From Stappia stellulata (lineage in GTDB: Bacteria; Pseudomonadota; Alphaproteobacteria; Rhizobiales; Stappiaceae), in contig NZ_JAIVMF010000001.1 in NCBI RefSeq assembly GCF_020176715.1, positions 62,001 to 126,000 on the forward strand: DNA of 64,000 nucleotides, written 5' to 3'. Position 1 is the first letter of the stretch; every line of letters starts with the position of its first letter. Position numbers and translations under genes: made by a program. The notes under the pieces are model-generated. The model had not been told where the DNA came from, did not search any database, and saw only the letters and a list, made by a program, of their open reading frames with translations. Below, piece by piece: positions 1 through 64,000 of this stretch.

Positions 1-1922
1 CCTCGCCCTATTACACGCAGACGCTGGAGGCGATCACCCGGCACTTCAAGGCGTCGATGACCACCCCATGGTCGGATCTCGCCGGAGAGGTCAGGAACAC
101 GATCCTCTACGGCTCGGGGCGCGAAAAGATCGAGTTCACCTATGACGACGGCGTGCGCAGCTACCGCACGGCGAAGACCTTCGAGGGTGTCGTCGGCAAC
201 ATCGAGCGGCGCTGGCGCGAGACCGATTCCGAATGGGTGCGCGAGGAGCTGTCGCGCTACCAGTCGGACCGCCCCTGCCCGGCCTGCAACGGCAACCGGC
301 TGAAGCCCGAGGCGCTGGCGGTGCGCATTGCCGAGCGTCACATCGGCGACATCGCCAAACTGTCGATCCGCGAGGCAGGCGACTGGTTCGAGGCCTTGCC
401 CGAGACGCTCACCGACAAGCAGTCGCAGATCGCCGTGCGCATCCTCAAGGAGATCCGCGAGCGGCTGAAGTTCCTCAATGATGTCGGGCTGGATTATCTA
501 TCCCTGTCGCGCAATTCCGGCACGCTGTCGGGCGGCGAAAGCCAGCGCATCCGGCTTGCCTCGCAGATCGGCTCCGGCCTCACCGGCGTGCTCTATGTTC
601 TCGACGAGCCCTCCATCGGCCTGCATCAGCGCGACAACGCGCGCCTGCTCGACACGCTCAAGCACCTGCGCGATCTCGGCAACACGGTGATCGTCGTCGA
701 GCACGACGAGGACGCGATCCTGACCGCCGACCATGTGGTCGACATCGGCCCGGGCGCCGGCATTCACGGTGGCGAGATAATCGCGCAAGGGGCGCCGGCC
801 GACATTCTCGCCTCCGACGCCTCGCTCACCGGCCAGTATCTCTCCGGCAAGATGGACATCCCGATGCCGGCCGAGCGGCGGCCGATCTCCAAGACCCGCC
901 GGATCCGCGTTTCGGGCGCGCGCGGCAACAACCTCAAGGACGTGACGGCGGATATTCCGCTTGGCACCTTCACCTGCATTACTGGCGTTTCCGGCGGCGG
1001 CAAGTCGACCTTCCTGATCGACACGCTCTACAAGGCCGCGGCCCGCCGGCTGAACGGCGCGCGCGACAATCCGGCGCCGCACGACCACATCGAGGGACTG
1101 GAGTTCCTCGACAAGGTGATCGACATCGACCAGTCGCCGATCGGGCGCACGCCGCGCTCCAACCCGGCGACCTACACCGGCGCCTTCACGCCGATCCGCG
1201 AGTGGTTCGCCGGCCTGCCGGAGGCTAAGACGCGCGGCTATGCGCCGGGGCGGTTCTCCTTCAACGTCAAGGGCGGGCGCTGCGAGGCCTGCCAGGGCGA
1301 CGGCGTCATCAAGATCGAGATGCACTTCCTGCCGGACGTCTATGTGACCTGCGACGTCTGCAAGGGGAAACGCTACAACCGCGAGACTTTGGAAGTCGAG
1401 TTCAAGGGCAAGTCGATCGCCGACGTGCTGGACATGACGGTGGAGGAAGGCGCGCGGTTCTTCTCCGCCGTGCCGTCCGTGCGCGACAAGCTGGAGACGC
1501 TCGCCCGCGTCGGCCTCGGCTACATCAAGGTCGGCCAGCAGGCGACGACGCTGTCGGGCGGCGAGGCGCAGCGCGTCAAGCTTGCCAAGGAACTCGCCAA
1601 GCGCGCGACCGGACGCACGCTCTACATTCTCGACGAACCGACGACAGGGCTGCACTTCCACGATGTCGCCAAGCTTCTGGAGGTGCTGCACGAGCTGGCC
1701 GACCAGGGCAACACCGTGCTGGTGATCGAACACAATCTCGAGGTCATCAAGACGGCCGACTGGATCGTCGACCTCGGGCCGGAGGGCGGCGACGGCGGCG
1801 GCATGATCGTTGCCGAAGGTCCGCCGGAAACCATCGTCGAGACGCCGGAAAGCTACACCGGCCGGTTCCTGCGCGAAGTGCTCGAGCGTCGTCCGGTCCA
1901 GCGCCTGAGTGCCGCCGAATAA
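1..1922 (+). CDS. uvrA: UvrABC excinuclease subunit A, C-terminal part (5' end outside window)
   Basis: This is the DNA damage-recognition ATPase of nucleotide excision repair, acting as a UvrA2-UvrB complex in the cytoplasm. The reading frame is open from base 3, so roughly the first third of the protein is missing; an internal ATG at 57 is not the start. Visible are the first-domain ABC signature ([13 protein letters not shown]) with Walker B ([10 protein letters not shown]), a second Walker A (GVSGGGKST), the zinc-binding module with CEAC and [10 protein letters not shown] pairs, and the second signature ([13 protein letters not shown]) with Walker B ([10 protein letters not shown]). The C-terminus is complete. 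The promoter and any LexA box lie upstream of the window. Confidence 0.98.
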
Positions 1923-1928
1923 GGCAGC

Positions 1929-1958
1929 GGGTGCCACGGGCCGGAGTTCGGGGCACCC
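1929..1958 (+). terminator. Weak hairpin after uvrA
   Basis: A 7-bp perfect stem (GGGTGCC/GGCACCC) with a 16-nt loop begins seven bases after the uvrA stop codon. No T-run follows, so it is at best an imperfect or Rho-assisted terminator. Confidence 0.3.
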
Positions 1959-2100
1959 CGCGCGGCATAAGCCGAAAACCGCAGCCATTCCGCGCCGTTT
2001 CGCCGGGCGTTTGCGCGCATGTCTGTGCGCGCCGCGTCCGGGCGTGTCGCTCCGGGATGGTGCAATGCACAATCCGCACGCCTGCCATGCAAACAATGCA

Positions 2101-2129
2101 CTTTTTTTCAGCGGCTGAAAAACCTACTT
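2101..2129 (+). promoter_or_regulatory. Possible RpoH-type promoter with internal dyad upstream of first DUF1127 gene
   Basis: CTTT at 2101-2104 and CCTACTT at 2123-2129 are 18 bases apart. They approximate the alphaproteobacterial RpoH pattern CTTG-N17/18-CYTATNT, with one mismatch in each box. Between them lies a 19-bp dyad, TTTTTCAGC-G-GCTGAAAAA (2104-2122), which could bind a regulator. In Rhodobacter the homologous DUF1127-CcsR operon is RpoH-dependent, which motivates the reading; the assignment here is inference. Confidence 0.3.
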
Positions 2130-2197
2130 CATGGTCATCGAATTCGGGCGGCGCAAACGGTTCTACCGGGCGTCGCCTTACACCCATCGAGGCCAAT

Positions 2198-2347
2198 ATG
2201 TTCGACTCACTTGCGCGCAAGTACCGCACCTGGCGGACTTACCAGAACACCGTCTCCGAGCTGTCGCGCCTGTCCACGCGCGAGCTTGACGACCTCGGCA
2301 TCGCCCGCGGCGACATTTCCTTCGTCGCCCGTCGCGCCAGCCGATAA
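2198..2347 (+). CDS. DUF1127 microprotein (CcaF1/YjiS-like), copy 1
   Basis: A 49-residue basic protein with the DUF1127 pattern: an N-terminal helix (SLARKYRTW), the ELSRLSTRELDDLGI core and an RGDI segment near the C-terminus. DUF1127 proteins are small arginine-rich proteins with RNA-related roles; in Rhodobacter sphaeroides one (CcaF1) is encoded directly upstream of the CcsR sRNAs and affects RNA processing. The start is the ATG preceded by GAGG at 2189-2192; a longer upstream frame lacks family similarity. About 30 of 49 residues match the second copy at 2687. A three-hairpin RNA follows eight bases after the stop, so the sRNA is probably cut from this mRNA. Confidence 0.9.
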   Translation: MFDSLARKYRTWRTYQNTVSELSRLSTRELDDLGIARGDISFVARRASR

Positions 2348-2354
2348 CAGCTCA

Positions 2355-2481
2355 CGATCAAAGAGATAGACCTCCTCCCCTGTCTCTTTGTCGTGTTCGG
2401 GCGGGACCTCCTCCTCCCAATCCCGTCCGACCATTGCGTCGCCCGCCGGTCCTCCTCCCTCCGGCGGGCGATCGCATTTTT
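2355..2481 (+). ncRNA. CcsR/alpha-r14-like anti-Shine-Dalgarno sRNA, copy 1
   Basis: Three consecutive hairpins each expose CCTCCTCCC in the loop: stem 2360-2366/2383-2389 with motif 2371-2379; stem 2399-2406/2421-2428 with motif 2410-2418; stem 2440-2449/2461-2470 with motif 2451-2459. The third stem is a perfect 10 bp, extended below a single bulged T (2472) by further pairs, and followed by five Ts (2477-2481), so it is also an intrinsic terminator. CCUCCUCCC in hairpin loops is the hallmark of the CcsR sRNAs of Rhodobacter and the alpha-r14/NfeR1 sRNAs of rhizobia, thought to pair with Shine-Dalgarno regions. The exact 5' end is unknown. Confidence 0.85.
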
Positions 2482-2567
2482 GCGGAGCATCCCGGCGGCC
2501 ACCGCCGCGAGCGGCCAGATGCGCCGCGCTTCCGTTTTCCGGCTTGCAGGATCTGCATGACGGGCAT

Positions 2568-2608
2568 GCGGAATGAGCGCATTCCGCTTCCGGGGACTCA
2601 CCCCATAT
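2568..2608 (+). promoter_or_regulatory. Putative promoter/operator of second DUF1127 gene
   Basis: A perfect 8-bp inverted repeat with a 4-base centre (GCGGAATG-AGCG-CATTCCGC, 2568-2587) is followed by a GANTC site (GACTC, 2595-2599) and ACCCCATATC (2600-2609), which resembles a heat-shock-type -10. The same GANTC-ACCC(C)ATATC arrangement occurs at 3026-3039 before the second sRNA. No convincing -35 box is seen. Confidence 0.35.
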
Positions 2609-2686
2609 CCAAGCAAGAAGAGAGTGCTGCAGCGCAACATGCGCGGCGCATCTCACCCCAGACAGATCCAGACGATGGAGTTTCCA

Positions 2687-2836
2687 ATGCTCGACAATCT
2701 CGTGCGCAAATATCATTCCTGGCAGAAGTACCGTCGCACCTATGACGAACTGTCCCGCCTGTCCAATCGCGAGCTGAACGACCTCGGCATCGGCCGCGGC
2801 GACATCGACTTCATTGCCCGCAGCAACATGCGCTAA
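2687..2836 (+). CDS. DUF1127 microprotein, copy 2
   Basis: A 49-residue basic protein and paralogue of the gene at 2198, with the same core (ELSRLSNRELNDLGI) and RGDIDF near the end. GGAG at 2677-2680 lies six bases before the chosen ATG; an in-frame ATG at 2675 would add four residues but lacks a good ribosome site. Unlike copy 1 it is separated from the next CCTCCTCCC sRNA by its own strong intrinsic terminator, so the two are probably separate transcription units. The two gene-plus-sRNA modules look like a tandem duplication. Confidence 0.9.
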   Translation: MLDNLVRKYHSWQKYRRTYDELSRLSNRELNDLGIGRGDIDFIARSNMR

Positions 2837-2875
2837 TCCGTCGCGGTCCTGAACGGGCCGCCGGATTCTTGCCTC

Positions 2876-2913
2876 AAAAAGCGCCGGCCGGTTTCCTCCG
2901 GGCGGCGCTTTTT
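2876..2913 (+). terminator. Rho-independent terminator after DUF1127 copy 2
   Basis: A 10-bp stem (AAAAAGCGCC with GGCGCTTTTT) closes a C/T-rich loop and ends in five Ts. It sits about 40 bases past the DUF1127 stop. The five As on the left arm make it usable from both strands. Confidence 0.85.
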
Positions 2914-3025
2914 GCATTCTGAATCAGCAGTTTGCTCATGAATGCACCGCAACATTCACGAAAGTGAATTGCTACCCGCTCTGCGGGGGGCAGCTATGCA
3001 GGAACCGCTCTGGAAATCCCGGCGC

Positions 3026-3037
3026 GAGTCACCCATA
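3026..3037 (+). promoter_or_regulatory. Putative promoter core of second CcsR-like sRNA
   Basis: GAGTC (3026-3030, a GANTC site) runs directly into ACCCATATC. The spacing predicts transcription starting about 10-15 bases before the first sRNA hairpin. The motif matches the region upstream of the second DUF1127 gene (2595-2608). The -35 element is not recognisable. Confidence 0.35.
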
Positions 3038-3042
3038 TCACT

Positions 3043-3172
3043 GTTATCGGGTTCGGGCGCACCTCCTCCCAGCGCCTTGAGCCTGACTCGACCGGCGCTC
3101 CTCCTCCCAACGCCGGTCACAATCGAAAACGACGCCCACCGGTCCTCCTCCCTCCGGTGGGCGTTCGTTTTT
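3043..3172 (+). ncRNA. CcsR/alpha-r14-like anti-Shine-Dalgarno sRNA, copy 2
   Basis: A second three-hairpin RNA with CCTCCTCCC in every loop: stem 3056-3060/3072-3076 (motif 3062-3070); stem 3090-3097/3111-3118 (motif 3100-3108); stem 3133-3142/3154-3163 (motif 3144-3152). As in copy 1, the third stem is a perfect 10 bp with a bulged T at the same place in its lower extension, followed by five Ts (3168-3172). Stem sequences differ from copy 1 by paired changes (for example GCCGG/CCGGC against ACCGG/CCGGT), while the loops are unchanged. Such covariation is strong evidence of a functional RNA. It appears to be an independent transcript of about 130 nt. Confidence 0.88.
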
Positions 3173-3292
3173 CCGGACCCCGCTTCCGGGCCTTGCCCTC
3201 ATCCCCAAGCTGCCCCATGACTCACGGACTGAAGCTGCCTTCGCGCGCTTTCCCATCGTGAGATCAATGAATTGTGAGATCAGGGAATCGGC

Positions 3293-3901
3293 ATGTCGCT
3301 CGATACCGCCAGTCCAGGCCTTCCGGCCTTCTACGACGACCTCGACCTGACGCTTGAAGAGATCAGCCTCAGGCTCACCGACGGTGTGCGCAACCGGCGG
3401 TCCGCGTTTCACACCCCGGCGGTCGCGACGGTGACCCCGCAGAACACCCCGGACGTGCGCCGGATGGTCCTGAGGGGCGTGGACAAGTTGCCCCTGACGC
3501 TTCGCTTCCATACCGACAAACGCAGCGGCAAGGCGCATCAAATTCATCAAAATTCGAGCGGATTTTGCGAAATTTACGACTCAGATTGCAAAATTCAGCT
3601 CAGATTGAGCTGTCGGCTGACCCTTTTGCAGGACGGCGAAACGGTCGAGCGGGCCTGGTCCGCGACCCGTCCGATGAGCCGCGCCTGCTACCGGATCGAG
3701 ACCGGGCCCGGCACAGAAATCCCCGCGCCCGGCACGGCCGTCTACGACACCGGACGCCCCGACGAGGGACGGGCGAATTTCGCCGTACTGATGGCCGAGG
3801 TCTTGCGGATGGAGTGGCTCTATCTCGCGGCCAGAGGCCATGCACGGGCGCGCTTCGAACGGGCCGGCGACGGCTGGACGGGATGCTGGCTCGCGCCGTG
3901 A
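3293..3901 (+). CDS. Pyridoxamine 5'-phosphate oxidase-like FMN-binding protein
   Basis: A 202-aa protein of the Alr4036-type pyridoxamine-phosphate-oxidase-like family. The RSAFHTPAVATV start of the fold, the RMVLRGVD strand, the HTDKRSGKAHQI and KIQLRLSC region and the MEWLYLAARGHARARF C-terminus are recognisable. It probably binds FMN; the substrate is unknown. A notably AT-rich patch (about 3537-3612) lies within otherwise GC-rich coding sequence, covering a segment that is poorly conserved in such proteins. Start is the ATG after CAGGGAA. Two copies of GTGAGATCA, 16 bases apart (3258-3266 and 3274-3282), lie just before the ribosome site. Confidence 0.8.
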   Translation: MSLDTASPGLPAFYDDLDLTLEEISLRLTDGVRNRRSAFHTPAVATVTPQNTPDVRRMVLRGVDKLPLTLRFHTDKRSGKAHQIHQNSSGFCEIYDSDCKIQLRLSCRLTLLQDGETVERAWSATRPMSRACYRIETGPGTEIPAPGTAVYDTGRPDEGRANFAVLMAEVLRMEWLYLAARGHARARFERAGDGWTGCWLAP

Positions 3902-3908
3902 CGCCGTC

Positions 3909-4244
3909 TCACCGCGCCTTGCGGGTGCTTCCCAGCACGTCGAGATAGGCTTGCTGCATGTCGGAGATCCGGCCGGCGACCGCTGCATTCGCCTTGAAGC
4001 TGTTTTCCGCCTGCATCATGTCGACCATCGCGCCCGCCATGTCGGGGGCGAATCCGATCGGACGCGCGCCGCGCACCGGGTCCGCGCCGCCTGGCGCCGG
4101 GACGCCCGCGCCGGTCGTTCCCTGGGCCGTCTCGGTCAGCCGATTGCCGGCCTCTGCCCCGGCCGCGACGATGCGGCGCGCGGAGGTTTCGAAGCGATCC
4201 TGCGCGCCCTTGAGGCCCGCGATTGAGGTCATCAGTGCCGACAT
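3909..4244 (-). CDS. Small protein resembling the C-terminal helix of flagellar rod/hook proteins
   Basis: A 111-aa protein. The C-terminal part (MMQAENSFKANAAVAGRISD followed by MQQAYLDVL) resembles the conserved C-terminal helix of FlgC/FlgE/FlgF/FlgG axial proteins, and the N-terminal SIAGLKGAQDRFETSARRIV resembles their N-terminal helix. The middle, normally a large exposed domain, is only a short Gly/Pro-rich linker. No flagellar genes are nearby, so it is an orphan. The ATG at 4242-4244 is preferred over an upstream GTG because AGAGTGG lies just upstream. It converges tail-to-tail with the FMN-binding protein gene. Confidence 0.6.
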   Translation of the reverse strand: MSALMTSIAGLKGAQDRFETSARRIVAAGAEAGNRLTETAQGTTGAGVPAPGGADPVRGARPIGFAPDMAGAMVDMMQAENSFKANAAVAGRISDMQQAYLDVLGSTRKAR

Positions 4245-4357
4245 GGCGACCACTCTAGGCCAGAGTGTGTTAACGCTGCTTTTCCGTCGTCCGACGAACC
4301 TTACGAATCGCGAGAGCCTCCGCCCCGCCAGGGGCCCGAAAGCCGGATCCGACCGAA

Positions 4358-5290
4358 ATGCTGCTGACCCTGTCCCTCACCGGCCCGTTCTTCGCCGTGG
4401 TCGCGCTCGGTTTCTTTGCGGCGCGCAAGGGCTGGATGCCGGACGGGGCGGTCCGCAGCCTGAATGTCTTCGTCTTCTATTTCGCCATGCCGGCCCTGAT
4501 CATCCGCGCGCTCGGCCGACAGGACATCGCCGCCGCGCTCAATGGTCCGGCCGTTCTCGTCTGGGCGCTCGCCGGCCTGTGTGCCTTCGGCCTTGCCATG
4601 GCGATCATGCGTCTCGCCTTCGCCGCGCCGCTGCCTGAAATGGCGCTTGCCGGACAGGCCGCATCGGTTGGAAACATCGGCTTTCTTGCCCTTCCGCTGA
4701 TGCTGGCCGCCTTTGGCGATGCCGCGGCGCCGCCGATTGCGGTTGCCCTGACGATCGATCTCGTCGTGCTGATCCCGCTCTCCATCGGCCTGCTCGAATG
4801 GTCCGCCGGCAAGAGCGGCGGCACGGCGAAGATGCTCACCAGTGTGGCGCGCGGGGTGGTGGCCAATCCGTTCATGCTGGCGATTGCCGCCGGCGGCGCA
4901 CTGTCGCTCTCCGGACTGACGCTGCCCGAACCGATCGACCGGTTCTTCGTCTTTCTCGGCAGTGCTGCGGGTGCCACCGCGCTGTTTTCCCTTGGCGTCT
5001 CGCTTGCCGCGCGCCGGGTCGGTGGTGACGGACGCGCCATCGCGCTTCTGGTCGCGCTGAAGCTTGTCGCCCATCCGCTGCTCGTTTTCGCCCTGGCCCG
5101 GGTCTTCGGTCTCGATCCCTTGCAGACCGGGTTGCTGATGGTCATCGCGGCCATGCCGATTGCCGGAAACGTCTTCGTCATCGCGGAGCGCTACGGCGTG
5201 CTGGTCCAGCGGCTTTCGACCGCGATCCTCGTCTCCACCGCGCTCGGGGTGATCACCGTGTCGTTTGCGGTGATGGCGGCAAAGGGCTGA
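4358..5290 (+). CDS. AEC family transporter (auxin efflux carrier type)
   Basis: A 310-aa hydrophobic protein with about ten membrane helices spread over its length. The opening (LTGPFFAVVALGFFAARKGW), the FYFAMPALIIRAL segment and the closing half with GLLMVIAAMPIAGNVFV are typical of the AEC/Mem_trans family, which exports or exchanges organic acids across the inner membrane. The substrate cannot be told from sequence. It is followed 79 bases later by the M3 peptidase on the same strand, without an obvious terminator between. Confidence 0.88.
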   Translation: MLLTLSLTGPFFAVVALGFFAARKGWMPDGAVRSLNVFVFYFAMPALIIRALGRQDIAAALNGPAVLVWALAGLCAFGLAMAIMRLAFAAPLPEMALAGQAASVGNIGFLALPLMLAAFGDAAAPPIAVALTIDLVVLIPLSIGLLEWSAGKSGGTAKMLTSVARGVVANPFMLAIAAGGALSLSGLTLPEPIDRFFVFLGSAAGATALFSLGVSLAARRVGGDGRAIALLVALKLVAHPLLVFALARVFGLDPLQTGLLMVIAAMPIAGNVFVIAERYGVLVQRLSTAILVSTALGVITVSFAVMAAKG

Positions 5291-5369
5291 CAAAGCCGGC
5301 AAACCGCCCCATATCCGGTAGACCACCCCGGTTGTCCGCAACCGCGTCCCCCGTCTTTCAAGGAACATC

Positions 5370-7412
5370 ATGCGCGATCCCGAAAACCCGCTGCTCGCCT
5401 GCTGGAGCGGCCCTTACGGCCTTCCGCCCTTTTCCCGCATCGAGACGCATCACTACCCGCCCGCCTTCGAAACAGCCCTGAAGGAGGCCCGGAGCGAGGT
5501 CGAGGCCATCGCCAATGCCCCGGAGACGCCCACCTTCGACAACACCATCGCGGCGCTGGAACGCGCCGGCGAACGGCTGACGCGGGTTGCCTCGACCTTC
5601 TTCAATGTCGCGAGCGCGAACACCTCCCCAGAGCTTCAGGCGATCGAGCGCGACCTGGCGCCGAAGCTTGCCCGCCATTCCAGCGAGACGCTGCTCAACC
5701 AGACGTTGTTTGCACGCATCACGCAGCTTTGGGCCGACCGCGACACGCTTGGCCTCGACCCGGAGCAGGCACGGGTGCTGGAGCGCTACCACTCGATGTT
5801 CCAGCGCGCCGGCGCCGGGCTGAACGATGCGGATCGCGCGCGCATGAGCGAGATCACCCAGGAGCTCGCCGTGCTGGGCACGCAGTTCTCGCAGAATATT
5901 CTGGCCGATGAAGCCGCCTACCGGCTCGTGCTGGATGGCGAGGCGGACCTTGCCGGCCTGCCGCCATTCCTGCGCGCGGCGGCCGCGGAAGCCGCCGAGG
6001 AACGCGGCCTTGCGGGAAAGCACGTCATCACCCTGTCGCGCTCGCTGATCGAGCCGTTCCTGCAGTTTTCCACCCGCCGCGACCTGCGCGAGGCCGCCTT
6101 CACCGCCTGGCGCGCACGCGGAGAAAACGGCGGCGACACGGACAACCGGGAGATCATCGCCCGCACCCTGAAACTGCGGCGCGAGCGCGCCAGATTGCTC
6201 GGCTTTGAGGATTTCGCCGCCTACAAGCTCGACGACAGCATGGCCAAGACACCCGATGCCGTGCGCGAGTTGCTGGAAAGCGTCTGGAGCCCGGCTGCGG
6301 ACAAGGCGCGCGGTGAAGCCAGGGCCCTGCAGGATCTGGCCGAACAGGATGGCGACAATATCGAGATCGCCCCCTGGGACTGGCGTTTCTACGCGGAGCG
6401 CGTGCGCCAGCGCGACCACGCCATCGACGAGGCGGAGCTGAAGCCCTACCTCCAGCTCGAGGCGATGATCGAGGCCGCCTTCGACACCGCGACGCGCCTG
6501 TTCGGACTGACCTTCGAGGAGCAGCACGGGCTCGATCTCTATCACCCGGACGTGCGCGCCTTTGCGGTGCGCGACCGAAACGGCAGGGACATCGGCCTGT
6601 TCCTCGCCGACTATTTCGCCCGCGCCTCGAAGCGTTCGGGCGCCTGGATGAGCGCCTTCCGCCAGCAGCAGAAGCTTGCCGGCGACATCACCCCGATCAT
6701 CGTGAACGTGATGAATTTCGCCAAGGCGCCCAAGGGCGAAAAGACCCTTTTGACCTTCGACGACGCGCATACGCTGTTTCACGAGTTCGGCCATGCGCTG
6801 CACGGCCTGCTGTCGAATGTCACCTATCCGATCGTGTCCGGAACCTCGGTGTCCCGCGACTACGTGGAACTGCCGTCGCAGCTTTACGAACACTGGCTCG
6901 ACCAGCCGGAAACACTGCAGCGCTTCGCGGTGCATGTGGAGACGGGCAAGCCGATGCCGGACGATCTGCTTGAGCGCGTCCTTGCCGCGCGCACCTTCAA
7001 TTCCGGCTTCGACACGGTCGAGTATCTCGCCTCGGCACTGTTCGATCTCGACGCCCATACGGCGCCTGAGGACATGACGGATGTGACGGCGCTGGAGGCC
7101 GCGACGCTGACGCGGATGGACATGCCGAAGCAGATCGCCATGCGGCACAGGCCCACGCATTTCGCCCATGTGTTCTCCGGTGAGAACTACGCTTCGGGCT
7201 ACTACAGCTACATGTGGTCGGAAGTGATGGATGCGGATGCCTTCACCGCCTTCACAGAAGCGGGCGACATCTTCGATCCGGCAACTGCGGCACGGCTTTA
7301 CGAGCACATCTATTCCAGCGGCGGACGCCAGGACCCGAAGGACGCGTATATCGCCTTTCGCGGCGCGCTGCCGGACGCAAGCGCCCTGCTGAAAAAGCGC
7401 GGTTTTGCCTGA
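5370..7412 (+). CDS. M3 family zinc metallopeptidase (oligopeptidase A / dipeptidyl carboxypeptidase type)
   Basis: A 680-aa cytoplasmic thimet-type peptidase, the usual length for prlC/dcp homologues. The catalytic zinc motif HEFGHALHG lies about two thirds along, with the third-ligand helix downstream (SRDYVELPSQLYEHW), followed by the conserved FAHVFSGENYASGYYSY motif. It trims short peptides released by other proteases. No signal peptide is seen. Distinguishing OpdA from Dcp would need an alignment, so no symbol is given. Confidence 0.93.
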   Translation: MRDPENPLLACWSGPYGLPPFSRIETHHYPPAFETALKEARSEVEAIANAPETPTFDNTIAALERAGERLTRVASTFFNVASANTSPELQAIERDLAPKLARHSSETLLNQTLFARITQLWADRDTLGLDPEQARVLERYHSMFQRAGAGLNDADRARMSEITQELAVLGTQFSQNILADEAAYRLVLDGEADLAGLPPFLRAAAAEAAEERGLAGKHVITLSRSLIEPFLQFSTRRDLREAAFTAWRARGENGGDTDNREIIARTLKLRRERARLLGFEDFAAYKLDDSMAKTPDAVRELLESVWSPAADKARGEARALQDLAEQDGDNIEIAPWDWRFYAERVRQRDHAIDEAELKPYLQLEAMIEAAFDTATRLFGLTFEEQHGLDLYHPDVRAFAVRDRNGRDIGLFLADYFARASKRSGAWMSAFRQQQKLAGDITPIIVNVMNFAKAPKGEKTLLTFDDAHTLFHEFGHALHGLLSNVTYPIVSGTSVSRDYVELPSQLYEHWLDQPETLQRFAVHVETGKPMPDDLLERVLAARTFNSGFDTVEYLASALFDLDAHTAPEDMTDVTALEAATLTRMDMPKQIAMRHRPTHFAHVFSGENYASGYYSYMWSEVMDADAFTAFTEAGDIFDPATAARLYEHIYSSGGRQDPKDAYIAFRGALPDASALLKKRGFA

Positions 7413-7466
7413 CAAGCCTGATCGTCGGCGGCGCGCGGGTCGCACGCCGCCTTCATCACCGGTCGA

Positions 7467-8192
7467 TCAGAGAAACTCGACCTTGCCGCTGGCAATGTCG
7501 TAGACCGCACCGACGACCTTCACCCGGCCGGCGGCCACGGCGTCAGCGACGATGGGGGTTGCCGCTGTCAGCGTCTCGACGTTGTAGAGCACATTCTCCC
7601 GGGTCGCGGCGTCGACCGGATCGGCCGGCTTCTTCGCAAGCGCCCGTTCCACGCCGGGCTTGAGGGCGTTGACCAGATCCGGCAGATGCCCGGGCAGCTC
7701 GGTTCCGTTCTCGATGACATCGATCGTCGCTTTGACCGCACCGCAATTGCTGTGGCCGAGCACGACAAGCAGCGGAATGCCGAGAACGGCAACGCCGTAT
7801 TCAATGCTGGCAAGGCCGTTCCCGTCAACGAAATTGCCGGCAACGCGCAGCACGAAGAGCTCTCCCGGCCCCTGATCGAAGACAAGCTCCGGCGACACGC
7901 GGGAATCGGCGCAGGACAACAGGCCGGCGAAGGGAAACTGCACGCCGGCGCGCGCCATCCGTCCGACGGAGAAATCGGCATTGGCCGGCTGATTGGCCGT
8001 ATAGCGCCCGTTGCCCTCTTTCAATCGCGCCAGCGCCTTGTCGGGATCGATATCATTGGGTGCGGCCGGCGCTTCATCCGCAAGCGCCTCGCCGGGAAGC
8101 GCGAATCCGCCGGCGAATGCGGTGGAGGCGGCCGCGGCACCGAGCCCGAAGAGGCCGCGCCGCGTCAGATCGAACGCATGATCGTTACACAT
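7467..8192 (-). CDS. Beta-class carbonic anhydrase with twin-arginine signal
   Basis: A 241-aa protein that interconverts CO2 and bicarbonate. The N-terminus carries a Tat signal (LTRRGLFGLGAAAAS, ending near GEALADEA), so export to the periplasm is expected. Zinc ligands and the catalytic Asp-Arg dyad are in LLSCADSRVSPE, and the His-Cys ligand pair in GHSNCGAVKA. The chosen ATG follows AAGGAA at a good distance; a longer upstream frame would bury the Tat signal. It converges with the M3 peptidase gene. Confidence 0.93.
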   Translation of the reverse strand: MCNDHAFDLTRRGLFGLGAAAASTAFAGGFALPGEALADEAPAAPNDIDPDKALARLKEGNGRYTANQPANADFSVGRMARAGVQFPFAGLLSCADSRVSPELVFDQGPGELFVLRVAGNFVDGNGLASIEYGVAVLGIPLLVVLGHSNCGAVKATIDVIENGTELPGHLPDLVNALKPGVERALAKKPADPVDAATRENVLYNVETLTAATPIVADAVAAGRVKVVGAVYDIASGKVEFL

Positions 8193-8528
8193 AGACTGAA
8201 ATTCCTTGTCCCGCGTCGCGGTGGCCTTACCGGAGGTTCCGGAAATCGGCATGCGACATGCGGCCGGCAGTACCGGAGCGCACAACCCCGACGAAATTGA
8301 AGGGGCGAAACGACTCCCGTGCGGACCGCAAGAGGCACCGGGCAGCAGCAGTGCCGCCGCCGGTCGGGCTCAAGTCTTTAGCAGGACGCGCGCCTGCGCA
8401 AACCCTGAAACCGCTGATTGCGCGATATTCCTGTGTGTTGTTTCCAAAAGATTATCTTTTCAAATCAATATGTAAGCATCGAAGGCACGGAGTAACGCAG
8501 GGTCTTCCAAGGATCTCGCCACCGTTTC
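8193..8528. other. Intergenic region upstream of carbonic anhydrase
   Basis: No gene is seen. The region holds the carbonic anhydrase 5' region and, at 8430-8475, an AT-rich stretch with the perfect dyad AAAAGAT-T-ATCTTTT (8446-8460), a possible regulator site. No clear terminator for soxG is visible. Confidence 0.4.
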
Positions 8529-9104
8529 CTAGCCGTTTGCCAGCAGGCCCTCGACATAAGGGGCAAAGCTGCGCCAGCACTCGACGACGAAGGTATCCGG
8601 GCCGGTGCGCCAGAGCACGATCTCCGCCTTGGTGAACAGCGTTCGCGTCACCTGTCCGACGGGAAACGCACCCTCGTCCAGGTCCAGAAACACCTGTGTG
8701 TTAAGCAGGGCTGCCGCGCGCGGGCCGCTGACGATCAGCGCCACGTTTCGCTCCGAGACATCGACCAGCGCGTGCGGATGCGTCCCGACCGCTGTCGCGA
8801 TCTCGTCGCACAGGGTCCTGGCAAGGGCCCAGGGCACCTCCTCGCCGACGGTCCCGGATGCGGCAAGCAACAGCCATTCGTCCGGTCCGAGCCAGAGTGC
8901 GGCGCGCTGGCCGACAGGATTGGCGGCAAGCGGCGCCATCGGCAGCGACGCGCCGAAGGCCGCACCGGCCTTGCCGGCGGCCGTGGCATCACCGCGAAAG
9001 GCAAGGCGGGCCAGCGGGGCCGCCCGGGTCACCGTGACATCGGGACGTGAGACGACGGAGGCGCCTTGCGTCGTGGCGGGAGCATAAAGGGCGGTGTCAG
9101 GCAT
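8529..9104 (-). CDS. soxG: Sarcosine oxidase gamma subunit
   Basis: A 191-aa subunit of heterotetrameric sarcosine oxidase, which oxidatively demethylates sarcosine to glycine, formaldehyde equivalents and H2O2. Conserved SoxG features include LGPDEWLLL, HALVDVSERNVAL and the TRTLFTKAEIVLWR segment. The start overlaps the soxA stop by eight bases, and an upstream in-frame ATG lies wholly inside soxA. It is the last gene of the soxBDAG operon. Folate C1 genes such as glyA or purU, often found with sox operons, are absent here. Confidence 0.93.
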   Translation of the reverse strand: MPDTALYAPATTQGASVVSRPDVTVTRAAPLARLAFRGDATAAGKAGAAFGASLPMAPLAANPVGQRAALWLGPDEWLLLAASGTVGEEVPWALARTLCDEIATAVGTHPHALVDVSERNVALIVSGPRAAALLNTQVFLDLDEGAFPVGQVTRTLFTKAEIVLWRTGPDTFVVECWRSFAPYVEGLLANG

Positions 9105-12100
9105 TGAGCCGGCTCCCTTCCGGATCGACGAAGACGGGCTGGACGACCTCGACGGCGATGCCGCCGTTCGGCATCGGAACATGAAGGGTCTCGCCGATCC
9201 GGTCGCGACCGCCGGCGATCATCGCCAGAGCAATCGGGCGACCGGCGGCGGGCGACTGATAGGACGAGGTGACGTGACCAAGCGCGGAAGTGCCGCGCGC
9301 CGGCGACCGCTCGACGGTCACCTGGGCGCCCTCCTCCAGCAAGGTCTTTCCGTCCTTCGTCAGCAGGCCGACCATCTGCTTGCGCCCTTCGGCGACCAGA
9401 TCGGGACGGGCGAGCGAGCGTTTGCCGACGAAATCGGGCTTCTTCTTGCCGATGGCCCAGCTCATGCCGACGTCGTCCGGCGTGACGGTGCCGTCGGTTT
9501 CCTGTCCGACGATGATGTAGCCCTTTTCGGCGCGCAGCACATGCATCGCCTCCGTGCCGTAGGCGCAGCCGCCGAGCTTTTCGACATTGGCCCAGACCGC
9601 TTCCCAGACCGCGCGGGCGCGCGACGGTGGCACGTTGATCTCGTAGCCGGCCTCGCCGGTGAAACTCATGCGGAAGAGACGGCAGGGCACGCCGCCCATC
9701 ACATGGCCCTCGCGCAGCGACATATGCGGGAAGGCGTCGCCCGACAGGTCGATATCGTCGACGAGCGGCGCGATGGCCTCGCGCGCCTTCGGCCCCTGAA
9801 CGGCAATCACCGCCCATTGCTCGGTGGTCGAGGTCAGCCAGACGTTCAGGTCGCTCCATTCGGTCTGGAGATAGTCTTCCATATGGGCGAGCACGCGCGG
9901 CGCACCGCCGGTCGTGGTGGTGACATGGAAGCGGTCGTCGGCAAGCCGTCCGACAACGCCGTCGTCCATGATGAAACCGGCCTCGTTGAGCATCAGCCCG
10001 TAGCGCAACTTGCCGACGCCTAGTTTCGTCCAGGGGTTGGTGTAGATGCGATTGAGGAATTCGGCCGCATCCGGGCCGACGATCTCAATCTTGCCGAGCG
10101 TGGTCGCATCGAAGAGGCCGACGCTTTCGCGCACCGTGCGGCACTCGCGGGCGACCGCATCGTGCATATCCTCGCCGCCTCGCGGAAAATACCAGGCGCG
10201 CTTCCACAGGCCGACATCCTCGAAGGCCGCGCCTTGCTCCGCCGCCCAGTCATGGATCGGCGTCTTGCGCAAGGGATCGAAGAGGTCTCCGCGCGAGGTG
10301 GTCGCCAGCGTCCCGAAGGTCACCGGCGTATAGGGCTGGCGGAAGGTGGTGAGGCCCACCTGCGGGATCTCGTTGCCGAGCGCGCCGGAGGCAATCGAAA
10401 GCGCGTTCATGTTGGACAGGCGGCCCTGGTCGGTCGCCATGCCCGTCGTCGTGTAGCGCTTGATGTGCTCGATGGAGTGCATGCCCTCGCGCACGGCAAG
10501 CTTCACGTCCTTGGCCGTGACGTCGTTCTGGAAATCGACGAAGGCGCGCACGCGCGAGGCATCGCGGTCATGCGGCACAGCTCCCAGCCACCAGCCGCTG
10601 CCGGCGTCGCCGCCGGTCGCCGTGAAGACCGGCGCCTCGCCCGTGTGGCCGGCAGCGGTCGCGGCCGCGACACCGGCACGTGCGCCGTCGGCCAGCACCT
10701 CGGCGAGACCGTCGACGCCCCGGCAGCTTCCGGCGGAGCGCTGCGCCTGCACGGGATCGCCCGGCAGGAAGGCGCCCATGTGCGGCTGCCAGTCGAGCTT
10801 GCCGCGCGCCTGCGAATGCAGGCTGACATTCGGCGTCCAGCCGCCCGACATCAGCAGGCAATCCGCCTCGACCTCGCCTGCCGGAACAACACCCGTATCC
10901 GACATGCGACCGAGCAGGACGCGCGTCACCCGCGTCTTGCCGATGACGCCGGTCACGGCACAGCTTGGTTCCACGCGAATGCCGAGCGCTTCGGCACGCT
11001 CGACAAGAGCCGCCGGCGGCTCGGCGCGCAGATCGGCGATCACCGCAATCGTGTCGCCGGCCTCGGCGATGTCGAAGGCGGCCCGCCAGGCGCTGTCGCA
11101 GGCGGTCGCAACAGCGATCGCCTTGCCGGGAACGACCCCGTAGCGGTTGGCGTAGATGCGGCCCGCTTCGGCCATCATCACGCCGGGGCGGTCGTTTTCC
11201 GGGAAGACCAGCGGGCGCTCGATGGCGCCGGTGGCGAGCACGACCTCCTTGGCCCTAACCTGCCACATGCGTTCGCGCGGGAGCGCGGGATCCGGTTCCG
11301 CCAGATGGTCGGTGACGCGTTCGGCGAGCGCCAGGAAGTTCTGGTTGAAGTAGCCGAAGACGGTGGTGCGCGACAGGAGCGTCACGCGCGGGTTGTCGCC
11401 AAGTTCTCCAATCGCGTCAGTCACCCAGTCGGCAGCGGGCTTGCCGTCGATTTCCGCGCCGCGCTCATGCAGCAGGCTGCCGCCGAACTCCGCCTGCTCG
11501 TCGGCGAGGATCACGCGGGCGCCGCTGCGCGCGGCCGCTAGGGCTGCGGCAAGCCCCGCCGGTCCGCCGCCGGCGACCAGCACGTCGCAATGGGCATAAG
11601 TGTTGGCGTAGGTGTCGGTATCCGGCTTCGTCGGCGCCTTGCCGAGACCGGCGGCGGCGCGGATGAAGGGCTCATAGACCCTGTTCCAGAATCTCTTCGG
11701 CCACATGAAGGTCTTGTAGTAGAAGCCGGCCACAAAAAGCGGCGACAGCTTGTCGTTGACCGCACCGATATCGAAGGCAAGCGACGGCCAGCGGTTCTGG
11801 CTTTCCGCCGCAAGCCCGTCGTGGATCTCGACCTGTGTCGCGCGCAGGTTCGGGGTCGCCTCGCCGCTGGCGTGTTTCGCCCGGCTGCGGGCAACGCCGA
11901 CCAGCGCATTCGGCTCTTCAGAACCGGCGGTGACGATGCCGCGCGGGCGGTGATACTTGAAGGAGCGGCCGACCAGATGGACATCGTTGGCCAGAAGCGC
12001 CGAGGCGAGCGTGTCGCCGGCAAAGCCCTGGTATCGCTTGCCGTCGAAGGTGAAGGTGACCGGCGTGCCGCGATCGATGCGCCCGCCTTCTGAGGTGCGG

Positions 12101-12114
12101 TTTTGCTGTGTCAC
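9097..12114 (-). CDS. soxA: Sarcosine oxidase alpha subunit
   Basis: A 1005-aa protein of standard length. The N-terminus has a ferredoxin-like Fer2_4 domain, followed by an NAD-binding Rossmann motif (LVAGGGPAGLAAALAAA) and a C-terminal GcvT-like folate-binding domain. The start is the GTG at 12112-12114, overlapping the soxD stop (GTGA); the longer open frame upstream only shadows soxD. It carries the NAD+ and tetrahydrofolate sites of the complex. Confidence 0.96.
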   Translation of the reverse strand: MTQQNRTSEGGRIDRGTPVTFTFDGKRYQGFAGDTLASALLANDVHLVGRSFKYHRPRGIVTAGSEEPNALVGVARSRAKHASGEATPNLRATQVEIHDGLAAESQNRWPSLAFDIGAVNDKLSPLFVAGFYYKTFMWPKRFWNRVYEPFIRAAAGLGKAPTKPDTDTYANTYAHCDVLVAGGGPAGLAAALAAARSGARVILADEQAEFGGSLLHERGAEIDGKPAADWVTDAIGELGDNPRVTLLSRTTVFGYFNQNFLALAERVTDHLAEPDPALPRERMWQVRAKEVVLATGAIERPLVFPENDRPGVMMAEAGRIYANRYGVVPGKAIAVATACDSAWRAAFDIAEAGDTIAVIADLRAEPPAALVERAEALGIRVEPSCAVTGVIGKTRVTRVLLGRMSDTGVVPAGEVEADCLLMSGGWTPNVSLHSQARGKLDWQPHMGAFLPGDPVQAQRSAGSCRGVDGLAEVLADGARAGVAAATAAGHTGEAPVFTATGGDAGSGWWLGAVPHDRDASRVRAFVDFQNDVTAKDVKLAVREGMHSIEHIKRYTTTGMATDQGRLSNMNALSIASGALGNEIPQVGLTTFRQPYTPVTFGTLATTSRGDLFDPLRKTPIHDWAAEQGAAFEDVGLWKRAWYFPRGGEDMHDAVARECRTVRESVGLFDATTLGKIEIVGPDAAEFLNRIYTNPWTKLGVGKLRYGLMLNEAGFIMDDGVVGRLADDRFHVTTTTGGAPRVLAHMEDYLQTEWSDLNVWLTSTTEQWAVIAVQGPKAREAIAPLVDDIDLSGDAFPHMSLREGHVMGGVPCRLFRMSFTGEAGYEINVPPSRARAVWEAVWANVEKLGGCAYGTEAMHVLRAEKGYIIVGQETDGTVTPDDVGMSWAIGKKKPDFVGKRSLARPDLVAEGRKQMVGLLTKDGKTLLEEGAQVTVERSPARGTSALGHVTSSYQSPAAGRPIALAMIAGGRDRIGETLHVPMPNGGIAVEVVQPVFVDPEGSRLNA

Positions 12115-12416
12115 TGTGCGCCCTCCCTGGCGAGCGCCTCGAGATCCGGGCATTTTTCGCCGGTCTTGTAGACGCAGACGAAGCGGTCGCTCACGGTGTG
12201 GCGCACGGCGTTGAAGAAGCGTCCGCAGCCATGGACGTGACGCCAGCGCTCGGCAAGCAGCCCCTTGGGATTGCTGCGCATGTAGAGGAATTCGGCCCAT
12301 TGGTGATCGTCGAGATCGGCGGGTTGCGCGGGGCGGTCGATATGCGCCTCGCCGCCGTAGCGGAACTCGATCTCGGGGCGTTCGACGCGGCACCAGGGAC
12401 AGGAAATCAACAGCAT
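12111..12416 (-). CDS. soxD: Sarcosine oxidase delta subunit
   Basis: A 101-aa zinc-binding subunit. The N-terminal CPWC and the later HVHGCGRFF supply the expected Cys/Cys/His/Cys zinc ligands, and FLYMRSNPKG with ERWRHVHGC is diagnostic of SoxD. It begins ten bases after soxB and overlaps the soxA start by four bases, implying translational coupling. Confidence 0.96.
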   Translation of the reverse strand: MLLISCPWCRVERPEIEFRYGGEAHIDRPAQPADLDDHQWAEFLYMRSNPKGLLAERWRHVHGCGRFFNAVRHTVSDRFVCVYKTGEKCPDLEALAREGAQ

Positions 12417-12426
12417 CGGCCTTGCC

Positions 12427-13680
12427 TCAATGTGCCACGGCGGCAGCCGCCGCCTCGTCGATTAGCCGGCCGGTGCGGAACCGGTCGAGCGTGAAGGGCG
12501 CGTTGATCGGATGCGGCTCGTCGCGCGCGATGGTATGCGCAAAGACATGCCCCGATCCCGGTGTCGCCTTGAAGCCGCCCGTGCCCCAGCCGCAATTGAC
12601 GAAAAGCCCCGGCACCGGCGTCTTGCCGATGATCGGCGAGCGGTCCGGCGTGACGTCGACGATGCCGCCCCAGTTGCGCAGCATTCGCATGCGGCGAAAC
12701 ATCGGAAACAGCTCGCAGATGGCATCGACGGTGTGGGTGGTGATCTGCAGGCCCCCGGTCTGGCTGTAGGAGACATACTGGTCGGTGCCGGCGCCGATCA
12801 CCAATTCGCCCTTGTCGGACTGCGACAGATAGGCGTGCACCGTGTTGGACATGACCACGCAGGGAAAGCAAGGCTTGACCGGCTCGGAGACCAGCGCCTG
12901 CAGCGGGTTCGATTCCAGCGGCATGCGCACGCCGGCCATGTCCATCACCACGCTGGTGTGGCCGGCCGCGACGACGCCGACCTTCTTCGCGCCGATGAAG
13001 CCGCGCGAGGTCTCGACGCCCGACACCGACCCGTCGGCATGGCGGCGGATGCCGGTGACCGCGCAGTTCTGGATGATGTCGACGCCGTATTTGTCGGCGC
13101 CACGGGCATAGCCCCAGGCGACCGCGTCGTGACGGGCGACGCCGGCCTTGCGCTGGAGCGCGGCCCCCATCACCGGATAACGGATGTTCTTCTCGATGTT
13201 GAGCGGCGGGCAGTAGGCCTTGGCCTCCTCCGCGCTTAGCCACTCGTTCTGGACGCCGGCAAGCCGGTTGGCGTGGACATGGCGCTTGAACACCTGAACG
13301 TCGTGCACCGTATGCGCCAGCATCATGACGCCGCGCGCGGAATACATCACGTTGTAGTTCAGCTCCTGCGAGAGGTCCTGCCACAGGTCCATGGCGTGAT
13401 CGTAGAGACCCTCGCTCTCCTCCCACAGGTAGTTGGAGCGCACGATGGTGGTGTTGCGCCCGGTGTTGCCACCGCCGAGCCAGCCCTTTTCCAGCACCGC
13501 GACATTGGTGACGCCGTGTTCCTTGGCCAGATAATAGGCGGTCGCGAGGCCGTGACCGCCGGCGCCGATGATAACCACGTCATATTCGGGCTTCGGATCG
13601 GGCTTGCGCCACTGGTGGCCCCAGTCCTGATGGGCGTTGAGCGCCTTGCGGGCCAGTTCCCAGAACGAGAAACGGGTCAT
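12427..13680 (-). CDS. soxB: Sarcosine oxidase beta subunit
   Basis: A 417-aa flavoprotein containing the catalytic site. The FAD-binding motif VVIIGAGGHGLATAYYLA is near residue 33, and the ARHDAVAWGYARG segment carries the histidine that in SoxB covalently holds FMN. The C-terminal GWGTGGFKATPGSG is also typical. It is first in the operon, about 140 bases from the next gene. No convincing promoter is recognised. Confidence 0.97.
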   Translation of the reverse strand: MTRFSFWELARKALNAHQDWGHQWRKPDPKPEYDVVIIGAGGHGLATAYYLAKEHGVTNVAVLEKGWLGGGNTGRNTTIVRSNYLWEESEGLYDHAMDLWQDLSQELNYNVMYSARGVMMLAHTVHDVQVFKRHVHANRLAGVQNEWLSAEEAKAYCPPLNIEKNIRYPVMGAALQRKAGVARHDAVAWGYARGADKYGVDIIQNCAVTGIRRHADGSVSGVETSRGFIGAKKVGVVAAGHTSVVMDMAGVRMPLESNPLQALVSEPVKPCFPCVVMSNTVHAYLSQSDKGELVIGAGTDQYVSYSQTGGLQITTHTVDAICELFPMFRRMRMLRNWGGIVDVTPDRSPIIGKTPVPGLFVNCGWGTGGFKATPGSGHVFAHTIARDEPHPINAPFTLDRFRTGRLIDEAAAAAVAH

Positions 13681-13820
13681 GCGAACCTCGGTTGTGTCGC
13701 CCGGCGGTCTTGCCCCCGCGCATCATCCCTGATTTGTGCCGCCGCCAGCAGCGCGACGCTTGCATAAAACCGACATCGGGGCGGTCCAATGCGTCGCCTT
13801 TGGACGGGGTCTGCGCCCGC

Positions 13821-14219
13821 TCAGCCTCCGCGCCGCGACAGCGCAGCAAGACCGGCAAGCGCAACCGATGCCCAGGCCAGGATCAGCAGACCGCCGCCAA
13901 GCGGCGCCGCGAAGGCGAAAAGCCGCTGGCCCAGAAAGGCCCGCGCGCACAGGTCGCCACAAAAAAGCGTCAGACCGACCGCCGCGATCCAGCAGATCGC
14001 AGCTCCAGCGCCGCGCGGCGTCAGGCCTGCGGCAAGGCTGAGAAACAGGAACAGCGGCGCATGGGCCAACAGCATGCGCGCTGCGGGATCGAGCAGCGCG
14101 CCGGCCGGAGAATGCGTGGCCGTAGCCGACAATCCGACGCCAAGCAGCCCGGAAAGGCCCGCAAGAACGAGCGGAAGGGCGCGCGGCGTGGAGGACAGCG
14201 TATCGCCCGCCCCCGTCAC
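13821..14219 (-). CDS. DUF423-like small membrane protein
   Basis: A 132-aa protein with four predicted membrane helices, no charged active site, and a Gly/Ala-rich opening helix (VLAGLSGLLGVGLSATATH) like the DUF423 (YgdD-type) family. Its start overlaps the stop of the nitrilase-family gene by four bases (ATGA), so the two are co-translated. Function is unknown. Confidence 0.65.
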   Translation of the reverse strand: MTGAGDTLSSTPRALPLVLAGLSGLLGVGLSATATHSPAGALLDPAARMLLAHAPLFLFLSLAAGLTPRGAGAAICWIAAVGLTLFCGDLCARAFLGQRLFAFAAPLGGGLLILAWASVALAGLAALSRRGG

Positions 14220-15133
14220 GTGCCGTCCCCGTGCCTTTGCAGCGACATGCCGGCAGCGCTCCAGGCGCCCGGCCAGACCTCGGCCCCGCCGGCGCGCAAG
14301 TTTCGGATTTCACCGACCGGAACATCGACGACCAGATACGGCTCTTCGCCGGCCATCCCGTCGACGGGCGGCAGTTCGCCGCCGATCCCGGTGTAGCCGA
14401 GGCTCGGCTCGCAGGGCAGATAGAGCGCCGCGCCGGAGACATTGGTGTCATTTTGCGTGGTGCCGGGTGCGGCCCCCACGACACCGCAGACGGCAACGGC
14501 GCTCATCAGTTCGACGGCGCGCGCCCTGGCACACCCGAACACGCGGTGATAGCCGGCCAGGCTCGAGGTCATCGACGGGACCAAAAGCACGTCCGGCGCA
14601 TCCTGCGCGATCAGGCAGGAGAGCGCCGGCATCTCGACGTCGAGGCAGATCAGAATCGCCATGCGCACGCCCTCGATCTCGAACAGCGGCACATGGGCGC
14701 CCGGCGTGAGCAGCCAGGTCTCGGGGTCTTTTTCAAACGGGGTCAGCGCGAGCTTGTCGTGGACCACCTCGCGCCCGTCGGCGAGCAGCGCGAAGGCGCG
14801 GTTGACGTACCCACCCTCACCACCGGGGGCGGGCCAGGGCATGGAGCCGGCGAGCAGGGTGATCCCGTGCCGGGCGACAAGGTCCTTCAGCGCGGGAAGA
14901 AGCGCATCGGCTTCACCCGCCATCCAGGCGAGTTCCTCCGTCGGCAAAAGGCCAGCGGGTTTCCAGGCAAGGAATGCCTCGCTCAGATATTCGGGGAGAA
15001 CGAGCAGCCGCGCGCCGTCGTTGCGCGCGCGTTCAAGCCGCGTAGCGATCCCGGCGAGAAAAGCGTCGCGGGAGGCACCGCCCGTCGAAAGATTGTAGGC
15101 GCAAAGCGCGAGGCGAAAGGAATCCGTTTTCAT
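14216..15133 (-). CDS. Carbon-nitrogen hydrolase (nitrilase superfamily)
   Basis: A 305-aa cytoplasmic hydrolase of amide or nitrile bonds. The Glu-Lys-Cys triad is visible: Glu in LLVLPEYLSEAF, Lys in VHDKLALTPFEKD, Cys in ILICLDVEMP. The ATG at 15131-15133 is chosen because it directly precedes the first beta-strand (FRLALCAYN); an ATG seven codons upstream is possible, and no strong ribosome site distinguishes them. It overlaps the DUF423-like gene by four bases. The substrate is unknown. Confidence 0.88.
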   Translation of the reverse strand: MKTDSFRLALCAYNLSTGGASRDAFLAGIATRLERARNDGARLLVLPEYLSEAFLAWKPAGLLPTEELAWMAGEADALLPALKDLVARHGITLLAGSMPWPAPGGEGGYVNRAFALLADGREVVHDKLALTPFEKDPETWLLTPGAHVPLFEIEGVRMAILICLDVEMPALSCLIAQDAPDVLLVPSMTSSLAGYHRVFGCARARAVELMSAVAVCGVVGAAPGTTQNDTNVSGAALYLPCEPSLGYTGIGGELPPVDGMAGEEPYLVVDVPVGEIRNLRAGGAEVWPGAWSAAGMSLQRHGDGT

Positions 15134-15234
15134 GGGGCGGGATGCTGACCGCAAAGACGCTCGAATTCAAGCGCATGCAACCGGGATCGGGGACCCCGCG
15201 TCGAATTGCCCGCAAAACACCCCGATTTCGCGGT

Positions 15235-15453
15235 TCAATCCTGCGTGGCCAGGATCTTGGCGGCCATCAGCAAGGTGGCGAGCACCAGCCCGGAGCGCAG
15301 CGGCGTGACAGCCGCATCCTTCTCCGGCAGCACGCCGACTACGCCGCGCGCGCGCATGGTCTGCAGCGCGCGATCCGCGTTGTCCGCCGCCTGATCGACA
15401 TCCGACATCAGCCGGCGCAATTGTGCCCTCGGAGACATGATTCCATCCCACAT
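15235..15453 (-). CDS. Hypothetical protein with C-terminal hydrophobic segment
   Basis: A 72-aa protein with no recognised domain. The N-terminal half is predicted helical and charged (RLMSDVDQAADNADRALQTM); the end is hydrophobic (SGLVLATLLMAAKIL), perhaps one membrane anchor. It follows recJ on the same strand after about 85 bases. GGATGG-type ribosome sites exist for both the ATG at 15453 and the one at 15438, so the start is uncertain. Confidence 0.5.
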   Translation of the reverse strand: MWDGIMSPRAQLRRLMSDVDQAADNADRALQTMRARGVVGVLPEKDAAVTPLRSGLVLATLLMAAKILATQD

Positions 15454-15538
15454 TACCCATCCATCTTCAGGGTATGGGGACAGTCTTTCCGTAGTGTTAA
15501 TGGCCGGCAAAAACTGCCGGGACAGATATGCCGACGCC

Positions 15539-17362
15539 TTACATCCGGCTTAGCCGCGGGTCGGCAGCATCCAGCACCCGGAACTGCACACGCTCGCGCC
15601 CCTGCCAGGTGTCGAGCGAGAGGCAACCGGCGACATGCAGCGGATCGCCGCGCTTCTCCAGAAGCATCTTGCCAAGCGGCGTGTCCGCCGCCTTGAAGGC
15701 AATCGCCTTGAGGCTTCCGCCGCCGCCATCGGCCAGCGTCAACCGGACGTGGCCCTTGCCGACGGTGTCGGCGTAGGACACCCGGTGGCTCGGCAGCGCG
15801 AAGACCGGCTCGGGATGTCCCGCGCCGAAGGGGCCGGCCTGCTCCAGCGCATGCACCAGATCCGTGCTCGCCGCCGATGCCGTCAGCGCGCCGTCGATCT
15901 TCAGCTCGTTTTCCGCGCGCGCCACCTCGACCTGTGCCGCCAGTGCCGTATCGAGGAAGACGGAGAGATCGGCGAGACGCTCTCGGCGCACGGTGAGGCC
16001 CGCGGCCATGGCGTGGCCGCCGCCCTTTTCCAGAATGCCCTCGTCGACGGCCTTGCGCACGGCCGCGCCGAGATCGACGCCGGGAATGGAGCGCCCGGAC
16101 CCGGTGCCCTTGCCGTTCACGTCATAGGCGATGGCGAAAGCCGGACGGCGGTAGCGGTCCTTCAGCCGCGAGGCGACAAGGCCGACGACACCGGGGTGCC
16201 AGCCGTCGGACCCGGTCAGCAGGACGCTCGGATCGCTGTCCTCGACGGAGACCAGCGCCTGGGCATCGCCCTCCTCCAGCATGATGGCTTCCATCGCCTG
16301 GCGTTCGCCGTTCAGACGGTCGAGCGTTTCGGCGATCGTGCGGGCCTCGTCCATGTCATGGGTGGTGAGAAGCCGCGCGCCGAGGGCGGCATCGCCGATG
16401 CGCCCGCCCGCATTGATGCGCGGGCCGACCATAAAGCCGAGATGATAGGGCGATGGCGGACCATGAACCCGCGCGACATCGCAAAGTGCGGCAAGTCCGA
16501 CATTGGCGCGGGAATGGAGCGCCAGAATGCCCTTGCGCACGAAGGCGCGGTTAAGGCCCCTGAGCGGCACCACGTCGCAGACGGTTCCAACGGCCGCGAG
16601 GTCGAGAAGCGCCAGAAGATCCGGCTCGCGGCTGGCCTTGAACAGTCCCCGGCGGCGCAATTCCCGATTGAGGCCGACCACAAACAGGAAAGTGACACCG
16701 ACCGCCGCAAGATGGCCGAGACCGGAGAGATCGTCCTGGCGGTTCGGGTTGACGAGCGCGACCAAGTGGGGAAGCTCTTCGCCGACCTGGTGATGATCGA
16801 GCACGACGACGTCGAGCCCAACGCTTCGCGCCTCCTCGAACGCCTCGAAGGAGGTGCTGCCGCAATCGACACAGACCAGCAGGCCGGCGCCCTCCTCCCG
16901 CAACAGGCGGATCGCGGGTCCGTTCGGCCCGTAGCCTTCGATGATGCGGTCGGGGATATGGATGCGGTTGCGGGTTCCGAGCGCGGAGAGATAGCGGCTC
17001 AGCAGCGCGGAGGAGGTCGCACCGTCGACGTCGTAGTCGCCGAAGATCGCGATGGTGTCGCCGGCCTGGATCGCGTCGGCGACGCGGGCCGTGCCCGCTT
17101 CCAGATCGCGCAGCACCGACGGGTCGGGCATCAGCGCCCTGATCGTCGGATCGAGAAAGGCTTCGGCACCGTCAATCGTCACGTCCCGGGCGGCCAGCAC
17201 CCGCGCGACGATCTCCGGTATGCCGCTGCGCTGCGCGATGGCGAGCGCCGCGGCGTTTTGCTGGGCGCTGAGACGCTCCCGCCAGACGCGTTCGCCGGCG
17301 GAACGCCCGACCCCAAGCACCTGACGGCGTGTTTCGCGTTCGGCCGGGGACTGGGTGTTCAT
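15539..17362 (-). CDS. recJ: Single-stranded-DNA-specific exonuclease RecJ
   Basis: A 607-aa 5'-3' single-strand exonuclease used in recombination and mismatch or base-excision repair. DHH-family metal motifs are present: IFGDYDVDGATSSALL, LVCVDCG and VVLDHHQ. The DHHA1 domain contains GRIGDAALGARLL and later the GKGTGSGRS region. Length and order are typical. It is third from the end of the alaC-hom-glpX-recJ run, 37 bases after glpX. Confidence 0.96.
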   Translation of the reverse strand: MNTQSPAERETRRQVLGVGRSAGERVWRERLSAQQNAAALAIAQRSGIPEIVARVLAARDVTIDGAEAFLDPTIRALMPDPSVLRDLEAGTARVADAIQAGDTIAIFGDYDVDGATSSALLSRYLSALGTRNRIHIPDRIIEGYGPNGPAIRLLREEGAGLLVCVDCGSTSFEAFEEARSVGLDVVVLDHHQVGEELPHLVALVNPNRQDDLSGLGHLAAVGVTFLFVVGLNRELRRRGLFKASREPDLLALLDLAAVGTVCDVVPLRGLNRAFVRKGILALHSRANVGLAALCDVARVHGPPSPYHLGFMVGPRINAGGRIGDAALGARLLTTHDMDEARTIAETLDRLNGERQAMEAIMLEEGDAQALVSVEDSDPSVLLTGSDGWHPGVVGLVASRLKDRYRRPAFAIAYDVNGKGTGSGRSIPGVDLGAAVRKAVDEGILEKGGGHAMAAGLTVRRERLADLSVFLDTALAAQVEVARAENELKIDGALTASAASTDLVHALEQAGPFGAGHPEPVFALPSHRVSYADTVGKGHVRLTLADGGGGSLKAIAFKAADTPLGKMLLEKRGDPLHVAGCLSLDTWQGRERVQFRVLDAADPRLSRM

Positions 17363-17399
17363 GCGCGGCGTCCGTCGTACGGCTTGGGCGCGATGCGCC

Positions 17400-18395
17400 T
17401 CAATCCAGGTGGAATTTCTCGACCTGCGTGTGACGCGCCTTGATGTAGCGCACCGTGCCGGTGGTGGAGCGCATCACGACCGTGTGGGTGGTGATGTCGT
17501 TGCGGCCGAAGCGCACGCCCTGCAGGAAATTGCCGTCGGTCACGCCGGTGGCGGCAAAGAGCACGTCGCCGGTCGCCATCTCTTCCATGGTGTATTTGCG
17601 CTTGATGTCGGAGATGCCCATCTTGTGCGCACGTTCCACCTGCTCGTCGCGGGTGATCACCAGCCGGCCCTGCATCTGGCCGCCGATGCAGCGAAGAGCG
17701 GCTGCCGCAAGCACGCCTTCCGGCGCGCCGCCGATGCCCATGTAGATGTCGATGCCGGTCTCGTCCGGATCGGTGGTGTGGATGATGCCGGCAACATCGC
17801 CATCGCCGATCAGGCGAACGGAAACGCCGGTCGCGCGCAGGTCCTCGATCAGGCGGGCGTGACGCGGACGGTCAAGCACGCAGGCCGTGATTTCCGCGAC
17901 CGGAACGCCCTTGGCCTTCGCCAGCGCCTCGATGTTTTCCGCAACCGGCGCGTCGAGATCGACGATGCCGGCCGGATAGCCCGGACCGACGGCGATCTTG
18001 TCCATGTAGCTGTCGGGAGCGTTCAGGAGGCCGCCCTTCGGCGCCAGCGCGATCACGGCCAGCGAGTTGGGCAGGTTCTTGGCGCAGATCGTCGTGCCTT
18101 CCAGCGGATCAAGCGCGATGTCGACGGCGGGGCCCTTCCCCGTTCCGACCTTCTCGCCGATGTAGAGCATCGGCGCCTCGTCGCGCTCGCCCTCGCCGAT
18201 CACCACCATGCCGTCGATGGGCAGGCAGTTGAGTTCGCGGCGCATGGCATCGACGGCAGCCTGGTCGGCGGACATTTCATCGCCGCGTCCGCGCAGGCGC
18301 GCGGCGGCGACGGCGGCGCGTTCGGTCACGCGGGCCAGTTCCAGGGTCAGAATGCGGTCGAGAGCTTCACTATGCGCGGCGTCGGAGGTGGACAT
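17400..18395 (-). CDS. glpX: Class II fructose-1,6-bisphosphatase
   Basis: A 331-aa gluconeogenic phosphatase. Metal- and phosphate-binding motifs are present: GEGERDEAPMLYIGE, IALDPLEGTT, and GIGGAPEGVLAAAALR. It lies 31 bases after hom in the conserved hom-glpX-recJ order of Hyphomicrobiales. Confidence 0.96.
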   Translation of the reverse strand: MSTSDAAHSEALDRILTLELARVTERAAVAAARLRGRGDEMSADQAAVDAMRRELNCLPIDGMVVIGEGERDEAPMLYIGEKVGTGKGPAVDIALDPLEGTTICAKNLPNSLAVIALAPKGGLLNAPDSYMDKIAVGPGYPAGIVDLDAPVAENIEALAKAKGVPVAEITACVLDRPRHARLIEDLRATGVSVRLIGDGDVAGIIHTTDPDETGIDIYMGIGGAPEGVLAAAALRCIGGQMQGRLVITRDEQVERAHKMGISDIKRKYTMEEMATGDVLFAATGVTDGNFLQGVRFGRNDITTHTVVMRSTTGTVRYIKARHTQVEKFHLD

Positions 18396-18426
18396 CGGAT
18401 TTCCTCAAATCGGGGTCAACAAGGGG

Positions 18427-19749
18427 TCAACGGAGCTTTTCGATGCGGATCATCTGGGGCGTTCCTGCCACCACATTCCTCGCGGTGATTGTCCCCAGTG
18501 CCCGTTTCACGGCGGCTTCCGTGGTTTCATAGGTGGTCAGGATCACCGGTTGGGGCGCATCGCCATGCGTCTCCGCCTCGGTGTGGGTGCGGGTGCGGTC
18601 GCGCTGGACGATGGATTCAAGCGAGATGCCCTCGTCCGCCATGATCCGCGCGATCTCGGCAAAGGCGCCGGACCGGTCATAGACCGCCAGGCGGATATAG
18701 TAGCCACCCTCGTGCATGCGCATCCGCGCCGCCTTGTAGGGAGCAAGTTCATGCGCCGGCATGCCGAGCGTCGGCACCGAGAGGCCGCGCGCCACGTCGA
18801 CGATGTCGCCGAGCACGGCGGACGCAGTCGCGCTGCCGCCGGCGCCGGGGCCGACCAGCACGACCTCGCCGACCGCATCGCCGTCGATCGCGACCGCGTT
18901 CAGCACGCCGTCGATGCGCGCGATGGCCGAAGCCTTCGGCACCATGGTGGGGTGCACGCGCTGCTCGATGCCACTGTCGGTGCGCTGGGCAACGCCGAGC
19001 AGCTTGATGCGGTAGCCGAGCTCGCTTGCCGCCTCGATATCGGCGCGGGTGATGGAGGAGATGCCCTCCAGATAGATCTTCTCGCTGTTGATCTGCGAGC
19101 CGAAGGCGAGCGACGTCAGGATCGCCAGCTTGTGCGCCGTGTCGTTGCCCTCGATGTCGAAGGTCGGATCGGCTTCGGCATAGCCGAGACGCTGGGCGTC
19201 GGCGAGGCAATCGGAGAAGTCGAGCCCGTCCTGCTCCATGCGGGTCAGGATGTAATTGCAGGTGCCGTTGAGAATGCCGTAGACGCGGTCGATCTCGTTT
19301 CCGGCCAGCGACTCGCGCATGGTCTTGATCACCGGGATGCCGCCGGCAACCGCCGCCTCGTAGGACAGGCTGACCTTGTTGTCTTCCGCCAGACGCGCAA
19401 GCTCGACGCCGTGTTTGGCAAGCAGCGCCTTGTTGGCGGTGACCACCGACTTGCCAGCGGCAAGGGCGGCGCGCACGCTGTCCTCGGCCGGCCCGTTGTC
19501 GCCGCCGATCAGCTCGACGAAAACGTCGATGTCGGGAGAACCGGCAAGCGCAACCGGATCGTCGAACCACGCCATGGCGGAGAGATCCGCCCCCCGGTCG
19601 CGCGTGCGGTCGCGCGCGCTCACCGCGCTGACGCGCACGGAGCGGCCGCAGCGCGCGGCCAGTGCCGACGACCTGGTTTCCAGAAGATGCAACAGGGAGG
19701 CGCCAACCGTCCCCAAGCCCGCGACGCCGACGCGCAGTTCAGTGGTCAT
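18427..19749 (-). CDS. hom: Homoserine dehydrogenase
   Basis: A 440-aa enzyme reducing aspartate semialdehyde to homoserine, at the branch to threonine and methionine. The NAD(P)-binding motif VGVAGLGTVGASLL is at the N-terminus, the catalytic region contains LNGTCNYILTRME and YAEADPTFDIEG, and an ACT regulatory domain occupies roughly the last 85 residues. The product also feeds metY at 35.1 kb. It lies 53 bases after alaC. Confidence 0.97.
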   Translation of the reverse strand: MTTELRVGVAGLGTVGASLLHLLETRSSALAARCGRSVRVSAVSARDRTRDRGADLSAMAWFDDPVALAGSPDIDVFVELIGGDNGPAEDSVRAALAAGKSVVTANKALLAKHGVELARLAEDNKVSLSYEAAVAGGIPVIKTMRESLAGNEIDRVYGILNGTCNYILTRMEQDGLDFSDCLADAQRLGYAEADPTFDIEGNDTAHKLAILTSLAFGSQINSEKIYLEGISSITRADIEAASELGYRIKLLGVAQRTDSGIEQRVHPTMVPKASAIARIDGVLNAVAIDGDAVGEVVLVGPGAGGSATASAVLGDIVDVARGLSVPTLGMPAHELAPYKAARMRMHEGGYYIRLAVYDRSGAFAEIARIMADEGISLESIVQRDRTRTHTEAETHGDAPQPVILTTYETTEAAVKRALGTITARNVVAGTPQMIRIEKLR

Positions 19750-19802
19750 AAATCCGCAATCCGTTTGTGAGCCGTGTGGCAGAGGCGCCGAACGTGCCGC
19801 GC

Positions 19803-21020
19803 CTAACCCGATACCTCGATGGGGATCACGTTGTGCAACGTTTTGTCTGCGGTTTCAAGGAAGCGGCGCAGCCCGCGGGCCGCCTGGCGAATGCGCTGCT
19901 CGTTTTCCACCAGTGCGATGCGCACATGGCCGTCGCCGTACTCGCCGAAGCCAAGGCCGGGCGCAACCGCAACGTCGGCGTGCTCGATCAAAAGCTTGGA
20001 GAACTCGACGGAGCCGAGATGGCGGAATTTCTCCGGGATCGGCGCCCATGCGAACATGCTCGCTTCCGGGGGCGGAATGTCCCAACCGGCGCGCCCGAAC
20101 GATTCCACCAGCGTGTCGCGGCGCTTCCTGTAGATCGCGCGCGCTTCGACGATGCAGTCGTCCGGCCCGTTCAGCGCGGCGGTCGCCGCCACCTGGATCG
20201 GCGTGAAGGCGCCATAGTCGAGATAGGACTTCACCCGCGCCAGCGCCGAGATCAGCCGCTCGTTGCCGACCGCAAAGCCCATGCGCCATCCCGGCATCGA
20301 ATAGGTCTTGGACAGCGAGGTGAATTCCACCGCGACATCGATGGCGCCCGGCACCTCGAGAATGGAAGGCGGCGGCGTCTCGCCGAAGTAGATCTCGGAA
20401 TAGGCGAGATCGGACAGAACGAAGATGTCGTGCTTCTTGGCGAAGGCGACGACGTCCCGGTAGAAGTCGAGCTCGGCGACCGAGGCGGTCGGGTTCGCCG
20501 GATAACAGAGGATCATGGCGATCGGCTTGGGCACGGAATGCACAAGCGCGCGTTCCAGCGCGTGAAACACCTCCGGTCCCGGCTCGGACGGGATAGCCCT
20601 CAGCACCGCGCCGGCCATCAGGAAGCCGAAGGCATGGATCGGGTAGCTCGGGTTGGGCACCAGCACGACATCGCCCGGCGCGGAAATCGCCTGCGCCATG
20701 TTGGCGAAGCCTTCCTTGGAGCCGAGCGTCGCGACGACCTGGGTCTCCGGGTTCAGCTTCACGCCGAAGCGTCGCTCGTAGTAGGCGGCCTGCGCGCGTC
20801 GAAGGCCGGGAATGCCCTTGGACGAGGAATAGCGGTGGGTCTTCGGGTTCTGCACCGTCTCGGTGAGCTTTTCGACGATGTGCTTTGGCGTCGGCAGATC
20901 GGGATTGCCCATGCCGAGATCGATGATGTCCGCGCCGCCGGCGCGCGCCTTGGCCTTCAGACGGTTGACCTGTTCGAAGACATAGGGCGGCAGGCGCCGG
21001 GTTTGGTAGAATTCTTCCAT
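19803..21020 (-). CDS. alaC: Class I/II aminotransferase, AlaC-like
   Basis: A 405-aa PLP-dependent aminotransferase resembling glutamate-pyruvate aminotransferase AlaC. The PLP lysine is in FTSLSKTYSMPGWRMGF; the RYSSSKGIPGLR and CYPANPTASVAE substrate and cofactor loops are intact. The ATG leading into EEFYQTRRLPPYVFEQ is chosen because homologues begin this way; the longer frame upstream has atypical composition. It is the first gene of the hom-glpX-recJ run. Exact substrate specificity is not certain. Confidence 0.88.
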   Translation of the reverse strand: MEEFYQTRRLPPYVFEQVNRLKAKARAGGADIIDLGMGNPDLPTPKHIVEKLTETVQNPKTHRYSSSKGIPGLRRAQAAYYERRFGVKLNPETQVVATLGSKEGFANMAQAISAPGDVVLVPNPSYPIHAFGFLMAGAVLRAIPSEPGPEVFHALERALVHSVPKPIAMILCYPANPTASVAELDFYRDVVAFAKKHDIFVLSDLAYSEIYFGETPPPSILEVPGAIDVAVEFTSLSKTYSMPGWRMGFAVGNERLISALARVKSYLDYGAFTPIQVAATAALNGPDDCIVEARAIYRKRRDTLVESFGRAGWDIPPPEASMFAWAPIPEKFRHLGSVEFSKLLIEHADVAVAPGLGFGEYGDGHVRIALVENEQRIRQAARGLRRFLETADKTLHNVIPIEVSG

Positions 21021-21209
21021 GGTTCGATCCTCGCCCGCAGGCTGCAGAACGGCGCGCGCGGCCCCGCGTTTTCCGTTCGATCCGTCATGACGCAATCCCG
21101 CGCGCTCAGCGCTTCGGGTCGCGGGGTTTTATCAGGCGCGACGCGCGCGCGCATCGGCAAAAACTCGCGGTCGACCTGCAAATTGTGCAAAGCCGCGCAG
21201 GCCGCGGCG

Positions 21210-21674
21210 TCACTCGCCCGCCGGCCCCTCGATGTCCTGAACGGCGCGGTCGGCGTGTTCGGCCCACAGCCGCTTCAGCTTGTCGAGAGATGTGGTGGCG
21301 CGGGGGGTGGCGATTGCCTCCCGGTTGCGGGCGAGTTCCTGCAGGCGCAGCCGCTGCTCTTCAGCTTCCTCGTAGGACATCAGCCCGCGCGAGACCGACG
21401 GCGCGCCACTCAGCGCGCCGGTCGACGCGTTTCCCGCAGGAGTGGTCGAAGATTGGAAGCCCTGCTCCACCGGCGTGCCGGAAGACGTCCCCGTCCCCGC
21501 CTCCACGGCGGCAGCGGATTGCGCCAACTGGCCGGCGCCCGGCATCACGGCGGAGGCGGTGCCCGGCGACACATAGGGATCGCCGCCGTCCAGCGCCTCG
21601 AACAAGGTGCCGGAAGGCGCATAGGCGCAGCCGCCGAGCAGCCCGGCGACACAGATAACAAGGCAAAGTCTCAT
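21210..21674 (-). CDS. Putative lipoprotein
   Basis: A 154-aa protein with a lipoprotein signal (MRLCLVICVAGLLGGC, lipobox LLGGC). The mature part begins with a low-complexity Ser/Thr/Gly/Ala region, followed by a charged helical C-terminus (YEEAEEQRLRLQELARNRE). No domain is recognised. It lies between alaC and the divergent phaC. Confidence 0.7.
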   Translation of the reverse strand: MRLCLVICVAGLLGGCAYAPSGTLFEALDGGDPYVSPGTASAVMPGAGQLAQSAAAVEAGTGTSSGTPVEQGFQSSTTPAGNASTGALSGAPSVSRGLMSYEEAEEQRLRLQELARNREAIATPRATTSLDKLKRLWAEHADRAVQDIEGPAGE

Positions 21675-21774
21675 CAAGCGCACTCGCGACAAATCGGCTC
21701 CGTCCTGATAAAACCGCAAGCAGCAAGCTTGCAACCGCTGCGGCGTCTACGACATTGTAAGCGCTTTGTCCAAC

Positions 21775-21805
21775 TTGTCAGCCAAGCGTCACAGGTCGCT
21801 ATTAT
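21775..21805 (+). promoter_or_regulatory. Candidate sigma-70 promoter of phaC
   Basis: TTGTCA (21775-21780) is followed after 18-19 bases by CTATTA/TATTAT (21799-21805). The predicted start leaves a leader of about 80 bases before the phaC ATG. Spacing is slightly longer than ideal. Confidence 0.42.
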
Positions 21806-21894
21806 GCCGGCAAGAGGGAGAGCTACCAATCATTATCGGGCAGTGAGCCGCAGAGCTCGCCCCGGAAACCGATCATGCGGAGGGCGCAGCCAGG

Positions 21895-23700
21895 ATGACG
21901 GACGACCAAAAGAACCCCCTTCTCCAGTATATCGTCAAGAATCCTGAAGCCTTCGCCCAGAATCTCGCCCGCATCGTGGAGAACGCCGGCAAGGCCATGG
22001 CGGCCTATGTGGAACCGCGCGAGAAGGGCGAGATCAAGCCAGAGATGGCGGACGAGCTGACCGTCATCTTCAAGACGCTCGGCCAGGTCGGCGAATACTG
22101 GATGTCGGACCCCCAGCGCGCCGTAGAGGCGCAGGGGCGCCTGTGGACGAAATACATCGACCTGTGGAACTCGTCGCTAAAACGGATGATGGGCGAGCCG
22201 TCGACGCCGGCCGTCTCCGCCGATCCGCGCGACAAGCGGTTCGGCGATCCGGAATGGGACGACAACCAGTTCTTCGATTTCGTCAAGCAGATCTACCTGA
22301 TCACCTCGCAATGGGCGGAACAGCTGGTGGTCGAGGCCGCCGATCTCGACGAGCACACGCGGCACAAGGCGGATTTCTACGTCAAGCAGATCGCCAACGC
22401 GCTGTCGCCGTCGAACTTTGTCCTGACCAACCCGGAGCTTTTGCGCGAAACACTGGAATCGAACGGCGAGAATCTCGTGCGCGGCATGAAGCTGCTCGCC
22501 GAGGACATCGAGGCCGGCAAGGGCGATTTGAAGATCCGCCAGTCCGATCCGACCAAGTTCAAGGTGGGCAAGAATCTCGGCATCACGCCGGGCAAGGTGA
22601 TCGCGCAAAACGACGTGCGCCAGGTCATCCAGTACACGCCGACCACCGACACCGTGCTGAAGCGGCCGCTGCTGATCGTGCCGCCGTGGATCAACAAGTT
22701 CTACATCCTCGATCTCAACCCGGAGAAATCGTTCATCAAGTGGGCCGTGGATCAGGGACACACGGTCTTCGTGATCTCCTGGGTCAACCCGGACGAACAC
22801 CAGGCCCAGAAAAACTTCGAGCACTACATGCGCGAGGGCATTCTGGAGACGCTGGACGTGATCAAGCGCGCCACGCGTCAGGAAGAGGTCAATGCCATCG
22901 GCTATTGCGTCGGCGGCACGCTGCTCGGCGTCACGCTCGCCTATATGGCGAAGGTGGGCGACACGCGCATCGCCTCGGCCACCTTCTTCACCACACAGGT
23001 CGATTTCACGCACGCGGGCGATCTGCAGGTCTTCGTCGACGAGGAGCAGATCGAGGCGCTCGAGCGGCGCATGGGCGAAAAGGGCTATCTCGACGGCTCG
23101 AAGATGGCCTCCGCCTTCAACCTCTTGCGCTCCAACGACCTGATCTGGCCCTATGTCGTCAACAACTACCTGAAGGGCAAGGAGCCCTTCCCCTTCGACC
23201 TGCTGTACTGGAACTCCGATTCCACCCGGATGCCGGCAGCGAACCATTCCTTCTATCTGCGCAACTGCTACCTGGAAAACCGGCTGAGCAAGGGCACGAT
23301 GGAAATCGGCGGCAAACGGCTCGACCTCGGCAAGGTGACAATCCCGATCTACAATCTCGCCACCCGCGAGGACCATATCGCCCCGCCCGAATCGGTGTTT
23401 CTGGGGTCCCAGTTCTTCGGCGGCCCGGTGGATTACGTGCTTTCGGGATCGGGACATATCGCCGGCGTCGTCAACCCGCCGTCGCGCAACAAGTACCAGT
23501 TCTGGACAGGCCCCAAACCCGCCGGAAAATACGAGGACTGGCTCGCCAAGGCCGAGGAACACCCCGGCTCCTGGTGGCCGCATTGGGACACATGGATCCG
23601 CGCCCATGACGACACCACCGCAAAGGCCCGCAAGCCCGGCGCCAACCGCATGAAGATACTGGAAGATGCGCCTGGAAGTTACGTAAAGGCGACATCCTGA
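21895..23700 (+). CDS. phaC: Class I poly(3-hydroxyalkanoate) synthase
   Basis: A 601-aa enzyme that polymerises (R)-3-hydroxyacyl-CoA into PHB granules. The lipase-like box with the catalytic cysteine ([10 protein letters not shown]), the catalytic Asp ([11 protein letters not shown]) and the His ([12 protein letters not shown]) are all present, and length fits class I. AGGG at about 21880 serves as ribosome site. Phasin, depolymerase and phaAB genes are not in this window. The location beside alaC-hom-glpX-recJ is conserved in rhizobia. Confidence 0.97.
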
Positions 23701-23861
23701 CGTTGCAGTGGGCGCAATAAACCGCGGGCTTTGCATGGCAATGGGCAGTGCCTTGCGCTAAACTTCCCTTCCGGAGTGCGCGCCCGTTTGCCTTTTGGTC
23801 GCGCCCTGCATTCCGCATCGGTCGTGAGCCGATGCGACAGCCGATACCATCAGAGCCGCCG

Positions 23862-24500
23862 ATGCCCGAACCGACGCTGCCAAGACCCATCGCACCGGCC
23901 CCGCCACGGCGGCGCGCGCGCGGCTACAGCGCCTATCGCCCGATGAACGCGGGTCGGCTCCGCCTGCTCGGCATGGATTCCTCCGTCTGGCAACGCCACG
24001 CGAGCGGCTGGAGCGTCTGGACCCGGTTCGCCACCCTTCCGTTCCTGTTTCTGGCGATCTGGTCGCACGGCTGGTACGGCTGGCCGGTTGCAAGCGGGCT
24101 CGTCGTCGCCGTTTGCGTCTGGCTCTGGCTCAATCCGCGGATTTTCCCGCCGCCAAAACGCCTCGACAGTTGGCCTGCGCGCGCCACCTTCGGCGAACGG
24201 GTCTGGCTCAACCGCGGCGTCGTGCCGATCCCGTCCTCAGACAACCGTCAGGCCGTCGTCCTGTCGCTGGTCACGGGCACAGGTTTCTTCATTGGCATGT
24301 GGGGCGCGATCATGTTGCATGTGCCGGCGGTGATCGTGGGCACCCTGCTCACCTATGCCGGCAAGCTGGCCTTTCTAAAAGGCATGGCGCGGCTTTACGA
24401 CAGGATGCGCGATGCGCATCCCGTCTATCGCTCCTGGACGGTCGTGCCGGAAAACGACAATCACCCGAACAGCGGCCTGCACAGCAAGACCGGATCGTGA
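23862..24500 (+). CDS. DUF6653-like membrane protein
   Basis: About 212 aa. A proline/arginine-rich N-terminus precedes the recognisable core: GMDSSVWQRHASGWSVWTRF, a pair of membrane helices (PFLFLAIWSHGW and LVVAVCVWLWL), NPRIFPPP, a GERVWLNR motif, another helix pair and a YDRMRDAHPVY tail. DUF6653 proteins have unknown function. ATGs at 23832, 23862 and 23946 are possible starts; the last would begin just before the conserved core. Confidence 0.68.
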   Translation: MPEPTLPRPIAPAPPRRRARGYSAYRPMNAGRLRLLGMDSSVWQRHASGWSVWTRFATLPFLFLAIWSHGWYGWPVASGLVVAVCVWLWLNPRIFPPPKRLDSWPARATFGERVWLNRGVVPIPSSDNRQAVVLSLVTGTGFFIGMWGAIMLHVPAVIVGTLLTYAGKLAFLKGMARLYDRMRDAHPVYRSWTVVPENDNHPNSGLHSKTGS

Positions 24501-24531
24501 AACGCAGGACGGGAGCGCTCCCCGCGCTTTG

Positions 24532-25305
24532 TCAGCCGTCCTTCGTGGCGCTTTGCGCCCCTTGCGCCGCCTGCTTTTCCATCCGCCGAACGTCCTGGTC
24601 GTAGCGCGGATCGAGCGTGCCGCAGAGGCGATCCCAGACGGAAAAGAAATTCGCGAAATTATAGCGGAAATGGGCGTGGTGCTGGTCGTGGAAGGTCACG
24701 CAGACCATTGGCGAGGGTCGACGCGACAGCGGCGAGGCGTAGAACTCGAAGCCGGAATGGCCGATCGTGCCGTTGAAGTGATCGACCAGCCGATGCACGA
24801 TCAGGACCTCGACCGGGATCGGCAGGATGAACACCGCCCACAGGTAGTAGCTCTGCATGACGAAGGCATCGACAAGGCTGTCGCTATAGGTGCTCCACAC
24901 CGTCGGCGCCACGGAGCGGTGATGCTCGGCATGGAACCGGTAGAGCCAGCGGGTGTGCATCAGCCGATGGCCCCAGTAGAACCAGGCATCGAAGGCGACG
25001 ACGGACACGGCGAACATGAGGATCGCCGACCACCAGGTCAGCGGCAGCGGCTCGACGAAGGTCCATCCCTTGACGGACGCGAAGACGCCGCCGGCAAGGC
25101 ACCCGGCCGTCACCGTCAGCGACAGCACGCTCTGGCGGATCTCCGTCCACATGCGTTTCTCGCCACGGCGGTTTTGCTGGATCCGCCGTTCGGGGTGCCG
25201 GCTCTGGATCGCGACGAGCACGATCCCGGTCGCGAAATAGAGCGCGACATTGATGCCATAGGCACCCGCATAAAAGGGCAGAAACTCCAGCAGGACATCG
25301 AGCAT
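24532..25305 (-). CDS. Sterol desaturase / fatty acid hydroxylase family protein
   Basis: A 257-aa integral membrane di-iron oxygenase. The histidine clusters HRLMH, HAEHH and HDQHH bind two irons, with about four membrane helices around them. Bacterial members hydroxylate or desaturate lipids, carotenoids or hopanoid-like substrates; this substrate is unknown. It converges with the DUF6653-like gene. Confidence 0.9.
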   Translation of the reverse strand: MLDVLLEFLPFYAGAYGINVALYFATGIVLVAIQSRHPERRIQQNRRGEKRMWTEIRQSVLSLTVTAGCLAGGVFASVKGWTFVEPLPLTWWSAILMFAVSVVAFDAWFYWGHRLMHTRWLYRFHAEHHRSVAPTVWSTYSDSLVDAFVMQSYYLWAVFILPIPVEVLIVHRLVDHFNGTIGHSGFEFYASPLSRRPSPMVCVTFHDQHHAHFRYNFANFFSVWDRLCGTLDPRYDQDVRRMEKQAAQGAQSATKDG

Positions 25306-25382
25306 CGCGGTTCAAGACCTCCCTGTCGTCATGCCCCTGCTTAGGGCCCCGGGACGCGCGGTGCAAGGCCGGCCGCAGCGCG

Positions 25383-26594
25383 TCACTGCATGCGGGTCAG
25401 CACCTTGTCGAAACGCTCCAGCGCCCAGTCGACATCGTTGCGGGTGAGCACGAGCGGCGGCGCGATGCGGATGGTGTGGTCGTGGGTGTCCTTGGCAAGG
25501 ATCCCCTCCCCGCGCAGCGCCTCGCAATAGGCGCGCGCGCCACCGGCCTCCGGGTGAAGCTCCACCGCCAGCATCAGCCCGCGCCCGCGTACCTCGCGAA
25601 TGGCATTGGAGCGGATGCGCGACAGGCCGTCCTTGAAATAGTCCCCGATCACGGCCGCGTTCTCGATCATGCCTTCCTCCACCAGCACCTTGAGCGCGGC
25701 GCGCGCCACCGCACAGGCCAGCGGATTGCCGCCAAAGGTGGATCCGTGTTCGCCGGGCTGCAACACGCCGAGCACCTCGGAGTTGGAAAGCACGGCGGAG
25801 ACCGGATAGAAGCCGCCGGACAGTGCCTTGCCGACAAGTGTCACATCCGCCTCGATCCCTTCATGCTCCTCCGCCAGCAGCTTGCCGGTGCGGCCGAGCC
25901 CGGTCTGGATCTCGTCGAGAATGAGCGTCACATTGTTGGCGGTGCAGATCTCGCGCACCTTGGCGAAACAGCCCGCCGGCGGGATCAGGATGCCGGCTTC
26001 GCCCTGGATCGGCTCGACCAGAAAGCCGACGGTGTTCGGCGTGATCGCCGCTTCAAAGGCTTCGGCATCGCCGAAGGGCACGACGCGAAAGCCCGGAGCG
26101 AAGGGACCGAAACCGGTGCGCGCGGCCGGGTCGGTGGAGAAGCCGACAATGCCGAGCGTGCGACCGTGAAAATTGTTGTCGCAGACGATGATCTCGGCCT
26201 TGTTCTCCGGCACGCCCTTGACCTCATAGCCCCATTTGCGCACCGCCTTGACCGCGCTTTCCACCGCTTCCGCGCCGGAGTTCATCGGCAGGATCTTGTG
26301 TGCGCCGGTGAGCCGGGCGAGATCCTCGTAAAGCGGCGCGAGCTGGTCGTTGCGAAAGGCCCGCGAGGTCAGCGTCAGTTTCGAGGCCTGGGCGACCATC
26401 GCGTCGCGGATCACCGGATGGCAGTGCCCCTGGTTGACGGCGGAATAGGCCGCGAGGCAATCGAGATAGCGGTTGCCGTCGACATCGTAGAGCCAGACGC
26501 CCTCGCCCCGCGACAGCACCACGTCGATCGGCTTGTAGTTATGGGCGCCAAGCAGGTGTTCGGCGGCAATATAGTCTTCCGGCATGCGGCTCAT
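25383..26594 (-). CDS. rocD: Ornithine aminotransferase
   Basis: A 403-aa class III PLP aminotransferase converting ornithine to glutamate semialdehyde. The PLP lysine lies in [17 protein letters not shown] and the [12 protein letters not shown] strand is intact. It is downstream of arginase on the same strand with a 51-base gap, giving an arginine-ornithine-glutamate route. The neighbourhood supports RocD over other class III aminotransferases. Confidence 0.93.
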
Positions 26595-26645
26595 GGGTCT
26601 CTCCGAACGGATCAGTCGTTGCAGTCAGGGTCGGAACGGCAGCGG

Positions 26646-27599
26646 TCAGGCGAAGGCTTGCGTCGGCCGATCCATCACATCCTGGCCGAAAAGGCTTGCG
26701 ACCAGTTCGGCAAGCGCGATGGCACTGCGGCCGCGCTCGTCGAGGAAGGGGTTCAGCTCGACCACATCCAGCGACACGGTGACGCCGGCATCCTCCAGAA
26801 GCTCCATCACCAGATGCGCCTCGCGATAGGTGGCACCGCCGGGAACGGTGGTTCCGACCCCCGGCGCGATGTCGGGATCGAGGAAATCGACATCAAGCGA
26901 CACATGAAGAACGCCGTTTTCCGATTTGACTTTGTTGAGGAATTCCCGCATAAGGACCGACACACCATTCTCGTCGATCTGGCGCATGTCGCAGACTGTG
27001 ACGCCGCGCTCGCGCAACAGGCGGCGCTCGCCCGGATCGATCGACCGGGCACCGAAAACACACATGCGCTCCGGCGCAACGGTGGCCCGCGGCGTATCGC
27101 CCATGACCGGTGCCAGCGACGGTTCGCCGGCGGCAAGCGCAAGCGACATGCCGTGCATGTTGCCGGACGGCGAGGTCTCGGGCGTGTTGAAATCGGCATG
27201 GGCATCGAGCCAGAGCACGAACAGCGGCCGACCCTCCTCCTGCCAGTGCCGCGCGACACCGCTCACCGAGCCCATCGACAGGGAATGATCGCCGCCGAGA
27301 AAGATCGGCAGCTTGCCGCCGGCGGATATTTCATAGGCGCGGTCGCACAGGGGGCGGACCCAGGCGGCAACCGTGTCCGGCAGATGAGCCGCGCCGTCGA
27401 GGTGGAGCGGGGCGACCGTGGTCTTGTCGAGCGGCGCGAGATCGCCGAGATCCTCGACCTGCCAGCCGAGCGCGGACAAGCGCCCCTCCAGATCGGCGAC
27501 ACGCAGGGCCGCCGGCCCCATGGCCGCGCCGCGGCGTCCCGTTCCCGCCTCAAGCGGCACGCCCAAAAGGGCAATCGGCCGTTTCGATTCATTGAGCAT
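26646..27599 (-). CDS. rocF: Arginase
   Basis: A 317-aa manganese enzyme splitting arginine into ornithine and urea. Metal ligands are in GGDHSLSMGS, WLDAHADFNTPETS and SLDVDFLDPDIAPG. The ATG at 27597-27599 is preceded by AAGG; a much longer open frame upstream covers the divergent regulator and is not coding. It heads the rocF-rocD operon. Expression is probably controlled by the divergent Lrp-type gene. Confidence 0.95.
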   Translation of the reverse strand: MLNESKRPIALLGVPLEAGTGRRGAAMGPAALRVADLEGRLSALGWQVEDLGDLAPLDKTTVAPLHLDGAAHLPDTVAAWVRPLCDRAYEISAGGKLPIFLGGDHSLSMGSVSGVARHWQEEGRPLFVLWLDAHADFNTPETSPSGNMHGMSLALAAGEPSLAPVMGDTPRATVAPERMCVFGARSIDPGERRLLRERGVTVCDMRQIDENGVSVLMREFLNKVKSENGVLHVSLDVDFLDPDIAPGVGTTVPGGATYREAHLVMELLEDAGVTVSLDVVELNPFLDERGRSAIALAELVASLFGQDVMDRPTQAFA

Positions 27600-27722
27600 C
27601 AACACACCTTTCCGTTCGCAGGTCGGCTGCGTGCACAGGGACCGCATGTCCCACGCGCGCCGAGCGAAGGGTAGCCGATGCAGAGGGTGCGCATCCGAGA
27701 CGTTGACGGAAAGGCGATTTAT

Positions 27723-27757
27723 TGTCACTTTCGAAGGCAATTCTTGCCAAAGTGGCA
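27723..27757. promoter_or_regulatory. Nested inverted repeats between arginase and lrp (candidate Lrp operator)
   Basis: An outer pair, TGTCACTTT (27723-27731) and AAAGTGGCA (27749-27757), matches at eight of nine positions. It encloses a perfect inner dyad, GGCAA-TTC-TTGCC (27736-27748). The site is 124 bases before arginase and 26 bases before the lrp start, well placed for autoregulation and control of rocFD. Confidence 0.5.
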
Positions 27758-27782
27758 GATGCAATCGAGCATAGTGACGGAT

Positions 27783-28205
27783 ATGGACGATCTCGACCGC
27801 CGACTGATCGCGCTGCTGCGGCATGATGCCCGCCTGCCGGTTGCCTCGCTCGCCGCCGATCTCGGCGTATCGCGCGCCACGGTGAAAGCCCGGATCGACC
27901 GGCTCGTGGACAACGGGATCATTCAGGGGTTCACGGTGCGGCTGCGCAGCGCGGAGGCCGGCGGGCGTGTCCGCGCGATCATGATGATCGAGGTCGAGGG
28001 GCATCGCACCGACGCGATCCTGCGCCGGCTGCAGGGATTTCCGGAAGTGCGCGCGCTCTATTCCACCAACGGGCGCTGGGATGTGGTCGCGGAACTGGAG
28101 ACCGACACGCTGGAAGCGTTCGACCGGCTGCTGTCGGGCGTGCGCACCATGGACGGCATCGCCAGTTCGGAGACCAGCATTCTGCTGTCCGCGCGCAAGG
28201 GCTGA
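27783..28205 (+). CDS. Lrp/AsnC family transcriptional regulator
   Basis: A 140-aa protein with an N-terminal winged helix-turn-helix (MDDLDRRLIALLRHDARLP, then LAADLGVSRATVKARIDRL) and a C-terminal RAM ligand-binding domain (FPEVRALYSTNGRWDVVAEL). The ATG at 27783 matches the family start; the longer frame upstream reads through the operator region. Divergent position to arginase suggests an arginine- or ornithine-responsive activator, as in other Hyphomicrobiales (inference). Confidence 0.9.
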   Translation: MDDLDRRLIALLRHDARLPVASLAADLGVSRATVKARIDRLVDNGIIQGFTVRLRSAEAGGRVRAIMMIEVEGHRTDAILRRLQGFPEVRALYSTNGRWDVVAELETDTLEAFDRLLSGVRTMDGIASSETSILLSARKG

Positions 28206-28223
28206 GGCCGCTGCCCAAACGAA

Positions 28224-28248
28224 AACGGCCCACCGAGGGCGGGCCGTT
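28224..28248 (-). terminator. Terminator between lrp and rpsI (convergent)
   Basis: A stem AACGGCCC/GGGCCGTT closes a 9-base loop. Read on the minus strand it is followed by TTTTCGTTT, so it mainly serves the rplM-rpsI transcript; it may also stop lrp transcription. Confidence 0.7.
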
Positions 28249-28275
28249 CGAAAGTGCAACAAGCAGGCTGACGGA

Positions 28276-28752
28276 TCAGCGCTTGGAGAACTGGAAGCTC
28301 CGGCGAGCCTTGCGGCGGCCGTACTTCTTGCGCTCCACGACGCGGCTGTCGCGCGTCAGGAAGCCTTCCTTCTTGAGCAGGCCGCGAAGCTCCGGCTCAT
28401 AGTAGGTCAGCGCCTTGGAGATGCCGTGACGCACTGCACCGGCCTGGCCGGACAGGCCGCCGCCGGCGACCGTGGCGATCACGTCGTACTGGCCATCGCG
28501 ATCAACGAGCACGATCGGCTGGCGCAGGATCATCTGCAGCACCGGACGTGCGAAGTACTCCGAGAAGTCCTTCTTGTTGATGATGATCTTGCCGGTGCCC
28601 GGCTTGATCCAGACGCGCGCGATGGCGTCCTTGCGCTTGCCGGTGGCATAGGCGCGGCCCAGCGAGTCAAGCTTCTGGACATGCACCGGGGCTTCCGCCT
28701 CGACAGTGCCGATGGCGCCGCCCAGGTCTTCGAGGGACTGAAGCTCAGCCAT
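28276..28752 (-). CDS. rpsI: 30S ribosomal protein S9
   Basis: A 158-aa protein with the N-terminal extension common in alphaproteobacteria (about 30 residues before the [14 protein letters not shown] motif). The [19 protein letters not shown] region and the RRSFQFSKR tail, which reaches the P-site tRNA, are intact. It follows rplM with two bases between, as usual. Confidence 0.98.
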
Positions 28753-28754
28753 GA

Positions 28755-29222
28755 TTACGCCCTCTTCCCGTCGTTCTTCGCATTCACGGACTTGAAGTCG
28801 ACCGGAACCGGCGACTGTGCCTCATGCGGATGAGTGGAACCGGCGTAGATCCGGAGGTTCTTCAGCTGGGTGCGGCTCAGCGGCCCGCCCGGCATCATGC
28901 GCTTGACGGCCTGCTCGAGCACGCGCTCGGGGTGCTTGCCCTCGATGATCGCGCGAGCCGTGCGCTCCTTGATGCCACCCGGATATCCGGTGTGCCAGTA
29001 GTACTTCTTGTCCGTCAGCTTCTTGCCCGTCAGAACGGCCTTTTCGGCGTTGATGACGATGACATTGTCGCCGCAGTCAATGTGAGGCGTGAAGGTCGGC
29101 TTGGTCTTGCCGCGCAGCGTGTTGGCGATGAAGGCGGCCAGACGGCCGACAACAACGCCTTCGGCGTCGATCAAGATCCACTTCTTATCGACCTCGGCCG
29201 TTTTGGCGGAGTAGGTCTTCAT
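28755..29222 (-). CDS. rplM: 50S ribosomal protein L13
   Basis: A 155-aa protein with family motifs [26 protein letters not shown] and [18 protein letters not shown]. It heads the rplM-rpsI operon. A sigma-70 promoter is visible about 110 bases upstream (29330-29358). Confidence 0.98.
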
Positions 29223-29621
29223 GGGTGCGATCCGTGTTTGTCGCGGACCGGACAGCGCCTGATAACGGCGAAACCGGCCCGAATGCCATGCAAAACGGCC
29301 CCGAACCGGGACCGCGTGCTGTCGGAGGGTGTTTACGCCCGTCCGCGGAGACTGTCAATCTCCATAATTCGGCACGCACCCCAGAAAGCCACATAAAAAC
29401 AATTAGTTAGAAAAACGGTATTATTTTACCACATGAAACAAGGGTGGTTTCGCCCTGACCGAAGCCCGAGTCCGTCAGCGTCAACCGGAGAAGATGCCCC
29501 CTGGACCCTCGGCGCAAGCGAATTGCGCGCCTTGGTTGCGCATGCTCATATGGCAATCCACGCGAATTTGAACATCCATCGCATCGAAGACATAGACGGT
29601 TTCCCTTCGCAGGATTTTTCA
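29223..29621. other. Intergenic region upstream of rplM
   Basis: Holds the rplM leader and promoter (annotated separately). An AT-rich stretch (about 29380-29435) follows, then nothing recognisable up to the secreted-protein gene at 29622. No gene is supported. Confidence 0.5.
29330..29358 (-). promoter_or_regulatory. Sigma-70 promoter of rplM-rpsI
   Basis: On the minus strand a perfect TTGACA (29353-29358) is separated by 17 bases from TAAACA (29330-29335). The predicted transcript has a leader of about 100 bases ahead of rplM. Confidence 0.7.
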
Positions 29622-30098
29622 ATGACAGACTACTCCTTCCCTTGTGCCTCGGCGCTGCGATTTCTCGCTGCGGCAGGTGTCGCGTTTTTCGCAATCGCCA
29701 ACGACCTGAGACCGGCGGACGCCATGTCGGTCAAACGCATGTATGACCTCCATGCTCACAATTGGGCCTGTACATCCAAGAGCGCCTACGCTCAACACAG
29801 GCGCCGACTGTCGAGCGGGCGCGTCAGAACGGAGCTGGTGGGTGGCAAGGCCGTCTTGGTCGACGTTCGGGCGGGCAAGGTCCTTCCGTCGCCGGACTGC
29901 GTTCCCCTCCTGGGCAAAACGGCACGTGTCGTCGAGCGGACGATGTTCGCGGGCCAGTGGTGCGTGACAACCGAGCGCCACGGCCGTTGCCTGTGGATCG
30001 ACAAGGCTAAGTTCAGGCGGTTGTACGCAGGTGCGGCGGACGGGGACGTCTACCGGAGGATCAGCATACGGGTCGTGAACCCGCGCCGAACTCGCTAG
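29622..30098 (+). CDS. Hypothetical secreted protein
   Basis: A 158-aa protein with a hydrophobic signal segment (LRFLAAAGVAFFAIA, then PADA). The mature part is basic and has several cysteines (WACTSK, SPDCVP, QWCVTT, GRCLWI), possibly forming disulfides in the periplasm. AGGA at 29611 precedes the ATG. No domain is recognised. It converges with, and overlaps by four bases, the thioesterase gene. Confidence 0.65.
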   Translation: MTDYSFPCASALRFLAAAGVAFFAIANDLRPADAMSVKRMYDLHAHNWACTSKSAYAQHRRRLSSGRVRTELVGGKAVLVDVRAGKVLPSPDCVPLLGKTARVVERTMFAGQWCVTTERHGRCLWIDKAKFRRLYAGAADGDVYRRISIRVVNPRRTR

Positions 30099-30508
30099 CG
30101 CGGCGGGATCGAGTAGGTTGCCGTGGCGTGGGCGACGGGATCGCCGCCGTCGGCACCGGTGATCGCGCATTCCACCACGGCGAGCCGCTTGCCGAGCTTC
30201 AGCAGCTTGCAGGTGGCGACGAGATCGCCCGGCTCGGGCTTGCGCAGAAAATTCATGTTGAGATTGGTGGTGACCGCGAGCGCCACCGGGCCGATATGGG
30301 CCAGGATCACCACATAGGCCGCGAGATCGACCAGCGTCATCATGGTCGGACCGGAGATCGTGCCACCGGGCCGCAAATGACGCTCCTGCGGCAAGACCGA
30401 CATGACGGCGCAGCCTTCGCTCACCTCGCGGATCGCGTAGATCCGCCCGTCCGCATGAACCTGCGGAAACTCGCGGTCTATGAAGGCATCGAGTTCCGCT
30501 ATCGTCAT
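30095..30508 (-). CDS. PaaI-type acyl-CoA thioesterase (hotdog fold)
   Basis: A 137-aa hotdog-fold thioesterase. Typical segments are RPGGTISGPTMMTLVDLAAY and the TTNLNMNFLRKPEPGDLVA strand, with TATYSIPPR closing. It hydrolyses acyl-CoAs; the substrate is unknown. Divergent from the enoyl-CoA hydratase gene, which suggests related acyl-CoA metabolism. The ATG at 30506-30508 matches the family start. Confidence 0.88.
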   Translation of the reverse strand: MTIAELDAFIDREFPQVHADGRIYAIREVSEGCAVMSVLPQERHLRPGGTISGPTMMTLVDLAAYVVILAHIGPVALAVTTNLNMNFLRKPEPGDLVATCKLLKLGKRLAVVECAITGADGGDPVAHATATYSIPPR

Positions 30509-30665
30509 CACTGGCTGCAAGATACCGCCTCCCCCGAACTGATCTTCCCTTCTCGTTAACGGAAGGGCGGAGAGGCGACAAGTATCAAGACGTTGCGGTT
30601 CGTGCTTTCTGAGCGGTCGGCTTGTTGGTACAAAGGGGCCAATTCGCCTCGACAGGAGAGCCGCC

Positions 30666-31469
30666 ATGGACAGCGCCACACCGCCGCCGCTTGTTGAAAC
30701 CCGCGAGGGGGGCGTGCTGACCCTCACGATGAACCGGCCGGAGCGAAAGAATTCCCTCTCCGAAGAGATGATGGCCGCGCTCCAGGCAGCGCTCGACGCC
30801 GCCCGCGACGACGCGGACGCACGGGTGATCGTGCTGCGTTCCACCGGCAATGTCTTCTGCGCCGGACACGATCTCAAGGAAATGACGGCGGCCCGCGACC
30901 ACGACGACCGCGGCCGAGCATACTATTCAGACGTCATGAACCGCTGTGCCACGCTGATGCAGACCATCGTCACCCACCCGCGCCCGGTGATCGCGCAGGT
31001 GGAGGGCATGGCGACCGCCGCCGGCCTGCAGCTCGTCGCCTCCTGCGATCTGGCAATCGCCGGCGAGGACGCGCGCTTCTGCACGCCGGGCGTCAACATC
31101 GGCCTGTTCTGTTCGACGCCGATGGTGGCGCTGTCGCGCAATGTCTCGCGCAAGCAGGCGATGGAAATGCTGCTCACCGGTGAGGTCATCGACGCCGGCA
31201 CGGCGCGCGAGTTCGGCCTGGTCAACCGGGTCGTGCCGCAGGCCTATCTGGAACAGGTGGTCGCGAAATACGCCGAGACCATCGCCTCCAAGTCGCCGCT
31301 GACTCTGAAGATCGGCAAGGAAGCCTTCTACCGGCAGGCGGAAATGCCGCTCGACGAGGCCTATCGCCACTGTGCCCAGGTCATGGTCGACAACATGATG
31401 GCGCGCGACGCGGAGGAAGGCATCGGCGCCTTCATCGAAAAGCGCGCGCCCGTGTGGAGCGGGGAGTAG
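30666..31469 (+). CDS. Enoyl-CoA hydratase/isomerase family protein
   Basis: A 267-aa crotonase-fold protein. The oxyanion-hole segment FCAGHDLKEM and the second loop MATAAGLQLVASCDLAIA are present, and FCTPGVNIGLFCSTP resembles the ECHDC3 subgroup. GACAGGAGAGCC precedes the ATG. It is the first gene of a tight run with the 76-aa ORF and the CoA-binding protein. Confidence 0.88.
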   Translation: MDSATPPPLVETREGGVLTLTMNRPERKNSLSEEMMAALQAALDAARDDADARVIVLRSTGNVFCAGHDLKEMTAARDHDDRGRAYYSDVMNRCATLMQTIVTHPRPVIAQVEGMATAAGLQLVASCDLAIAGEDARFCTPGVNIGLFCSTPMVALSRNVSRKQAMEMLLTGEVIDAGTAREFGLVNRVVPQAYLEQVVAKYAETIASKSPLTLKIGKEAFYRQAEMPLDEAYRHCAQVMVDNMMARDAEEGIGAFIEKRAPVWSGE

Positions 31470-31472
31470 ATC

Positions 31473-31703
31473 ATGGCGAGAATTACGAGCTTTGAAAAAA
31501 AACATCGCGACCAGCTCACAACGCACGGCGGCATACCAGCAACCTATTTCGTTCAAAAATCTGAAGGACGCATCCTTATTCAAATAGATACTCACGGAAG
31601 TGAGCACCGAAAACTCGAAGGAAAAGTTAGCCAATCAATACAGCTCGACGACGTATCGGCAAGAGAGTTGCTTGGCATCCTCAAGTTTGAGCTGGATGAA
31701 TGA
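31473..31703 (+). CDS. Small conserved-type protein of unknown function, AT-rich
   Basis: A 76-aa protein starting three bases after the enoyl-CoA hydratase stop and overlapping the next gene by four bases. The pattern (MARITSFEKKHRDQL, then ILIQIDTHGSEHRKLEGK and VSQSIQLDDVSARELLGIL) recalls a family of about 75-aa proteins often mislabelled methionyl-tRNA formyltransferase; this is from memory. Base composition is far more AT-rich than either neighbour, suggesting recent acquisition into an existing operon. Confidence 0.7.
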   Translation: MARITSFEKKHRDQLTTHGGIPATYFVQKSEGRILIQIDTHGSEHRKLEGKVSQSIQLDDVSARELLGILKFELDE

Positions 31704-32242
31704 TGGTTTCCGCCCACGACCGCTATTCCGACGCCTTCATCCGCGACGTGCTGGACGGCACCAAGACCATCGCCATGGTCGGCGCCAGCGCCAACACCGT
31801 GCGGCCGTCCTATTTCGTGCTGAAATACATGCTCTCCAAGGGCTACCGCGTGTTCCCGATCAATCCGGGCCAGGCGGGCAAGGAGATCCTCGGCCAGACG
31901 GTCTACGGCTCGCTTGCCGATGTGCCCGAGCCGATCGACATGGTCGATATCTTCCGAAACTCGGAGGCGGCCCTCGGTGTCACGCAGGAGGCGCTCGTGC
32001 TTTCGCCGCTGCCGAAGGTGATCTGGATGCAGCTGTCCGTGCGCAACGACGAGGCGGCAAAGCTCGCAGAGCACGCCGGCCTCAAGGTGGTGATGGACCG
32101 CTGCCCCAAGATCGAATACGGACGGTTGTCGGGGGAAATCGGCTGGACGGGCGTCAATTCGCGCATGCTGTCCTCCAAGCGGCCGACGCTGAAGGCCGGG
32201 TTCCAGCATCGCGGCCTCGGTGGCAAGCCGACCGGCAGCTGA
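31700..32242 (+). CDS. CoA-binding protein (YccU-type Rossmann fold)
   Basis: A 180-aa protein of the CoA_binding_2 family. It shows IAMVGASANTVRPSYFV for nucleotide/CoA binding, GYRVFPINPGQAGKEILG and a conserved MDRCPKIEYGRL near the end. Two adjacent ATGs are possible; the first overlaps the preceding stop codon. Role unknown. Confidence 0.9.
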   Translation: MMVSAHDRYSDAFIRDVLDGTKTIAMVGASANTVRPSYFVLKYMLSKGYRVFPINPGQAGKEILGQTVYGSLADVPEPIDMVDIFRNSEAALGVTQEALVLSPLPKVIWMQLSVRNDEAAKLAEHAGLKVVMDRCPKIEYGRLSGEIGWTGVNSRMLSSKRPTLKAGFQHRGLGGKPTGS

Positions 32243-32430
32243 CCTTCACAGACATCATTGCGGAAGAGCTCCGCCCGGAGGCACCGAGACAGACGCGTGC
32301 CGGAACGGTGGATCCCGACCGCGCGCGGGGTTTGCGGATTTGACGCAAGCCACGGGCGCCGTGCACTGTGTGGGTATGGTCCGGCCCGCCTTGCGGCCTG
32401 CCTTGAAACAATGAGTGTGAGATCCGTCGC

Positions 32431-32982
32431 GTGACGATTGTTTCCAAAAAGCCCCGCAAAGGGGCGCCGCCGGAGGGGGACCGCCCCCGCTCGAAGCGGG
32501 TTACCGACATCATCGGCTGGCGCGAATGGGTCGCGTTGCCGGACATCGGCATTCCGGAAATCAAGGCCAAGATCGACACCGGAGCACGCACATCGGCGCT
32601 TCATGCCGTCGACCAGGAGGTCTTCGAGCGCGACGGCCGTCCCTGGGTGCGGTTCCGCGTGCCCGCCTCGAACAAGCATCGCGACATTCCGGTGGAAGCC
32701 CCGCTGATCGACGAGCGCGACATCAAGAACACCAGCGGCATTCCCGAACGCCGGCGCATCATCCGCACGACGCTGCTGCTCGGACGACATCACTGGCGGA
32801 TCGACATCTCGCTCGCCAATCGGGAACGGATGGAGTTCGACATCATTTTGGGTCGCACGGCGATCCGCAGCCGTGGCGTGCTCGTGCATCCCGGCAAATC
32901 CTTCGTTGCCGGCCCGCCACAGCCGCAAGTCTTGACCGGACGCGCTATTCCGCCCGCCGGTTTACCGGGAGACGTTCAATGA
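32431..32982 (+). CDS. rimB: RimB-type putative protease (DUF785/retropepsin-like)
   Basis: A 183-aa protein with the retropepsin-like signature [12 protein letters not shown], the family earlier called ATP-dependent zinc protease. In pseudomonads RimB cleaves the poly-glutamate tails RimK adds to ribosomal protein S6. It starts at GTG 32431, and its stop overlaps the rimK start (ATGA). A basic N-terminal extension of about 25 residues precedes the domain. Confidence 0.82.
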
Positions 32983-33884
32983 AAATCGTCATGATGGCCC
33001 GCAACCCGGACCTCTATTCGCACCGCAGACTGGTCGAGGCCGCGCAGGAACGCGGCCACGAGATCGACATCGTCAACACGCTGCGATGCTACATGAACAT
33101 CGCCTCGCGACGGCCGGAGGTCTATTACAACGGCGAAAAACTGCCGCAGTACGACGCGGTGATCCCGCGCATCGGCGCCTCGGTCACTTTCTACGGTCTG
33201 GCGGTGCTGCGCCAGTTCGAGATGATGGGCGTGTTTCCGCTCAACGAATCCGTCGGCATCGGCCGCTCGCGCGACAAGCTGCGCTCCATGCAGCTGCTCG
33301 CCCGCGACGGCATCGGACTGCCGGTCACCACCTTCGCCCACGATCCGCGCCAGACGGAAGAGGTGCTGAAGCTCGCCGGCGGCGCGCCGCTGGTGATCAA
33401 GCTGCTGGAAGGCACGCAAGGCATCGGCGTGGTGCTTGCAGACACCGACCGGTCGGCGAAATCCGTGATCGAGGCGTTTCGCGGCGCGGGCGTCAACATT
33501 CTCGTGCAGGAGTTCATCAAGGAAGCCGGCGGCACCGACATTCGCGCGCTGGTCGTCGACGGCAAGGTGATTGCGGCGATGAAACGCACCGGCGCGGAAG
33601 GCGAGTTCCGCTCCAACCTGCACCGCGGCGGCAGCGCCCAGGCGATCCGCATCTCGCCGGAGGAACGCCAGACCGCGATCCGCGCGGCAAAGACGATGGG
33701 CCTGAACGTCTGCGGCGTCGACATGCTGCGCGCCAACCACGGCGCGGTGGTGATGGAGGTGAACTCCTCCCCCGGACTTGAGGGCGTCGAAAAGGCAACC
33801 GGCATCGATGTTGCCGGCAAGATCATCCAGTTCATCGAGAAAAGCGCCAAGCCGGGCAAGACACGCACGAAGGGCAAGGGGTGA
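32979..33884 (+). CDS. rimK: RimK-type ATP-grasp alpha-L-glutamate ligase
   Basis: A 301-aa ATP-grasp ligase of normal RimK length. It shows [13 protein letters not shown], the ATP-binding [15 protein letters not shown], the [18 protein letters not shown] strand and the metal-binding [16 protein letters not shown]. It adds glutamates to the C-terminus of ribosomal protein S6 or a similar acceptor. It is translationally coupled to both neighbours by four-base overlaps. Confidence 0.93.
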
Positions 33885-34942
33885 ACGCGGACAGCCGGAA
33901 ACCGAAAAAACGCCCCGCATTCGAGATCGGCGAGTTCGTGATCGAAGCGGGGACGCGGCGCACAGTCGATTTGCCCGTCAGCGTGCTGTCGGACCACACG
34001 CCGGTCTCCATGTCCGTGCATGTCGTCCATGGCGCGCGGCCGGGGCCGACGCTCTTCGTTAGCGCGGCGGTGCATGGCGACGAGATCATCGGCGTGGAAA
34101 TCGCGCGCCGGCTGCTGTCCGTCGACAGTCTCGACGGCCTGCGCGGCACGCTTCTCGTCATTCCGATCGTCAACACCTTCGGCTTTCACAGCCACTCGCG
34201 CTACCTGCCCGACCGGCGCGATCTCAACCGCAGCTTTCCCGGCAGCGCGCGCGGATCGCTCGCCGCGCGGCTGGCCCAGCTCTTCATGTCGGAGGTGGTG
34301 GCGCGCTCGAACTACGGCATCGACCTGCATTCCGCCGCGATCCACCGCACCAACCTGCCGCAAATCCGCGTGTCGCCCTCGCGCCCGGAAACGCTGGAGC
34401 TCGCGGAAGCCTTCGGCGCACCGGTGATGCTGGTCTCGTCGCTGCGCGAGGGATCGCTGCGCCAGGCCGCGCAAAAGCACGATGTCGACATCCTGCTCTA
34501 CGAGGCTGGCGAAGGCCTGCGCTTCGACGAATTCGCGGCCCGGGTCGGGGTCAGCGGCATCCTGCGCGTCATGCGACGGCTCGGAATGGTCGGCCCCAGG
34601 GGCGTGACGCGGCCCAAGCACCGCTCGCTGCGCGGCGGGTCGAGCACCTGGCTGCGGGCGCCGGCGGGCGGTCTGCTGCGCGCCTTCAAGACCATCGGCG
34701 ACAGCGTCCAGGAGGGCGACGTGCTGGGCATTGTCTCCGACCCGTTCGGCGAACGGGAACGCCCTGTCACCGCCACCTCCGGCGGACTGATCATCGGCCG
34801 GTCGAACCTGCCTGTGGTCAACGAGGGCGATGCGCTGTTTCACGTCATGCAGGTGGATACCGACCATGCCGAACCGGCACTTGCCGGGATGACCGCCGAG
34901 GTCGGGCGCGATCCGCTGTTCGACGAGGACGAGATCATCTGA
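33881..34942 (+). CDS. Succinylglutamate desuccinylase/aspartoacylase family protein
   Basis: A 353-aa M14-like zinc hydrolase. Zinc ligands are in [12 protein letters not shown] and [26 protein letters not shown] carries the substrate-binding arginine and asparagine. The C-terminal third is a lipoyl-like beta-barrel ([21 protein letters not shown]). Starting at a GTG that overlaps the rimK stop, it is likely to hydrolyse a RimK-made or related amide, although this is unproven. Confidence 0.88.
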
Positions 34943-35113
34943 GGCGTTGCGCGTTTGCCCGGATTGGCGATGCCATCGTCTCAAAATGCATGATGATGAA
35001 AGTATTTGATCCTAATCCCGCTGAGGAAAACGACCGCGCTTTGCTTTGACGCGCTCCCCCCCTTGCGCCAGTATGCCGCCGGCTTTCCGACATTGTCGAT
35101 TGAGGAGAATTTC

Positions 35114-36403
35114 ATGTCCGACCGCATTCCCGGTTTCTCGACGCTCGCCATTCACGCGGGCGCCCAGCCCGACCCCTCCACGGGCGCGCGGGTAACGCCG
35201 ATCTACCAGACGACCTCTTTCGTGTTCGACGATGTCGATCATGCCGCCTCGCTGTTCGGCCTCCAGGCCTTCGGCAACATCTACACGCGCATCACCAACC
35301 CGACGACAGCGGTGCTGGAAGAGCGCGTCGCGGCCCTTGAGGGCGGCACGGCAGCGCTTGCGACGGCCTCCGGCCATTCCGCCCAGCTCCTGACCTTCCA
35401 CGCGATGATGACGCCGGGCGACAATATCGTTGCCGGCAACAAGCTCTACGGCGGGTCGATCAACCAGCTGAACCATTCGTTCAAGAGCTTCGGCTGGGAA
35501 GTGCAGTGGGCCGACGCCACGGATCCGGCGAGCTTCGATGCGCTGATCAACGACAAGACCCGCGCGATTTTCATCGAGAGCCTCGCCAATCCCGGCGGCG
35601 TTGTCACCGACATCGCCGCGATCTCGGAAATCGCCCGCAAGCACAACATCCCGCTTGTCGTCGACAACACGATGGCGACGCCCTACCTGTGCCGACCGAT
35701 CGAGCATGGCGCCGACATCGTGCTGCATTCGCTGACCAAGTTCATGGGCGGGCACGGCAATTCGATGGGCGGCATTCTGGTCGACGGTGGCACCTACGAC
35801 TGGTCGTCGACCGAGAATTACCCGATGCTCTCCAAGCCGCGCCCGGAATACTCCGGCATGGTGCTGCACGAGACCTTCGGCAATTTCGCCTTCGCCATCG
35901 CCTGCCGCGTGCTTGGCCTGCGCGATCTCGGCCCGGCGATCTCGCCGATGAACTCCTTCATGCTGCTGACCGGGATCGAGACGCTGCCGCTGCGCATGCA
36001 GCGTCATTGCGACAACGCCCAGAAGGTGGCGGAATTCCTGGAAAGCCACGACAAGGTCGCCTGGGTGTCCTACGCCGGCCTGCCGAACGACCCCAACCAC
36101 GAGCGGCAGCAGAAATACATGCCCAAGGGCGGCGGCGCGGTCTTCACCTTCGGCGTCAAGGGCGGCTATGAAGCTGGCGTTGCGGTGGTGACCAACTGCC
36201 AGATCCTGTCGCATCTCGCCAATATCGGCGACACGCGCTCGCTGATCATCCATCCGGCGTCGACCACCCACAAGCAGCTCACCGAAGAGCAGCGCGCGGC
36301 GGCGGGTGCGACCTCCGACGTGGTGCGGCTGTCGATCGGCCTGGAGGATGCGGAAGACATCATCGCGGATCTCGATCAGGCGCTCGCTGCCATCGACGGC
36401 TGA
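35114..36403 (+). CDS. metY: O-acetylhomoserine aminocarboxypropyltransferase (sulfhydrylase)
   Basis: A 429-aa PLP enzyme of the Cys/Met metabolism family, making homocysteine from O-acetylhomoserine and sulfide. The PLP lysine is in LHSLTKFMGGHGNSMGG; VVDNTMATPYL and RSLIIHPASTTHKQL are diagnostic. GAGGAGAA precedes the ATG at 35114; a longer in-frame start upstream is rejected. No SAM riboswitch could be recognised in the 171-base upstream gap. Confidence 0.95.
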   Translation: MSDRIPGFSTLAIHAGAQPDPSTGARVTPIYQTTSFVFDDVDHAASLFGLQAFGNIYTRITNPTTAVLEERVAALEGGTAALATASGHSAQLLTFHAMMTPGDNIVAGNKLYGGSINQLNHSFKSFGWEVQWADATDPASFDALINDKTRAIFIESLANPGGVVTDIAAISEIARKHNIPLVVDNTMATPYLCRPIEHGADIVLHSLTKFMGGHGNSMGGILVDGGTYDWSSTENYPMLSKPRPEYSGMVLHETFGNFAFAIACRVLGLRDLGPAISPMNSFMLLTGIETLPLRMQRHCDNAQKVAEFLESHDKVAWVSYAGLPNDPNHERQQKYMPKGGGAVFTFGVKGGYEAGVAVVTNCQILSHLANIGDTRSLIIHPASTTHKQLTEEQRAAAGATSDVVRLSIGLEDAEDIIADLDQALAAIDG

Positions 36404-36430
36404 GCGGCACAAGCTTCGCCAAAAACTGAG

Positions 36431-36455
36431 ACAGGCCGGGCAATGCCCGGCCTGT
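36431..36455. terminator. Terminator hairpin of metY, left copy
   Basis: A perfect palindromic hairpin (AGGCCGGGC/GCCCGGCCT) preceded by an A-run (AAAAAC). All 25 bases are identical to the hairpin at 36642-36666. As it stands, no T-run follows. Confidence 0.7.
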
Positions 36456-36641
36456 GAGAGTGATGACAAACCCTGAAGAATCGTCATCCCGGCCGAATGC
36501 AATGAGAGCCGGGATCGGGGAGGCACTGCCTGTCGGCTTCTTTTGGCTTGAAGTTATAGGCCTTTAGCTCTCCGATACCGGGTCGCGCTGACGCTTGCCC
36601 GGTATGACGCCTGGAGCAACTCCACCTTTGTCAGCAGTCTG
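36456..36641. repeat. Mosaic intergenic element, copy A (inserted in a terminator)
   Basis: A 186-bp non-coding insert between duplicated hairpins. It has short terminal inverted repeats (TGACAAA at 36464-36470, TTTGTCA at 36627-36633). Internally there are two palindromes: an imperfect one around 36481-36518 built on CATCCCGG/CCGGGATC, and a hairpin ATACCGGG/CCCGGTAT within 36573-36610. The last 38 bases match copy B (40803-40840) at 36 positions. No ORF is present. Confidence 0.75.
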
Positions 36642-36666
36642 ACAGGCCGGGCAATGCCCGGCCTGT
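36642..36666. terminator. Terminator hairpin of ctaA/metY, right copy
   Basis: Identical to the hairpin at 36431-36455, here followed by a T-run (TTT). It lies between convergent metY and ctaA and can serve both strands. Confidence 0.75.
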
Positions 36667-36691
36667 TTCGCATTCGGGTGGTAAAAGCGCC

Positions 36692-37786
36692 CTAGGCGGG
36701 GCGCGGGGCGAAGCGGGCGCGAGTCAAAAGCTCGATGCAGGCCGCGATCACGGCCACGATGAAGCCCTGGTGCGCCAGTGCGAGCCAGAAGGGCACGTGA
36801 CCGAGCAGGGTCGCGATCCCGATCACCATCTGGACGGCAATGACGATGACAAGCACGGGTGCGACGGCGGCGAGATGCCGCGCGGCCGGATTGCGCATCA
36901 CCGATACCCAAAGCCAGACGGCGGCGATGGCGAGCGCATAGGCGGTCATGCGGTGCTGGAACTGCACGGTCAGCACGCTCTCGAAATGGTTGAGCCACAC
37001 CGGCGTCATCGTCCACAGGCCGGAAGGGATGAAGGCACCGTCCATCAACGGCCAGGTGTTGAAGGAAAGACCCGCTTTCAGCCCCGCCACAAGCCCGCCG
37101 AGAAAAATCTGCACGAAGAGCAGCGCGACGATCGCAGCCGCGGCGCCGGCATAGGGGCCGCTCGCTTGCGCACGCCTGGGAAGCGTCGCAGGGATCAGCG
37201 CGAGATAGCGCGCAAGGCCGTAGAGATAGGCGAAGATCAGGCAGGCAAGGGTCAGATGAGTGGCCAGCCGGTACTGGCTGACATCGACCCGGTCGACCAG
37301 ACCCGAGGCGACCATCCACCAGCCGATCACGCCCTGCATGCCGCCGAGCGCGAATCCGCCGACGAGCCAGGGCAACAGACCGGGTTCGATCCGCCCGCGG
37401 ACCCAGAACCAGACGAGCGGAACGAGAAAGGCCAGGCCGATCACCCGCCCGAGCAGCCGATGACCCCACTCCCACCAGTAGATGAACTGGAATTCGGCGA
37501 GCGACATGCCCTTGTTGACGAGCTGGTATTCCGGGATCTGGCGGTATTTCTCCAGCTCCTCCTCCCATTCCGCCACGGAGAGCGGCGGGATCACGCCGTG
37601 GATCGGCTCCCACTCGGTGATCGACAGGCCGGAATCGGTCAGCCGTGTCGCGCCGCCAACCACGATCATCGCGAAGATCAGCAGGCACACCGCATAGAGC
37701 CAGATGCGGATGGCGCGGCGGTCGCGCGCGATCTTTTCGCTGGAAGGATCGGCGTGAAGGGAGGTATCGAAGGGAACGTCGCTCAT
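36692..37786 (-). CDS. ctaA: Heme A synthase (COX15/CtaA)
   Basis: A 364-aa inner-membrane enzyme that oxidises heme O to heme A for aa3-type cytochrome oxidase. It has eight expected helices and the four conserved histidines in WEWGHRLLGR, LATHLTLAC, VQFQHRMTAY and ALAHQGFIV, plus SGLSITEWEPIHGVIPP. The ATG at 37784-37786 is chosen because upstream residues (Pro/Ser-rich) are not family-like. Confidence 0.95.
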   Translation of the reverse strand: MSDVPFDTSLHADPSSEKIARDRRAIRIWLYAVCLLIFAMIVVGGATRLTDSGLSITEWEPIHGVIPPLSVAEWEEELEKYRQIPEYQLVNKGMSLAEFQFIYWWEWGHRLLGRVIGLAFLVPLVWFWVRGRIEPGLLPWLVGGFALGGMQGVIGWWMVASGLVDRVDVSQYRLATHLTLACLIFAYLYGLARYLALIPATLPRRAQASGPYAGAAAAIVALLFVQIFLGGLVAGLKAGLSFNTWPLMDGAFIPSGLWTMTPVWLNHFESVLTVQFQHRMTAYALAIAAVWLWVSVMRNPAARHLAAVAPVLVIVIAVQMVIGIATLLGHVPFWLALAHQGFIVAVIAACIELLTRARFAPRPA

Positions 37787-37941
37787 GCTTTGGTTGCTCG
37801 CAGGGGAAAACGGGTCGCCCGGCGGAGTGATCACCGGAACACTAAGGTCGGTTATAGGCGGCGTGAGCGGTTTGCAAGGGCTTGACGAATGCCCGCGATG
37901 TGACACATCCCCACGCCAGACGCCCCGCAACGGAGAACTCG

Positions 37942-38205
37942 ATGCCCCCTCGCCTGCGCAAATTCATTGGAATGGTCATGCTCGTGGTCTTCGTGATCGT
38001 CTACGCCTTCGTGGCGATGGTGATCGGCGACATGACCATGCAGAACCGGCCGACGGGCGTGCAGTTTCTCTATTTCGCTGTCGCCGGCCTCGTGTGGACG
38101 ATCCCGGCAGGGGCAATCATGTGGTGGATGGACAAACCGGAACGGATGCAGGCAAGGGCAAGGGCCGAAGCCGAGGCGCTCACGCGCAGGAGCGACGCGG
38201 AATGA
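37942..38205 (+). CDS. DUF2842 small membrane protein
   Basis: An 87-aa protein with two membrane helices (MVMLVVFVIVYAFVAMVIG and FAVAGLVWTIPAGAIMWW), typical of alphaproteobacterial DUF2842. GGAG precedes the ATG at 37942. Its 3' end overlaps that of the polysaccharide deacetylase gene by 26 bases tail-to-tail. Confidence 0.85.
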   Translation: MPPRLRKFIGMVMLVVFVIVYAFVAMVIGDMTMQNRPTGVQFLYFAVAGLVWTIPAGAIMWWMDKPERMQARARAEAEALTRRSDAE

Positions 38206-39259
38206 CACCGTCGCGGATCTTGCGCAGGGTGTTGTAGATCGGGAACGGCGCGCCGTTGAGGTATTGCGAGACGATCACATCGTCCTGAAAATAGCCGTTG
38301 AGCGACACCCGCGGCATGGCAAAGCGATCCGAGGTCCCGTCGAGCATCCCCGGATGCGTGGTGAAGGCCGCGCGAAAGCCGAACTGCGAGACGACCTCGA
38401 GCGACTGGTGATTGACCGCCGCCTCAAAGCCGTATGGGTAGGCGAAAACCTGCGGCGACACGCCAAGTTCGCTGGCGAGCCGGTCCATGCCGGCGGCGAT
38501 GTCCTCCTGCATGCGAGCGCGGGTCAGGCGCGCCAGCGCGAAATGATTGTGCGTATGCGCACCGACCGTGAACAGCGGATCCTGGCACAGCGTCCGCAAT
38601 TCGTTCCAGTCCAGAATGAGCTCATCCGCCAGGGCGGCGAGATCCAGACCGTGGATTCCCGCCAGCCGGCGCAACTCCACGCGCTGAGAGTCCTCGCCCA
38701 GCTCCTGGGTAAACCAGTGCAGCAGCCGGTCGTAGATGCGGACCTTGCGCTCGCTGGTGCTGGCATCCAGGGTTCGCATGCGCTCGCCGATCGGCGTTTC
38801 GATGGACTGAGCGCCGCGCACGATCCGCTCCAGCGCCTCCCACCAGATCTCGCTGCTGCGATCGACAAAGCCAGAGGTCACAAAGATCGTGAAGGGCACC
38901 TCGTGCTTGCGCAGCACCGGATAGGCATGGATCAGATTGTCCCGGTAGCCGTCATCGAAGGTGAAGGCGCACACGCGCGGCCCGTCGGGATCGCCGTTCT
39001 GCGCATGGTCGAGGGCCTCCGTCAGCGACACGATGCGCAAACCCGCCGCGCGGGCCTGAAGGATGGTGTGTTCGAGAAAGTCCGGCGTTACGGTAAGATG
39101 GCGATTGGGCGCAAACCCTTGAGTTCCGGCGTCCGGGCGTACACTGTGCAAGGTGAACACAAGCCCGCGCCGGCCGGTGATCGGCGCCAGCAGCCGGCCC
39201 AGCCCGCTTGCGTGCAGGAGCCGGCATCCCGTTGCCAACATTTGCCGCCGCATGTCCAT
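38180..39259 (-). CDS. Polysaccharide deacetylase (NodB-homology, carbohydrate esterase 4)
   Basis: A 359-aa protein. The catalytic and metal motifs AFTFDDGYRDN (Asp-Asp) and GAHTHNHFAL (His-x3-His) are intact, with FAYPYG downstream. It is likely to remove acetyl groups from an exopolysaccharide or peptidoglycan. No clear signal peptide is seen. An alternative start lies two codons downstream (39253). It borders the exopolysaccharide genes. Confidence 0.9.
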   Translation of the reverse strand: MDMRRQMLATGCRLLHASGLGRLLAPITGRRGLVFTLHSVRPDAGTQGFAPNRHLTVTPDFLEHTILQARAAGLRIVSLTEALDHAQNGDPDGPRVCAFTFDDGYRDNLIHAYPVLRKHEVPFTIFVTSGFVDRSSEIWWEALERIVRGAQSIETPIGERMRTLDASTSERKVRIYDRLLHWFTQELGEDSQRVELRRLAGIHGLDLAALADELILDWNELRTLCQDPLFTVGAHTHNHFALARLTRARMQEDIAAGMDRLASELGVSPQVFAYPYGFEAAVNHQSLEVVSQFGFRAAFTTHPGMLDGTSDRFAMPRVSLNGYFQDDVIVSQYLNGAPFPIYNTLRKIRDGVIPRRSCA

Positions 39260-39387
39260 TCGTGAAACCGACCCCCGAATTCAACCGATCGAACCCTATC
39301 GACGTTTTCTTTAGAACTCCTTGCTATTCAAGATTGTAGTTGAGGCCCGCCGATGCTCCGGCAGTTTTTTTTTAAAAGGTTGAGCAC

Positions 39388-40614
39388 ATGTCCAACGCCC
39401 TCGCCCGGTCCACCGAACTGTTCCGGTTTCACAACTGGGAGGAAATGGACATGGAAGCCATGAGACTGGATGCCATGCTTGAATCGGGAGAGCTCATCAT
39501 CCGCACGGCATCCGATCCGGCCGAGGTCGAGACGGAATGGCGGGCACTGGAAAGAAATGCGTTCGGAACGCTGTTTACAACCTACGACTGGCTGTCGTCC
39601 TGGTACCGGCTGGTGGGACGGCCACGGGGCTACCGCGCCCTCATCGTGGTCGGCGAAATCGACGGCGAACCGGCCTTCCTGCTTCCGTTGGCGCTGACCC
39701 ACAAGGCGAAAGGGCTGTTGACCATCGGGCGGTTTCTCGGCGACTTTCACGGCAATCAGAACAGCGGCTTGTGGCGCAAGGACATTCTGGCCGGCATCCA
39801 CACCCAGTCGCTGCACAAGGCACTGGTCGAGCTGGGACACACGCATGGCATCGACCTCTTCGACCTGAAGTATGTTCCCGCGACGATCGACGAGCGCATT
39901 CACCCGCTGATCGACCAGCATGCGATCGAGAGCCTCAATTCCATCCATGTGTTTCCGCTGGAAGCGGACTTCCAGTCGGTCTATCGCACCCGGCGCAGCG
40001 GCAGCGCGCGCAAGAAGCTGCGCGCGAAGGAACGCAAACTGGCGGAAACCGGCGAGCTGCGTTTCGAACGCGCGCGCGATGCCGCAACGGCCATCCGGTT
40101 CTTGAACGCGCTGGTCGAGCAGCGCAGCGCCCGACAGGCCTCGCATGGCATCCCCAACGTGTTTCACCACGCGGATGCGCATGCCTTTCTTCAGGATCAG
40201 CTGCTGCAGGCGATGGAAGAAGGATCCGACCGCTTCATGATCCATGCGCTCCTGCTCGACGGCGAGGTGCGCGCGACCTATCTGTCCGGCCTCAGGTTCG
40301 GGCGGTTTCATGCCTATACCAACAGCATTTGCGACAGCATCGCCAGCCACAGTCCGGGCGACCTGCTGCTGAATGCCGTGATCGCCGATGCCTGTGCTCT
40401 GGGCGCGTCGAGCTTCGACTTCGGCCTCGGCGCCGAACGCTACAAGACCGCCTGGGCCGACAAGGAACTCCTGATGGATGTCGAGGTGCCGGTGTCGCTT
40501 CGCGGCAAACTGGCCTCGGCGGCCATCCAGCGGCTGCGGCAGATCAAGCGGCGCGTGCGCAGTTCGCCGAAGCTCTGGGCGCTGGTTCGCCGGATCCGCA
40601 AGCTCAAGGCCTGA
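39388..40614 (+). CDS. GNAT-fold acyltransferase of the FemAB/CelD type
   Basis: A 408-aa protein with a BioF2-like/Acetyltransf_6 domain: FTTYDWLSSWYRLVG, LARSGSARKKLRAKERKL-like basic segment (RRSGSARKKLRAKERKLA) and the C-terminal core around ASSFDFGLGAERYKTAWA. Such proteins (CelD/BcsL-like) acylate exopolysaccharide building blocks. Divergent from the deacetylase gene, so acetylation and deacetylation enzymes sit side by side. Confidence 0.82.
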   Translation: MSNALARSTELFRFHNWEEMDMEAMRLDAMLESGELIIRTASDPAEVETEWRALERNAFGTLFTTYDWLSSWYRLVGRPRGYRALIVVGEIDGEPAFLLPLALTHKAKGLLTIGRFLGDFHGNQNSGLWRKDILAGIHTQSLHKALVELGHTHGIDLFDLKYVPATIDERIHPLIDQHAIESLNSIHVFPLEADFQSVYRTRRSGSARKKLRAKERKLAETGELRFERARDAATAIRFLNALVEQRSARQASHGIPNVFHHADAHAFLQDQLLQAMEEGSDRFMIHALLLDGEVRATYLSGLRFGRFHAYTNSICDSIASHSPGDLLLNAVIADACALGASSFDFGLGAERYKTAWADKELLMDVEVPVSLRGKLASAAIQRLRQIKRRVRSSPKLWALVRRIRKLKA

Positions 40615-40649
40615 TTAGCAGGCCCCTCTCCGGACCTTCAGAATACGAA

Positions 40650-40682
40650 AAGGCCCGCCGCATGATATTGCGGCAGACCTTG
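40650..40682. terminator. Decayed terminator hairpin, left copy
   Basis: AAGGCCCGCCGC pairs with GCGGCAGACCTT except for two C-A mismatches. An A-run precedes it. The same hairpin in intact form lies at 40874-40903. Confidence 0.55.
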
Positions 40683-40873
40683 GAATGATGACAAAGCCTC
40701 GAAAGAGGCGTCCTCCCGGACGCAGCGCTAGCTGCGATCCGAGATCGGCGCGGCACGGTGTTGCAGCTGGCAATTCCCTAAAAAGGCTAGGTCTTGGCTC
40801 TGCGATACCGGGTCGCGCTTTCGCTTGCCCGGTATGACGCGGGAGAGCAATCCCATCCTTTGTCAGAAGTCTG
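40683..40873. repeat. Mosaic intergenic element, copy B (inserted in a terminator)
   Basis: A 191-bp insert with 8-bp terminal inverted repeats (TGACAAAG at 40689-40696, CTTTGTCA at 40858-40865). A palindrome built on CCTCCCGG/CGATCCGAGATCGG follows, then the same ATACCGGG/CCCGGTAT hairpin as copy A (within 40803-40840). It sits between two copies of a hairpin that is unrelated to the hairpin flanking copy A. Confidence 0.75.
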
Positions 40874-40903
40874 AGGCCCGCCGTATGGACGTGCGGCGGG
40901 CCT
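40874..40903. terminator. Terminator hairpin, right copy
   Basis: A perfect 10-bp stem AGGCCCGCCG/CGGCGGGCCT followed by TTTGGTTT. It lies between the convergent acyltransferase and exoP-like genes. Confidence 0.75.
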
Positions 40904-40928
40904 TTGGTTTATGTGCCTGCGGTTGGTT

Positions 40929-43148
40929 TCAAGCAGCCATATCGGAATGGCGCCTAGCGGTTTCGCCCTTGCGCTGCACCGATTCCACCGCGACGGGAGC
41001 ACCCGTCTGGTCTTCCAGCATGCGCAGCGCTTCTTCCAGCTCCGGCCCCGCCGGCGACCCGCCCGTTGCAACGACGACCTGATCGGCCATCGCCAGGATC
41101 TGGGCGCTGATGAGCGAATCGTCGATCAGGCCGAGATCGAAGAACACCTGATCATAGGTATGGTCGATTGCATCCATCAGCATTTCGAAGCGTCCGGCCT
41201 CGGCCAGCTCGTCATCGATGACCCGGCGTCCCGATTCAATCACATGGGCGCGCGAGGCGGCGTCGCGGTAAATGACGCCGGCGAAGGACGCGGAGCCTTC
41301 CAGCAATTCGGCGAACCCCGGAACGGCCTCGGGATCGCCAAGGTCCGGGCGCACCTCGAGGAAGAGCGGCATGATCCCCTCTTCCGCCGCCTCGCGTACC
41401 AGGCGGAAGGTGACTTCCTGGGCGACCTCGTCGCTGTCCACGCTCAAGACGGCAACCCGGCGCGGACGCATCCGGTCGACCGCAGGCGCGGCAACCGGAG
41501 GAGGTGCGGGTGCGGCAAGCTGCTCGCCCTCCTGTGCCGCGGCGACCGGGGTGACATCCTCGTCCCCGACGGGGCCGCGCTCGTTCCCGGAAGGCCCGGC
41601 ACCGGTCGCCCCGCCCTGTCCGTTCGACGGCCAGTCGTAGCCAAAGCCGCTCGATGCATAACCGGCCTGACCGGCGCGGTAGCCGGGTGCTGCGGACGAC
41701 GGCATCGGCGTGGAACTCGGTGTGGCCGACGCGCCAAGCGGCACATGACGGAAAGCCCGGCCGGAGAGGAACTGGCCGAGGATCGCCCAAAGGCTCCCCA
41801 GCAGGAACACGACGAAGGTCAGGATCGAGGCAATCGGCACCACCTTCGGCGAATAGGGCTCGAGCGGAACCGTCGCGCGGGAAATCACGCGGGCATCGGC
41901 ACCAAGCTGCGGGGCGTTGCGGCGGGTATCGGCCTCGCGGTAGCGGGTCATCAACTGGTCGAGCTGGGTTGCCTTGACCTGTGCCTCGCGTTCCAGCTCG
42001 CGCAGCCGGATCTGATCCTCATTCGAGCGCGACGCGCGCTGCTTGAACTGTTCCAGCGTCGCGGTGAGCGATGCGACGCGGTCCTGCTGCACGCGCGCCT
42101 CGTTCTCCAGACCGGCTGCAATCTTCTCCGCCTCGTTGCGGATCTGGCGTTCGAGGTCGGCAAGCTGCGAGCGCAAGCCCCGGATCTGCGGGTGGTTGGG
42201 CAACAGCGTGGTGGACAGCTCGGCGATGCGCGACTGCAGCTCGACCTGGCGTTCGCGAAGCCGCTGGACGAGCTGAGAATTCAGCACCTCGGCCGCGCTG
42301 TCGAGAGAGGCGCCAGTGTCGAGCTGACGGCGAATGAGGTTGGCGCGCGCTTCGGCCTGCGACTGGGCGGCGCGGGCATCGGAGAGTTCCGTGCTGAGTT
42401 CTCCAAGCTGCTGCTGGTCCAGGGTCTGGTTGTCGGCACCGAGCAACAGGCCGGCCTGGGAGCGGAACGCCTCGACCTTTTCCTGGGCTTCCTTGACCTC
42501 CTGGCGCATCCGCTCGATTTGCGGCTCAAGGGCGGTTGCGGCGAAATCGGTGGTCTCGCGCTTCACCGACGACTGAAGATCGAGATATTCCTCGACCAGC
42601 GCATTGGCGATGCGCGCCGCGCGCTCGGGATCCCGGGAGGTGAAGCGCACGGAAATCACACGCGAGCCGTCGACCCGGTACACCTCCAGATTCTCGTAGA
42701 ACACCTTGAGAACGCGTTCTTCAGGAGAATTGCGACCAGGATCGCGCATCAGGCCAAGGGCGACCAGCGCCTCGCGCAGGAGATTGGATTTCGGCCCGGC
42801 CTCGAATTCAGGGATGGAGGCGAGGTCCAGCCGCTGGGCCACCCGGCGCAGCAGGTCGCGGGACATCAGCAATTCGACCTGGCTCGCAACCCCTTCGTTG
42901 TCGAGCAGCGCGCGCTCTTCCTCGACGCCGCGCACATCTCCCGGGTAGACCGAATCCGAAGTCTGGATCAGCACCTTCGATTCGGCGCGGTATTTGGACG
43001 GGACGAACTGGAGAACAACAACGGTGGCGATGGCGACGGCAATGCACAAGGGCAACAGCCATCGCAGCGCCCGCTTGAGGGCACCGGCCAGAGCAGACAG
43101 GTCGATCTCGACCCTTTCATCCGCGCCATGTACGTGCGGCTCAGTCAT
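40929..43148 (-). CDS. Wzz/ExoP-type polysaccharide co-polymerase with degenerate tyrosine-kinase domain
   Basis: A 739-aa inner-membrane protein controlling exopolysaccharide polymerisation and export. The N-terminal helix (LLPLCIAVAIATVVVLQFV) precedes the Wzz domain, then long coiled coils (about residues 190-400) and a second helix (ASILTFVVFLLGSLWAIL). A Gly/Pro/Ser-rich linker leads to a cytoplasmic ATPase-like domain. There the P-loop is absent (VAVLSVDSDEVAQEVTFRL where GxxGxGKS/T is expected) and no tyrosine-rich tail exists, so kinase activity is unlikely. Confidence 0.88.
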   Translation of the reverse strand: MTEPHVHGADERVEIDLSALAGALKRALRWLLPLCIAVAIATVVVLQFVPSKYRAESKVLIQTSDSVYPGDVRGVEEERALLDNEGVASQVELLMSRDLLRRVAQRLDLASIPEFEAGPKSNLLREALVALGLMRDPGRNSPEERVLKVFYENLEVYRVDGSRVISVRFTSRDPERAARIANALVEEYLDLQSSVKRETTDFAATALEPQIERMRQEVKEAQEKVEAFRSQAGLLLGADNQTLDQQQLGELSTELSDARAAQSQAEARANLIRRQLDTGASLDSAAEVLNSQLVQRLRERQVELQSRIAELSTTLLPNHPQIRGLRSQLADLERQIRNEAEKIAAGLENEARVQQDRVASLTATLEQFKQRASRSNEDQIRLRELEREAQVKATQLDQLMTRYREADTRRNAPQLGADARVISRATVPLEPYSPKVVPIASILTFVVFLLGSLWAILGQFLSGRAFRHVPLGASATPSSTPMPSSAAPGYRAGQAGYASSGFGYDWPSNGQGGATGAGPSGNERGPVGDEDVTPVAAAQEGEQLAAPAPPPVAAPAVDRMRPRRVAVLSVDSDEVAQEVTFRLVREAAEEGIMPLFLEVRPDLGDPEAVPGFAELLEGSASFAGVIYRDAASRAHVIESGRRVIDDELAEAGRFEMLMDAIDHTYDQVFFDLGLIDDSLISAQILAMADQVVVATGGSPAGPELEEALRMLEDQTGAPVAVESVQRKGETARRHSDMAA

Positions 43149-43318
43149 TCGCTGTACTCCCAGGAACCATGAACCGAGTTTGCGCGATTATGGTAAGCGG
43201 ACCGTTAACCGGACCTTCAAGACATGCTGAACACCTTCGATTGAAATGATCCATCCGGATTCACCGCAAGTTAACCACGTTGCGGGAAATACTGGCGCAG
43301 CCTCTTCGGGAGTTCAGC

Positions 43319-43876
43319 ATGATCACGCGCCTTGCCATTGCCATATGTCTGGCCCTCACGGTTGCCGCCTGCGGCGGATACCGTCAGCCGCCGACGGCAT
43401 TCCACGAGATCCTCACCAAGCCCTACCGGCTTGATTCAAGCGACCAGTTGCGCGTCATCGTTTTCGGGCAGGCGGAGCTCAACAACACCTATACGGTCGA
43501 CCAGGCCGGCTATATTTCGATGCCCTTGATCGGCAGCGTCGCGGCCCGCGGCCTGACCCTGCGCGATCTCGAGGCGACGATAACAAAACGCTTGAAAAAC
43601 GGATACTTACGCGATCCGGACGTCTCGGTCGAAGTGGCGGTCTATCGCCCGGTCTTCGTCATGGGCGAGGTCACCAACGCCGGCCAGTACCCCTATGTGG
43701 CCGGCATGACGGCACAAAATGCGATCGCCACGGCCGGCGGCTTTTCCCCGCGCGCCCAGCAGGGCAATGTCGACATCACACGGCAGATCAACGGCGAGGT
43801 CTTTTCCGGCCGGGTGCCGATCACCGATCCGGTGCGACCGGGCGACACGATCTACGTGCGCGAACGATTCTTCTGA
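43319..43876 (+). CDS. Polysaccharide export lipoprotein (Wza/ExoF-like)
   Basis: A 185-aa protein with a lipoprotein signal (MITRLAIAICLALTVAAC). The poly-export domain (LDSSDQLRVIVFGQAELN, VDQAGYISMPLIGSV) is followed by an SLBB segment (VFVMGEVTNAGQYPY). It is short compared with Wza (about 380 aa), fitting the single-SLBB subgroup found in rhizobial clusters. Divergent from the exoP-like gene. Confidence 0.9.
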   Translation: MITRLAIAICLALTVAACGGYRQPPTAFHEILTKPYRLDSSDQLRVIVFGQAELNNTYTVDQAGYISMPLIGSVAARGLTLRDLEATITKRLKNGYLRDPDVSVEVAVYRPVFVMGEVTNAGQYPYVAGMTAQNAIATAGGFSPRAQQGNVDITRQINGEVFSGRVPITDPVRPGDTIYVRERFF

Positions 43877-44010
43877 TTTCGCAACAAACGGGGCCGAACG
43901 CGGATCCTGCCATGAATTAACCTGAGACTCACGGCTCCCTGCTAGCGTCTAGCGTGCATGACCTGAAGCCATAATTCGGGCGTGCACGAGCTAGAGACAG
44001 GGAGTTTCTC

Positions 44011-45249
44011 ATGGCTACCGCGCCCTTGCGCATCGTTCATATCGTTCGAGCGCCGATCGGGGGGATCTTCCGCCACATCGCGGATCTCGCCCTTGCACAG
44101 ACCCGAGCCGGCCACCAGGTGGGCGTCATCTGCGACGCCTCCACCGGCGGCGCATTCGAGGCCGAGGCCATCGCCCGCCTTGCCCCGCAGCTTGCCTTTG
44201 GCGTCGCGCGGTTTCCGATGCGCCGTCAGGTCACGCCCGGCGATCTGCGATCCGTGCTCAGCCTTTACCGTCATGTCCGCGATCTGGCACCGGACGTCCT
44301 GCATGGCCATGGTGCCAAGGGCGGCGTCTTTGCCCGTGTCATCGGCTCGGTGCTTCGCCTGGGCGGGCGCAAGGTGACACGAATCTATTGCCCGCACGGC
44401 GGTAGCCTTCACTACGACCCGTCCAAGCTGGAGGGCCGGATCTATTTCCGGCTGGAGCGCCTGCAGCAGCGCTTCACCGACGGCCTCGTGTTCGTGTCCG
44501 ACTATGAATATGCCGCCTACGAATCGAAGGTCGCTCACCCGACGATCCCCGCGCGCGTCGTCTACAACGGCTTGTCGCCGGAGGAGTTCTCCGCCGTTCC
44601 CACCGATGCGGACGCCGCCGACTTCCTGTTCATCGGCATGTTGCGCGACCTCAAGGGACCGGATCTCTTCATCCGCGCCCTGCATGACCTCAAGACGATC
44701 TACGGCATCACCGCGAGCGCCCGGATCGTCGGCGACGGCGAGGACCGGCCGCGCTATGAGGCGATGGTGGCCGACCTCGGCCTGTCCGACCACGTGACCT
44801 TCACCGGCGCCCTCCCGGCGCGCGAGGCCTTCCGCAAGGCGCGCTGCGTCGTGGTGCCGTCCCGCGCGGAGGCAATGCCCTATATCGTGCTGGAAACAGT
44901 CGCCGCCCAGGTTCCCCTGATCGCGACCCGCGTTGGCGGCATCCCTGAAATCTTCGGCCGCTACGCGGACCGCCTTGTCACGCCCGGATGCGTTCAGGAA
45001 CTCGCCGCAGCGATGGCTGCTGCCCATGCCGACCCGGATGACATGCAAAGGCAGGCCGAAAGACAGCGCAAATGCCTGTCGGAAACCTTCAACGTCGAAC
45101 TGATGAGCGACCGCATCACATCGCTCTACATGAGCACGCGCGGCGCGCGCGATCCGTCCGCCCCCGTCCGGAGCACCGAGGCGCCTGCCCTCGGGTCCTC
45201 CGCGGTGCTTGCCCGCAACGAGACATCGCCCTCCGGCGACGCGGATTGA
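44011..45249 (+). CDS. Family 4 glycosyltransferase
   Basis: A 412-aa GT-B enzyme. The N-terminal donor/acceptor region has IVHIVRAPIGGIFRHI and DVLHGHGAKGGVFAR; the C-terminal nucleotide-sugar site has FIGMLRDLKGPDLFI and PSRAEAMPYIVLETVAAQ. It adds a sugar to the growing exopolysaccharide repeat unit. A disordered Ser/Pro-rich tail of about 30 residues ends the protein. The next gene starts 16 bases later. Confidence 0.92.
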   Translation: MATAPLRIVHIVRAPIGGIFRHIADLALAQTRAGHQVGVICDASTGGAFEAEAIARLAPQLAFGVARFPMRRQVTPGDLRSVLSLYRHVRDLAPDVLHGHGAKGGVFARVIGSVLRLGGRKVTRIYCPHGGSLHYDPSKLEGRIYFRLERLQQRFTDGLVFVSDYEYAAYESKVAHPTIPARVVYNGLSPEEFSAVPTDADAADFLFIGMLRDLKGPDLFIRALHDLKTIYGITASARIVGDGEDRPRYEAMVADLGLSDHVTFTGALPAREAFRKARCVVVPSRAEAMPYIVLETVAAQVPLIATRVGGIPEIFGRYADRLVTPGCVQELAAAMAAAHADPDDMQRQAERQRKCLSETFNVELMSDRITSLYMSTRGARDPSAPVRSTEAPALGSSAVLARNETSPSGDAD

Positions 45250-45265
45250 GCGGGGAGGAAACAGC

Positions 45266-46858
45266 ATGACACAGAACCACTCCGCACAGTTGCTCAAGGA
45301 CGTCCTGCCGGCCGCGGCTCCGGGCGAAGCGCACGCAACCTCCGGCACTGGCACTGGCACTGGCACTCGCACCAGCACTGGCACCGGAACTGGCGCCAAG
45401 GCTTCCGGCGGCCTTTCCCCGCGCGCGCTCGAAGTCGCCGAAAGCCTGCAGAAATCCGTCATCTCGCCGTCGGTTCTGAGCGGTTTCGTCCGCCTCGCGG
45501 ACATGGCAATCGTCGGGATCATCGGCGTCGTTGCATTGACGGGCGGGTTCGGCGGGGAAAGCGCCATGACCGACGTCCTGGCGACGCTCGGCATCGCGCT
45601 GATTCTCACGGCGACCTTCCTTCAGGCCGCCGACTGCTACCAGATCCCGGTGATGCGCAATATCGTGTCCCATGGGGCACGCATGACCATCGCTTGGACG
45701 CTGGTCTTCGCCGCCCTTTTCATGATCAAGACCTTCGGCGGCCTGCTCGACGGCATTGCCGACGAGCAATATTCGATCTGGTTCGGCCTTGGCCTTGCAA
45801 CCTTGCTTGCCGCGCGGTTCACGGTCTCGCTGTTCGTGCGCAAATGGACGAAGGACGGCCGGCTTGAACGCCGCGCGGTCATCGTCGGCGGCGGAGAGGC
45901 GGCGGCCGACTTCATCCACGAGGTGGAACGCCAGCCGAACAACGACATTCGCATTTGCGGCCTGTTCGACGATCGCAAGGGATCGCGCTCGCCGGAGGTC
46001 GTCGCCGGCTATCCCAAGCTCGGCACGGTGAACGATCTCGTCGAATTCGCTCGCGTTGCGCGCATCGACATGCTGATCGTCACGATTCCGCTGCGGGCCG
46101 AAAAGCGCCTTGCGGATTTCCTCAAGACGCTGTGGGTGCTGCCGGTCGACATCCGCCTGTCGGCCCATACCGACAAGCTGCGCTTCCGCGACCGCGCGTC
46201 GTCCTTTATCGGCACGGTGCCCTTCGTCGATGTCGTCCACAAGCCGATGGCGGACTGGGATTCCATCGCGAAGCGGGCGTTCGACCTGGTGTTCGCCAGC
46301 CTGATGATCGTGCTGCTGGCGCCGGTGATGGTGGCCACCGCCCTCGCGATCCGGATGGAAAGCAAGGGCCCCGTGCTCTTCCGCCAGAAGCGCTACGGCT
46401 TCAACAATGAAGTCATCGACGTACTGAAGTTCCGCTCGATGTATCACGAGATGGCCGATCCGCTCGCCAAGAAGGTCGTGACCAAGAACGACCCACGGGT
46501 GACCAGGGTGGGGCGTTTCATCCGGCGCACGTCGATCGATGAACTGCCGCAGCTCTTCAACGTGTTGCGCGGCGATCTCTCGCTGGTCGGGCCGCGGCCG
46601 CATGCGGTCAACGCCCATACCAACGAAAAGCTGTGGGACGAGGTCGTCGACGGCTATTTCGCCCGCCACAAGGTCAAGCCCGGCGTTACCGGCTGGGCGC
46701 AGATCAACGGCTGGCGCGGCGAGGTCGACACGCCCGAGAAGATCGAGAAGCGGGTGGAATACGACGTCTACTACATCGAGAACTGGTCGATCCTGTTCGA
46801 TCTGCGCATCCTCTTCCAGACCCCCTTTGCGCTTCTGAAGACGGAGAACGCCTATTGA
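45266..46858 (+). CDS. Undecaprenyl-phosphate sugar phosphotransferase (exopolysaccharide initiating enzyme)
   Basis: A 530-aa membrane protein that transfers the first sugar phosphate to undecaprenyl phosphate. It has four or five N-terminal helices, a Rossmann-like CoA-binding region (AVIVGGGEAAADFIHEV) and the C-terminal catalytic domain with VLKFRSMYHEMADP, DELPQLFNVLRGD and SLVGPRPHA. GGGGAGG precedes the ATG. The N-terminus contains a hexanucleotide tandem repeat encoding Gly-Thr pairs. Confidence 0.94.
   Translation: MTQNHSAQLLKDVLPAAAPGEAHATSGTGTGTGTRTSTGTGTGAKASGGLSPRALEVAESLQKSVISPSVLSGFVRLADMAIVGIIGVVALTGGFGGESAMTDVLATLGIALILTATFLQAADCYQIPVMRNIVSHGARMTIAWTLVFAALFMIKTFGGLLDGIADEQYSIWFGLGLATLLAARFTVSLFVRKWTKDGRLERRAVIVGGGEAAADFIHEVERQPNNDIRICGLFDDRKGSRSPEVVAGYPKLGTVNDLVEFARVARIDMLIVTIPLRAEKRLADFLKTLWVLPVDIRLSAHTDKLRFRDRASSFIGTVPFVDVVHKPMADWDSIAKRAFDLVFASLMIVLLAPVMVATALAIRMESKGPVLFRQKRYGFNNEVIDVLKFRSMYHEMADPLAKKVVTKNDPRVTRVGRFIRRTSIDELPQLFNVLRGDLSLVGPRPHAVNAHTNEKLWDEVVDGYFARHKVKPGVTGWAQINGWRGEVDTPEKIEKRVEYDVYYIENWSILFDLRILFQTPFALLKTENAY
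45344..45397 (+). repeat. GGCACT hexanucleotide tandem repeat inside the sugar transferase gene
   Basis: Four perfect GGCACT units (45344-45367) run into five degenerate units. They are in frame and encode a Gly-Thr/Ser stretch near residues 27-44, ahead of the first membrane helix. Unit-number changes would alter protein length but not frame. Confidence 0.85.
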
Positions 46859-48132
46859 CCACGACCATGCCCCCCGGGGTCTTCCCCGCGACACCTGCGA
46901 CGATGCGGCACGGCCCCGGCCTCGCCGCATCTTCCGTTGCGACGGTCGCCCTGTGGGTCGTGGTGTTCCTGGGCGGCTTCGTGCTGAACGAGCCCGCACC
47001 TTACGAACTGGCGATGCTGATCGTCATCAGCGGCTGGCTGTTGAGCGGTCCGCGCTTCGCGACGGCATTGGCGCCGCTCCTGCTGATTGTCACGCTTTTC
47101 ATCACCGGCGGGCTGATCGCCACCTTGATGTCCGACGATTTCGGCGAAGCGATCCTCTATATTGCGGTGACGGGCTTCCTCGCGCTCACGACCGTGTTCT
47201 ACGCCAGCGTCGTCGCCGCTGACCCTGCGCGCCTCGATACGGTTCGAAAAGCCTATACCGCGAGCGCGATCGTCGTCGCCCTGACCGGGATCGGCGGCTA
47301 TTTCGGCCTGCTGCCCGGCGAGGTATTCACCCTCTACGGCCGCGCCAAGGGAACCTTTCAGGACCCCAACGTCTTCGGCCCCTTCCTCGCCCTGCCCTGG
47401 GCCTTCCTGCTTCACGGGCTGCTGACGCGCCCGTTCCGCGAGATGCTCTGGCCGGCCCTCGCCCTTGCCGTGCTGAGCTTTGCGATCCTTCTCAGCTTCT
47501 CGCGCGCCGCCTGGGGCCTTGCCGCCTTTTCCGGCATCGGCATCTATGCGCTGGTCTTCATCACCGCCACCGACGGACGGCAACGCGCGCGTCTTCTGGC
47601 AATCGGCGCGGCGGCCGCGCTTGCCGTCGTCGCGATGATCGTGATCGCCCTGTCGGTCGAGTCCATCTCGGGAATGCTGCTGCAGCGCGCAAAGCTGGTG
47701 CAGGATTACGACACCGCCCGCCTCGGGCGCTTCGCCCGCTATGCGCTGGGGTTCCAGATGGTCGTCGACCATCCGCTCGGCCTCGGGCCCTTGCAGTTCC
47801 GCAACTTCTTCCCCGAGGACGAGCACAACACCTTCCTCAAGGCCTTCACCACCTATGGCTGGCTCGGCGGCGTCGCCTATCTTGCGCTGGTGTTTTTCAC
47901 CGCAAAGCAGCTCTCGGGACTGATCTTCCAGCCCCGCGCATGGCAAGGCGCGGCGCAATGCGTGTTCGTCGTGCTCCTGGGGCACATGCTGATGTCGTTC
48001 ATCATCGACACCGACCGCTGGCGGCACCTCTACCTGCTCTATGGCCTGGCCTGGGGCCTGATCGCGGCCGAATACAGTCTGCGCGCGCGCCGGCGCGACG
48101 CCTCCCGCAAACCGGCCGCTCCGGCGCCGTGA
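46855..48132 (+). CDS. O-antigen ligase/polymerase-type membrane protein (Wzy/ExoQ-like)
   Basis: About 425 aa with ten or more membrane helices. It includes AKGTFQDPNVFGPFLALPWA and the periplasmic loop GLGPLQFRNFFPEDEHNTFLK with the conserved histidine of O-antigen ligase/polymerase proteins. It probably polymerises the exopolysaccharide repeats. The TTG at 46855 overlaps the previous stop and has GGAG at a good distance; the ATG at 46867 lacks a clear ribosome site but is an alternative. Confidence 0.88.
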   Translation: MTTTMPPGVFPATPATMRHGPGLAASSVATVALWVVVFLGGFVLNEPAPYELAMLIVISGWLLSGPRFATALAPLLLIVTLFITGGLIATLMSDDFGEAILYIAVTGFLALTTVFYASVVAADPARLDTVRKAYTASAIVVALTGIGGYFGLLPGEVFTLYGRAKGTFQDPNVFGPFLALPWAFLLHGLLTRPFREMLWPALALAVLSFAILLSFSRAAWGLAAFSGIGIYALVFITATDGRQRARLLAIGAAAALAVVAMIVIALSVESISGMLLQRAKLVQDYDTARLGRFARYALGFQMVVDHPLGLGPLQFRNFFPEDEHNTFLKAFTTYGWLGGVAYLALVFFTAKQLSGLIFQPRAWQGAAQCVFVVLLGHMLMSFIIDTDRWRHLYLLYGLAWGLIAAEYSLRARRRDASRKPAAPAP

Positions 48133-48230
48133 GGCGACAATCCCCAACACCGCTTCGACATCGCTCCAGAAGCGCTTGCGCCCCCAACGTGAAGCGGTTA
48201 GGAAGAGCGGGTTCGGCCGTGCCGGACAGT

Positions 48231-48307
48231 CGGGCAGTAGCGCAGCCTGGTAGCGCACTTCACTGGGGGTGAAGGGGTCGTCGGTTCAAATCCGGCCTGC
48301 CCGACCA
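48231..48307 (+). tRNA. tRNA-Pro (anticodon GGG)
   Basis: A 77-nt cloverleaf: acceptor CGGGCAG pairs with CTGCCCG, the anticodon stem CTTCA/TGAAG holds loop CTGGGGG, and the T-arm contains GGTTCAAATCC. CCA is encoded. It marks the left edge of an accessory-looking region. Confidence 0.96.
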
Positions 48308-48510
48308 TTACTTGATCTGTTTCTTCCAATCATACGCATTGAGACATATCGAGACCGACCGATCCGGCCGGACCGGCCGACGCGCGGCTTCCATCGCGCG
48401 CTTGCGTTGCAAATCGAAGCAACCGTCGTTTCCCGCAAGACAGCCGCCCGTTTTGCATGCCGAGAGGCGGAGCGAGCCATTTTCCCGGCAAGGGACATCC
48501 GCTCGTCTTT

Positions 48511-49701
48511 TCAGCTTATGAGCAGGTCGAGCAGCCTGGCGTTCTTCTCTGCGTCGAGGCGATCGGCCCCCAACACAAACCCGTTCAAGATGCTTTTTCC
48601 CTTTTCGTTCGAGAGAATCGAGCGATCGACAATCCGCGTTGGAACGAACCATCCGTCTTCCACCGCGCTTTGAAGCCGCTTGATCAACGAGCGAACCGAC
48701 AGCGGAACATCGGCGACAACGGAACGACTGACGGTGAGCCCTGCCCTTTTCGTCGCCGCATGGTGAAGAAGGATCTGCTGCGTGCAGGCATTGAAGCGGA
48801 AATTCGGATCGAAAACGATCAGTCGCCCATCGGCAATCCGGCCGATATCGAGCCCCGCCACCCCGATGAACCCCATCGCACGCGCTGCCTCCCCGATTTC
48901 GATGGCAAGGTCCACGCCTTCTGGCGGAAGGGGAGTGTTCGGATCGATTATGCTCCCCGACTGGCAGCCCGGCGCGGAAAACATCTGCTCGGCGGCGCCC
49001 AGATAGACCACGCCGGCTTCTGAGATCGCAAGGTTGGCACACCAGCACCTTTCAACCGGCAGCTCCTGTTCGACGACGCAAGTCGAGATCTCCCTGGAGA
49101 GGAACTCCGCTTTCACTTCGAGCAGGCGTTCGAGCGTATCGCAAAACCGCACGGTGCCGCCCCAACCGGTTGCCTCCTCGCCCCCCGCCTTCACGACAAC
49201 CGGGTGGTCAAGGCGCGCGCCGAGGGTTGCGGTCGGCACGATGCGGCGCGGCGCCAGGGCCCGTGCCGGAGCGATCCCGGCGAGCCCCGCCTTGCTGTTC
49301 AACCGCCCCCACAGACCCGTCCGCACAAGATGCGCGCTCTCGTGAAACCGGCCGCGGCGAAGGGGATACGGCCAAAACAGGGGCCTCCCCTCGGCCGCCA
49401 ACGAATCCGCAATGGCCTCGGCCTCCTCCGCGCTGTCATAGATGCGGATGTCTTCTGCGATCATCAGTCCCGCATCCTGCAGAAACGTCAGGATTTCATC
49501 CGTGACGCCGGAACGGTGGCGCACGGTCGGGCGGGTCCCCAAGACCCCCAACAAGTGGAGCGTGATCGAATCGAGATTCGCAGGGCCGACCCCGAGCAAC
49601 CGAAGGCGTTCAAGATCCGTCCGTGCCATGAAGGCCGCGTTTTCAGGCCACAAGCGCGCCGGTTCAACCGGGGGAGAAAGCTTTGGCAAGGCAGTCATCA
49701 A
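48511..49701 (-). CDS. ATP-grasp domain protein (second of pair)
   Basis: A 396-aa protein. An N-terminal pre-ATP-grasp domain (DSITLHLLGVLGTRPTV) is followed by ATP-grasp elements: PVVVKAGGEEATGWGG for nucleotide binding and the metal-binding GRLIVFDPNFRFNACTQ near the end. ATP-grasp enzymes ligate a carboxylate to an amine or thiol. The substrate cannot be inferred. Its start overlaps the stop of the upstream ATP-grasp gene by four bases. Confidence 0.78.
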   Translation of the reverse strand: MMTALPKLSPPVEPARLWPENAAFMARTDLERLRLLGVGPANLDSITLHLLGVLGTRPTVRHRSGVTDEILTFLQDAGLMIAEDIRIYDSAEEAEAIADSLAAEGRPLFWPYPLRRGRFHESAHLVRTGLWGRLNSKAGLAGIAPARALAPRRIVPTATLGARLDHPVVVKAGGEEATGWGGTVRFCDTLERLLEVKAEFLSREISTCVVEQELPVERCWCANLAISEAGVVYLGAAEQMFSAPGCQSGSIIDPNTPLPPEGVDLAIEIGEAARAMGFIGVAGLDIGRIADGRLIVFDPNFRFNACTQQILLHHAATKRAGLTVSRSVVADVPLSVRSLIKRLQSAVEDGWFVPTRIVDRSILSNEKGKSILNGFVLGADRLDAEKNARLLDLLIS

Positions 49702-50519
49702 AGAAATTCCTTGATCGCCATTGCCAGCTTCAGCACGCGCGGGCTTGCCCGGTCCCCGGAAATCGTCGGTGTCTTGTTTATGTCCAGAAGCACCGGCTTT
49801 CCATCATGCAGGACATAATCGAACTTTCCGAAATCGACCTGCCACTCCTTGCGAATGTTCATCAGTTCTGCCGGAACCTCTTCCAGATAATCGAAGCGAA
49901 CCATGGTTCCGGTCTTCACCAGAGGGTCGGTTGCATAAAGCCGGTACCCGTAATTTTCCGATCCGAGGAAAACCCATCCACGCAAACAATACAGGTCGCC
50001 ATCGCGCTCGGGCAGGAAACGTTCGACAATCAGGTCGTTCCGGGACCAGACCCACTTTGGAACACGTCGCATATCTTTAAGGATCGGGTAGTCATCCCCG
50101 GGCAAATAACGCGCGAGCTTCCAGTTCAAGCTGGCGAGCCGCTCCCGGTTTTTGTTGAGAAATCTCGCGCCTTTCGACATCTGGCGAAATTCCGGCCCGC
50201 CAAAATGGTTCAAGTCCGTCTTGACGATGACGGGGCCGTCCCAATCGTCGTCTTCCTTCAAGAGGATACGGGACAAACGACGCTTGGAGATGTCCAGCAC
50301 ATTGCCGTTCAATACGGGCACACCGACGGGAGGCTCGGGCAGTCGCAGCGGGTCAAGTCGGGTGACATCGTGATGAAGGATGCAAAGGTCGGACATCTCA
50401 TGAAAGCGGCGACCAACCGACACGGTCCATCCCATATCCTCCCAGGCACTGCGAAAACAGTTCACCAAATAACTGTCTCCAAGACCCCTCTCGAGGTGAG
50501 AGATACTGACATGAACCAT
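49698..50519 (-). CDS. ATP-grasp-like protein (first of pair)
   Basis: A 273-aa protein. Features are VIVKTDLNHFGGPEFRQM (ATP-binding strand and loop), LIVERFLPERDGDLYCLRGW and the terminal metal-binding FDYVLHDGKPVLLDINKTPT. The ATG at 50517-50519 is chosen after the short upstream extension. Base composition is lower in GC than the flanking core genes. It forms a coupled pair with the next ATP-grasp gene; no product is recognised. Confidence 0.75.
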   Translation of the reverse strand: MVHVSISHLERGLGDSYLVNCFRSAWEDMGWTVSVGRRFHEMSDLCILHHDVTRLDPLRLPEPPVGVPVLNGNVLDISKRRLSRILLKEDDDWDGPVIVKTDLNHFGGPEFRQMSKGARFLNKNRERLASLNWKLARYLPGDDYPILKDMRRVPKWVWSRNDLIVERFLPERDGDLYCLRGWVFLGSENYGYRLYATDPLVKTGTMVRFDYLEEVPAELMNIRKEWQVDFGKFDYVLHDGKPVLLDINKTPTISGDRASPRVLKLAMAIKEFL

Positions 50520-51160
50520 TATTTTTCCCGGAACAGAATAAGAAAATCGATTGATCAATGTCTTATTCGAGACGACAGAATAGAAAATAGTCAGACATGC
50601 ACACTTAAACAGCGTCCCTATTTCAGGTCTTCTCAGAACAAAGGACAGGTAAGCGCCCAGCCGGAAGATCGGCGCGGAACATACCCGTTGTTTGCAGGCG
50701 TTTTAGAAAGCGCGCATCCGTTCAAGGGGCTGCGCTTCACCCAGCCGACATCCACCACAAGGAGCTACCTGTTCGACAAGGCAAATCCGAGGTCGACCGG
50801 TCAGCTTTTCGGCGGAAACGATACTCGGCTCCGCCCCTTTGGTCCATACATCCGATCGGCGGGTCCGGGAAACCTGGCCGAACCGGCTCCGACAGCCTGG
50901 AACAGGCAGCAGGATCATCGCTGTCGATAGTTTTTTTCATCGGCGAGGTTCTGGGCGTCGCGCTTGCTTGCGAGCTGGCGGGCACCGCCGCTCCCGCTCC
51001 GCGTGCAACACGCGAACGACCTTCCCTTGAAGGTTGGTATTAAAAGGCTTTTTCTCGCATTCCTTATTGCCAGTCTCGTCGTGCCGCCGTTAGATGATTG
51101 AGGATAGAGCGAACGCCATCCCAACGACGAGCGAAGCAAGCGCAGCGCGGGGAGGAAGCG
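50520..51160. other. 641-base region without a supported gene
   Basis: The first 130 bases, upstream of the ATP-grasp pair, are markedly AT-rich and should hold its promoter. The remainder is GC-rich with several open frames of 60-140 codons. None has both a plausible ribosome site and protein-like composition; the best is 50511-50930 on the plus strand. A small precursor-peptide gene cannot be excluded. Confidence 0.4.
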
Positions 51161-51670
51161 ATGCGGATCAAGCAGGTGACGCCGACCGCCCTGCGGGGGC
51201 GGGCCGGTGCGGCGATCGACGAGTTCCACAAATGGTGGCTCCAGACCGACGGCACCATGCGCCCGGACATGCCGCATTTCGCACGCCAGGTGTTTCTCAG
51301 CCCGGAGGCGGACGGCGAGCGGATCCCCGACATCGGCTATCTGGGTCAAGGCTCCTTCATCAACGAAGTCATGGGCGGCAAGTTCGGCGACGATCAGGCG
51401 GCCGCCATCCGCCAGGCCGATCCACGGTTCGAGGCCAGCGTTGCGGCCGGCTATGCGATTGCATCAACCGGCCGCGCCGTGTGCGAAGACGTGGAGATGG
51501 AGGTCACCCCTCCCGGCATGCAAACGCCGCTCCACGTCGCCTATTACCGGATCATCGTTCCGGTGAAATTCGCACCCGAGACATTTGCCCTCGTCAATCT
51601 GACGCTTCCAAGAGACGACTGGCGCGTGACACACATTCAGCCAGATACAAGGCATCCTCGCGCGAACTGA
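51161..51670 (+). CDS. Hypothetical protein, possibly PAS-like
   Basis: A 169-aa protein with a strong ribosome site (GGAGG). It contains AAIDEFHKWWLQTDGTMRPD, a GQGSFINEVMGGKFGDDQ segment and a run of beta-strands (VAYYRIIVPVKF). The layout recalls alphaproteobacterial PAS_5 proteins, but the match is weak. Its 3' end overlaps the oppositely oriented gene at 51594 by 77 bases. Confidence 0.6.
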   Translation: MRIKQVTPTALRGRAGAAIDEFHKWWLQTDGTMRPDMPHFARQVFLSPEADGERIPDIGYLGQGSFINEVMGGKFGDDQAAAIRQADPRFEASVAAGYAIASTGRAVCEDVEMEVTPPGMQTPLHVAYYRIIVPVKFAPETFALVNLTLPRDDWRVTHIQPDTRHPRAN

Positions 51671-52310
51671 CCAGGAAGGCGTCGTCCTGCTGGCGTCCCG
51701 GCGCCGGGTCATGCCAGATCGTTGCAAGCGGGTACTGCCGGCAGGCGCCGTAGATATAGCCGAGCCCGAGCCGCACATGCTTGTCCCGCGCCAGGCCGAC
51801 CGACCAGTCGGGCGCCCAGGACATCATCGACAAAAACAGCGCCATCTGCGCACCGTGTGCGAGCGCCCGGCGTGATTTGCCGGTCGACCGAAATTCCTCG
51901 GCGGTCAGCGCTTCACCGGAATAGCAAACCCGCCCCCGAATTTCCTGCATGGGCCGGCAAGACCAGGTTTCATCCAGAAGATCCTGCCCGACGGACCGGT
52001 ACAGCCGCGTCAACTTGTTGCGATGGTGCTCCAGAAAGGACATGTCTCCGGTTTCGAAGACTTGCGAGCAATAGAACACCACCGGCTTTCCTTCGTGAAG
52101 AAGGGTCAGACAAAATCCGTTCTCGCGATTGAATTCGAAGTGCTCAAACTGGAAGTGCTCCGTTACATGCTTTCCTGCCTTTTCGATACTTTGAACGATG
52201 TCGCGAAAGTCCACGTCGACCCTGTACTCCAGATCCATTTCATGGAGCTTTCTGGCGAGAATGTCCCGCGCCCGGGCGAAGACGTCGGTTTTAAGCGGTC
52301 CGATTGTCAT
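51594..52310 (-). CDS. Hypothetical protein
   Basis: A 238-aa soluble protein with no recognised domain. It contains FEFNRENGFCLTLLHEGKPVV (strand-rich), a basic HHRNKLTRLYRSVGQDLLDE helix and GLGYIYGACRQYPLATIWHD. Its 3' end overlaps the PAS-like gene by 77 bases tail-to-tail. Composition is lower in GC than core genes. Confidence 0.6.
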   Translation of the reverse strand: MTIGPLKTDVFARARDILARKLHEMDLEYRVDVDFRDIVQSIEKAGKHVTEHFQFEHFEFNRENGFCLTLLHEGKPVVFYCSQVFETGDMSFLEHHRNKLTRLYRSVGQDLLDETWSCRPMQEIRGRVCYSGEALTAEEFRSTGKSRRALAHGAQMALFLSMMSWAPDWSVGLARDKHVRLGLGYIYGACRQYPLATIWHDPAPGRQQDDAFLVSSREDALYLAECVSRASRLLEASD

Positions 52311-52607
52311 GATTCGATCCCTAAATCATTGGTGGTAACGGACCTTTTACGACGGCCGGAATCGGCTTGCGTCAATCCGGCCTGTTAAAAAAGCCAATGT
52401 CGGGATCGTGAAGGATGCCACAGGGAGCGCGCGAGCGACGCAGCGCTCCTCCAAGGGGCAGGCGAGCATCCGAGGCCGACCGGCGCACGGGCGCGAGCCA
52501 TAGTGCCACCGGCAAGCCGTGCGGACAGAACGCGCAGAAACAGCGCACAGGCTATCCGGCAAGTGTCGGATCTGTCCAACATCGCACCGACAGGAGGTTG
52601 CTGAGAG

Positions 52608-52817
52608 TTATTGCGGGGTCCTGATGTTGCCCATGATGGCAATGGCGCGCGCAACCATCTCTTCCACCGCCTTATCCGGGATATCATACGTCCGGGCGTA
52701 GGCGGCCATGGCCAGAGCGACCGCCTGTAGGTTGTTTTCCTCGGCGAGTTCGCTGTTTTCACAAGCGGTCAAGACCGCCTCGCCGACCAGGACTTCCTCG
52801 ATATCGCGTTCGCTCAC
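52608..52817 (-). CDS. Small acidic hypothetical protein
   Basis: A 69-aa protein, mostly helical and acidic (MSERDIEEVLVGEAVL, then ELAEENNLQAVALAMAAYA). No domain is recognised. GGAGCGAT lies just upstream on the minus strand. It is flanked by gaps of about 300 bases on both sides. Confidence 0.5.
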   Translation of the reverse strand: MSERDIEEVLVGEAVLTACENSELAEENNLQAVALAMAAYARTYDIPDKAVEEMVARAIAIMGNIRTPQ

Positions 52818-53159
52818 TTAAAATCGCTCCTGCAAAATGACCGGGCCAAAAAGACCTGCACAAACGCAAGAGATCAGACCCGGTTTGCCTGCACTTGCAA
52901 GATTGTCAGATTTTACAATCTACCGCCGCTCACGACCAGTTGTTTTTGCCGGCACGCGCCTGCCGCTTCGCCCCGAAAAGGTGACATGCGGCAAGGCGCG
53001 GGTCGAAGGCCTGGTGCCGCACAGCGCGGTGCGACACGCCCCGAAATGTCCCGGCATCGGCGGGCGCCGGAATTGATCATACAAATTGCCGCTTGCCGAC
53101 CCGGTCATTTTGTAAAACCATGAGGCAAGAAAAAAACAAAAAACCCGAGGGAGGTTGTC
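52818..53159. other. Intergenic region before the ribbon-helix-helix gene
   Basis: No gene is seen. It contains a 7-bp dyad AGATTGT-(8)-ACAATCT (52900-52921), a candidate regulator site, and an A-rich leader before the GGGAGG ribosome site of the next gene. Confidence 0.4.
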
Positions 53160-53450
53160 ATGTGCCGCATTTTCGCCGGACAGGACCCGGCCGACTATGA
53201 ACCCGAGACCCGCAGCCTGAGGCTGAACGGGCAAAGCACCAGCATTCGCCTTGAACGCTCGTTCTGGGACATTCTGGACGATATTGCCCGCAGCGAGGGC
53301 GTCAGCACGCCGGCCTTCGTCTCGAAACTCCATTCCGAAGTGCTTGAGCTGCGCGGCGAGACCCGCAATTTCACGTCGCTTTTGCGCTGTGCCTGTCTCG
53401 TCCGGCTGCGCCATACGCTGCCAGCCGTGCAGATGGAAGCGGCGGAGTGA
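53160..53450 (+). CDS. Ribbon-helix-helix domain protein
   Basis: A 96-aa protein. The central RSLRLNGQSTSIRLERSFWD strand and the following helices (ILDDIARSEGVSTPAFVSKL) fit the RHH_4 family of small, possibly DNA-binding proteins common in alphaproteobacteria. GGGAGG precedes the ATG. Target unknown. Confidence 0.82.
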   Translation: MCRIFAGQDPADYEPETRSLRLNGQSTSIRLERSFWDILDDIARSEGVSTPAFVSKLHSEVLELRGETRNFTSLLRCACLVRLRHTLPAVQMEAAE

Positions 53451-53539
53451 AATTCTCCCTGTAGTAAACACATACCACCCGCCTTCAGTTCAGGCGCCTA
53501 GTCTTTCTCCCGGAGCAGCAATCATGCCGGGAGACCATC

Positions 53540-53935
53540 GTGGCGAAGTTTATTCACGCAATGATCCGCGTGCTCGACGAGGCGCGCTCGGTCGAATTCT
53601 ATCGAACCGCGTTTGGACTCGAGATCGCGGACCGTTTCGTTTTCGACGACTTCACCCTGATCTATTTGAGAAATTCCGAAGCCGACATCGAGGTCGAGCT
53701 GACGGTCAACCACGGCCGGAGCGACCCTTACGATCTCGGCGACGGCTACGGCCACATGGCGTTTTGCGTCGATGACCTCGATGCGGAGCACGCGCGCTTC
53801 ACGGCGGCCGGCCTGGCGCCACGCAAGATCGTCGCGTTCAACCGCGACGGCGCGTTGATGGCCCGCTTCTTCTTCGTCCAGGACCCGGACGGCTATCAGA
53901 TCGAGGTGCTGCAACGCCACGGACGCTATCGCTGA
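53540..53935 (+). CDS. VOC family protein (glyoxalase I-like)
   Basis: A 131-aa protein with two beta-alpha-beta-beta-beta modules: AKFIHAMIRVLDEARSVEFY and GYGHMAFCVDDLDAEHARF, closing with FVQDPDGYQIEVLQ. Candidate metal ligands are His, Glu, His and Glu at the usual glyoxalase positions. It probably acts as lactoylglutathione lyase. The Tat-signal subunit gene begins 38 bases later, so it may share a transcript. Confidence 0.88.
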   Translation: MAKFIHAMIRVLDEARSVEFYRTAFGLEIADRFVFDDFTLIYLRNSEADIEVELTVNHGRSDPYDLGDGYGHMAFCVDDLDAEHARFTAAGLAPRKIVAFNRDGALMARFFFVQDPDGYQIEVLQRHGRYR

Positions 53936-53973
53936 GCGGCGGGCGTTCGAACGATCGGCAGGGAGGAAAACCG

Positions 53974-54492
53974 ATGACACTGAAGCAGAAAGGCATAAGC
54001 CGGCGGCAGTTGCTGGCAGGCTCCGTGGCGGCGGGGGCCGCCTTCGTCGTGGGGGCGGGCTTCGTTGCCGCACCGACGGCCGCCTGGGCGATGGAGGTGA
54101 GCCACCTTCAGCCCGCCACCATGGCAACGCTGATCCAGATGGCGCGGGACATCTATCCCCACGATCACGTGGCCGACGAATATTACGCGGCAGCGGTCAA
54201 GGGCTACGACACGGCGGAGGCCGCACCCGGGATCGAAGCCGGCATCACGGCGCTTGATGCCGCCGCACGCGGCAAGGGGCACCCGAGTTATCTCGGCACC
54301 GGATGGGAGCGCGACCGCGTCGACATTCTGCGCGGCATGGAGGAAAGCGCCTTCTTCCAGGCGATCCGGGGCGGCCTCGTGACCGGGCTCTACAACCAGA
54401 AAGCCGTCTGGCCGCTCTTCGGATACGAGGGCGAGAGCTACTCAAAGGGTGGCTACATCGACCGGGGCTTCAACGACATCAACTGGATCTGA
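53974..54492 (+). CDS. Tat-signal small subunit of a membrane/periplasmic dehydrogenase (gluconate 2-dehydrogenase subunit 3-like)
   Basis: A 172-aa protein with a Tat signal (ISRRQLLAGSVAAGAAFVVG) ending near AAWAMEV. The mature part has MARDIYPHDHVADEYYAAAV and GYEGESYSKGGYIDRGFNDI, typical of the third subunit of GMC-type flavoprotein dehydrogenases. It carries the export signal for the complex: the flavoprotein encoded next has none. GGGAGG precedes the ATG. Confidence 0.82.
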   Translation: MTLKQKGISRRQLLAGSVAAGAAFVVGAGFVAAPTAAWAMEVSHLQPATMATLIQMARDIYPHDHVADEYYAAAVKGYDTAEAAPGIEAGITALDAAARGKGHPSYLGTGWERDRVDILRGMEESAFFQAIRGGLVTGLYNQKAVWPLFGYEGESYSKGGYIDRGFNDINWI

Positions 54493-54506
54493 GGGAGGAA
54501 GCGGTC

Positions 54507-56078
54507 ATGACAGCACCTTTCGAGCTGACCGACGACAGCGTGGTCGTCGTCATCGGAACGGGCGCCGGCGGCGGCGTTCTCGCCAACGAGCTGGCGCAAA
54601 AGGGCGTCAGCGTGGTGGCGCTGGAGGCGGGTGGACGCTACCTGCCCGAGGATTACGTCAACGACGAATGGGAAAGCTTCGGCCAACTGGCCTGGCTCGA
54701 CAAGCGCACCACCTCCGGCGACTGGCGGGTCGCGCGGGACTTTTCCGGCCTGCCGGCGTGGATCGTGAAGGCGGTCGGCGGCACCACCACCCATTGGGCC
54801 GGCGCGTCGCTGCGCTTCCAGCCGCATGAGTTCAAGACCAAGACCACCTACGGCAATGTCCAGGGCGCCAATCTGCTCGACTGGCCGATCGACCTGGCCG
54901 AGATGGAGCCCTGGTACGAGAAGGCGGAAGCCAAGCTCGGCGTCACCCGCACGGGAGACCGGGCCGGCCTGCCGGGCAACAACAACTTCAAGGTGCTCGA
55001 GGCCGGCGCCAAGGCGCTCGGCTACAAGGAAGTGCACACCGGCCGCATGGCGATCAACTCCGCCGACTATGACGACCGCCTCGCCTGCCAGCAGACCGGC
55101 TTCTGCTTTCAGGGCTGCAAGTGGGGCGCCAAATGGTCGGCCGCCTATACGGATATTCCGCGCGGCGAGGCGACGGGCAATCTGGAGGTGCGCGAGCGCG
55201 CGCATGTGCTGAAGATCGAGCATGACGCCAGCGGCAAGGTGACGGGCGTGCTTTATGCCGACAAGGACGGCAACCAGCACCTGCAGAACGCCCGGATTGT
55301 CTGCGTCGCCGGCAACTCCATCGAAAGCCCGCGGCTGCTGCTCAATTCGGCAAGCGCGATGTTCCCGGACGGGCTGGCGAATTCCTCCGGACAGGTCGGA
55401 CGCAACTACATGCGCCACATGACCGGATCGGTCTATGCGGTGTTCGACAAGCCGGTGCGCATGTGGCGCGGCACGACGATGGCCGGGATCGTCCAGGACG
55501 AGGCGCGCCACGATCCCTCGCGCGGTTTCGTCGGTGGCTACGAGCTGGAAACGCTGGCCCTCGGCCTGCCGTTCATGGCGGCCTTCCTCGATCCCGGCGG
55601 ATGGGGACGGGAGTTCACCACGGCGCTCGATTCCTACGAGAACATGGCCGGCATGTGGATCGTCGGCGAGGACATGCCGCAGGAGACCAACCGGATCACG
55701 CTCAATCACGATGCGCTCGATCAATACGGCCTGCCGGCGCCGAACGTGCATTTCGACGACCACCCCAATGACGTCGCCATGCGCGCCCATGCCTACCGGC
55801 AGGGCATCGCGATCTACGAGGCGGTCGGCGCCACCCGCACCTTCCCGACACCGCCCTACCCGTCCACCCACAATCTGGGCACCAACCGCATGTCGGAAAA
55901 CCCGCGCGACGGCGTAGTCAACCGCTGGGGTCAGACGCACGACATTGCCAATCTGTTCGTCTCCGACGGCAGCCAGTTCACCACGGGGGCTGCCGAAAAC
56001 CCGACGCTGACCATCGTCGCACTGGCGATCCGGCAGGCGGACCATATCGCTGGACAGATGAGCCAAGGCACGCTGTGA
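54507..56078 (+). CDS. GMC-family flavoprotein dehydrogenase, catalytic subunit
   Basis: A 523-aa FAD protein. The FAD-binding motif VVVVIGTGAGGGVLANELA is at the N-terminus. VGGTTTHWAGASLRF, the CCXC-like CQQTGFCFQGCKWGAK cysteine patch and the C-terminal FVSDGSQFTTGAAENPTLT with catalytic-region residues are typical of gluconate 2-dehydrogenase alpha-like enzymes. It has no signal peptide and probably leaves the cell with the Tat-signal subunit. It starts 14 bases after that gene. Confidence 0.9.
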   Translation: MTAPFELTDDSVVVVIGTGAGGGVLANELAQKGVSVVALEAGGRYLPEDYVNDEWESFGQLAWLDKRTTSGDWRVARDFSGLPAWIVKAVGGTTTHWAGASLRFQPHEFKTKTTYGNVQGANLLDWPIDLAEMEPWYEKAEAKLGVTRTGDRAGLPGNNNFKVLEAGAKALGYKEVHTGRMAINSADYDDRLACQQTGFCFQGCKWGAKWSAAYTDIPRGEATGNLEVRERAHVLKIEHDASGKVTGVLYADKDGNQHLQNARIVCVAGNSIESPRLLLNSASAMFPDGLANSSGQVGRNYMRHMTGSVYAVFDKPVRMWRGTTMAGIVQDEARHDPSRGFVGGYELETLALGLPFMAAFLDPGGWGREFTTALDSYENMAGMWIVGEDMPQETNRITLNHDALDQYGLPAPNVHFDDHPNDVAMRAHAYRQGIAIYEAVGATRTFPTPPYPSTHNLGTNRMSENPRDGVVNRWGQTHDIANLFVSDGSQFTTGAAENPTLTIVALAIRQADHIAGQMSQGTL

Positions 56079-56139
56079 CCCGCGCCGCGCCGCAATCCTG
56101 TTTGCGGCACGGCAACCTGACGTAGAGGGCCCTTGAGGT

Positions 56140-56168
56140 TTGCCAACACCAGTCGCTATTTGTATGAT
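56140..56168 (+). promoter_or_regulatory. Sigma-70-type promoter before the PQQ dehydrogenase-like gene
   Basis: TTGCCA (56140-56145) and TATGAT (56163-56168) are separated by exactly 17 bases. Transcription from here would give the propeller dehydrogenase and cytochrome genes a start independent of the flavoprotein operon. Confidence 0.55.
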
Positions 56169-56236
56169 TTAATATGGCCCGCATCCAAGAACAGGCCACA
56201 GTCGAAAAACAAGACCGAACTGTCTGGGAGGACATC

Positions 56237-57490
56237 ATGAAACGCGCACTTTTTGCAGGCGTCTGCCTGTTCGCAATGACGGGTCTGGCGCAAGCGCAGG
56301 CACCGGTGCCGGACAATCTGGAGAAGCTGTCGAATTTCCAGAGCACCGGCACGACCGAGTTCACATTCATCGAGCAGTCCGGCGACTACGCCGACGGCAT
56401 CCGCAAGACCCTGGAGCAGATCACCGTGCCCGACGGGTTCAAGATCGAGCTCTACGCGGTGGTGCCGGACGCCCGTCACATGGCGGTCGGACCGCAGGGG
56501 ATCGTGACCTTCGTCGGCACGCGCAAGGACAAGGTCTGGTCGGTCACCGACCGCAACAAGGACCGTGTCGCGGATGAGGTGAAGGACTTTGCGCCCTCGC
56601 TGAAATTCGCGATCCCGAACGGACCGTGCTTCTCCAGGGACGGCTTCCTCTATATCGCCGAACAGAACCGGGTCCTGGTCTATCCGGCGGCAGAGTTCTT
56701 CTATGAAAGCCCCGATGTCGCGGCCTTCAACGTGGTCAAGCAGGGCGAGCTGATCCCGCCGGCGGAAGAGAGCTACAACCACACGGCGCGCGTGTGCAAG
56801 ATCGGCCCGGACGGCAAGATCTACATCTCGCTCGGTCAGCCCTTCAACGTCGCGCCGCCCGAGAAACTTGAGCTCTACGACGAGGTCGGGATCGGCGGCA
56901 TGATCCGCATGAACACCGACGGGACCGACCGCGAGGTCTATACCCGCGGTATCCGCAACTCGGTCGGACATGACTTCCATCCGGTCACCGGCGAGCTCTG
57001 GTTCACCGACAATCAGGTGGACGGCATGGGCGACGACATCCCGCCGGGTGAAATCAACCGCCAGACGGCAATGGGCCAGCATTTCGGCGCGCCCTGGTAT
57101 GGCGGCGGCGATGTGCGCACCAACGAGTACAAGGATCAGGAACCGCCCGCGGATGTCGTGTTCCCGGCGGTGGAAACGATCGCCCATGCGGCGGATCTCG
57201 GCATGCACTTCTATACGGGCAACCAGTTCCCGGCGAAGTACAAGAACGCGATCTTCTCCGCCCAGCACGGTTCCTGGAACCGCACGACGCCGGTCGGCGC
57301 CCGGGTGATGGTCACCTTCATCGACGACGAGGGAAATGCCAAGATCGAGCCCTTCGCGGAAGGCTGGATCGACGAGAACGGCGAATACCTCGGACGGCCG
57401 GTCGACGTCGCCCAACTGCGCGACGGGTCGATCCTGGTCTCCGACGATCTCGCCGGCGCCCTCTACCGCATCTCCTACGAGGGCAATTGA
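56237..57490 (+). CDS. PQQ-dependent sugar dehydrogenase-like beta-propeller protein (sorbosone dehydrogenase type)
   Basis: A 417-aa secreted protein with a Sec signal (MKRALFAGVCLFAMTGLAQA). The six-bladed propeller carries VPDGFKIELYAVV, RGIRNSVGHDFHPVTGELWF and FSAQHGSWNRTTPVGARV, as in soluble glucose/sorbosone dehydrogenases that bind PQQ. Electrons probably pass to the diheme cytochrome encoded next, whose start overlaps this stop by one base. GGGAGGA precedes the ATG. PQQ synthesis genes are not in the window. Confidence 0.88.
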   Translation: MKRALFAGVCLFAMTGLAQAQAPVPDNLEKLSNFQSTGTTEFTFIEQSGDYADGIRKTLEQITVPDGFKIELYAVVPDARHMAVGPQGIVTFVGTRKDKVWSVTDRNKDRVADEVKDFAPSLKFAIPNGPCFSRDGFLYIAEQNRVLVYPAAEFFYESPDVAAFNVVKQGELIPPAEESYNHTARVCKIGPDGKIYISLGQPFNVAPPEKLELYDEVGIGGMIRMNTDGTDREVYTRGIRNSVGHDFHPVTGELWFTDNQVDGMGDDIPPGEINRQTAMGQHFGAPWYGGGDVRTNEYKDQEPPADVVFPAVETIAHAADLGMHFYTGNQFPAKYKNAIFSAQHGSWNRTTPVGARVMVTFIDDEGNAKIEPFAEGWIDENGEYLGRPVDVAQLRDGSILVSDDLAGALYRISYEGN

Positions 57491-58089
57491 TGCGAAGAGC
57501 CACACTCATCGGTCTGGGCGGGGTTCTCCTCGCCCAGATCGCCCTCGCCCTGCCGGCGGTCGCCCAAAGCCCTGTCGGCGATCCGCAGGCGGGGCGCAAG
57601 AAGGCGGGCATGTGCCGCACCTGTCACGGTCTCGACGGGTTCGCGCGCATCCCCATCGCGCCCCATATCGGCGGCGAACCGGCCGGATATCTTGAAAAGC
57701 AGCTTAAGGCCTTTCGCCAGGGCACGCGCACGCACGAGATGATGAGCGTTGTCGCAAAGAGCCTCGACGACCAGTCGATCGCCGATCTCGCGGCCTGGTA
57801 TGCCGCGCATTCGGTCGAGACAACATTTCCTGCGGGTGCCTCCGCCGAGGCCGCGCCCGAGGCCTGTGCCGCATGCCATGGAGCGAACGGCATCGGACAA
57901 CTTGAAAACGTTCCGAATCTCGCCGGCGAAAGCGCGATCTATATCGACACCCAGCTAAAGGCGTTTCGCCTTGGAAAGCGCAACGACGAGGTCATGAGCG
58001 CGATTGCCGCCGATCTCACCAACGACGAGATCCGCGCGTACGCCGACTGGTATGCGGCGATAAGGCTGAAGATCACGCAGGCCGAGTGA
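57490..58089 (+). CDS. Diheme cytochrome c
   Basis: A 199-aa periplasmic protein with a Sec signal and two heme motifs, CRTCH and CAACH, in tandem similar domains (each continuing with an AGYLEKQLKAFRQGTR / AIYIDTQLKAFRLGKR segment). It resembles cytochrome c4-type electron carriers. The one-base overlap with the dehydrogenase gene indicates they work together. Confidence 0.92.
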   Translation: MRRATLIGLGGVLLAQIALALPAVAQSPVGDPQAGRKKAGMCRTCHGLDGFARIPIAPHIGGEPAGYLEKQLKAFRQGTRTHEMMSVVAKSLDDQSIADLAAWYAAHSVETTFPAGASAEAAPEACAACHGANGIGQLENVPNLAGESAIYIDTQLKAFRLGKRNDEVMSAIAADLTNDEIRAYADWYAAIRLKITQAE

Positions 58090-58118
58090 CCGACGCAAGA
58101 ACGGCCTGAGCCTCTCGA

Positions 58119-58138
58119 CCGGCGCGCTTGCGCGCCGG
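58119..58138. terminator. GC-rich hairpin between convergent cytochrome and merR genes
   Basis: A perfect 9-bp stem CCGGCGCGC/GCGCGCCGG with a 2-base loop. No T-run on either side, so it may be only an RNA 3'-stabilising hairpin. Confidence 0.35.
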
Positions 58139-58180
58139 AGCCGTCAGTAGCGGATGCAGTCGGTGGCGGGTGGCGAAGGA

Positions 58181-58852
58181 TCAGCGTGCCTGGTCGAGGA
58201 TGCGCTTGCATTCCAGCAGCTCGAACAGCGTCGCTTGCAGGCGGCGAATGTCGTCCTTTGAGAGATTTCCTGAGGCTGCGGCCTCAACCCGCTCTCCAAG
58301 CAGGCGCTCCATCAACCGAAGGCCGGCACGCGCCTGGGACGGTTCACCGCCCTCCACGACGTCTGGAAGAATTCCACGGGGAAGATCCGCGTCTTGCTCG
58401 GCAACCGAGGCGACGGCACCCCCGACATCCGCACCCGTCGGCTGCGTCTTCGTCCCGCGACCGGACCCGGCCCGTGCTGTCGACGGCGACGGCGACGCAC
58501 CCGTCGACGGCGAGGCTGCCTGGCCATCGTCGGTTCCGGCGACCTGGGCGGCAAGAGCGGCAAGCGGAAGACCGTCCTCGCGCCAGACCTGCATGACGAA
58601 GCGCGCGCCCTGTTCCTTCAGGATGCGCTGCACGCCCTTGATGGTATAGCCCTCGCCATAGAGCAGGTGGCGGATGCCGCGCAGGAGATCGATGTCGTCG
58701 GGACGATAATAGCGACGGCCTCCGCCGCGCTTCAGCGGGCGAATCTGGGTGAAACGGGTTTCCCAGAATCTCAGGACGTGTTGCGGAAGATCGAGGTCTT
58801 CGGCGACCTCGCTGATCGTGCGGAAGGCGTCTGGGCTTTTATCGGTCGACAC
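58181..58852 (-). CDS. MerR family transcriptional regulator
   Basis: A 223-aa protein with an N-terminal MerR DNA-binding domain ([20 protein letters not shown], then [15 protein letters not shown]). A long Ser/Pro/Ala-rich linker and a C-terminal helical region follow. The order merR-ihfA-fabH-plsX is conserved across Hyphomicrobiales. No metal-binding cysteines are seen; the effector is unknown. Confidence 0.92.
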
Positions 58853-58882
58853 GGACTTACCAGTCTATTGTCGCAACGGAAT

Positions 58883-59200
58883 TCAATCGTCGCCGGATGG
58901 CCCGATCATCGTCTCGTTGATCTTCTTCTTCAAAACATTCGACGGCTTGAAGACCATGACGCGGCGCGGAAGGATCGGCACTTCCTCGCCGGTTTTCGGA
59001 TTGCGCCCGATGCGCTCACCCTTGGACCGCACCACGAACGACCCGAATGACGAGAGCTTCACAGATTCACCGTCAACAAGACAATCCGCAATCTCCGACA
59101 GGACCTTTTCAACCAGTTCCGAAGACTCGGACCTGGAGAGGCCGACCTTCTGGTATACAGCTTCGCACAAGTCAGCCCGTGTGATTGTCTTGCCGCCCAT
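58883..59200 (-). CDS. ihfA: Integration host factor subunit alpha
   Basis: A 105-aa DNA-bending protein. Helical N-terminus ([20 protein letters not shown]) and DNA-inserting beta-arm ([18 protein letters not shown]) are intact. The ATG at 59198-59200 follows AAGGAGGG; an ATG seven codons earlier is not needed. It pairs with IhfB encoded elsewhere. Confidence 0.95.
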
Positions 59201-59344
59201 GGTCCCTCCTTGGCCGAGCATATGCCCTAGCGGAAATAGGGATGTTCTTTATCGATGCGCAAGCGTATTGGCTTGCGCCCCGACGGTCAACCGCGTCGGA
59301 CAAGTCCGACAGGAAAAACGCACGCCATACAAGCGTTTGACACC

Positions 59345-60322
59345 CTACCAGCGAAGCAGCGACGCGCCCCAGGTAAAGCCACCGCCCATCGCTTCCAGCA
59401 TGATGAGATCGCCGCGCTTGATGCGCCCGTCGCGCACGGCCGCGTCCACGGCCAGCGGGATCGACGCCGCCGAGGTGTTGCCCTGGTCCTCCAGGGTGAT
59501 CACGATCTTGGCAGGATCGATGCCGAGCTTCTTCGCACTCGCATCGATGATGCGCCGGTTGGCTTGATGCGGGATGAACCAGTCGAGCGCATCGGCATCG
59601 GTGCCGGTGGCGGAAAACGCATCCTCGACCACGTCGGTGATCATCGAGACGGCGTGGCGGAACACTTCCTTGCCCTGCATGCGCAGGTGACCGACCGTTT
59701 GGGTGGAGGACGGCCCGCCGTCGACATAAAGCTTGTCGCGATGGTTTCCGTCGGAGCGCAGGTGCGAGGTCAGGATGCCACGGTCGGCCGTCGTGCCCTC
59801 GGCCTCGACCGCCTCCAGCACCATGGCGCCGGCCCCGTCGCCGAAGAGCACGCAGGTGGTGCGGTCGGTCCAGTCGAGGATGCGCGAGAAGGTCTCCGCG
59901 CCGATCACCAGCGCCCGCTTCGCCATGCCGCAGCGCAGATAGGCGTCGGCTGTGGAGATCGCGTAGACGAAACCCGAACACACCGCGTGAACGTCGAAGG
60001 CGAAGCCGCTGGTCAGGCCGAGTTTCTGCTGCACCGTCACGGCGGACGCCGGAAAGGTGTTGTCGGGTGTCGCCGTCGCGAGAATGATCAGATCGATGTC
60101 CTGGGCCGTGAGACCGGCCGCCTCGAGCGCACGCGTTGCCGCCTTCACGGCCAGGTCGGAGGTGAATTCGCCCTCGGCCGCGATATGTCGCGCCCGGATG
60201 CCGGTGCGTTGCACGATCCATTCGTCGGACGTGTCGACCATCTCTGCCAGTTCCGCATTTGTCAGCCTGCGCTGCGGAAGATAGCTGCCCGTGCCGAGGA
60301 CGATGGAACGCTTTATTGTCAC
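59345..60322 (-). CDS. fabH: 3-oxoacyl-ACP synthase III
   Basis: A 325-aa enzyme starting fatty acid synthesis by condensing acetyl-CoA with malonyl-ACP. The Cys-His-Asn triad is in [23 protein letters not shown] and [11 protein letters not shown]. It overlaps plsX by four bases (ATGA). Confidence 0.97.
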
Positions 60323-61380
60323 TTATCACCTTCCGATCCGTCTCGCGCGCCGAAACGGCCGCGATGGTAGTGCTTCAAATCGTCTGAAATCTTGTGCATC
60401 AGGTCATTGCGGGCCATGTCATAGGCCAGTTCGATCGCGGAGGAAAAGCCTTCCGGATCCGTGCCGCCGTGACTCTTGATGACAATGCCGTTGAGGCCGA
60501 GAAAGACCCCCCCGTTGACCTTGCGCGGATCCAGCTTCTCGCGCAGCACCTGGAAGGCATCCCTGGCCAGCAGGTAGCCCAGCCGGGCGCGCCAGCTGCG
60601 GTTCATCGCGGAGCGAAGATAGCCGCCAATCTGTCTTGCGGTGCCTTCGGCGGTCTTCAACGCGATGTTGCCGGCAAATCCCTCGGTGACAACCACATCG
60701 ACCGTTCCCTTGCCCAGGTCGTCGCCCTCCACGAAACCGGCATAGGTCAACGTGTCCAGATCGGCCTCGCGCAACAGGCGTCCGGCGGTGCGGACCTCCT
60801 CAAGGCCCTTGACCTCCTCGACGCCGATGTTGAGCAAACCGACGCTCGGGCGCTCGATGGAAAACAGCACACGCGCCATCGCGCCGCCAAGCAGGGCGAA
60901 ATCGATAAGCTGCTGCGCATCCGCCCCGATCGTGGCGCCAACGTCGAGGACGATGGATTCGCCGCGGGCCGTCGGCCAGATCGCGGCAATGGCCGGACGC
61001 TCGATATTGGCCATCGTGCGCAGGCAGAACTTGGACATGGCCATCAGAGCGCCGGTGTTTCCAGCGGAAACGGCGACATCCGCCTCCCCGGTCTTCACCG
61101 CGTCGATGCTGCGCCACATGCTGGACTTCCACCGCCCCTGGCGAAGCGCCTGGCTCGGCTTGGCATCCATCGCCACCGCGACTTCACAGTGATGCAGGCT
61201 GGCGGTATCACGCAGCCGCGGATGCGCCTCCAGCAAAGGGGCGACCACATCCTTGTCGCCGTAAAGCGAGAAGACGATGTCCGGGCGACGTTCGAGCGCA
61301 AGCGCGGCCCCGGCCACGACGACCTTCGCCCCGTTGTCCCCGCCCATCGCATCAAGTGAAATTCGAACCGTTTGAGCCAT
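60319..61380 (-). CDS. plsX: Phosphate acyltransferase PlsX
   Basis: A 353-aa enzyme making acyl-phosphate from acyl-ACP for phospholipid synthesis. [22 protein letters not shown] and [17 protein letters not shown] are diagnostic. The ATG at 61378-61380 matches the family start; the longer open frame upstream is not family-like. It is translationally coupled to fabH. Confidence 0.97.
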
Positions 61381-61641
61381 CGTCCGCGTTGTTTCCGGCC
61401 GTTTCTTGTCCTGTCGACGACATGTCCCGCTGGTGGCATGTCCTGCCGGTGGCATCGGCCACCGCTCCAAGCCACCCTCCGGCGCGACCTTGTCCGGTTC
61501 CGGCGCGGGATGCCCACCGGCTGATGGTCCGCGTCAGGCCCACGACGGAAGCCGAGGCGTTGGCGAACATACCCGTTTGCCACCGCGAAACAACCGCTTT
61601 CTCCTTTCGCAGCGCAACGCGATTGCCCGCCAGTGACCGCG

Positions 61642-62202
61642 TCACTCGCTGTTTTTCTTCAACCCGGCAAGGACCGCAAAAGGTGACGGGCGCGACACGC
61701 CACCGCCTTTGCCGTCATCCTCCTCCTCGGGAGGACGATAGGCCTCGGGCACCTCGGCGGCCTGGGCGCGGGGGTACAGATCGAGCGCAAGGGCGAACTG
61801 TTCGCACAGCACGGCGCCAAGATCGAGATCGCGCCCGGTCAGCGGGTCCGGCGGATCATCGCTGAAGGCCTCGACCTCGATTTCCGCGGTCTCCTCCTCT
61901 TCCGCCGCGCGGGGATCGAAGCGGCGCGAGAAGGTCTCGTCGATCACCTGCTCGACCGGCGAGAGCGTCACCACGCAGGGCTGAGTCGCCCGCGCCCGCA
62001 GGTGCCCGTCGACCGCGATGCCGTCCTTGCGCCAGGGGCGAAGCCGGAAAACGCAGCTCATGTCCTGCAGGTCGAGCAGGTCGTAGGTCTCGATCAGACG
62101 GGCACGTTCCTTTTCGTCGGGCTCGAAGGTCACTTCCTTGGGTTGGTTGCCAAGACGGGTGACGTCAAACGGGCGGGTTACCGGAAACGTCTTCACGATC
62201 AT
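61642..62202 (-). CDS. DUF177 (YceD-like) protein
   Basis: A 186-aa protein of the YceD family linked to 23S rRNA metabolism. It has the central CVVTLSPVEQVIDETFSRRF and the C-terminal DLGAVLCEQFALALDLYPR motifs. The chosen ATG follows AGGGGAG; an ATG at 62218-62220 overlaps the previous stop. In many bacteria rpmF lies between this gene and plsX; here about 260 bases lie between them with no rpmF. Confidence 0.88.
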   Translation of the reverse strand: MIVKTFPVTRPFDVTRLGNQPKEVTFEPDEKERARLIETYDLLDLQDMSCVFRLRPWRKDGIAVDGHLRARATQPCVVTLSPVEQVIDETFSRRFDPRAAEEEETAEIEVEAFSDDPPDPLTGRDLDLGAVLCEQFALALDLYPRAQAAEVPEAYRPPEEEDDGKGGGVSRPSPFAVLAGLKKNSE

Positions 62203-62216
62203 GGGTCGGTCTCCCC

Positions 62217-62756
62217 TCATTTTACAAAATCGGTTGGCGCCGGCCAGTCGAGGCGACCGGCGAGGATCTCTTTCGTCTGCTGTGCAGCGAGCGCATCGGA
62301 CGCGGCGCGAATGTAGCGGGCGATGGCGAAGGCCGCCGCGGGTCGCGGATCGTCGGCGAAGAGGTTTCGCTCGACCGTCTGGGCAAGCGACTGGGTGCCG
62401 CCGTCCCCGAGCGCCTGCGAATAGACGGCCGCGCGCCCGTAAAAGGCCTCCGCCATCTTCTTCACCTTCTTCGGCACTGTCACGTCACCCACGCCCATTT
62501 CCCGCAAGGTGCCGTCCATGTCCTCGAAAAACAGATCGAAGAGATCCTGCGAAAACGCCGTTTCGATCTCCGATCCGCCCCGCAAGCGCTCCAGAACGAG
62601 GATGGCATGCAGGATCACCAGTTCGAAACGGCCGTCGAATGTATCCGGCACATCCAGGCTGGCATAAAAGTGGGGTTGCCGCGCCTGCGCCACGATCGCG
62701 GTGTAGGTCGCGATGACTTGAGGGGGCGTGCGTCGGCGGAACAGACCGAATATCAT
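62217..62756 (-). CDS. Ubiquinol-cytochrome c chaperone (CBP3-like)
   Basis: A 179-aa protein of the ubiquinol-cytochrome c chaperone family, which assists bc1 complex assembly. It shows FYASLDVPDTFDGRFELVIL, FFEDMDGTLREMGVGDVTVP and KKVKKMAEAFYGRA. It is directly upstream of the DUF177 gene and divergent from bamE. Confidence 0.93.
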   Translation of the reverse strand: MIFGLFRRRTPPQVIATYTAIVAQARQPHFYASLDVPDTFDGRFELVILHAILVLERLRGGSEIETAFSQDLFDLFFEDMDGTLREMGVGDVTVPKKVKKMAEAFYGRAAVYSQALGDGGTQSLAQTVERNLFADDPRPAAAFAIARYIRAASDALAAQQTKEILAGRLDWPAPTDFVK

Positions 62757-62898
62757 GGTTTGCCTTCGTCTGGCGCGAGGTTGCCAAGTCGCCTATCGCA
62801 GGTTAGGGACTTTGCCTAGGATGCACGGTCCAGGACATTGACCGGCGTTTGCCCTTATGTCGGGCTTTGCCGCACGGAAAGCAACAGGACAAGTTTCA

Positions 62899-63336
62899 AT
62901 GAAGAAATGGCTTCGCGGTGCACTGGTGGTGGGCGTGTTGGGATTGCCGCTCGGCGGCTGCTTCACAACGACCCTCAATCACGGTCATGTCATCCCGGCC
63001 GAGCGCGTGCGGGACATTCAGGTCGGCTCGTCGCGCGAACAGGTCGAACTCCTGCTCGGATCGCCGTCGACCATGTCCCGGCTGAACGGCGAAGCCTATT
63101 ACTACATCTCGCAAACGAAAGAGACGACCGCGTTCCTGGCTCCCGAAACGGTCGAGCAGCGGGTGGTCGCCATCTATTTCGACGAGGACGGATTCGTGCG
63201 CGACACCGGCTACTACAGCCAGGAGGACGGCAAGATCGTCGACATCCTGACGCGCAAGACCCGCACCGGCGGTTCCGATTACGGCTTCCTGTCGCAGATC
63301 CTGCGCGGCGCGAAGAACCCGAGCCTCGGCCTCTGA
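62899..63336 (+). CDS. bamE: Outer membrane assembly lipoprotein BamE (SmpA/OmlA)
   Basis: A 145-aa lipoprotein (lipobox LGGC after LRGALVVGVLGLPLGG) of the beta-barrel assembly machine. The fold's QVGSSREQVELLLGSPS and YYYISQTKETTAFLAPE are intact. The ATG at 62899 begins the signal peptide; an upstream in-frame ATG is rejected. Divergent from the CBP3-like gene. Confidence 0.93.
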   Translation: MKKWLRGALVVGVLGLPLGGCFTTTLNHGHVIPAERVRDIQVGSSREQVELLLGSPSTMSRLNGEAYYYISQTKETTAFLAPETVEQRVVAIYFDEDGFVRDTGYYSQEDGKIVDILTRKTRTGGSDYGFLSQILRGAKNPSLGL

Positions 63337-63373
63337 TCGAACGCAGGGCGCCCGACGGGTTCCCGGTCATGCA

Positions 63374-63405
63374 AAACGCCCGCCGCGATCCCGCGGCGGG
63401 CGTTT
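63374..63405. terminator. Bidirectional terminator between bamE and hppA
   Basis: A perfect 13-bp stem (AAACGCCCGCCGC/GCGGCGGGCGTTT) with a 6-base loop lies between the convergent genes. A and T runs form the stem base, so both directions can use it. Confidence 0.75.
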
Positions 63406-63462
63406 CTCGTCCAGCCTGAGTGAGCGGACCCGCCGTGTCGTACCGGCGGCTCCGACAGCCGG

Positions 63463-64000
63463 TCAGCCGTGCGCGAGCACGGCCAGCAGCAACAGGGCCA
63501 TGATGTTGGTGATCTTGATCATCGGGTTCACGGCGGGTCCTGCCGTATCCTTGTAAGGATCGCCCACCGTGTCGCCGGTCACCGAGGCCTTGTGCGCCTC
63601 CGAGCCCTTCTCGTGCTTGACGCCATCCTTGTCGATGAAGCCGTCCTCGAAGGACTTCTTGGCATTGTCCCAGGCGCCGCCGCCGGCGGTCATGGACACC
63701 GCCACGAAGAGGCCGGTGACGATCACGCCGAGCAGCATCGCGCCAAGCGCGGCAAAGCCCTGCGACTTGCCGGCAATCGCGGTGATCGCGAAGTAGATCA
63801 CGATCGGCGACAGCACCGGCATCAGCGACGGCACGATCATCTCGCGGATCGCCGCCTTGGTCAGCATGTCGACGGCCCGCCCGTAATCCGGCTTTTCCGT
63901 CCCCTGCATGATGCCCGGCTTTTCCTTGAACTGCCGGCGCACTTCCTCCACGACGGCACCGGCCGCGCGGCCCACGGCGGTCATCGAGATGCCGCCGAAG
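63463..64000 (-). CDS. hppA: Membrane-bound proton-translocating pyrophosphatase, C-terminal part (5' end outside window)
   Basis: The last ~178 residues of H+-pumping pyrophosphatase, an integral membrane enzyme. Visible are [36 protein letters not shown] and the final helices ([13 protein letters not shown]). The frame continues open to base 64000; the ATG at 63982-63984 is internal. The residues that distinguish K+-dependent from K+-independent types lie outside the window. Confidence 0.96.

Follow-up and report, generated by a model that had tools for sequence, protein, structure and literature searches.

Positions 2198-3172 of the 64-kb stretch of Stappia stellulata DNA analysed here (the window) carry a conserved island in which two DUF1127 genes are paired with two ar14 small RNAs. 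The most probable reading (about 0.7) is that an LsrB/VtlR-type activator serves three promoters in this island, and that both RNAs are anti-Shine-Dalgarno regulators co-produced with the DUF1127 proteins.

The order is DUF1127 gene 1, RNA1, DUF1127 gene 2, RNA2. An initial annotation, made from the letters of the sequence, had described this alternation, and both it and the coordinates given there hold against the matches to PF06568 (DUF1127) and RF02344 (ar14), with both modules complete:

2198..2347, + strand: DUF1127 gene 1 (49 aa; PF06568 50.6 bits, cut-off 23.3)
2353..2481, + strand: RNA1, an ar14 sRNA in the putative 3' UTR of gene 1 (RF02344 73.5 bits over 2353-2476; fold z -9.4; covariation)
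2687..2836, + strand: DUF1127 gene 2 (49 aa; PF06568 58.5 bits, cut-off 23.3)
2875..2914, + strand: intrinsic terminator after gene 2, between gene 2 and RNA2 (-30.7 kcal/mol, z -5.3; equalled by 1/200 shuffles)
3042..3169, + strand: RNA2, an ar14 sRNA, apparently its own transcript (RF02344 71.7 bits; fold z -7.0; covariation)

Both genes pass the PF06568 cut-off; NCBIfam gave no useful name for them or for the LysR protein described below. Among named relatives, the gene 2 protein is closest to those of the MAG Rhodobacteraceae SP118 (100% identity) and Stappia stellulata DSM 5886 (94%); other Stappia come next. The island is flanked upstream by the end of uvrA (57-1922) and downstream by a PNPOx-like gene (3293-3901).

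Seven ar14 matches were found in the source genome (4.55 Mb, 58 contigs), and RNA1 and RNA2 are the only two above the gathering score of 58.8 bits. Covariance models for ar14 and CcsR had been named as a check on the initial annotation; the RNAs proved to be ar14 (73.5 and 71.7 bits) and not CcsR, as CcsR1 (RF02791) scores 23.5 and 22.8 bits, far under its cut-off of 65.3. RNA1 starts about 5 nt past the gene 1 stop codon with no box between the two, as expected if it is joined to the gene 1 mRNA. RNA2 apparently stands alone, as had also been proposed: it lies about 200 nt past gene 2, behind a strong terminator, and has its own upstream region, conserved in an alignment of 13 Stappia (L055 was omitted because the search pattern missed its gene 2). 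The terminator was absent from the list of the terminator scan and was revealed by folding; a comparable hairpin of -21.3 to -33.7 kcal/mol follows gene 2 in 13/13 Stappia.

Alignment of 14 Stappia showed a conserved block upstream of gene 1, and the putative promoter elements of the island are as follows:

2066..2091, + strand: gene 1 operator box, LsrB/VtlR-type, 26 bp (TGCACAATCCGCACGCCTGCCATGCA), conserved in Stappia and one of two zero-mismatch sites in the genome
2124..2129, + strand: gene 1 -10-like hexamer CTACTT, starting 33 nt past the box end
2545..2570, + strand: gene 2 box, LsrB/VtlR-type, 26 bp (TGCAGGATCTGCATGACGGGCATGCG), PWM score 18.1, a one-mismatch site in the genome
2603..2608, + strand: gene 2 -10-like hexamer CCATAT, 33 nt past the box end
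2975..3000, + strand: degenerate RNA2 operator box, of which the right end (GCAGCTATGCA) alone is kept in this species, with a fuller box in several other Stappia
3033..3038, + strand: RNA2 -10-like hexamer CCATAT, 33 nt past the box end

Transcription would start near 2136 for gene 1, near 2615 for gene 2 and near 3045 for RNA2. The two different promoters envisaged initially are replaced by three putative ones, before gene 1, gene 2 and RNA2, with the same spacing between box and -10 element, although at RNA2 just the right end of the box is present and four of seven motif bases are missed. The simplest reading of three promoters with equal spacing is one activator for all.

A 26-bp position weight matrix (PWM) trained on Stappia gene 1 boxes alone, in which the pattern matched 13/14, gave 18.1 at the gene 2 box of the window, a score reached by 0/239 background segments. 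At RNA2 in the window it found nothing above background (best -2.3, 45/239 segments as high). The RNA2 box scored 15.8 to 21.0 in six other Stappia loci (L051, L052, L056, L057, L058, L061), 10.6 in L059 and 6.3 in L063, and with the same matrix the gene 2 box was not found in 7/13 Stappia. Other DUF1127 genes of this genome, on contigs C10 and C34, were without a box. After retraining on nine distinct boxes, with the 99% background level as the pass mark, 61/75 DUF1127 upstream regions and 7/9 stand-alone RNA upstream regions passed in other genera of the family, compared with 23/33 (training set included) and 10/13 in Stappia and 55/98 and 25/78 in the named loci L122-L176; these counts take in second genes of clusters, many without a box. 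Across the whole genome the box pattern occurred at 41 sites with at most two mismatches, whereas its reversed control occurred at 15. The top four sites lie before gene 1, before a 74-aa ORF, before gene 2, and on contig C21 without a -10-like hexamer.

The site before the 74-aa ORF is the second with zero mismatches (L191, G000:C5:65478-65503, minus strand) and has CCATAC at offset 33. This ORF, which has no Pfam or NCBIfam match, may also belong to the regulon. At L253 (G000:C18:31213-31238) there is a box with two mismatches and, at offset 33, TTATAT. In 28 of the 49 boxed first-gene promoters of the family an inverted second box overlaps the first, shifted by nine bases, as if two dimers sat side by side.

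Spacing was measured with a wider PWM, built from 40 distinct Stappia and rhizobial boxes, and a loose -10 pattern. The pattern stood at offset 33 past the box end in 90/118 boxed DUF1127 promoters and 35/47 boxed promoters of stand-alone RNAs; of the other offsets tried, the most frequent were 32 (25/118) and 35 (17/118) for DUF1127 genes and 39 (13/47) and 44 (11/47) for RNAs. A promoter scan for TTGACA/TATAAT found none, so the -35 elements are poor. Poor -35 elements are expected of activated promoters, without being proof of activation.

The regulator is suggested by the published VtlR/LsrB motif, GCAT-N3-TG-N3-T (PMC7486931; PMC8844928), which falls inside the 26-bp box. In the window it is matched with one mismatch at gene 1 and one at gene 2, and with four of seven bases mismatched at RNA2. 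The exact motif was present upstream of the first DUF1127 gene in 94/108 loci (9/14 Stappia, 32/36 other family loci and 53/58 named loci), compared with 10/500, 7/500 and 10/500 in background segments (about 2%); with one mismatch allowed, 108/108 loci matched, on a background of 28 to 38%. Upstream of stand-alone RNAs it was exact in 31/100 cases (0/13 Stappia, 5/9 other family and 26/78 named; background about 1%) and present with at most one mismatch in 56/100 (background 18 to 28%). The named loci in this test were L119-L176; another 22 (L097-L118), mostly repeats, were omitted. At abcR1 the motif is reported at -61 to -49 (PMC8844928), and the RNA2 site would sit at about -60 to -48, given a start near 3045.

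An LsrB orthologue is present in the genome: a LysR gene adjoining trxB. The best PDB match of its product is 9HH1, LsrB of A. tumefaciens, at 434.8 bits, with the next best at 114.9. In the published work consulted, LsrB binds and activates the NfeR1 promoter (PMC10746234), while VtlR directly activates abcR1 and atu1667, the latter an orthologue of VtlR-activated Brucella genes (PMC7486931) that are reported to be DUF1127 genes (PMC12595884).

Behind the LsrB orthologue lies a further putative RNA (L185:1852-1982, minus strand), a C-rich hairpin that has CCTCCTCCC in one loop, an end resembling a terminator, and CTTGAA-N17-GCATAT. It can be called abcR-like by position and promoter alone, because it scores 23 bits for ar14 and a search of its own locus gave no Rfam match at E 0.1. 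The offset of 33 is common to this RNA, gene 1, gene 2 and RNA2 in this genome.

In this species RNA2 would belong to the predicted LsrB/VtlR regulon by its place and spacing. The initial annotation had proposed two inputs with the same anti-Shine-Dalgarno output, and in its revised form genes 1 and 2 would be under LsrB and RNA2 under another signal, for example a heat-shock sigma factor acting at -35 CTGGAA and -10 CCCATAT. Sigma-32 sites have a -10 element like (C)CCCATAT and a -35 element CTTGAA; the -10 elements of RNA2 and gene 2 read (C)CCCATAT, and the -35 of RNA2 is one base off. Moreover, the RNA2 box is degenerate in the subclade of the window, and the comparable locus of Rhodobacter is reported to have an RpoHI/RpoHII promoter (PMC10253847), which counts against a single activator. 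We nevertheless consider a second input unlikely, since RNA2 retains part of the box, its right end, together with the spacing of 33 nt, several other Stappia have a fuller box in the same place, and the TTG of the -35 is not conserved, as judged by eye from the Stappia alignment. A sigma-32 promoter for RNA2 was considered and disfavoured on this last ground, even though the -10 fits.

The initial annotation had also noted the same motif in six loops, and each is exact by motif search:

2371..2379, + strand: RNA1 loop 1, CCTCCTCCC
2410..2418, + strand: RNA1 loop 2, CCTCCTCCC
2451..2459, + strand: RNA1 loop 3, CCTCCTCCC
3062..3070, + strand: RNA2 loop 1, CCTCCTCCC
3100..3108, + strand: RNA2 loop 2, CCTCCTCCC
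3144..3152, + strand: RNA2 loop 3, CCTCCTCCC

Two isolated copies elsewhere in the 64-kb window (16891 and 37558) are probably due to chance, and the opposite strand of the window has none. Minimum free energy folding gave three hairpins per RNA, with CCUCCUCCC unpaired in every loop, at z = -9.4 for RNA1 and -7.0 for RNA2; 0/200 shuffles folded as well in either case. Among 126 distinct copies with three exact motifs (variant-loop copies and the repeat loci L097-L118 being excluded), 120 placed all three in hairpin loops of their own, five placed two and one placed one, whereas 0/630 block-shuffled controls had three motifs in loops and 14 had two or more.

The stems vary by compensatory changes, as the initial annotation had seen between copies, and they covary in relatives. 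Two-sided changes affected 12/41 pairs in RNA1 (15 sequences, from 12/14 Stappia and three relatives) and 12/40 in RNA2 (12/14 Stappia). The covariation score was 0.225 for RNA1 (shuffled mean 0.131) and 0.243 for RNA2 (shuffled mean 0.154), reached by 0/500 shuffles in both cases, where the shuffles ignore kinship and the structure is derived from the window copy; in the RNA2 control a slide of -1 gets to 0.153. One of five measures, the number of further pair types, was not above shuffles (460/500 as high for RNA1, 497/500 for RNA2). The bulged T described in the last stem is found in both RNAs, at T2472 in RNA1 and at T3164 or T3165 in RNA2, and the RNA1 pair adjoining it flips from U-A to A-U among relatives (7 UA, 5 AU and 3 unpaired, n = 15). 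The RNAalifold consensus of a mixed 35-copy alignment recovered just hairpin 3 and part of hairpin 2, apparently because hairpin 1 was misaligned; genus-level alignments were used in its place, and a covariance model built from this poor consensus was discarded.

Hairpin 3 of RNA1 with its T-run (2477-2481) is terminator-like, and it could be argued that the main role of both RNAs is to terminate small mRNAs or stabilise their 3' ends, without activity in trans, as each unit is ended by hairpin 3 and a T-run, and RNA1 directly follows a stop codon. This is very unlikely in view of the identical 9-mer in all six loops despite varying stems, the upstream region that RNA2 possesses without a gene of its own, and the reported need for these loops in silencing by NfeR1 (PMC10746234).

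In the family, ar14 matches at E 0.01 were found in 85/87 genomes, over the cut-off in 61/87, and in an even draw from the order at E 0.001 in 103/297; both surveys were run with stricter filters. Sixty stretches from 59 family genomes, picked among the matches listed, were mapped; with the window added and eleven loci of one genus (g6) set apart, they comprise 50 family loci. In 50/50 of these, loops follow the first DUF1127 gene, 48/50 have at least two DUF1127 genes (the exceptions being L038 and L041), and 35/50 have the order gene-RNA-gene-RNA. Five Stappia (L051, L052, L056, L057, L061) have a third gene-RNA module. The end of uvrA lies at most 700 nt upstream in 8/14 Stappia, 32/36 other family loci and 5/58 of the named loci L119-L176.

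Tandem ar14 arrays behind one DUF1127 gene were observed in L037 (four copies) and in L050, L076 and L085 (three each). In the g6 loci (L064-L074), one exact loop is present in 9/11, two in one and three in one, and a DUF1127 gene was found nearby in 0/11; the ar14 RNA seems uncoupled or changed in this genus.

The initial annotation stated that ar14 RNAs stand alone in rhizobia. In the named loci L122-L176, mostly rhizobia, CCTCCTCCC loops preceded the matched DUF1127 gene by at most 700 nt in 40/55 and lay solely downstream of it in nine more, so that the statement is not borne out as worded; as these loci were chosen by DUF1127 similarity, they are silent on the share of unlinked ar14 copies.

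Judged from sequence comparison, RNA1 and RNA2, like gene 1 and gene 2, are old lineages, and the twin has been maintained in relatives. A tree of 64 ar14 copies, taken as three-exact-loop copies from the family plus L120 and L121, separates 50 copies that follow a first gene from 14 that follow a last gene by one branch (support 100/99). Stappia and two other genera supply the 14; second RNAs with fewer exact loops than three, as in most Roseibium-like loci, are outside the tree. For the DUF1127 genes, 5 changes account for the labels first, middle and last on a tree of 95 proteins, where shuffled labels need 35.7, though these proteins are short and their deep split has weak support (76/85). 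The modules, called apparently duplicated at first, are indeed two and complete, but not the product of a recent event, as the lineages are old. That one gene-RNA unit was recently duplicated in tandem, with no separate function for the copies, as the gene-RNA-gene-RNA order and the tandem arrays and third modules of some relatives might suggest, is barely credible given the labels of the genes, even with the weak deep split of the proteins, and is contradicted for the RNAs by the single 100/99 branch.

Under the preferred model of one activator, an LsrB/VtlR-type LysR protein would drive three sigma-70-type promoters of one architecture. P1 would give the gene 1 mRNA with RNA1 as its 3' UTR, P2 the gene 2 mRNA, with a terminator of its own, and P3 RNA2 as a primary transcript; RNA1 would probably be released by RNase E-type cleavage. 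The three CCUCCUCCC anti-Shine-Dalgarno loops of each RNA may then silence mRNAs by pairing with their ribosome-binding sites, in the manner of ar14/NfeR1 in Sinorhizobium, for which three redundant loops, Hfq-independence and silencing of ntrB through these motifs are reported (PMC10746234). The co-produced DUF1127 proteins would probably tune either the RNAs or a sensor kinase: CcaF1, a DUF1127 protein of Rhodobacter, is described as binding RNA and maturing CcsR (PMC10253847), and short DUF1127 proteins of Agrobacterium as acting on PhoR instead (PMC12501420). These functions are carried over by homology and are thus putative for Stappia.

Candidate targets were sought in the genome. The perfect 9-mer complement, GGGAGGAGG-N3-12-ATG, gave few sites (6, against 3 in the reversed control), and GGAGGAGG-N3-10-ATG gave 28, against 5, an excess that may reflect just ordinary Shine-Dalgarno sequences. 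Pfam searches with 20 of the 21 resulting ORFs of at least 60 aa gave no more than leads, among them two E1 dehydrogenase components and three parts of ABC transporters. The two E1 genes (L228, L231) start behind GGAGGAGG and are possible targets; they recall a link between CcsR and pyruvate dehydrogenase that appears in the title of a cited paper.

More tentatively, DUF1127 proteins might be dedicated partners of ar14 RNAs in the order, with one LsrB-type activator making both and the arginine-rich protein handling the Hfq-independent RNA in maturation, stability or pairing. We regard this as possible, if somewhat doubtful. If true, it would explain why gene and RNA stay together and would supply the missing chaperone of NfeR1, a gap left in PMC10746234. 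On this view the partner that an Hfq-independent RNA still lacks could be a DUF1127 protein.

Parts of this picture have been described separately, namely the RNA family, the protein family and the association between them; DUF1127 genes next to RNAs of this kind have been published under the name CIN1 locus. The original paper on the CIN1 locus reportedly dates from 2015. Three- and four-hairpin CCUCCUCCC families were described in 2011 (PMC3927594). In the literature searched, CCUCCUCCC was not found together with DUF1127, although reports may exist elsewhere; nor was DUF1127 found together with NfeR1 in the LsrB, VtlR, DUF1127, NfeR1 and AbcR1 literature searched, and Stappia literature, at listing level, gave nothing on this locus. 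As far as searched, the new elements are the old maintained twin, in which one ar14 copy is a putative 3' UTR and its sister has a predicted promoter of its own, and the LsrB/VtlR-type box with a -10-like hexamer at a 33-nt offset that DUF1127 genes share with many stand-alone ar14 genes. The literatures on DUF1127 under VtlR and on ar14 under LsrB are hereby joined into one testable regulon.

Three known systems are comparable. The island resembles ar14/NfeR1 (Smr14C2; RF02344) in its three hairpins with CCUCCUCCC in each loop, variable stems and terminator-like hairpin 3, and, in relatives, in the LsrB-type box; it differs in that RNA1 would be the 3' UTR of a DUF1127 mRNA and that there are two old paralogues per locus. 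It also resembles the CIN1 locus with its cuckoo RNAs, ccaF1-CcsR1-4 of Rhodobacter sphaeroides, in which a DUF1127 gene is followed by CCUCCUCCC RNAs. A CIN1 locus is defined as a short DUF1127 gene with CcsR-like sRNAs (PMC10253847), and both are present here. In the Rhodobacter locus a single gene and four CcsR RNAs are described, together with an RpoHI/RpoHII promoter (PMC10253847), whereas here there are two genes, two ar14 RNAs and apparently three units with LsrB/VtlR-type boxes; a joint transcript of the CIN1 type, involving RNase E and the DUF1127 protein, would fit the layout of gene 1-RNA1 only. Finally, the VtlR/LsrB regulon of Agrobacterium, Brucella and Sinorhizobium, with abcR, DUF1127 genes and NfeR1, is matched by a box near GCAT-N3-TG-N3-T, where binding of the regulator is predicted here, and by the neighbourhood of trxB and lsrB, in which a C-rich hairpin RNA follows lsrB.
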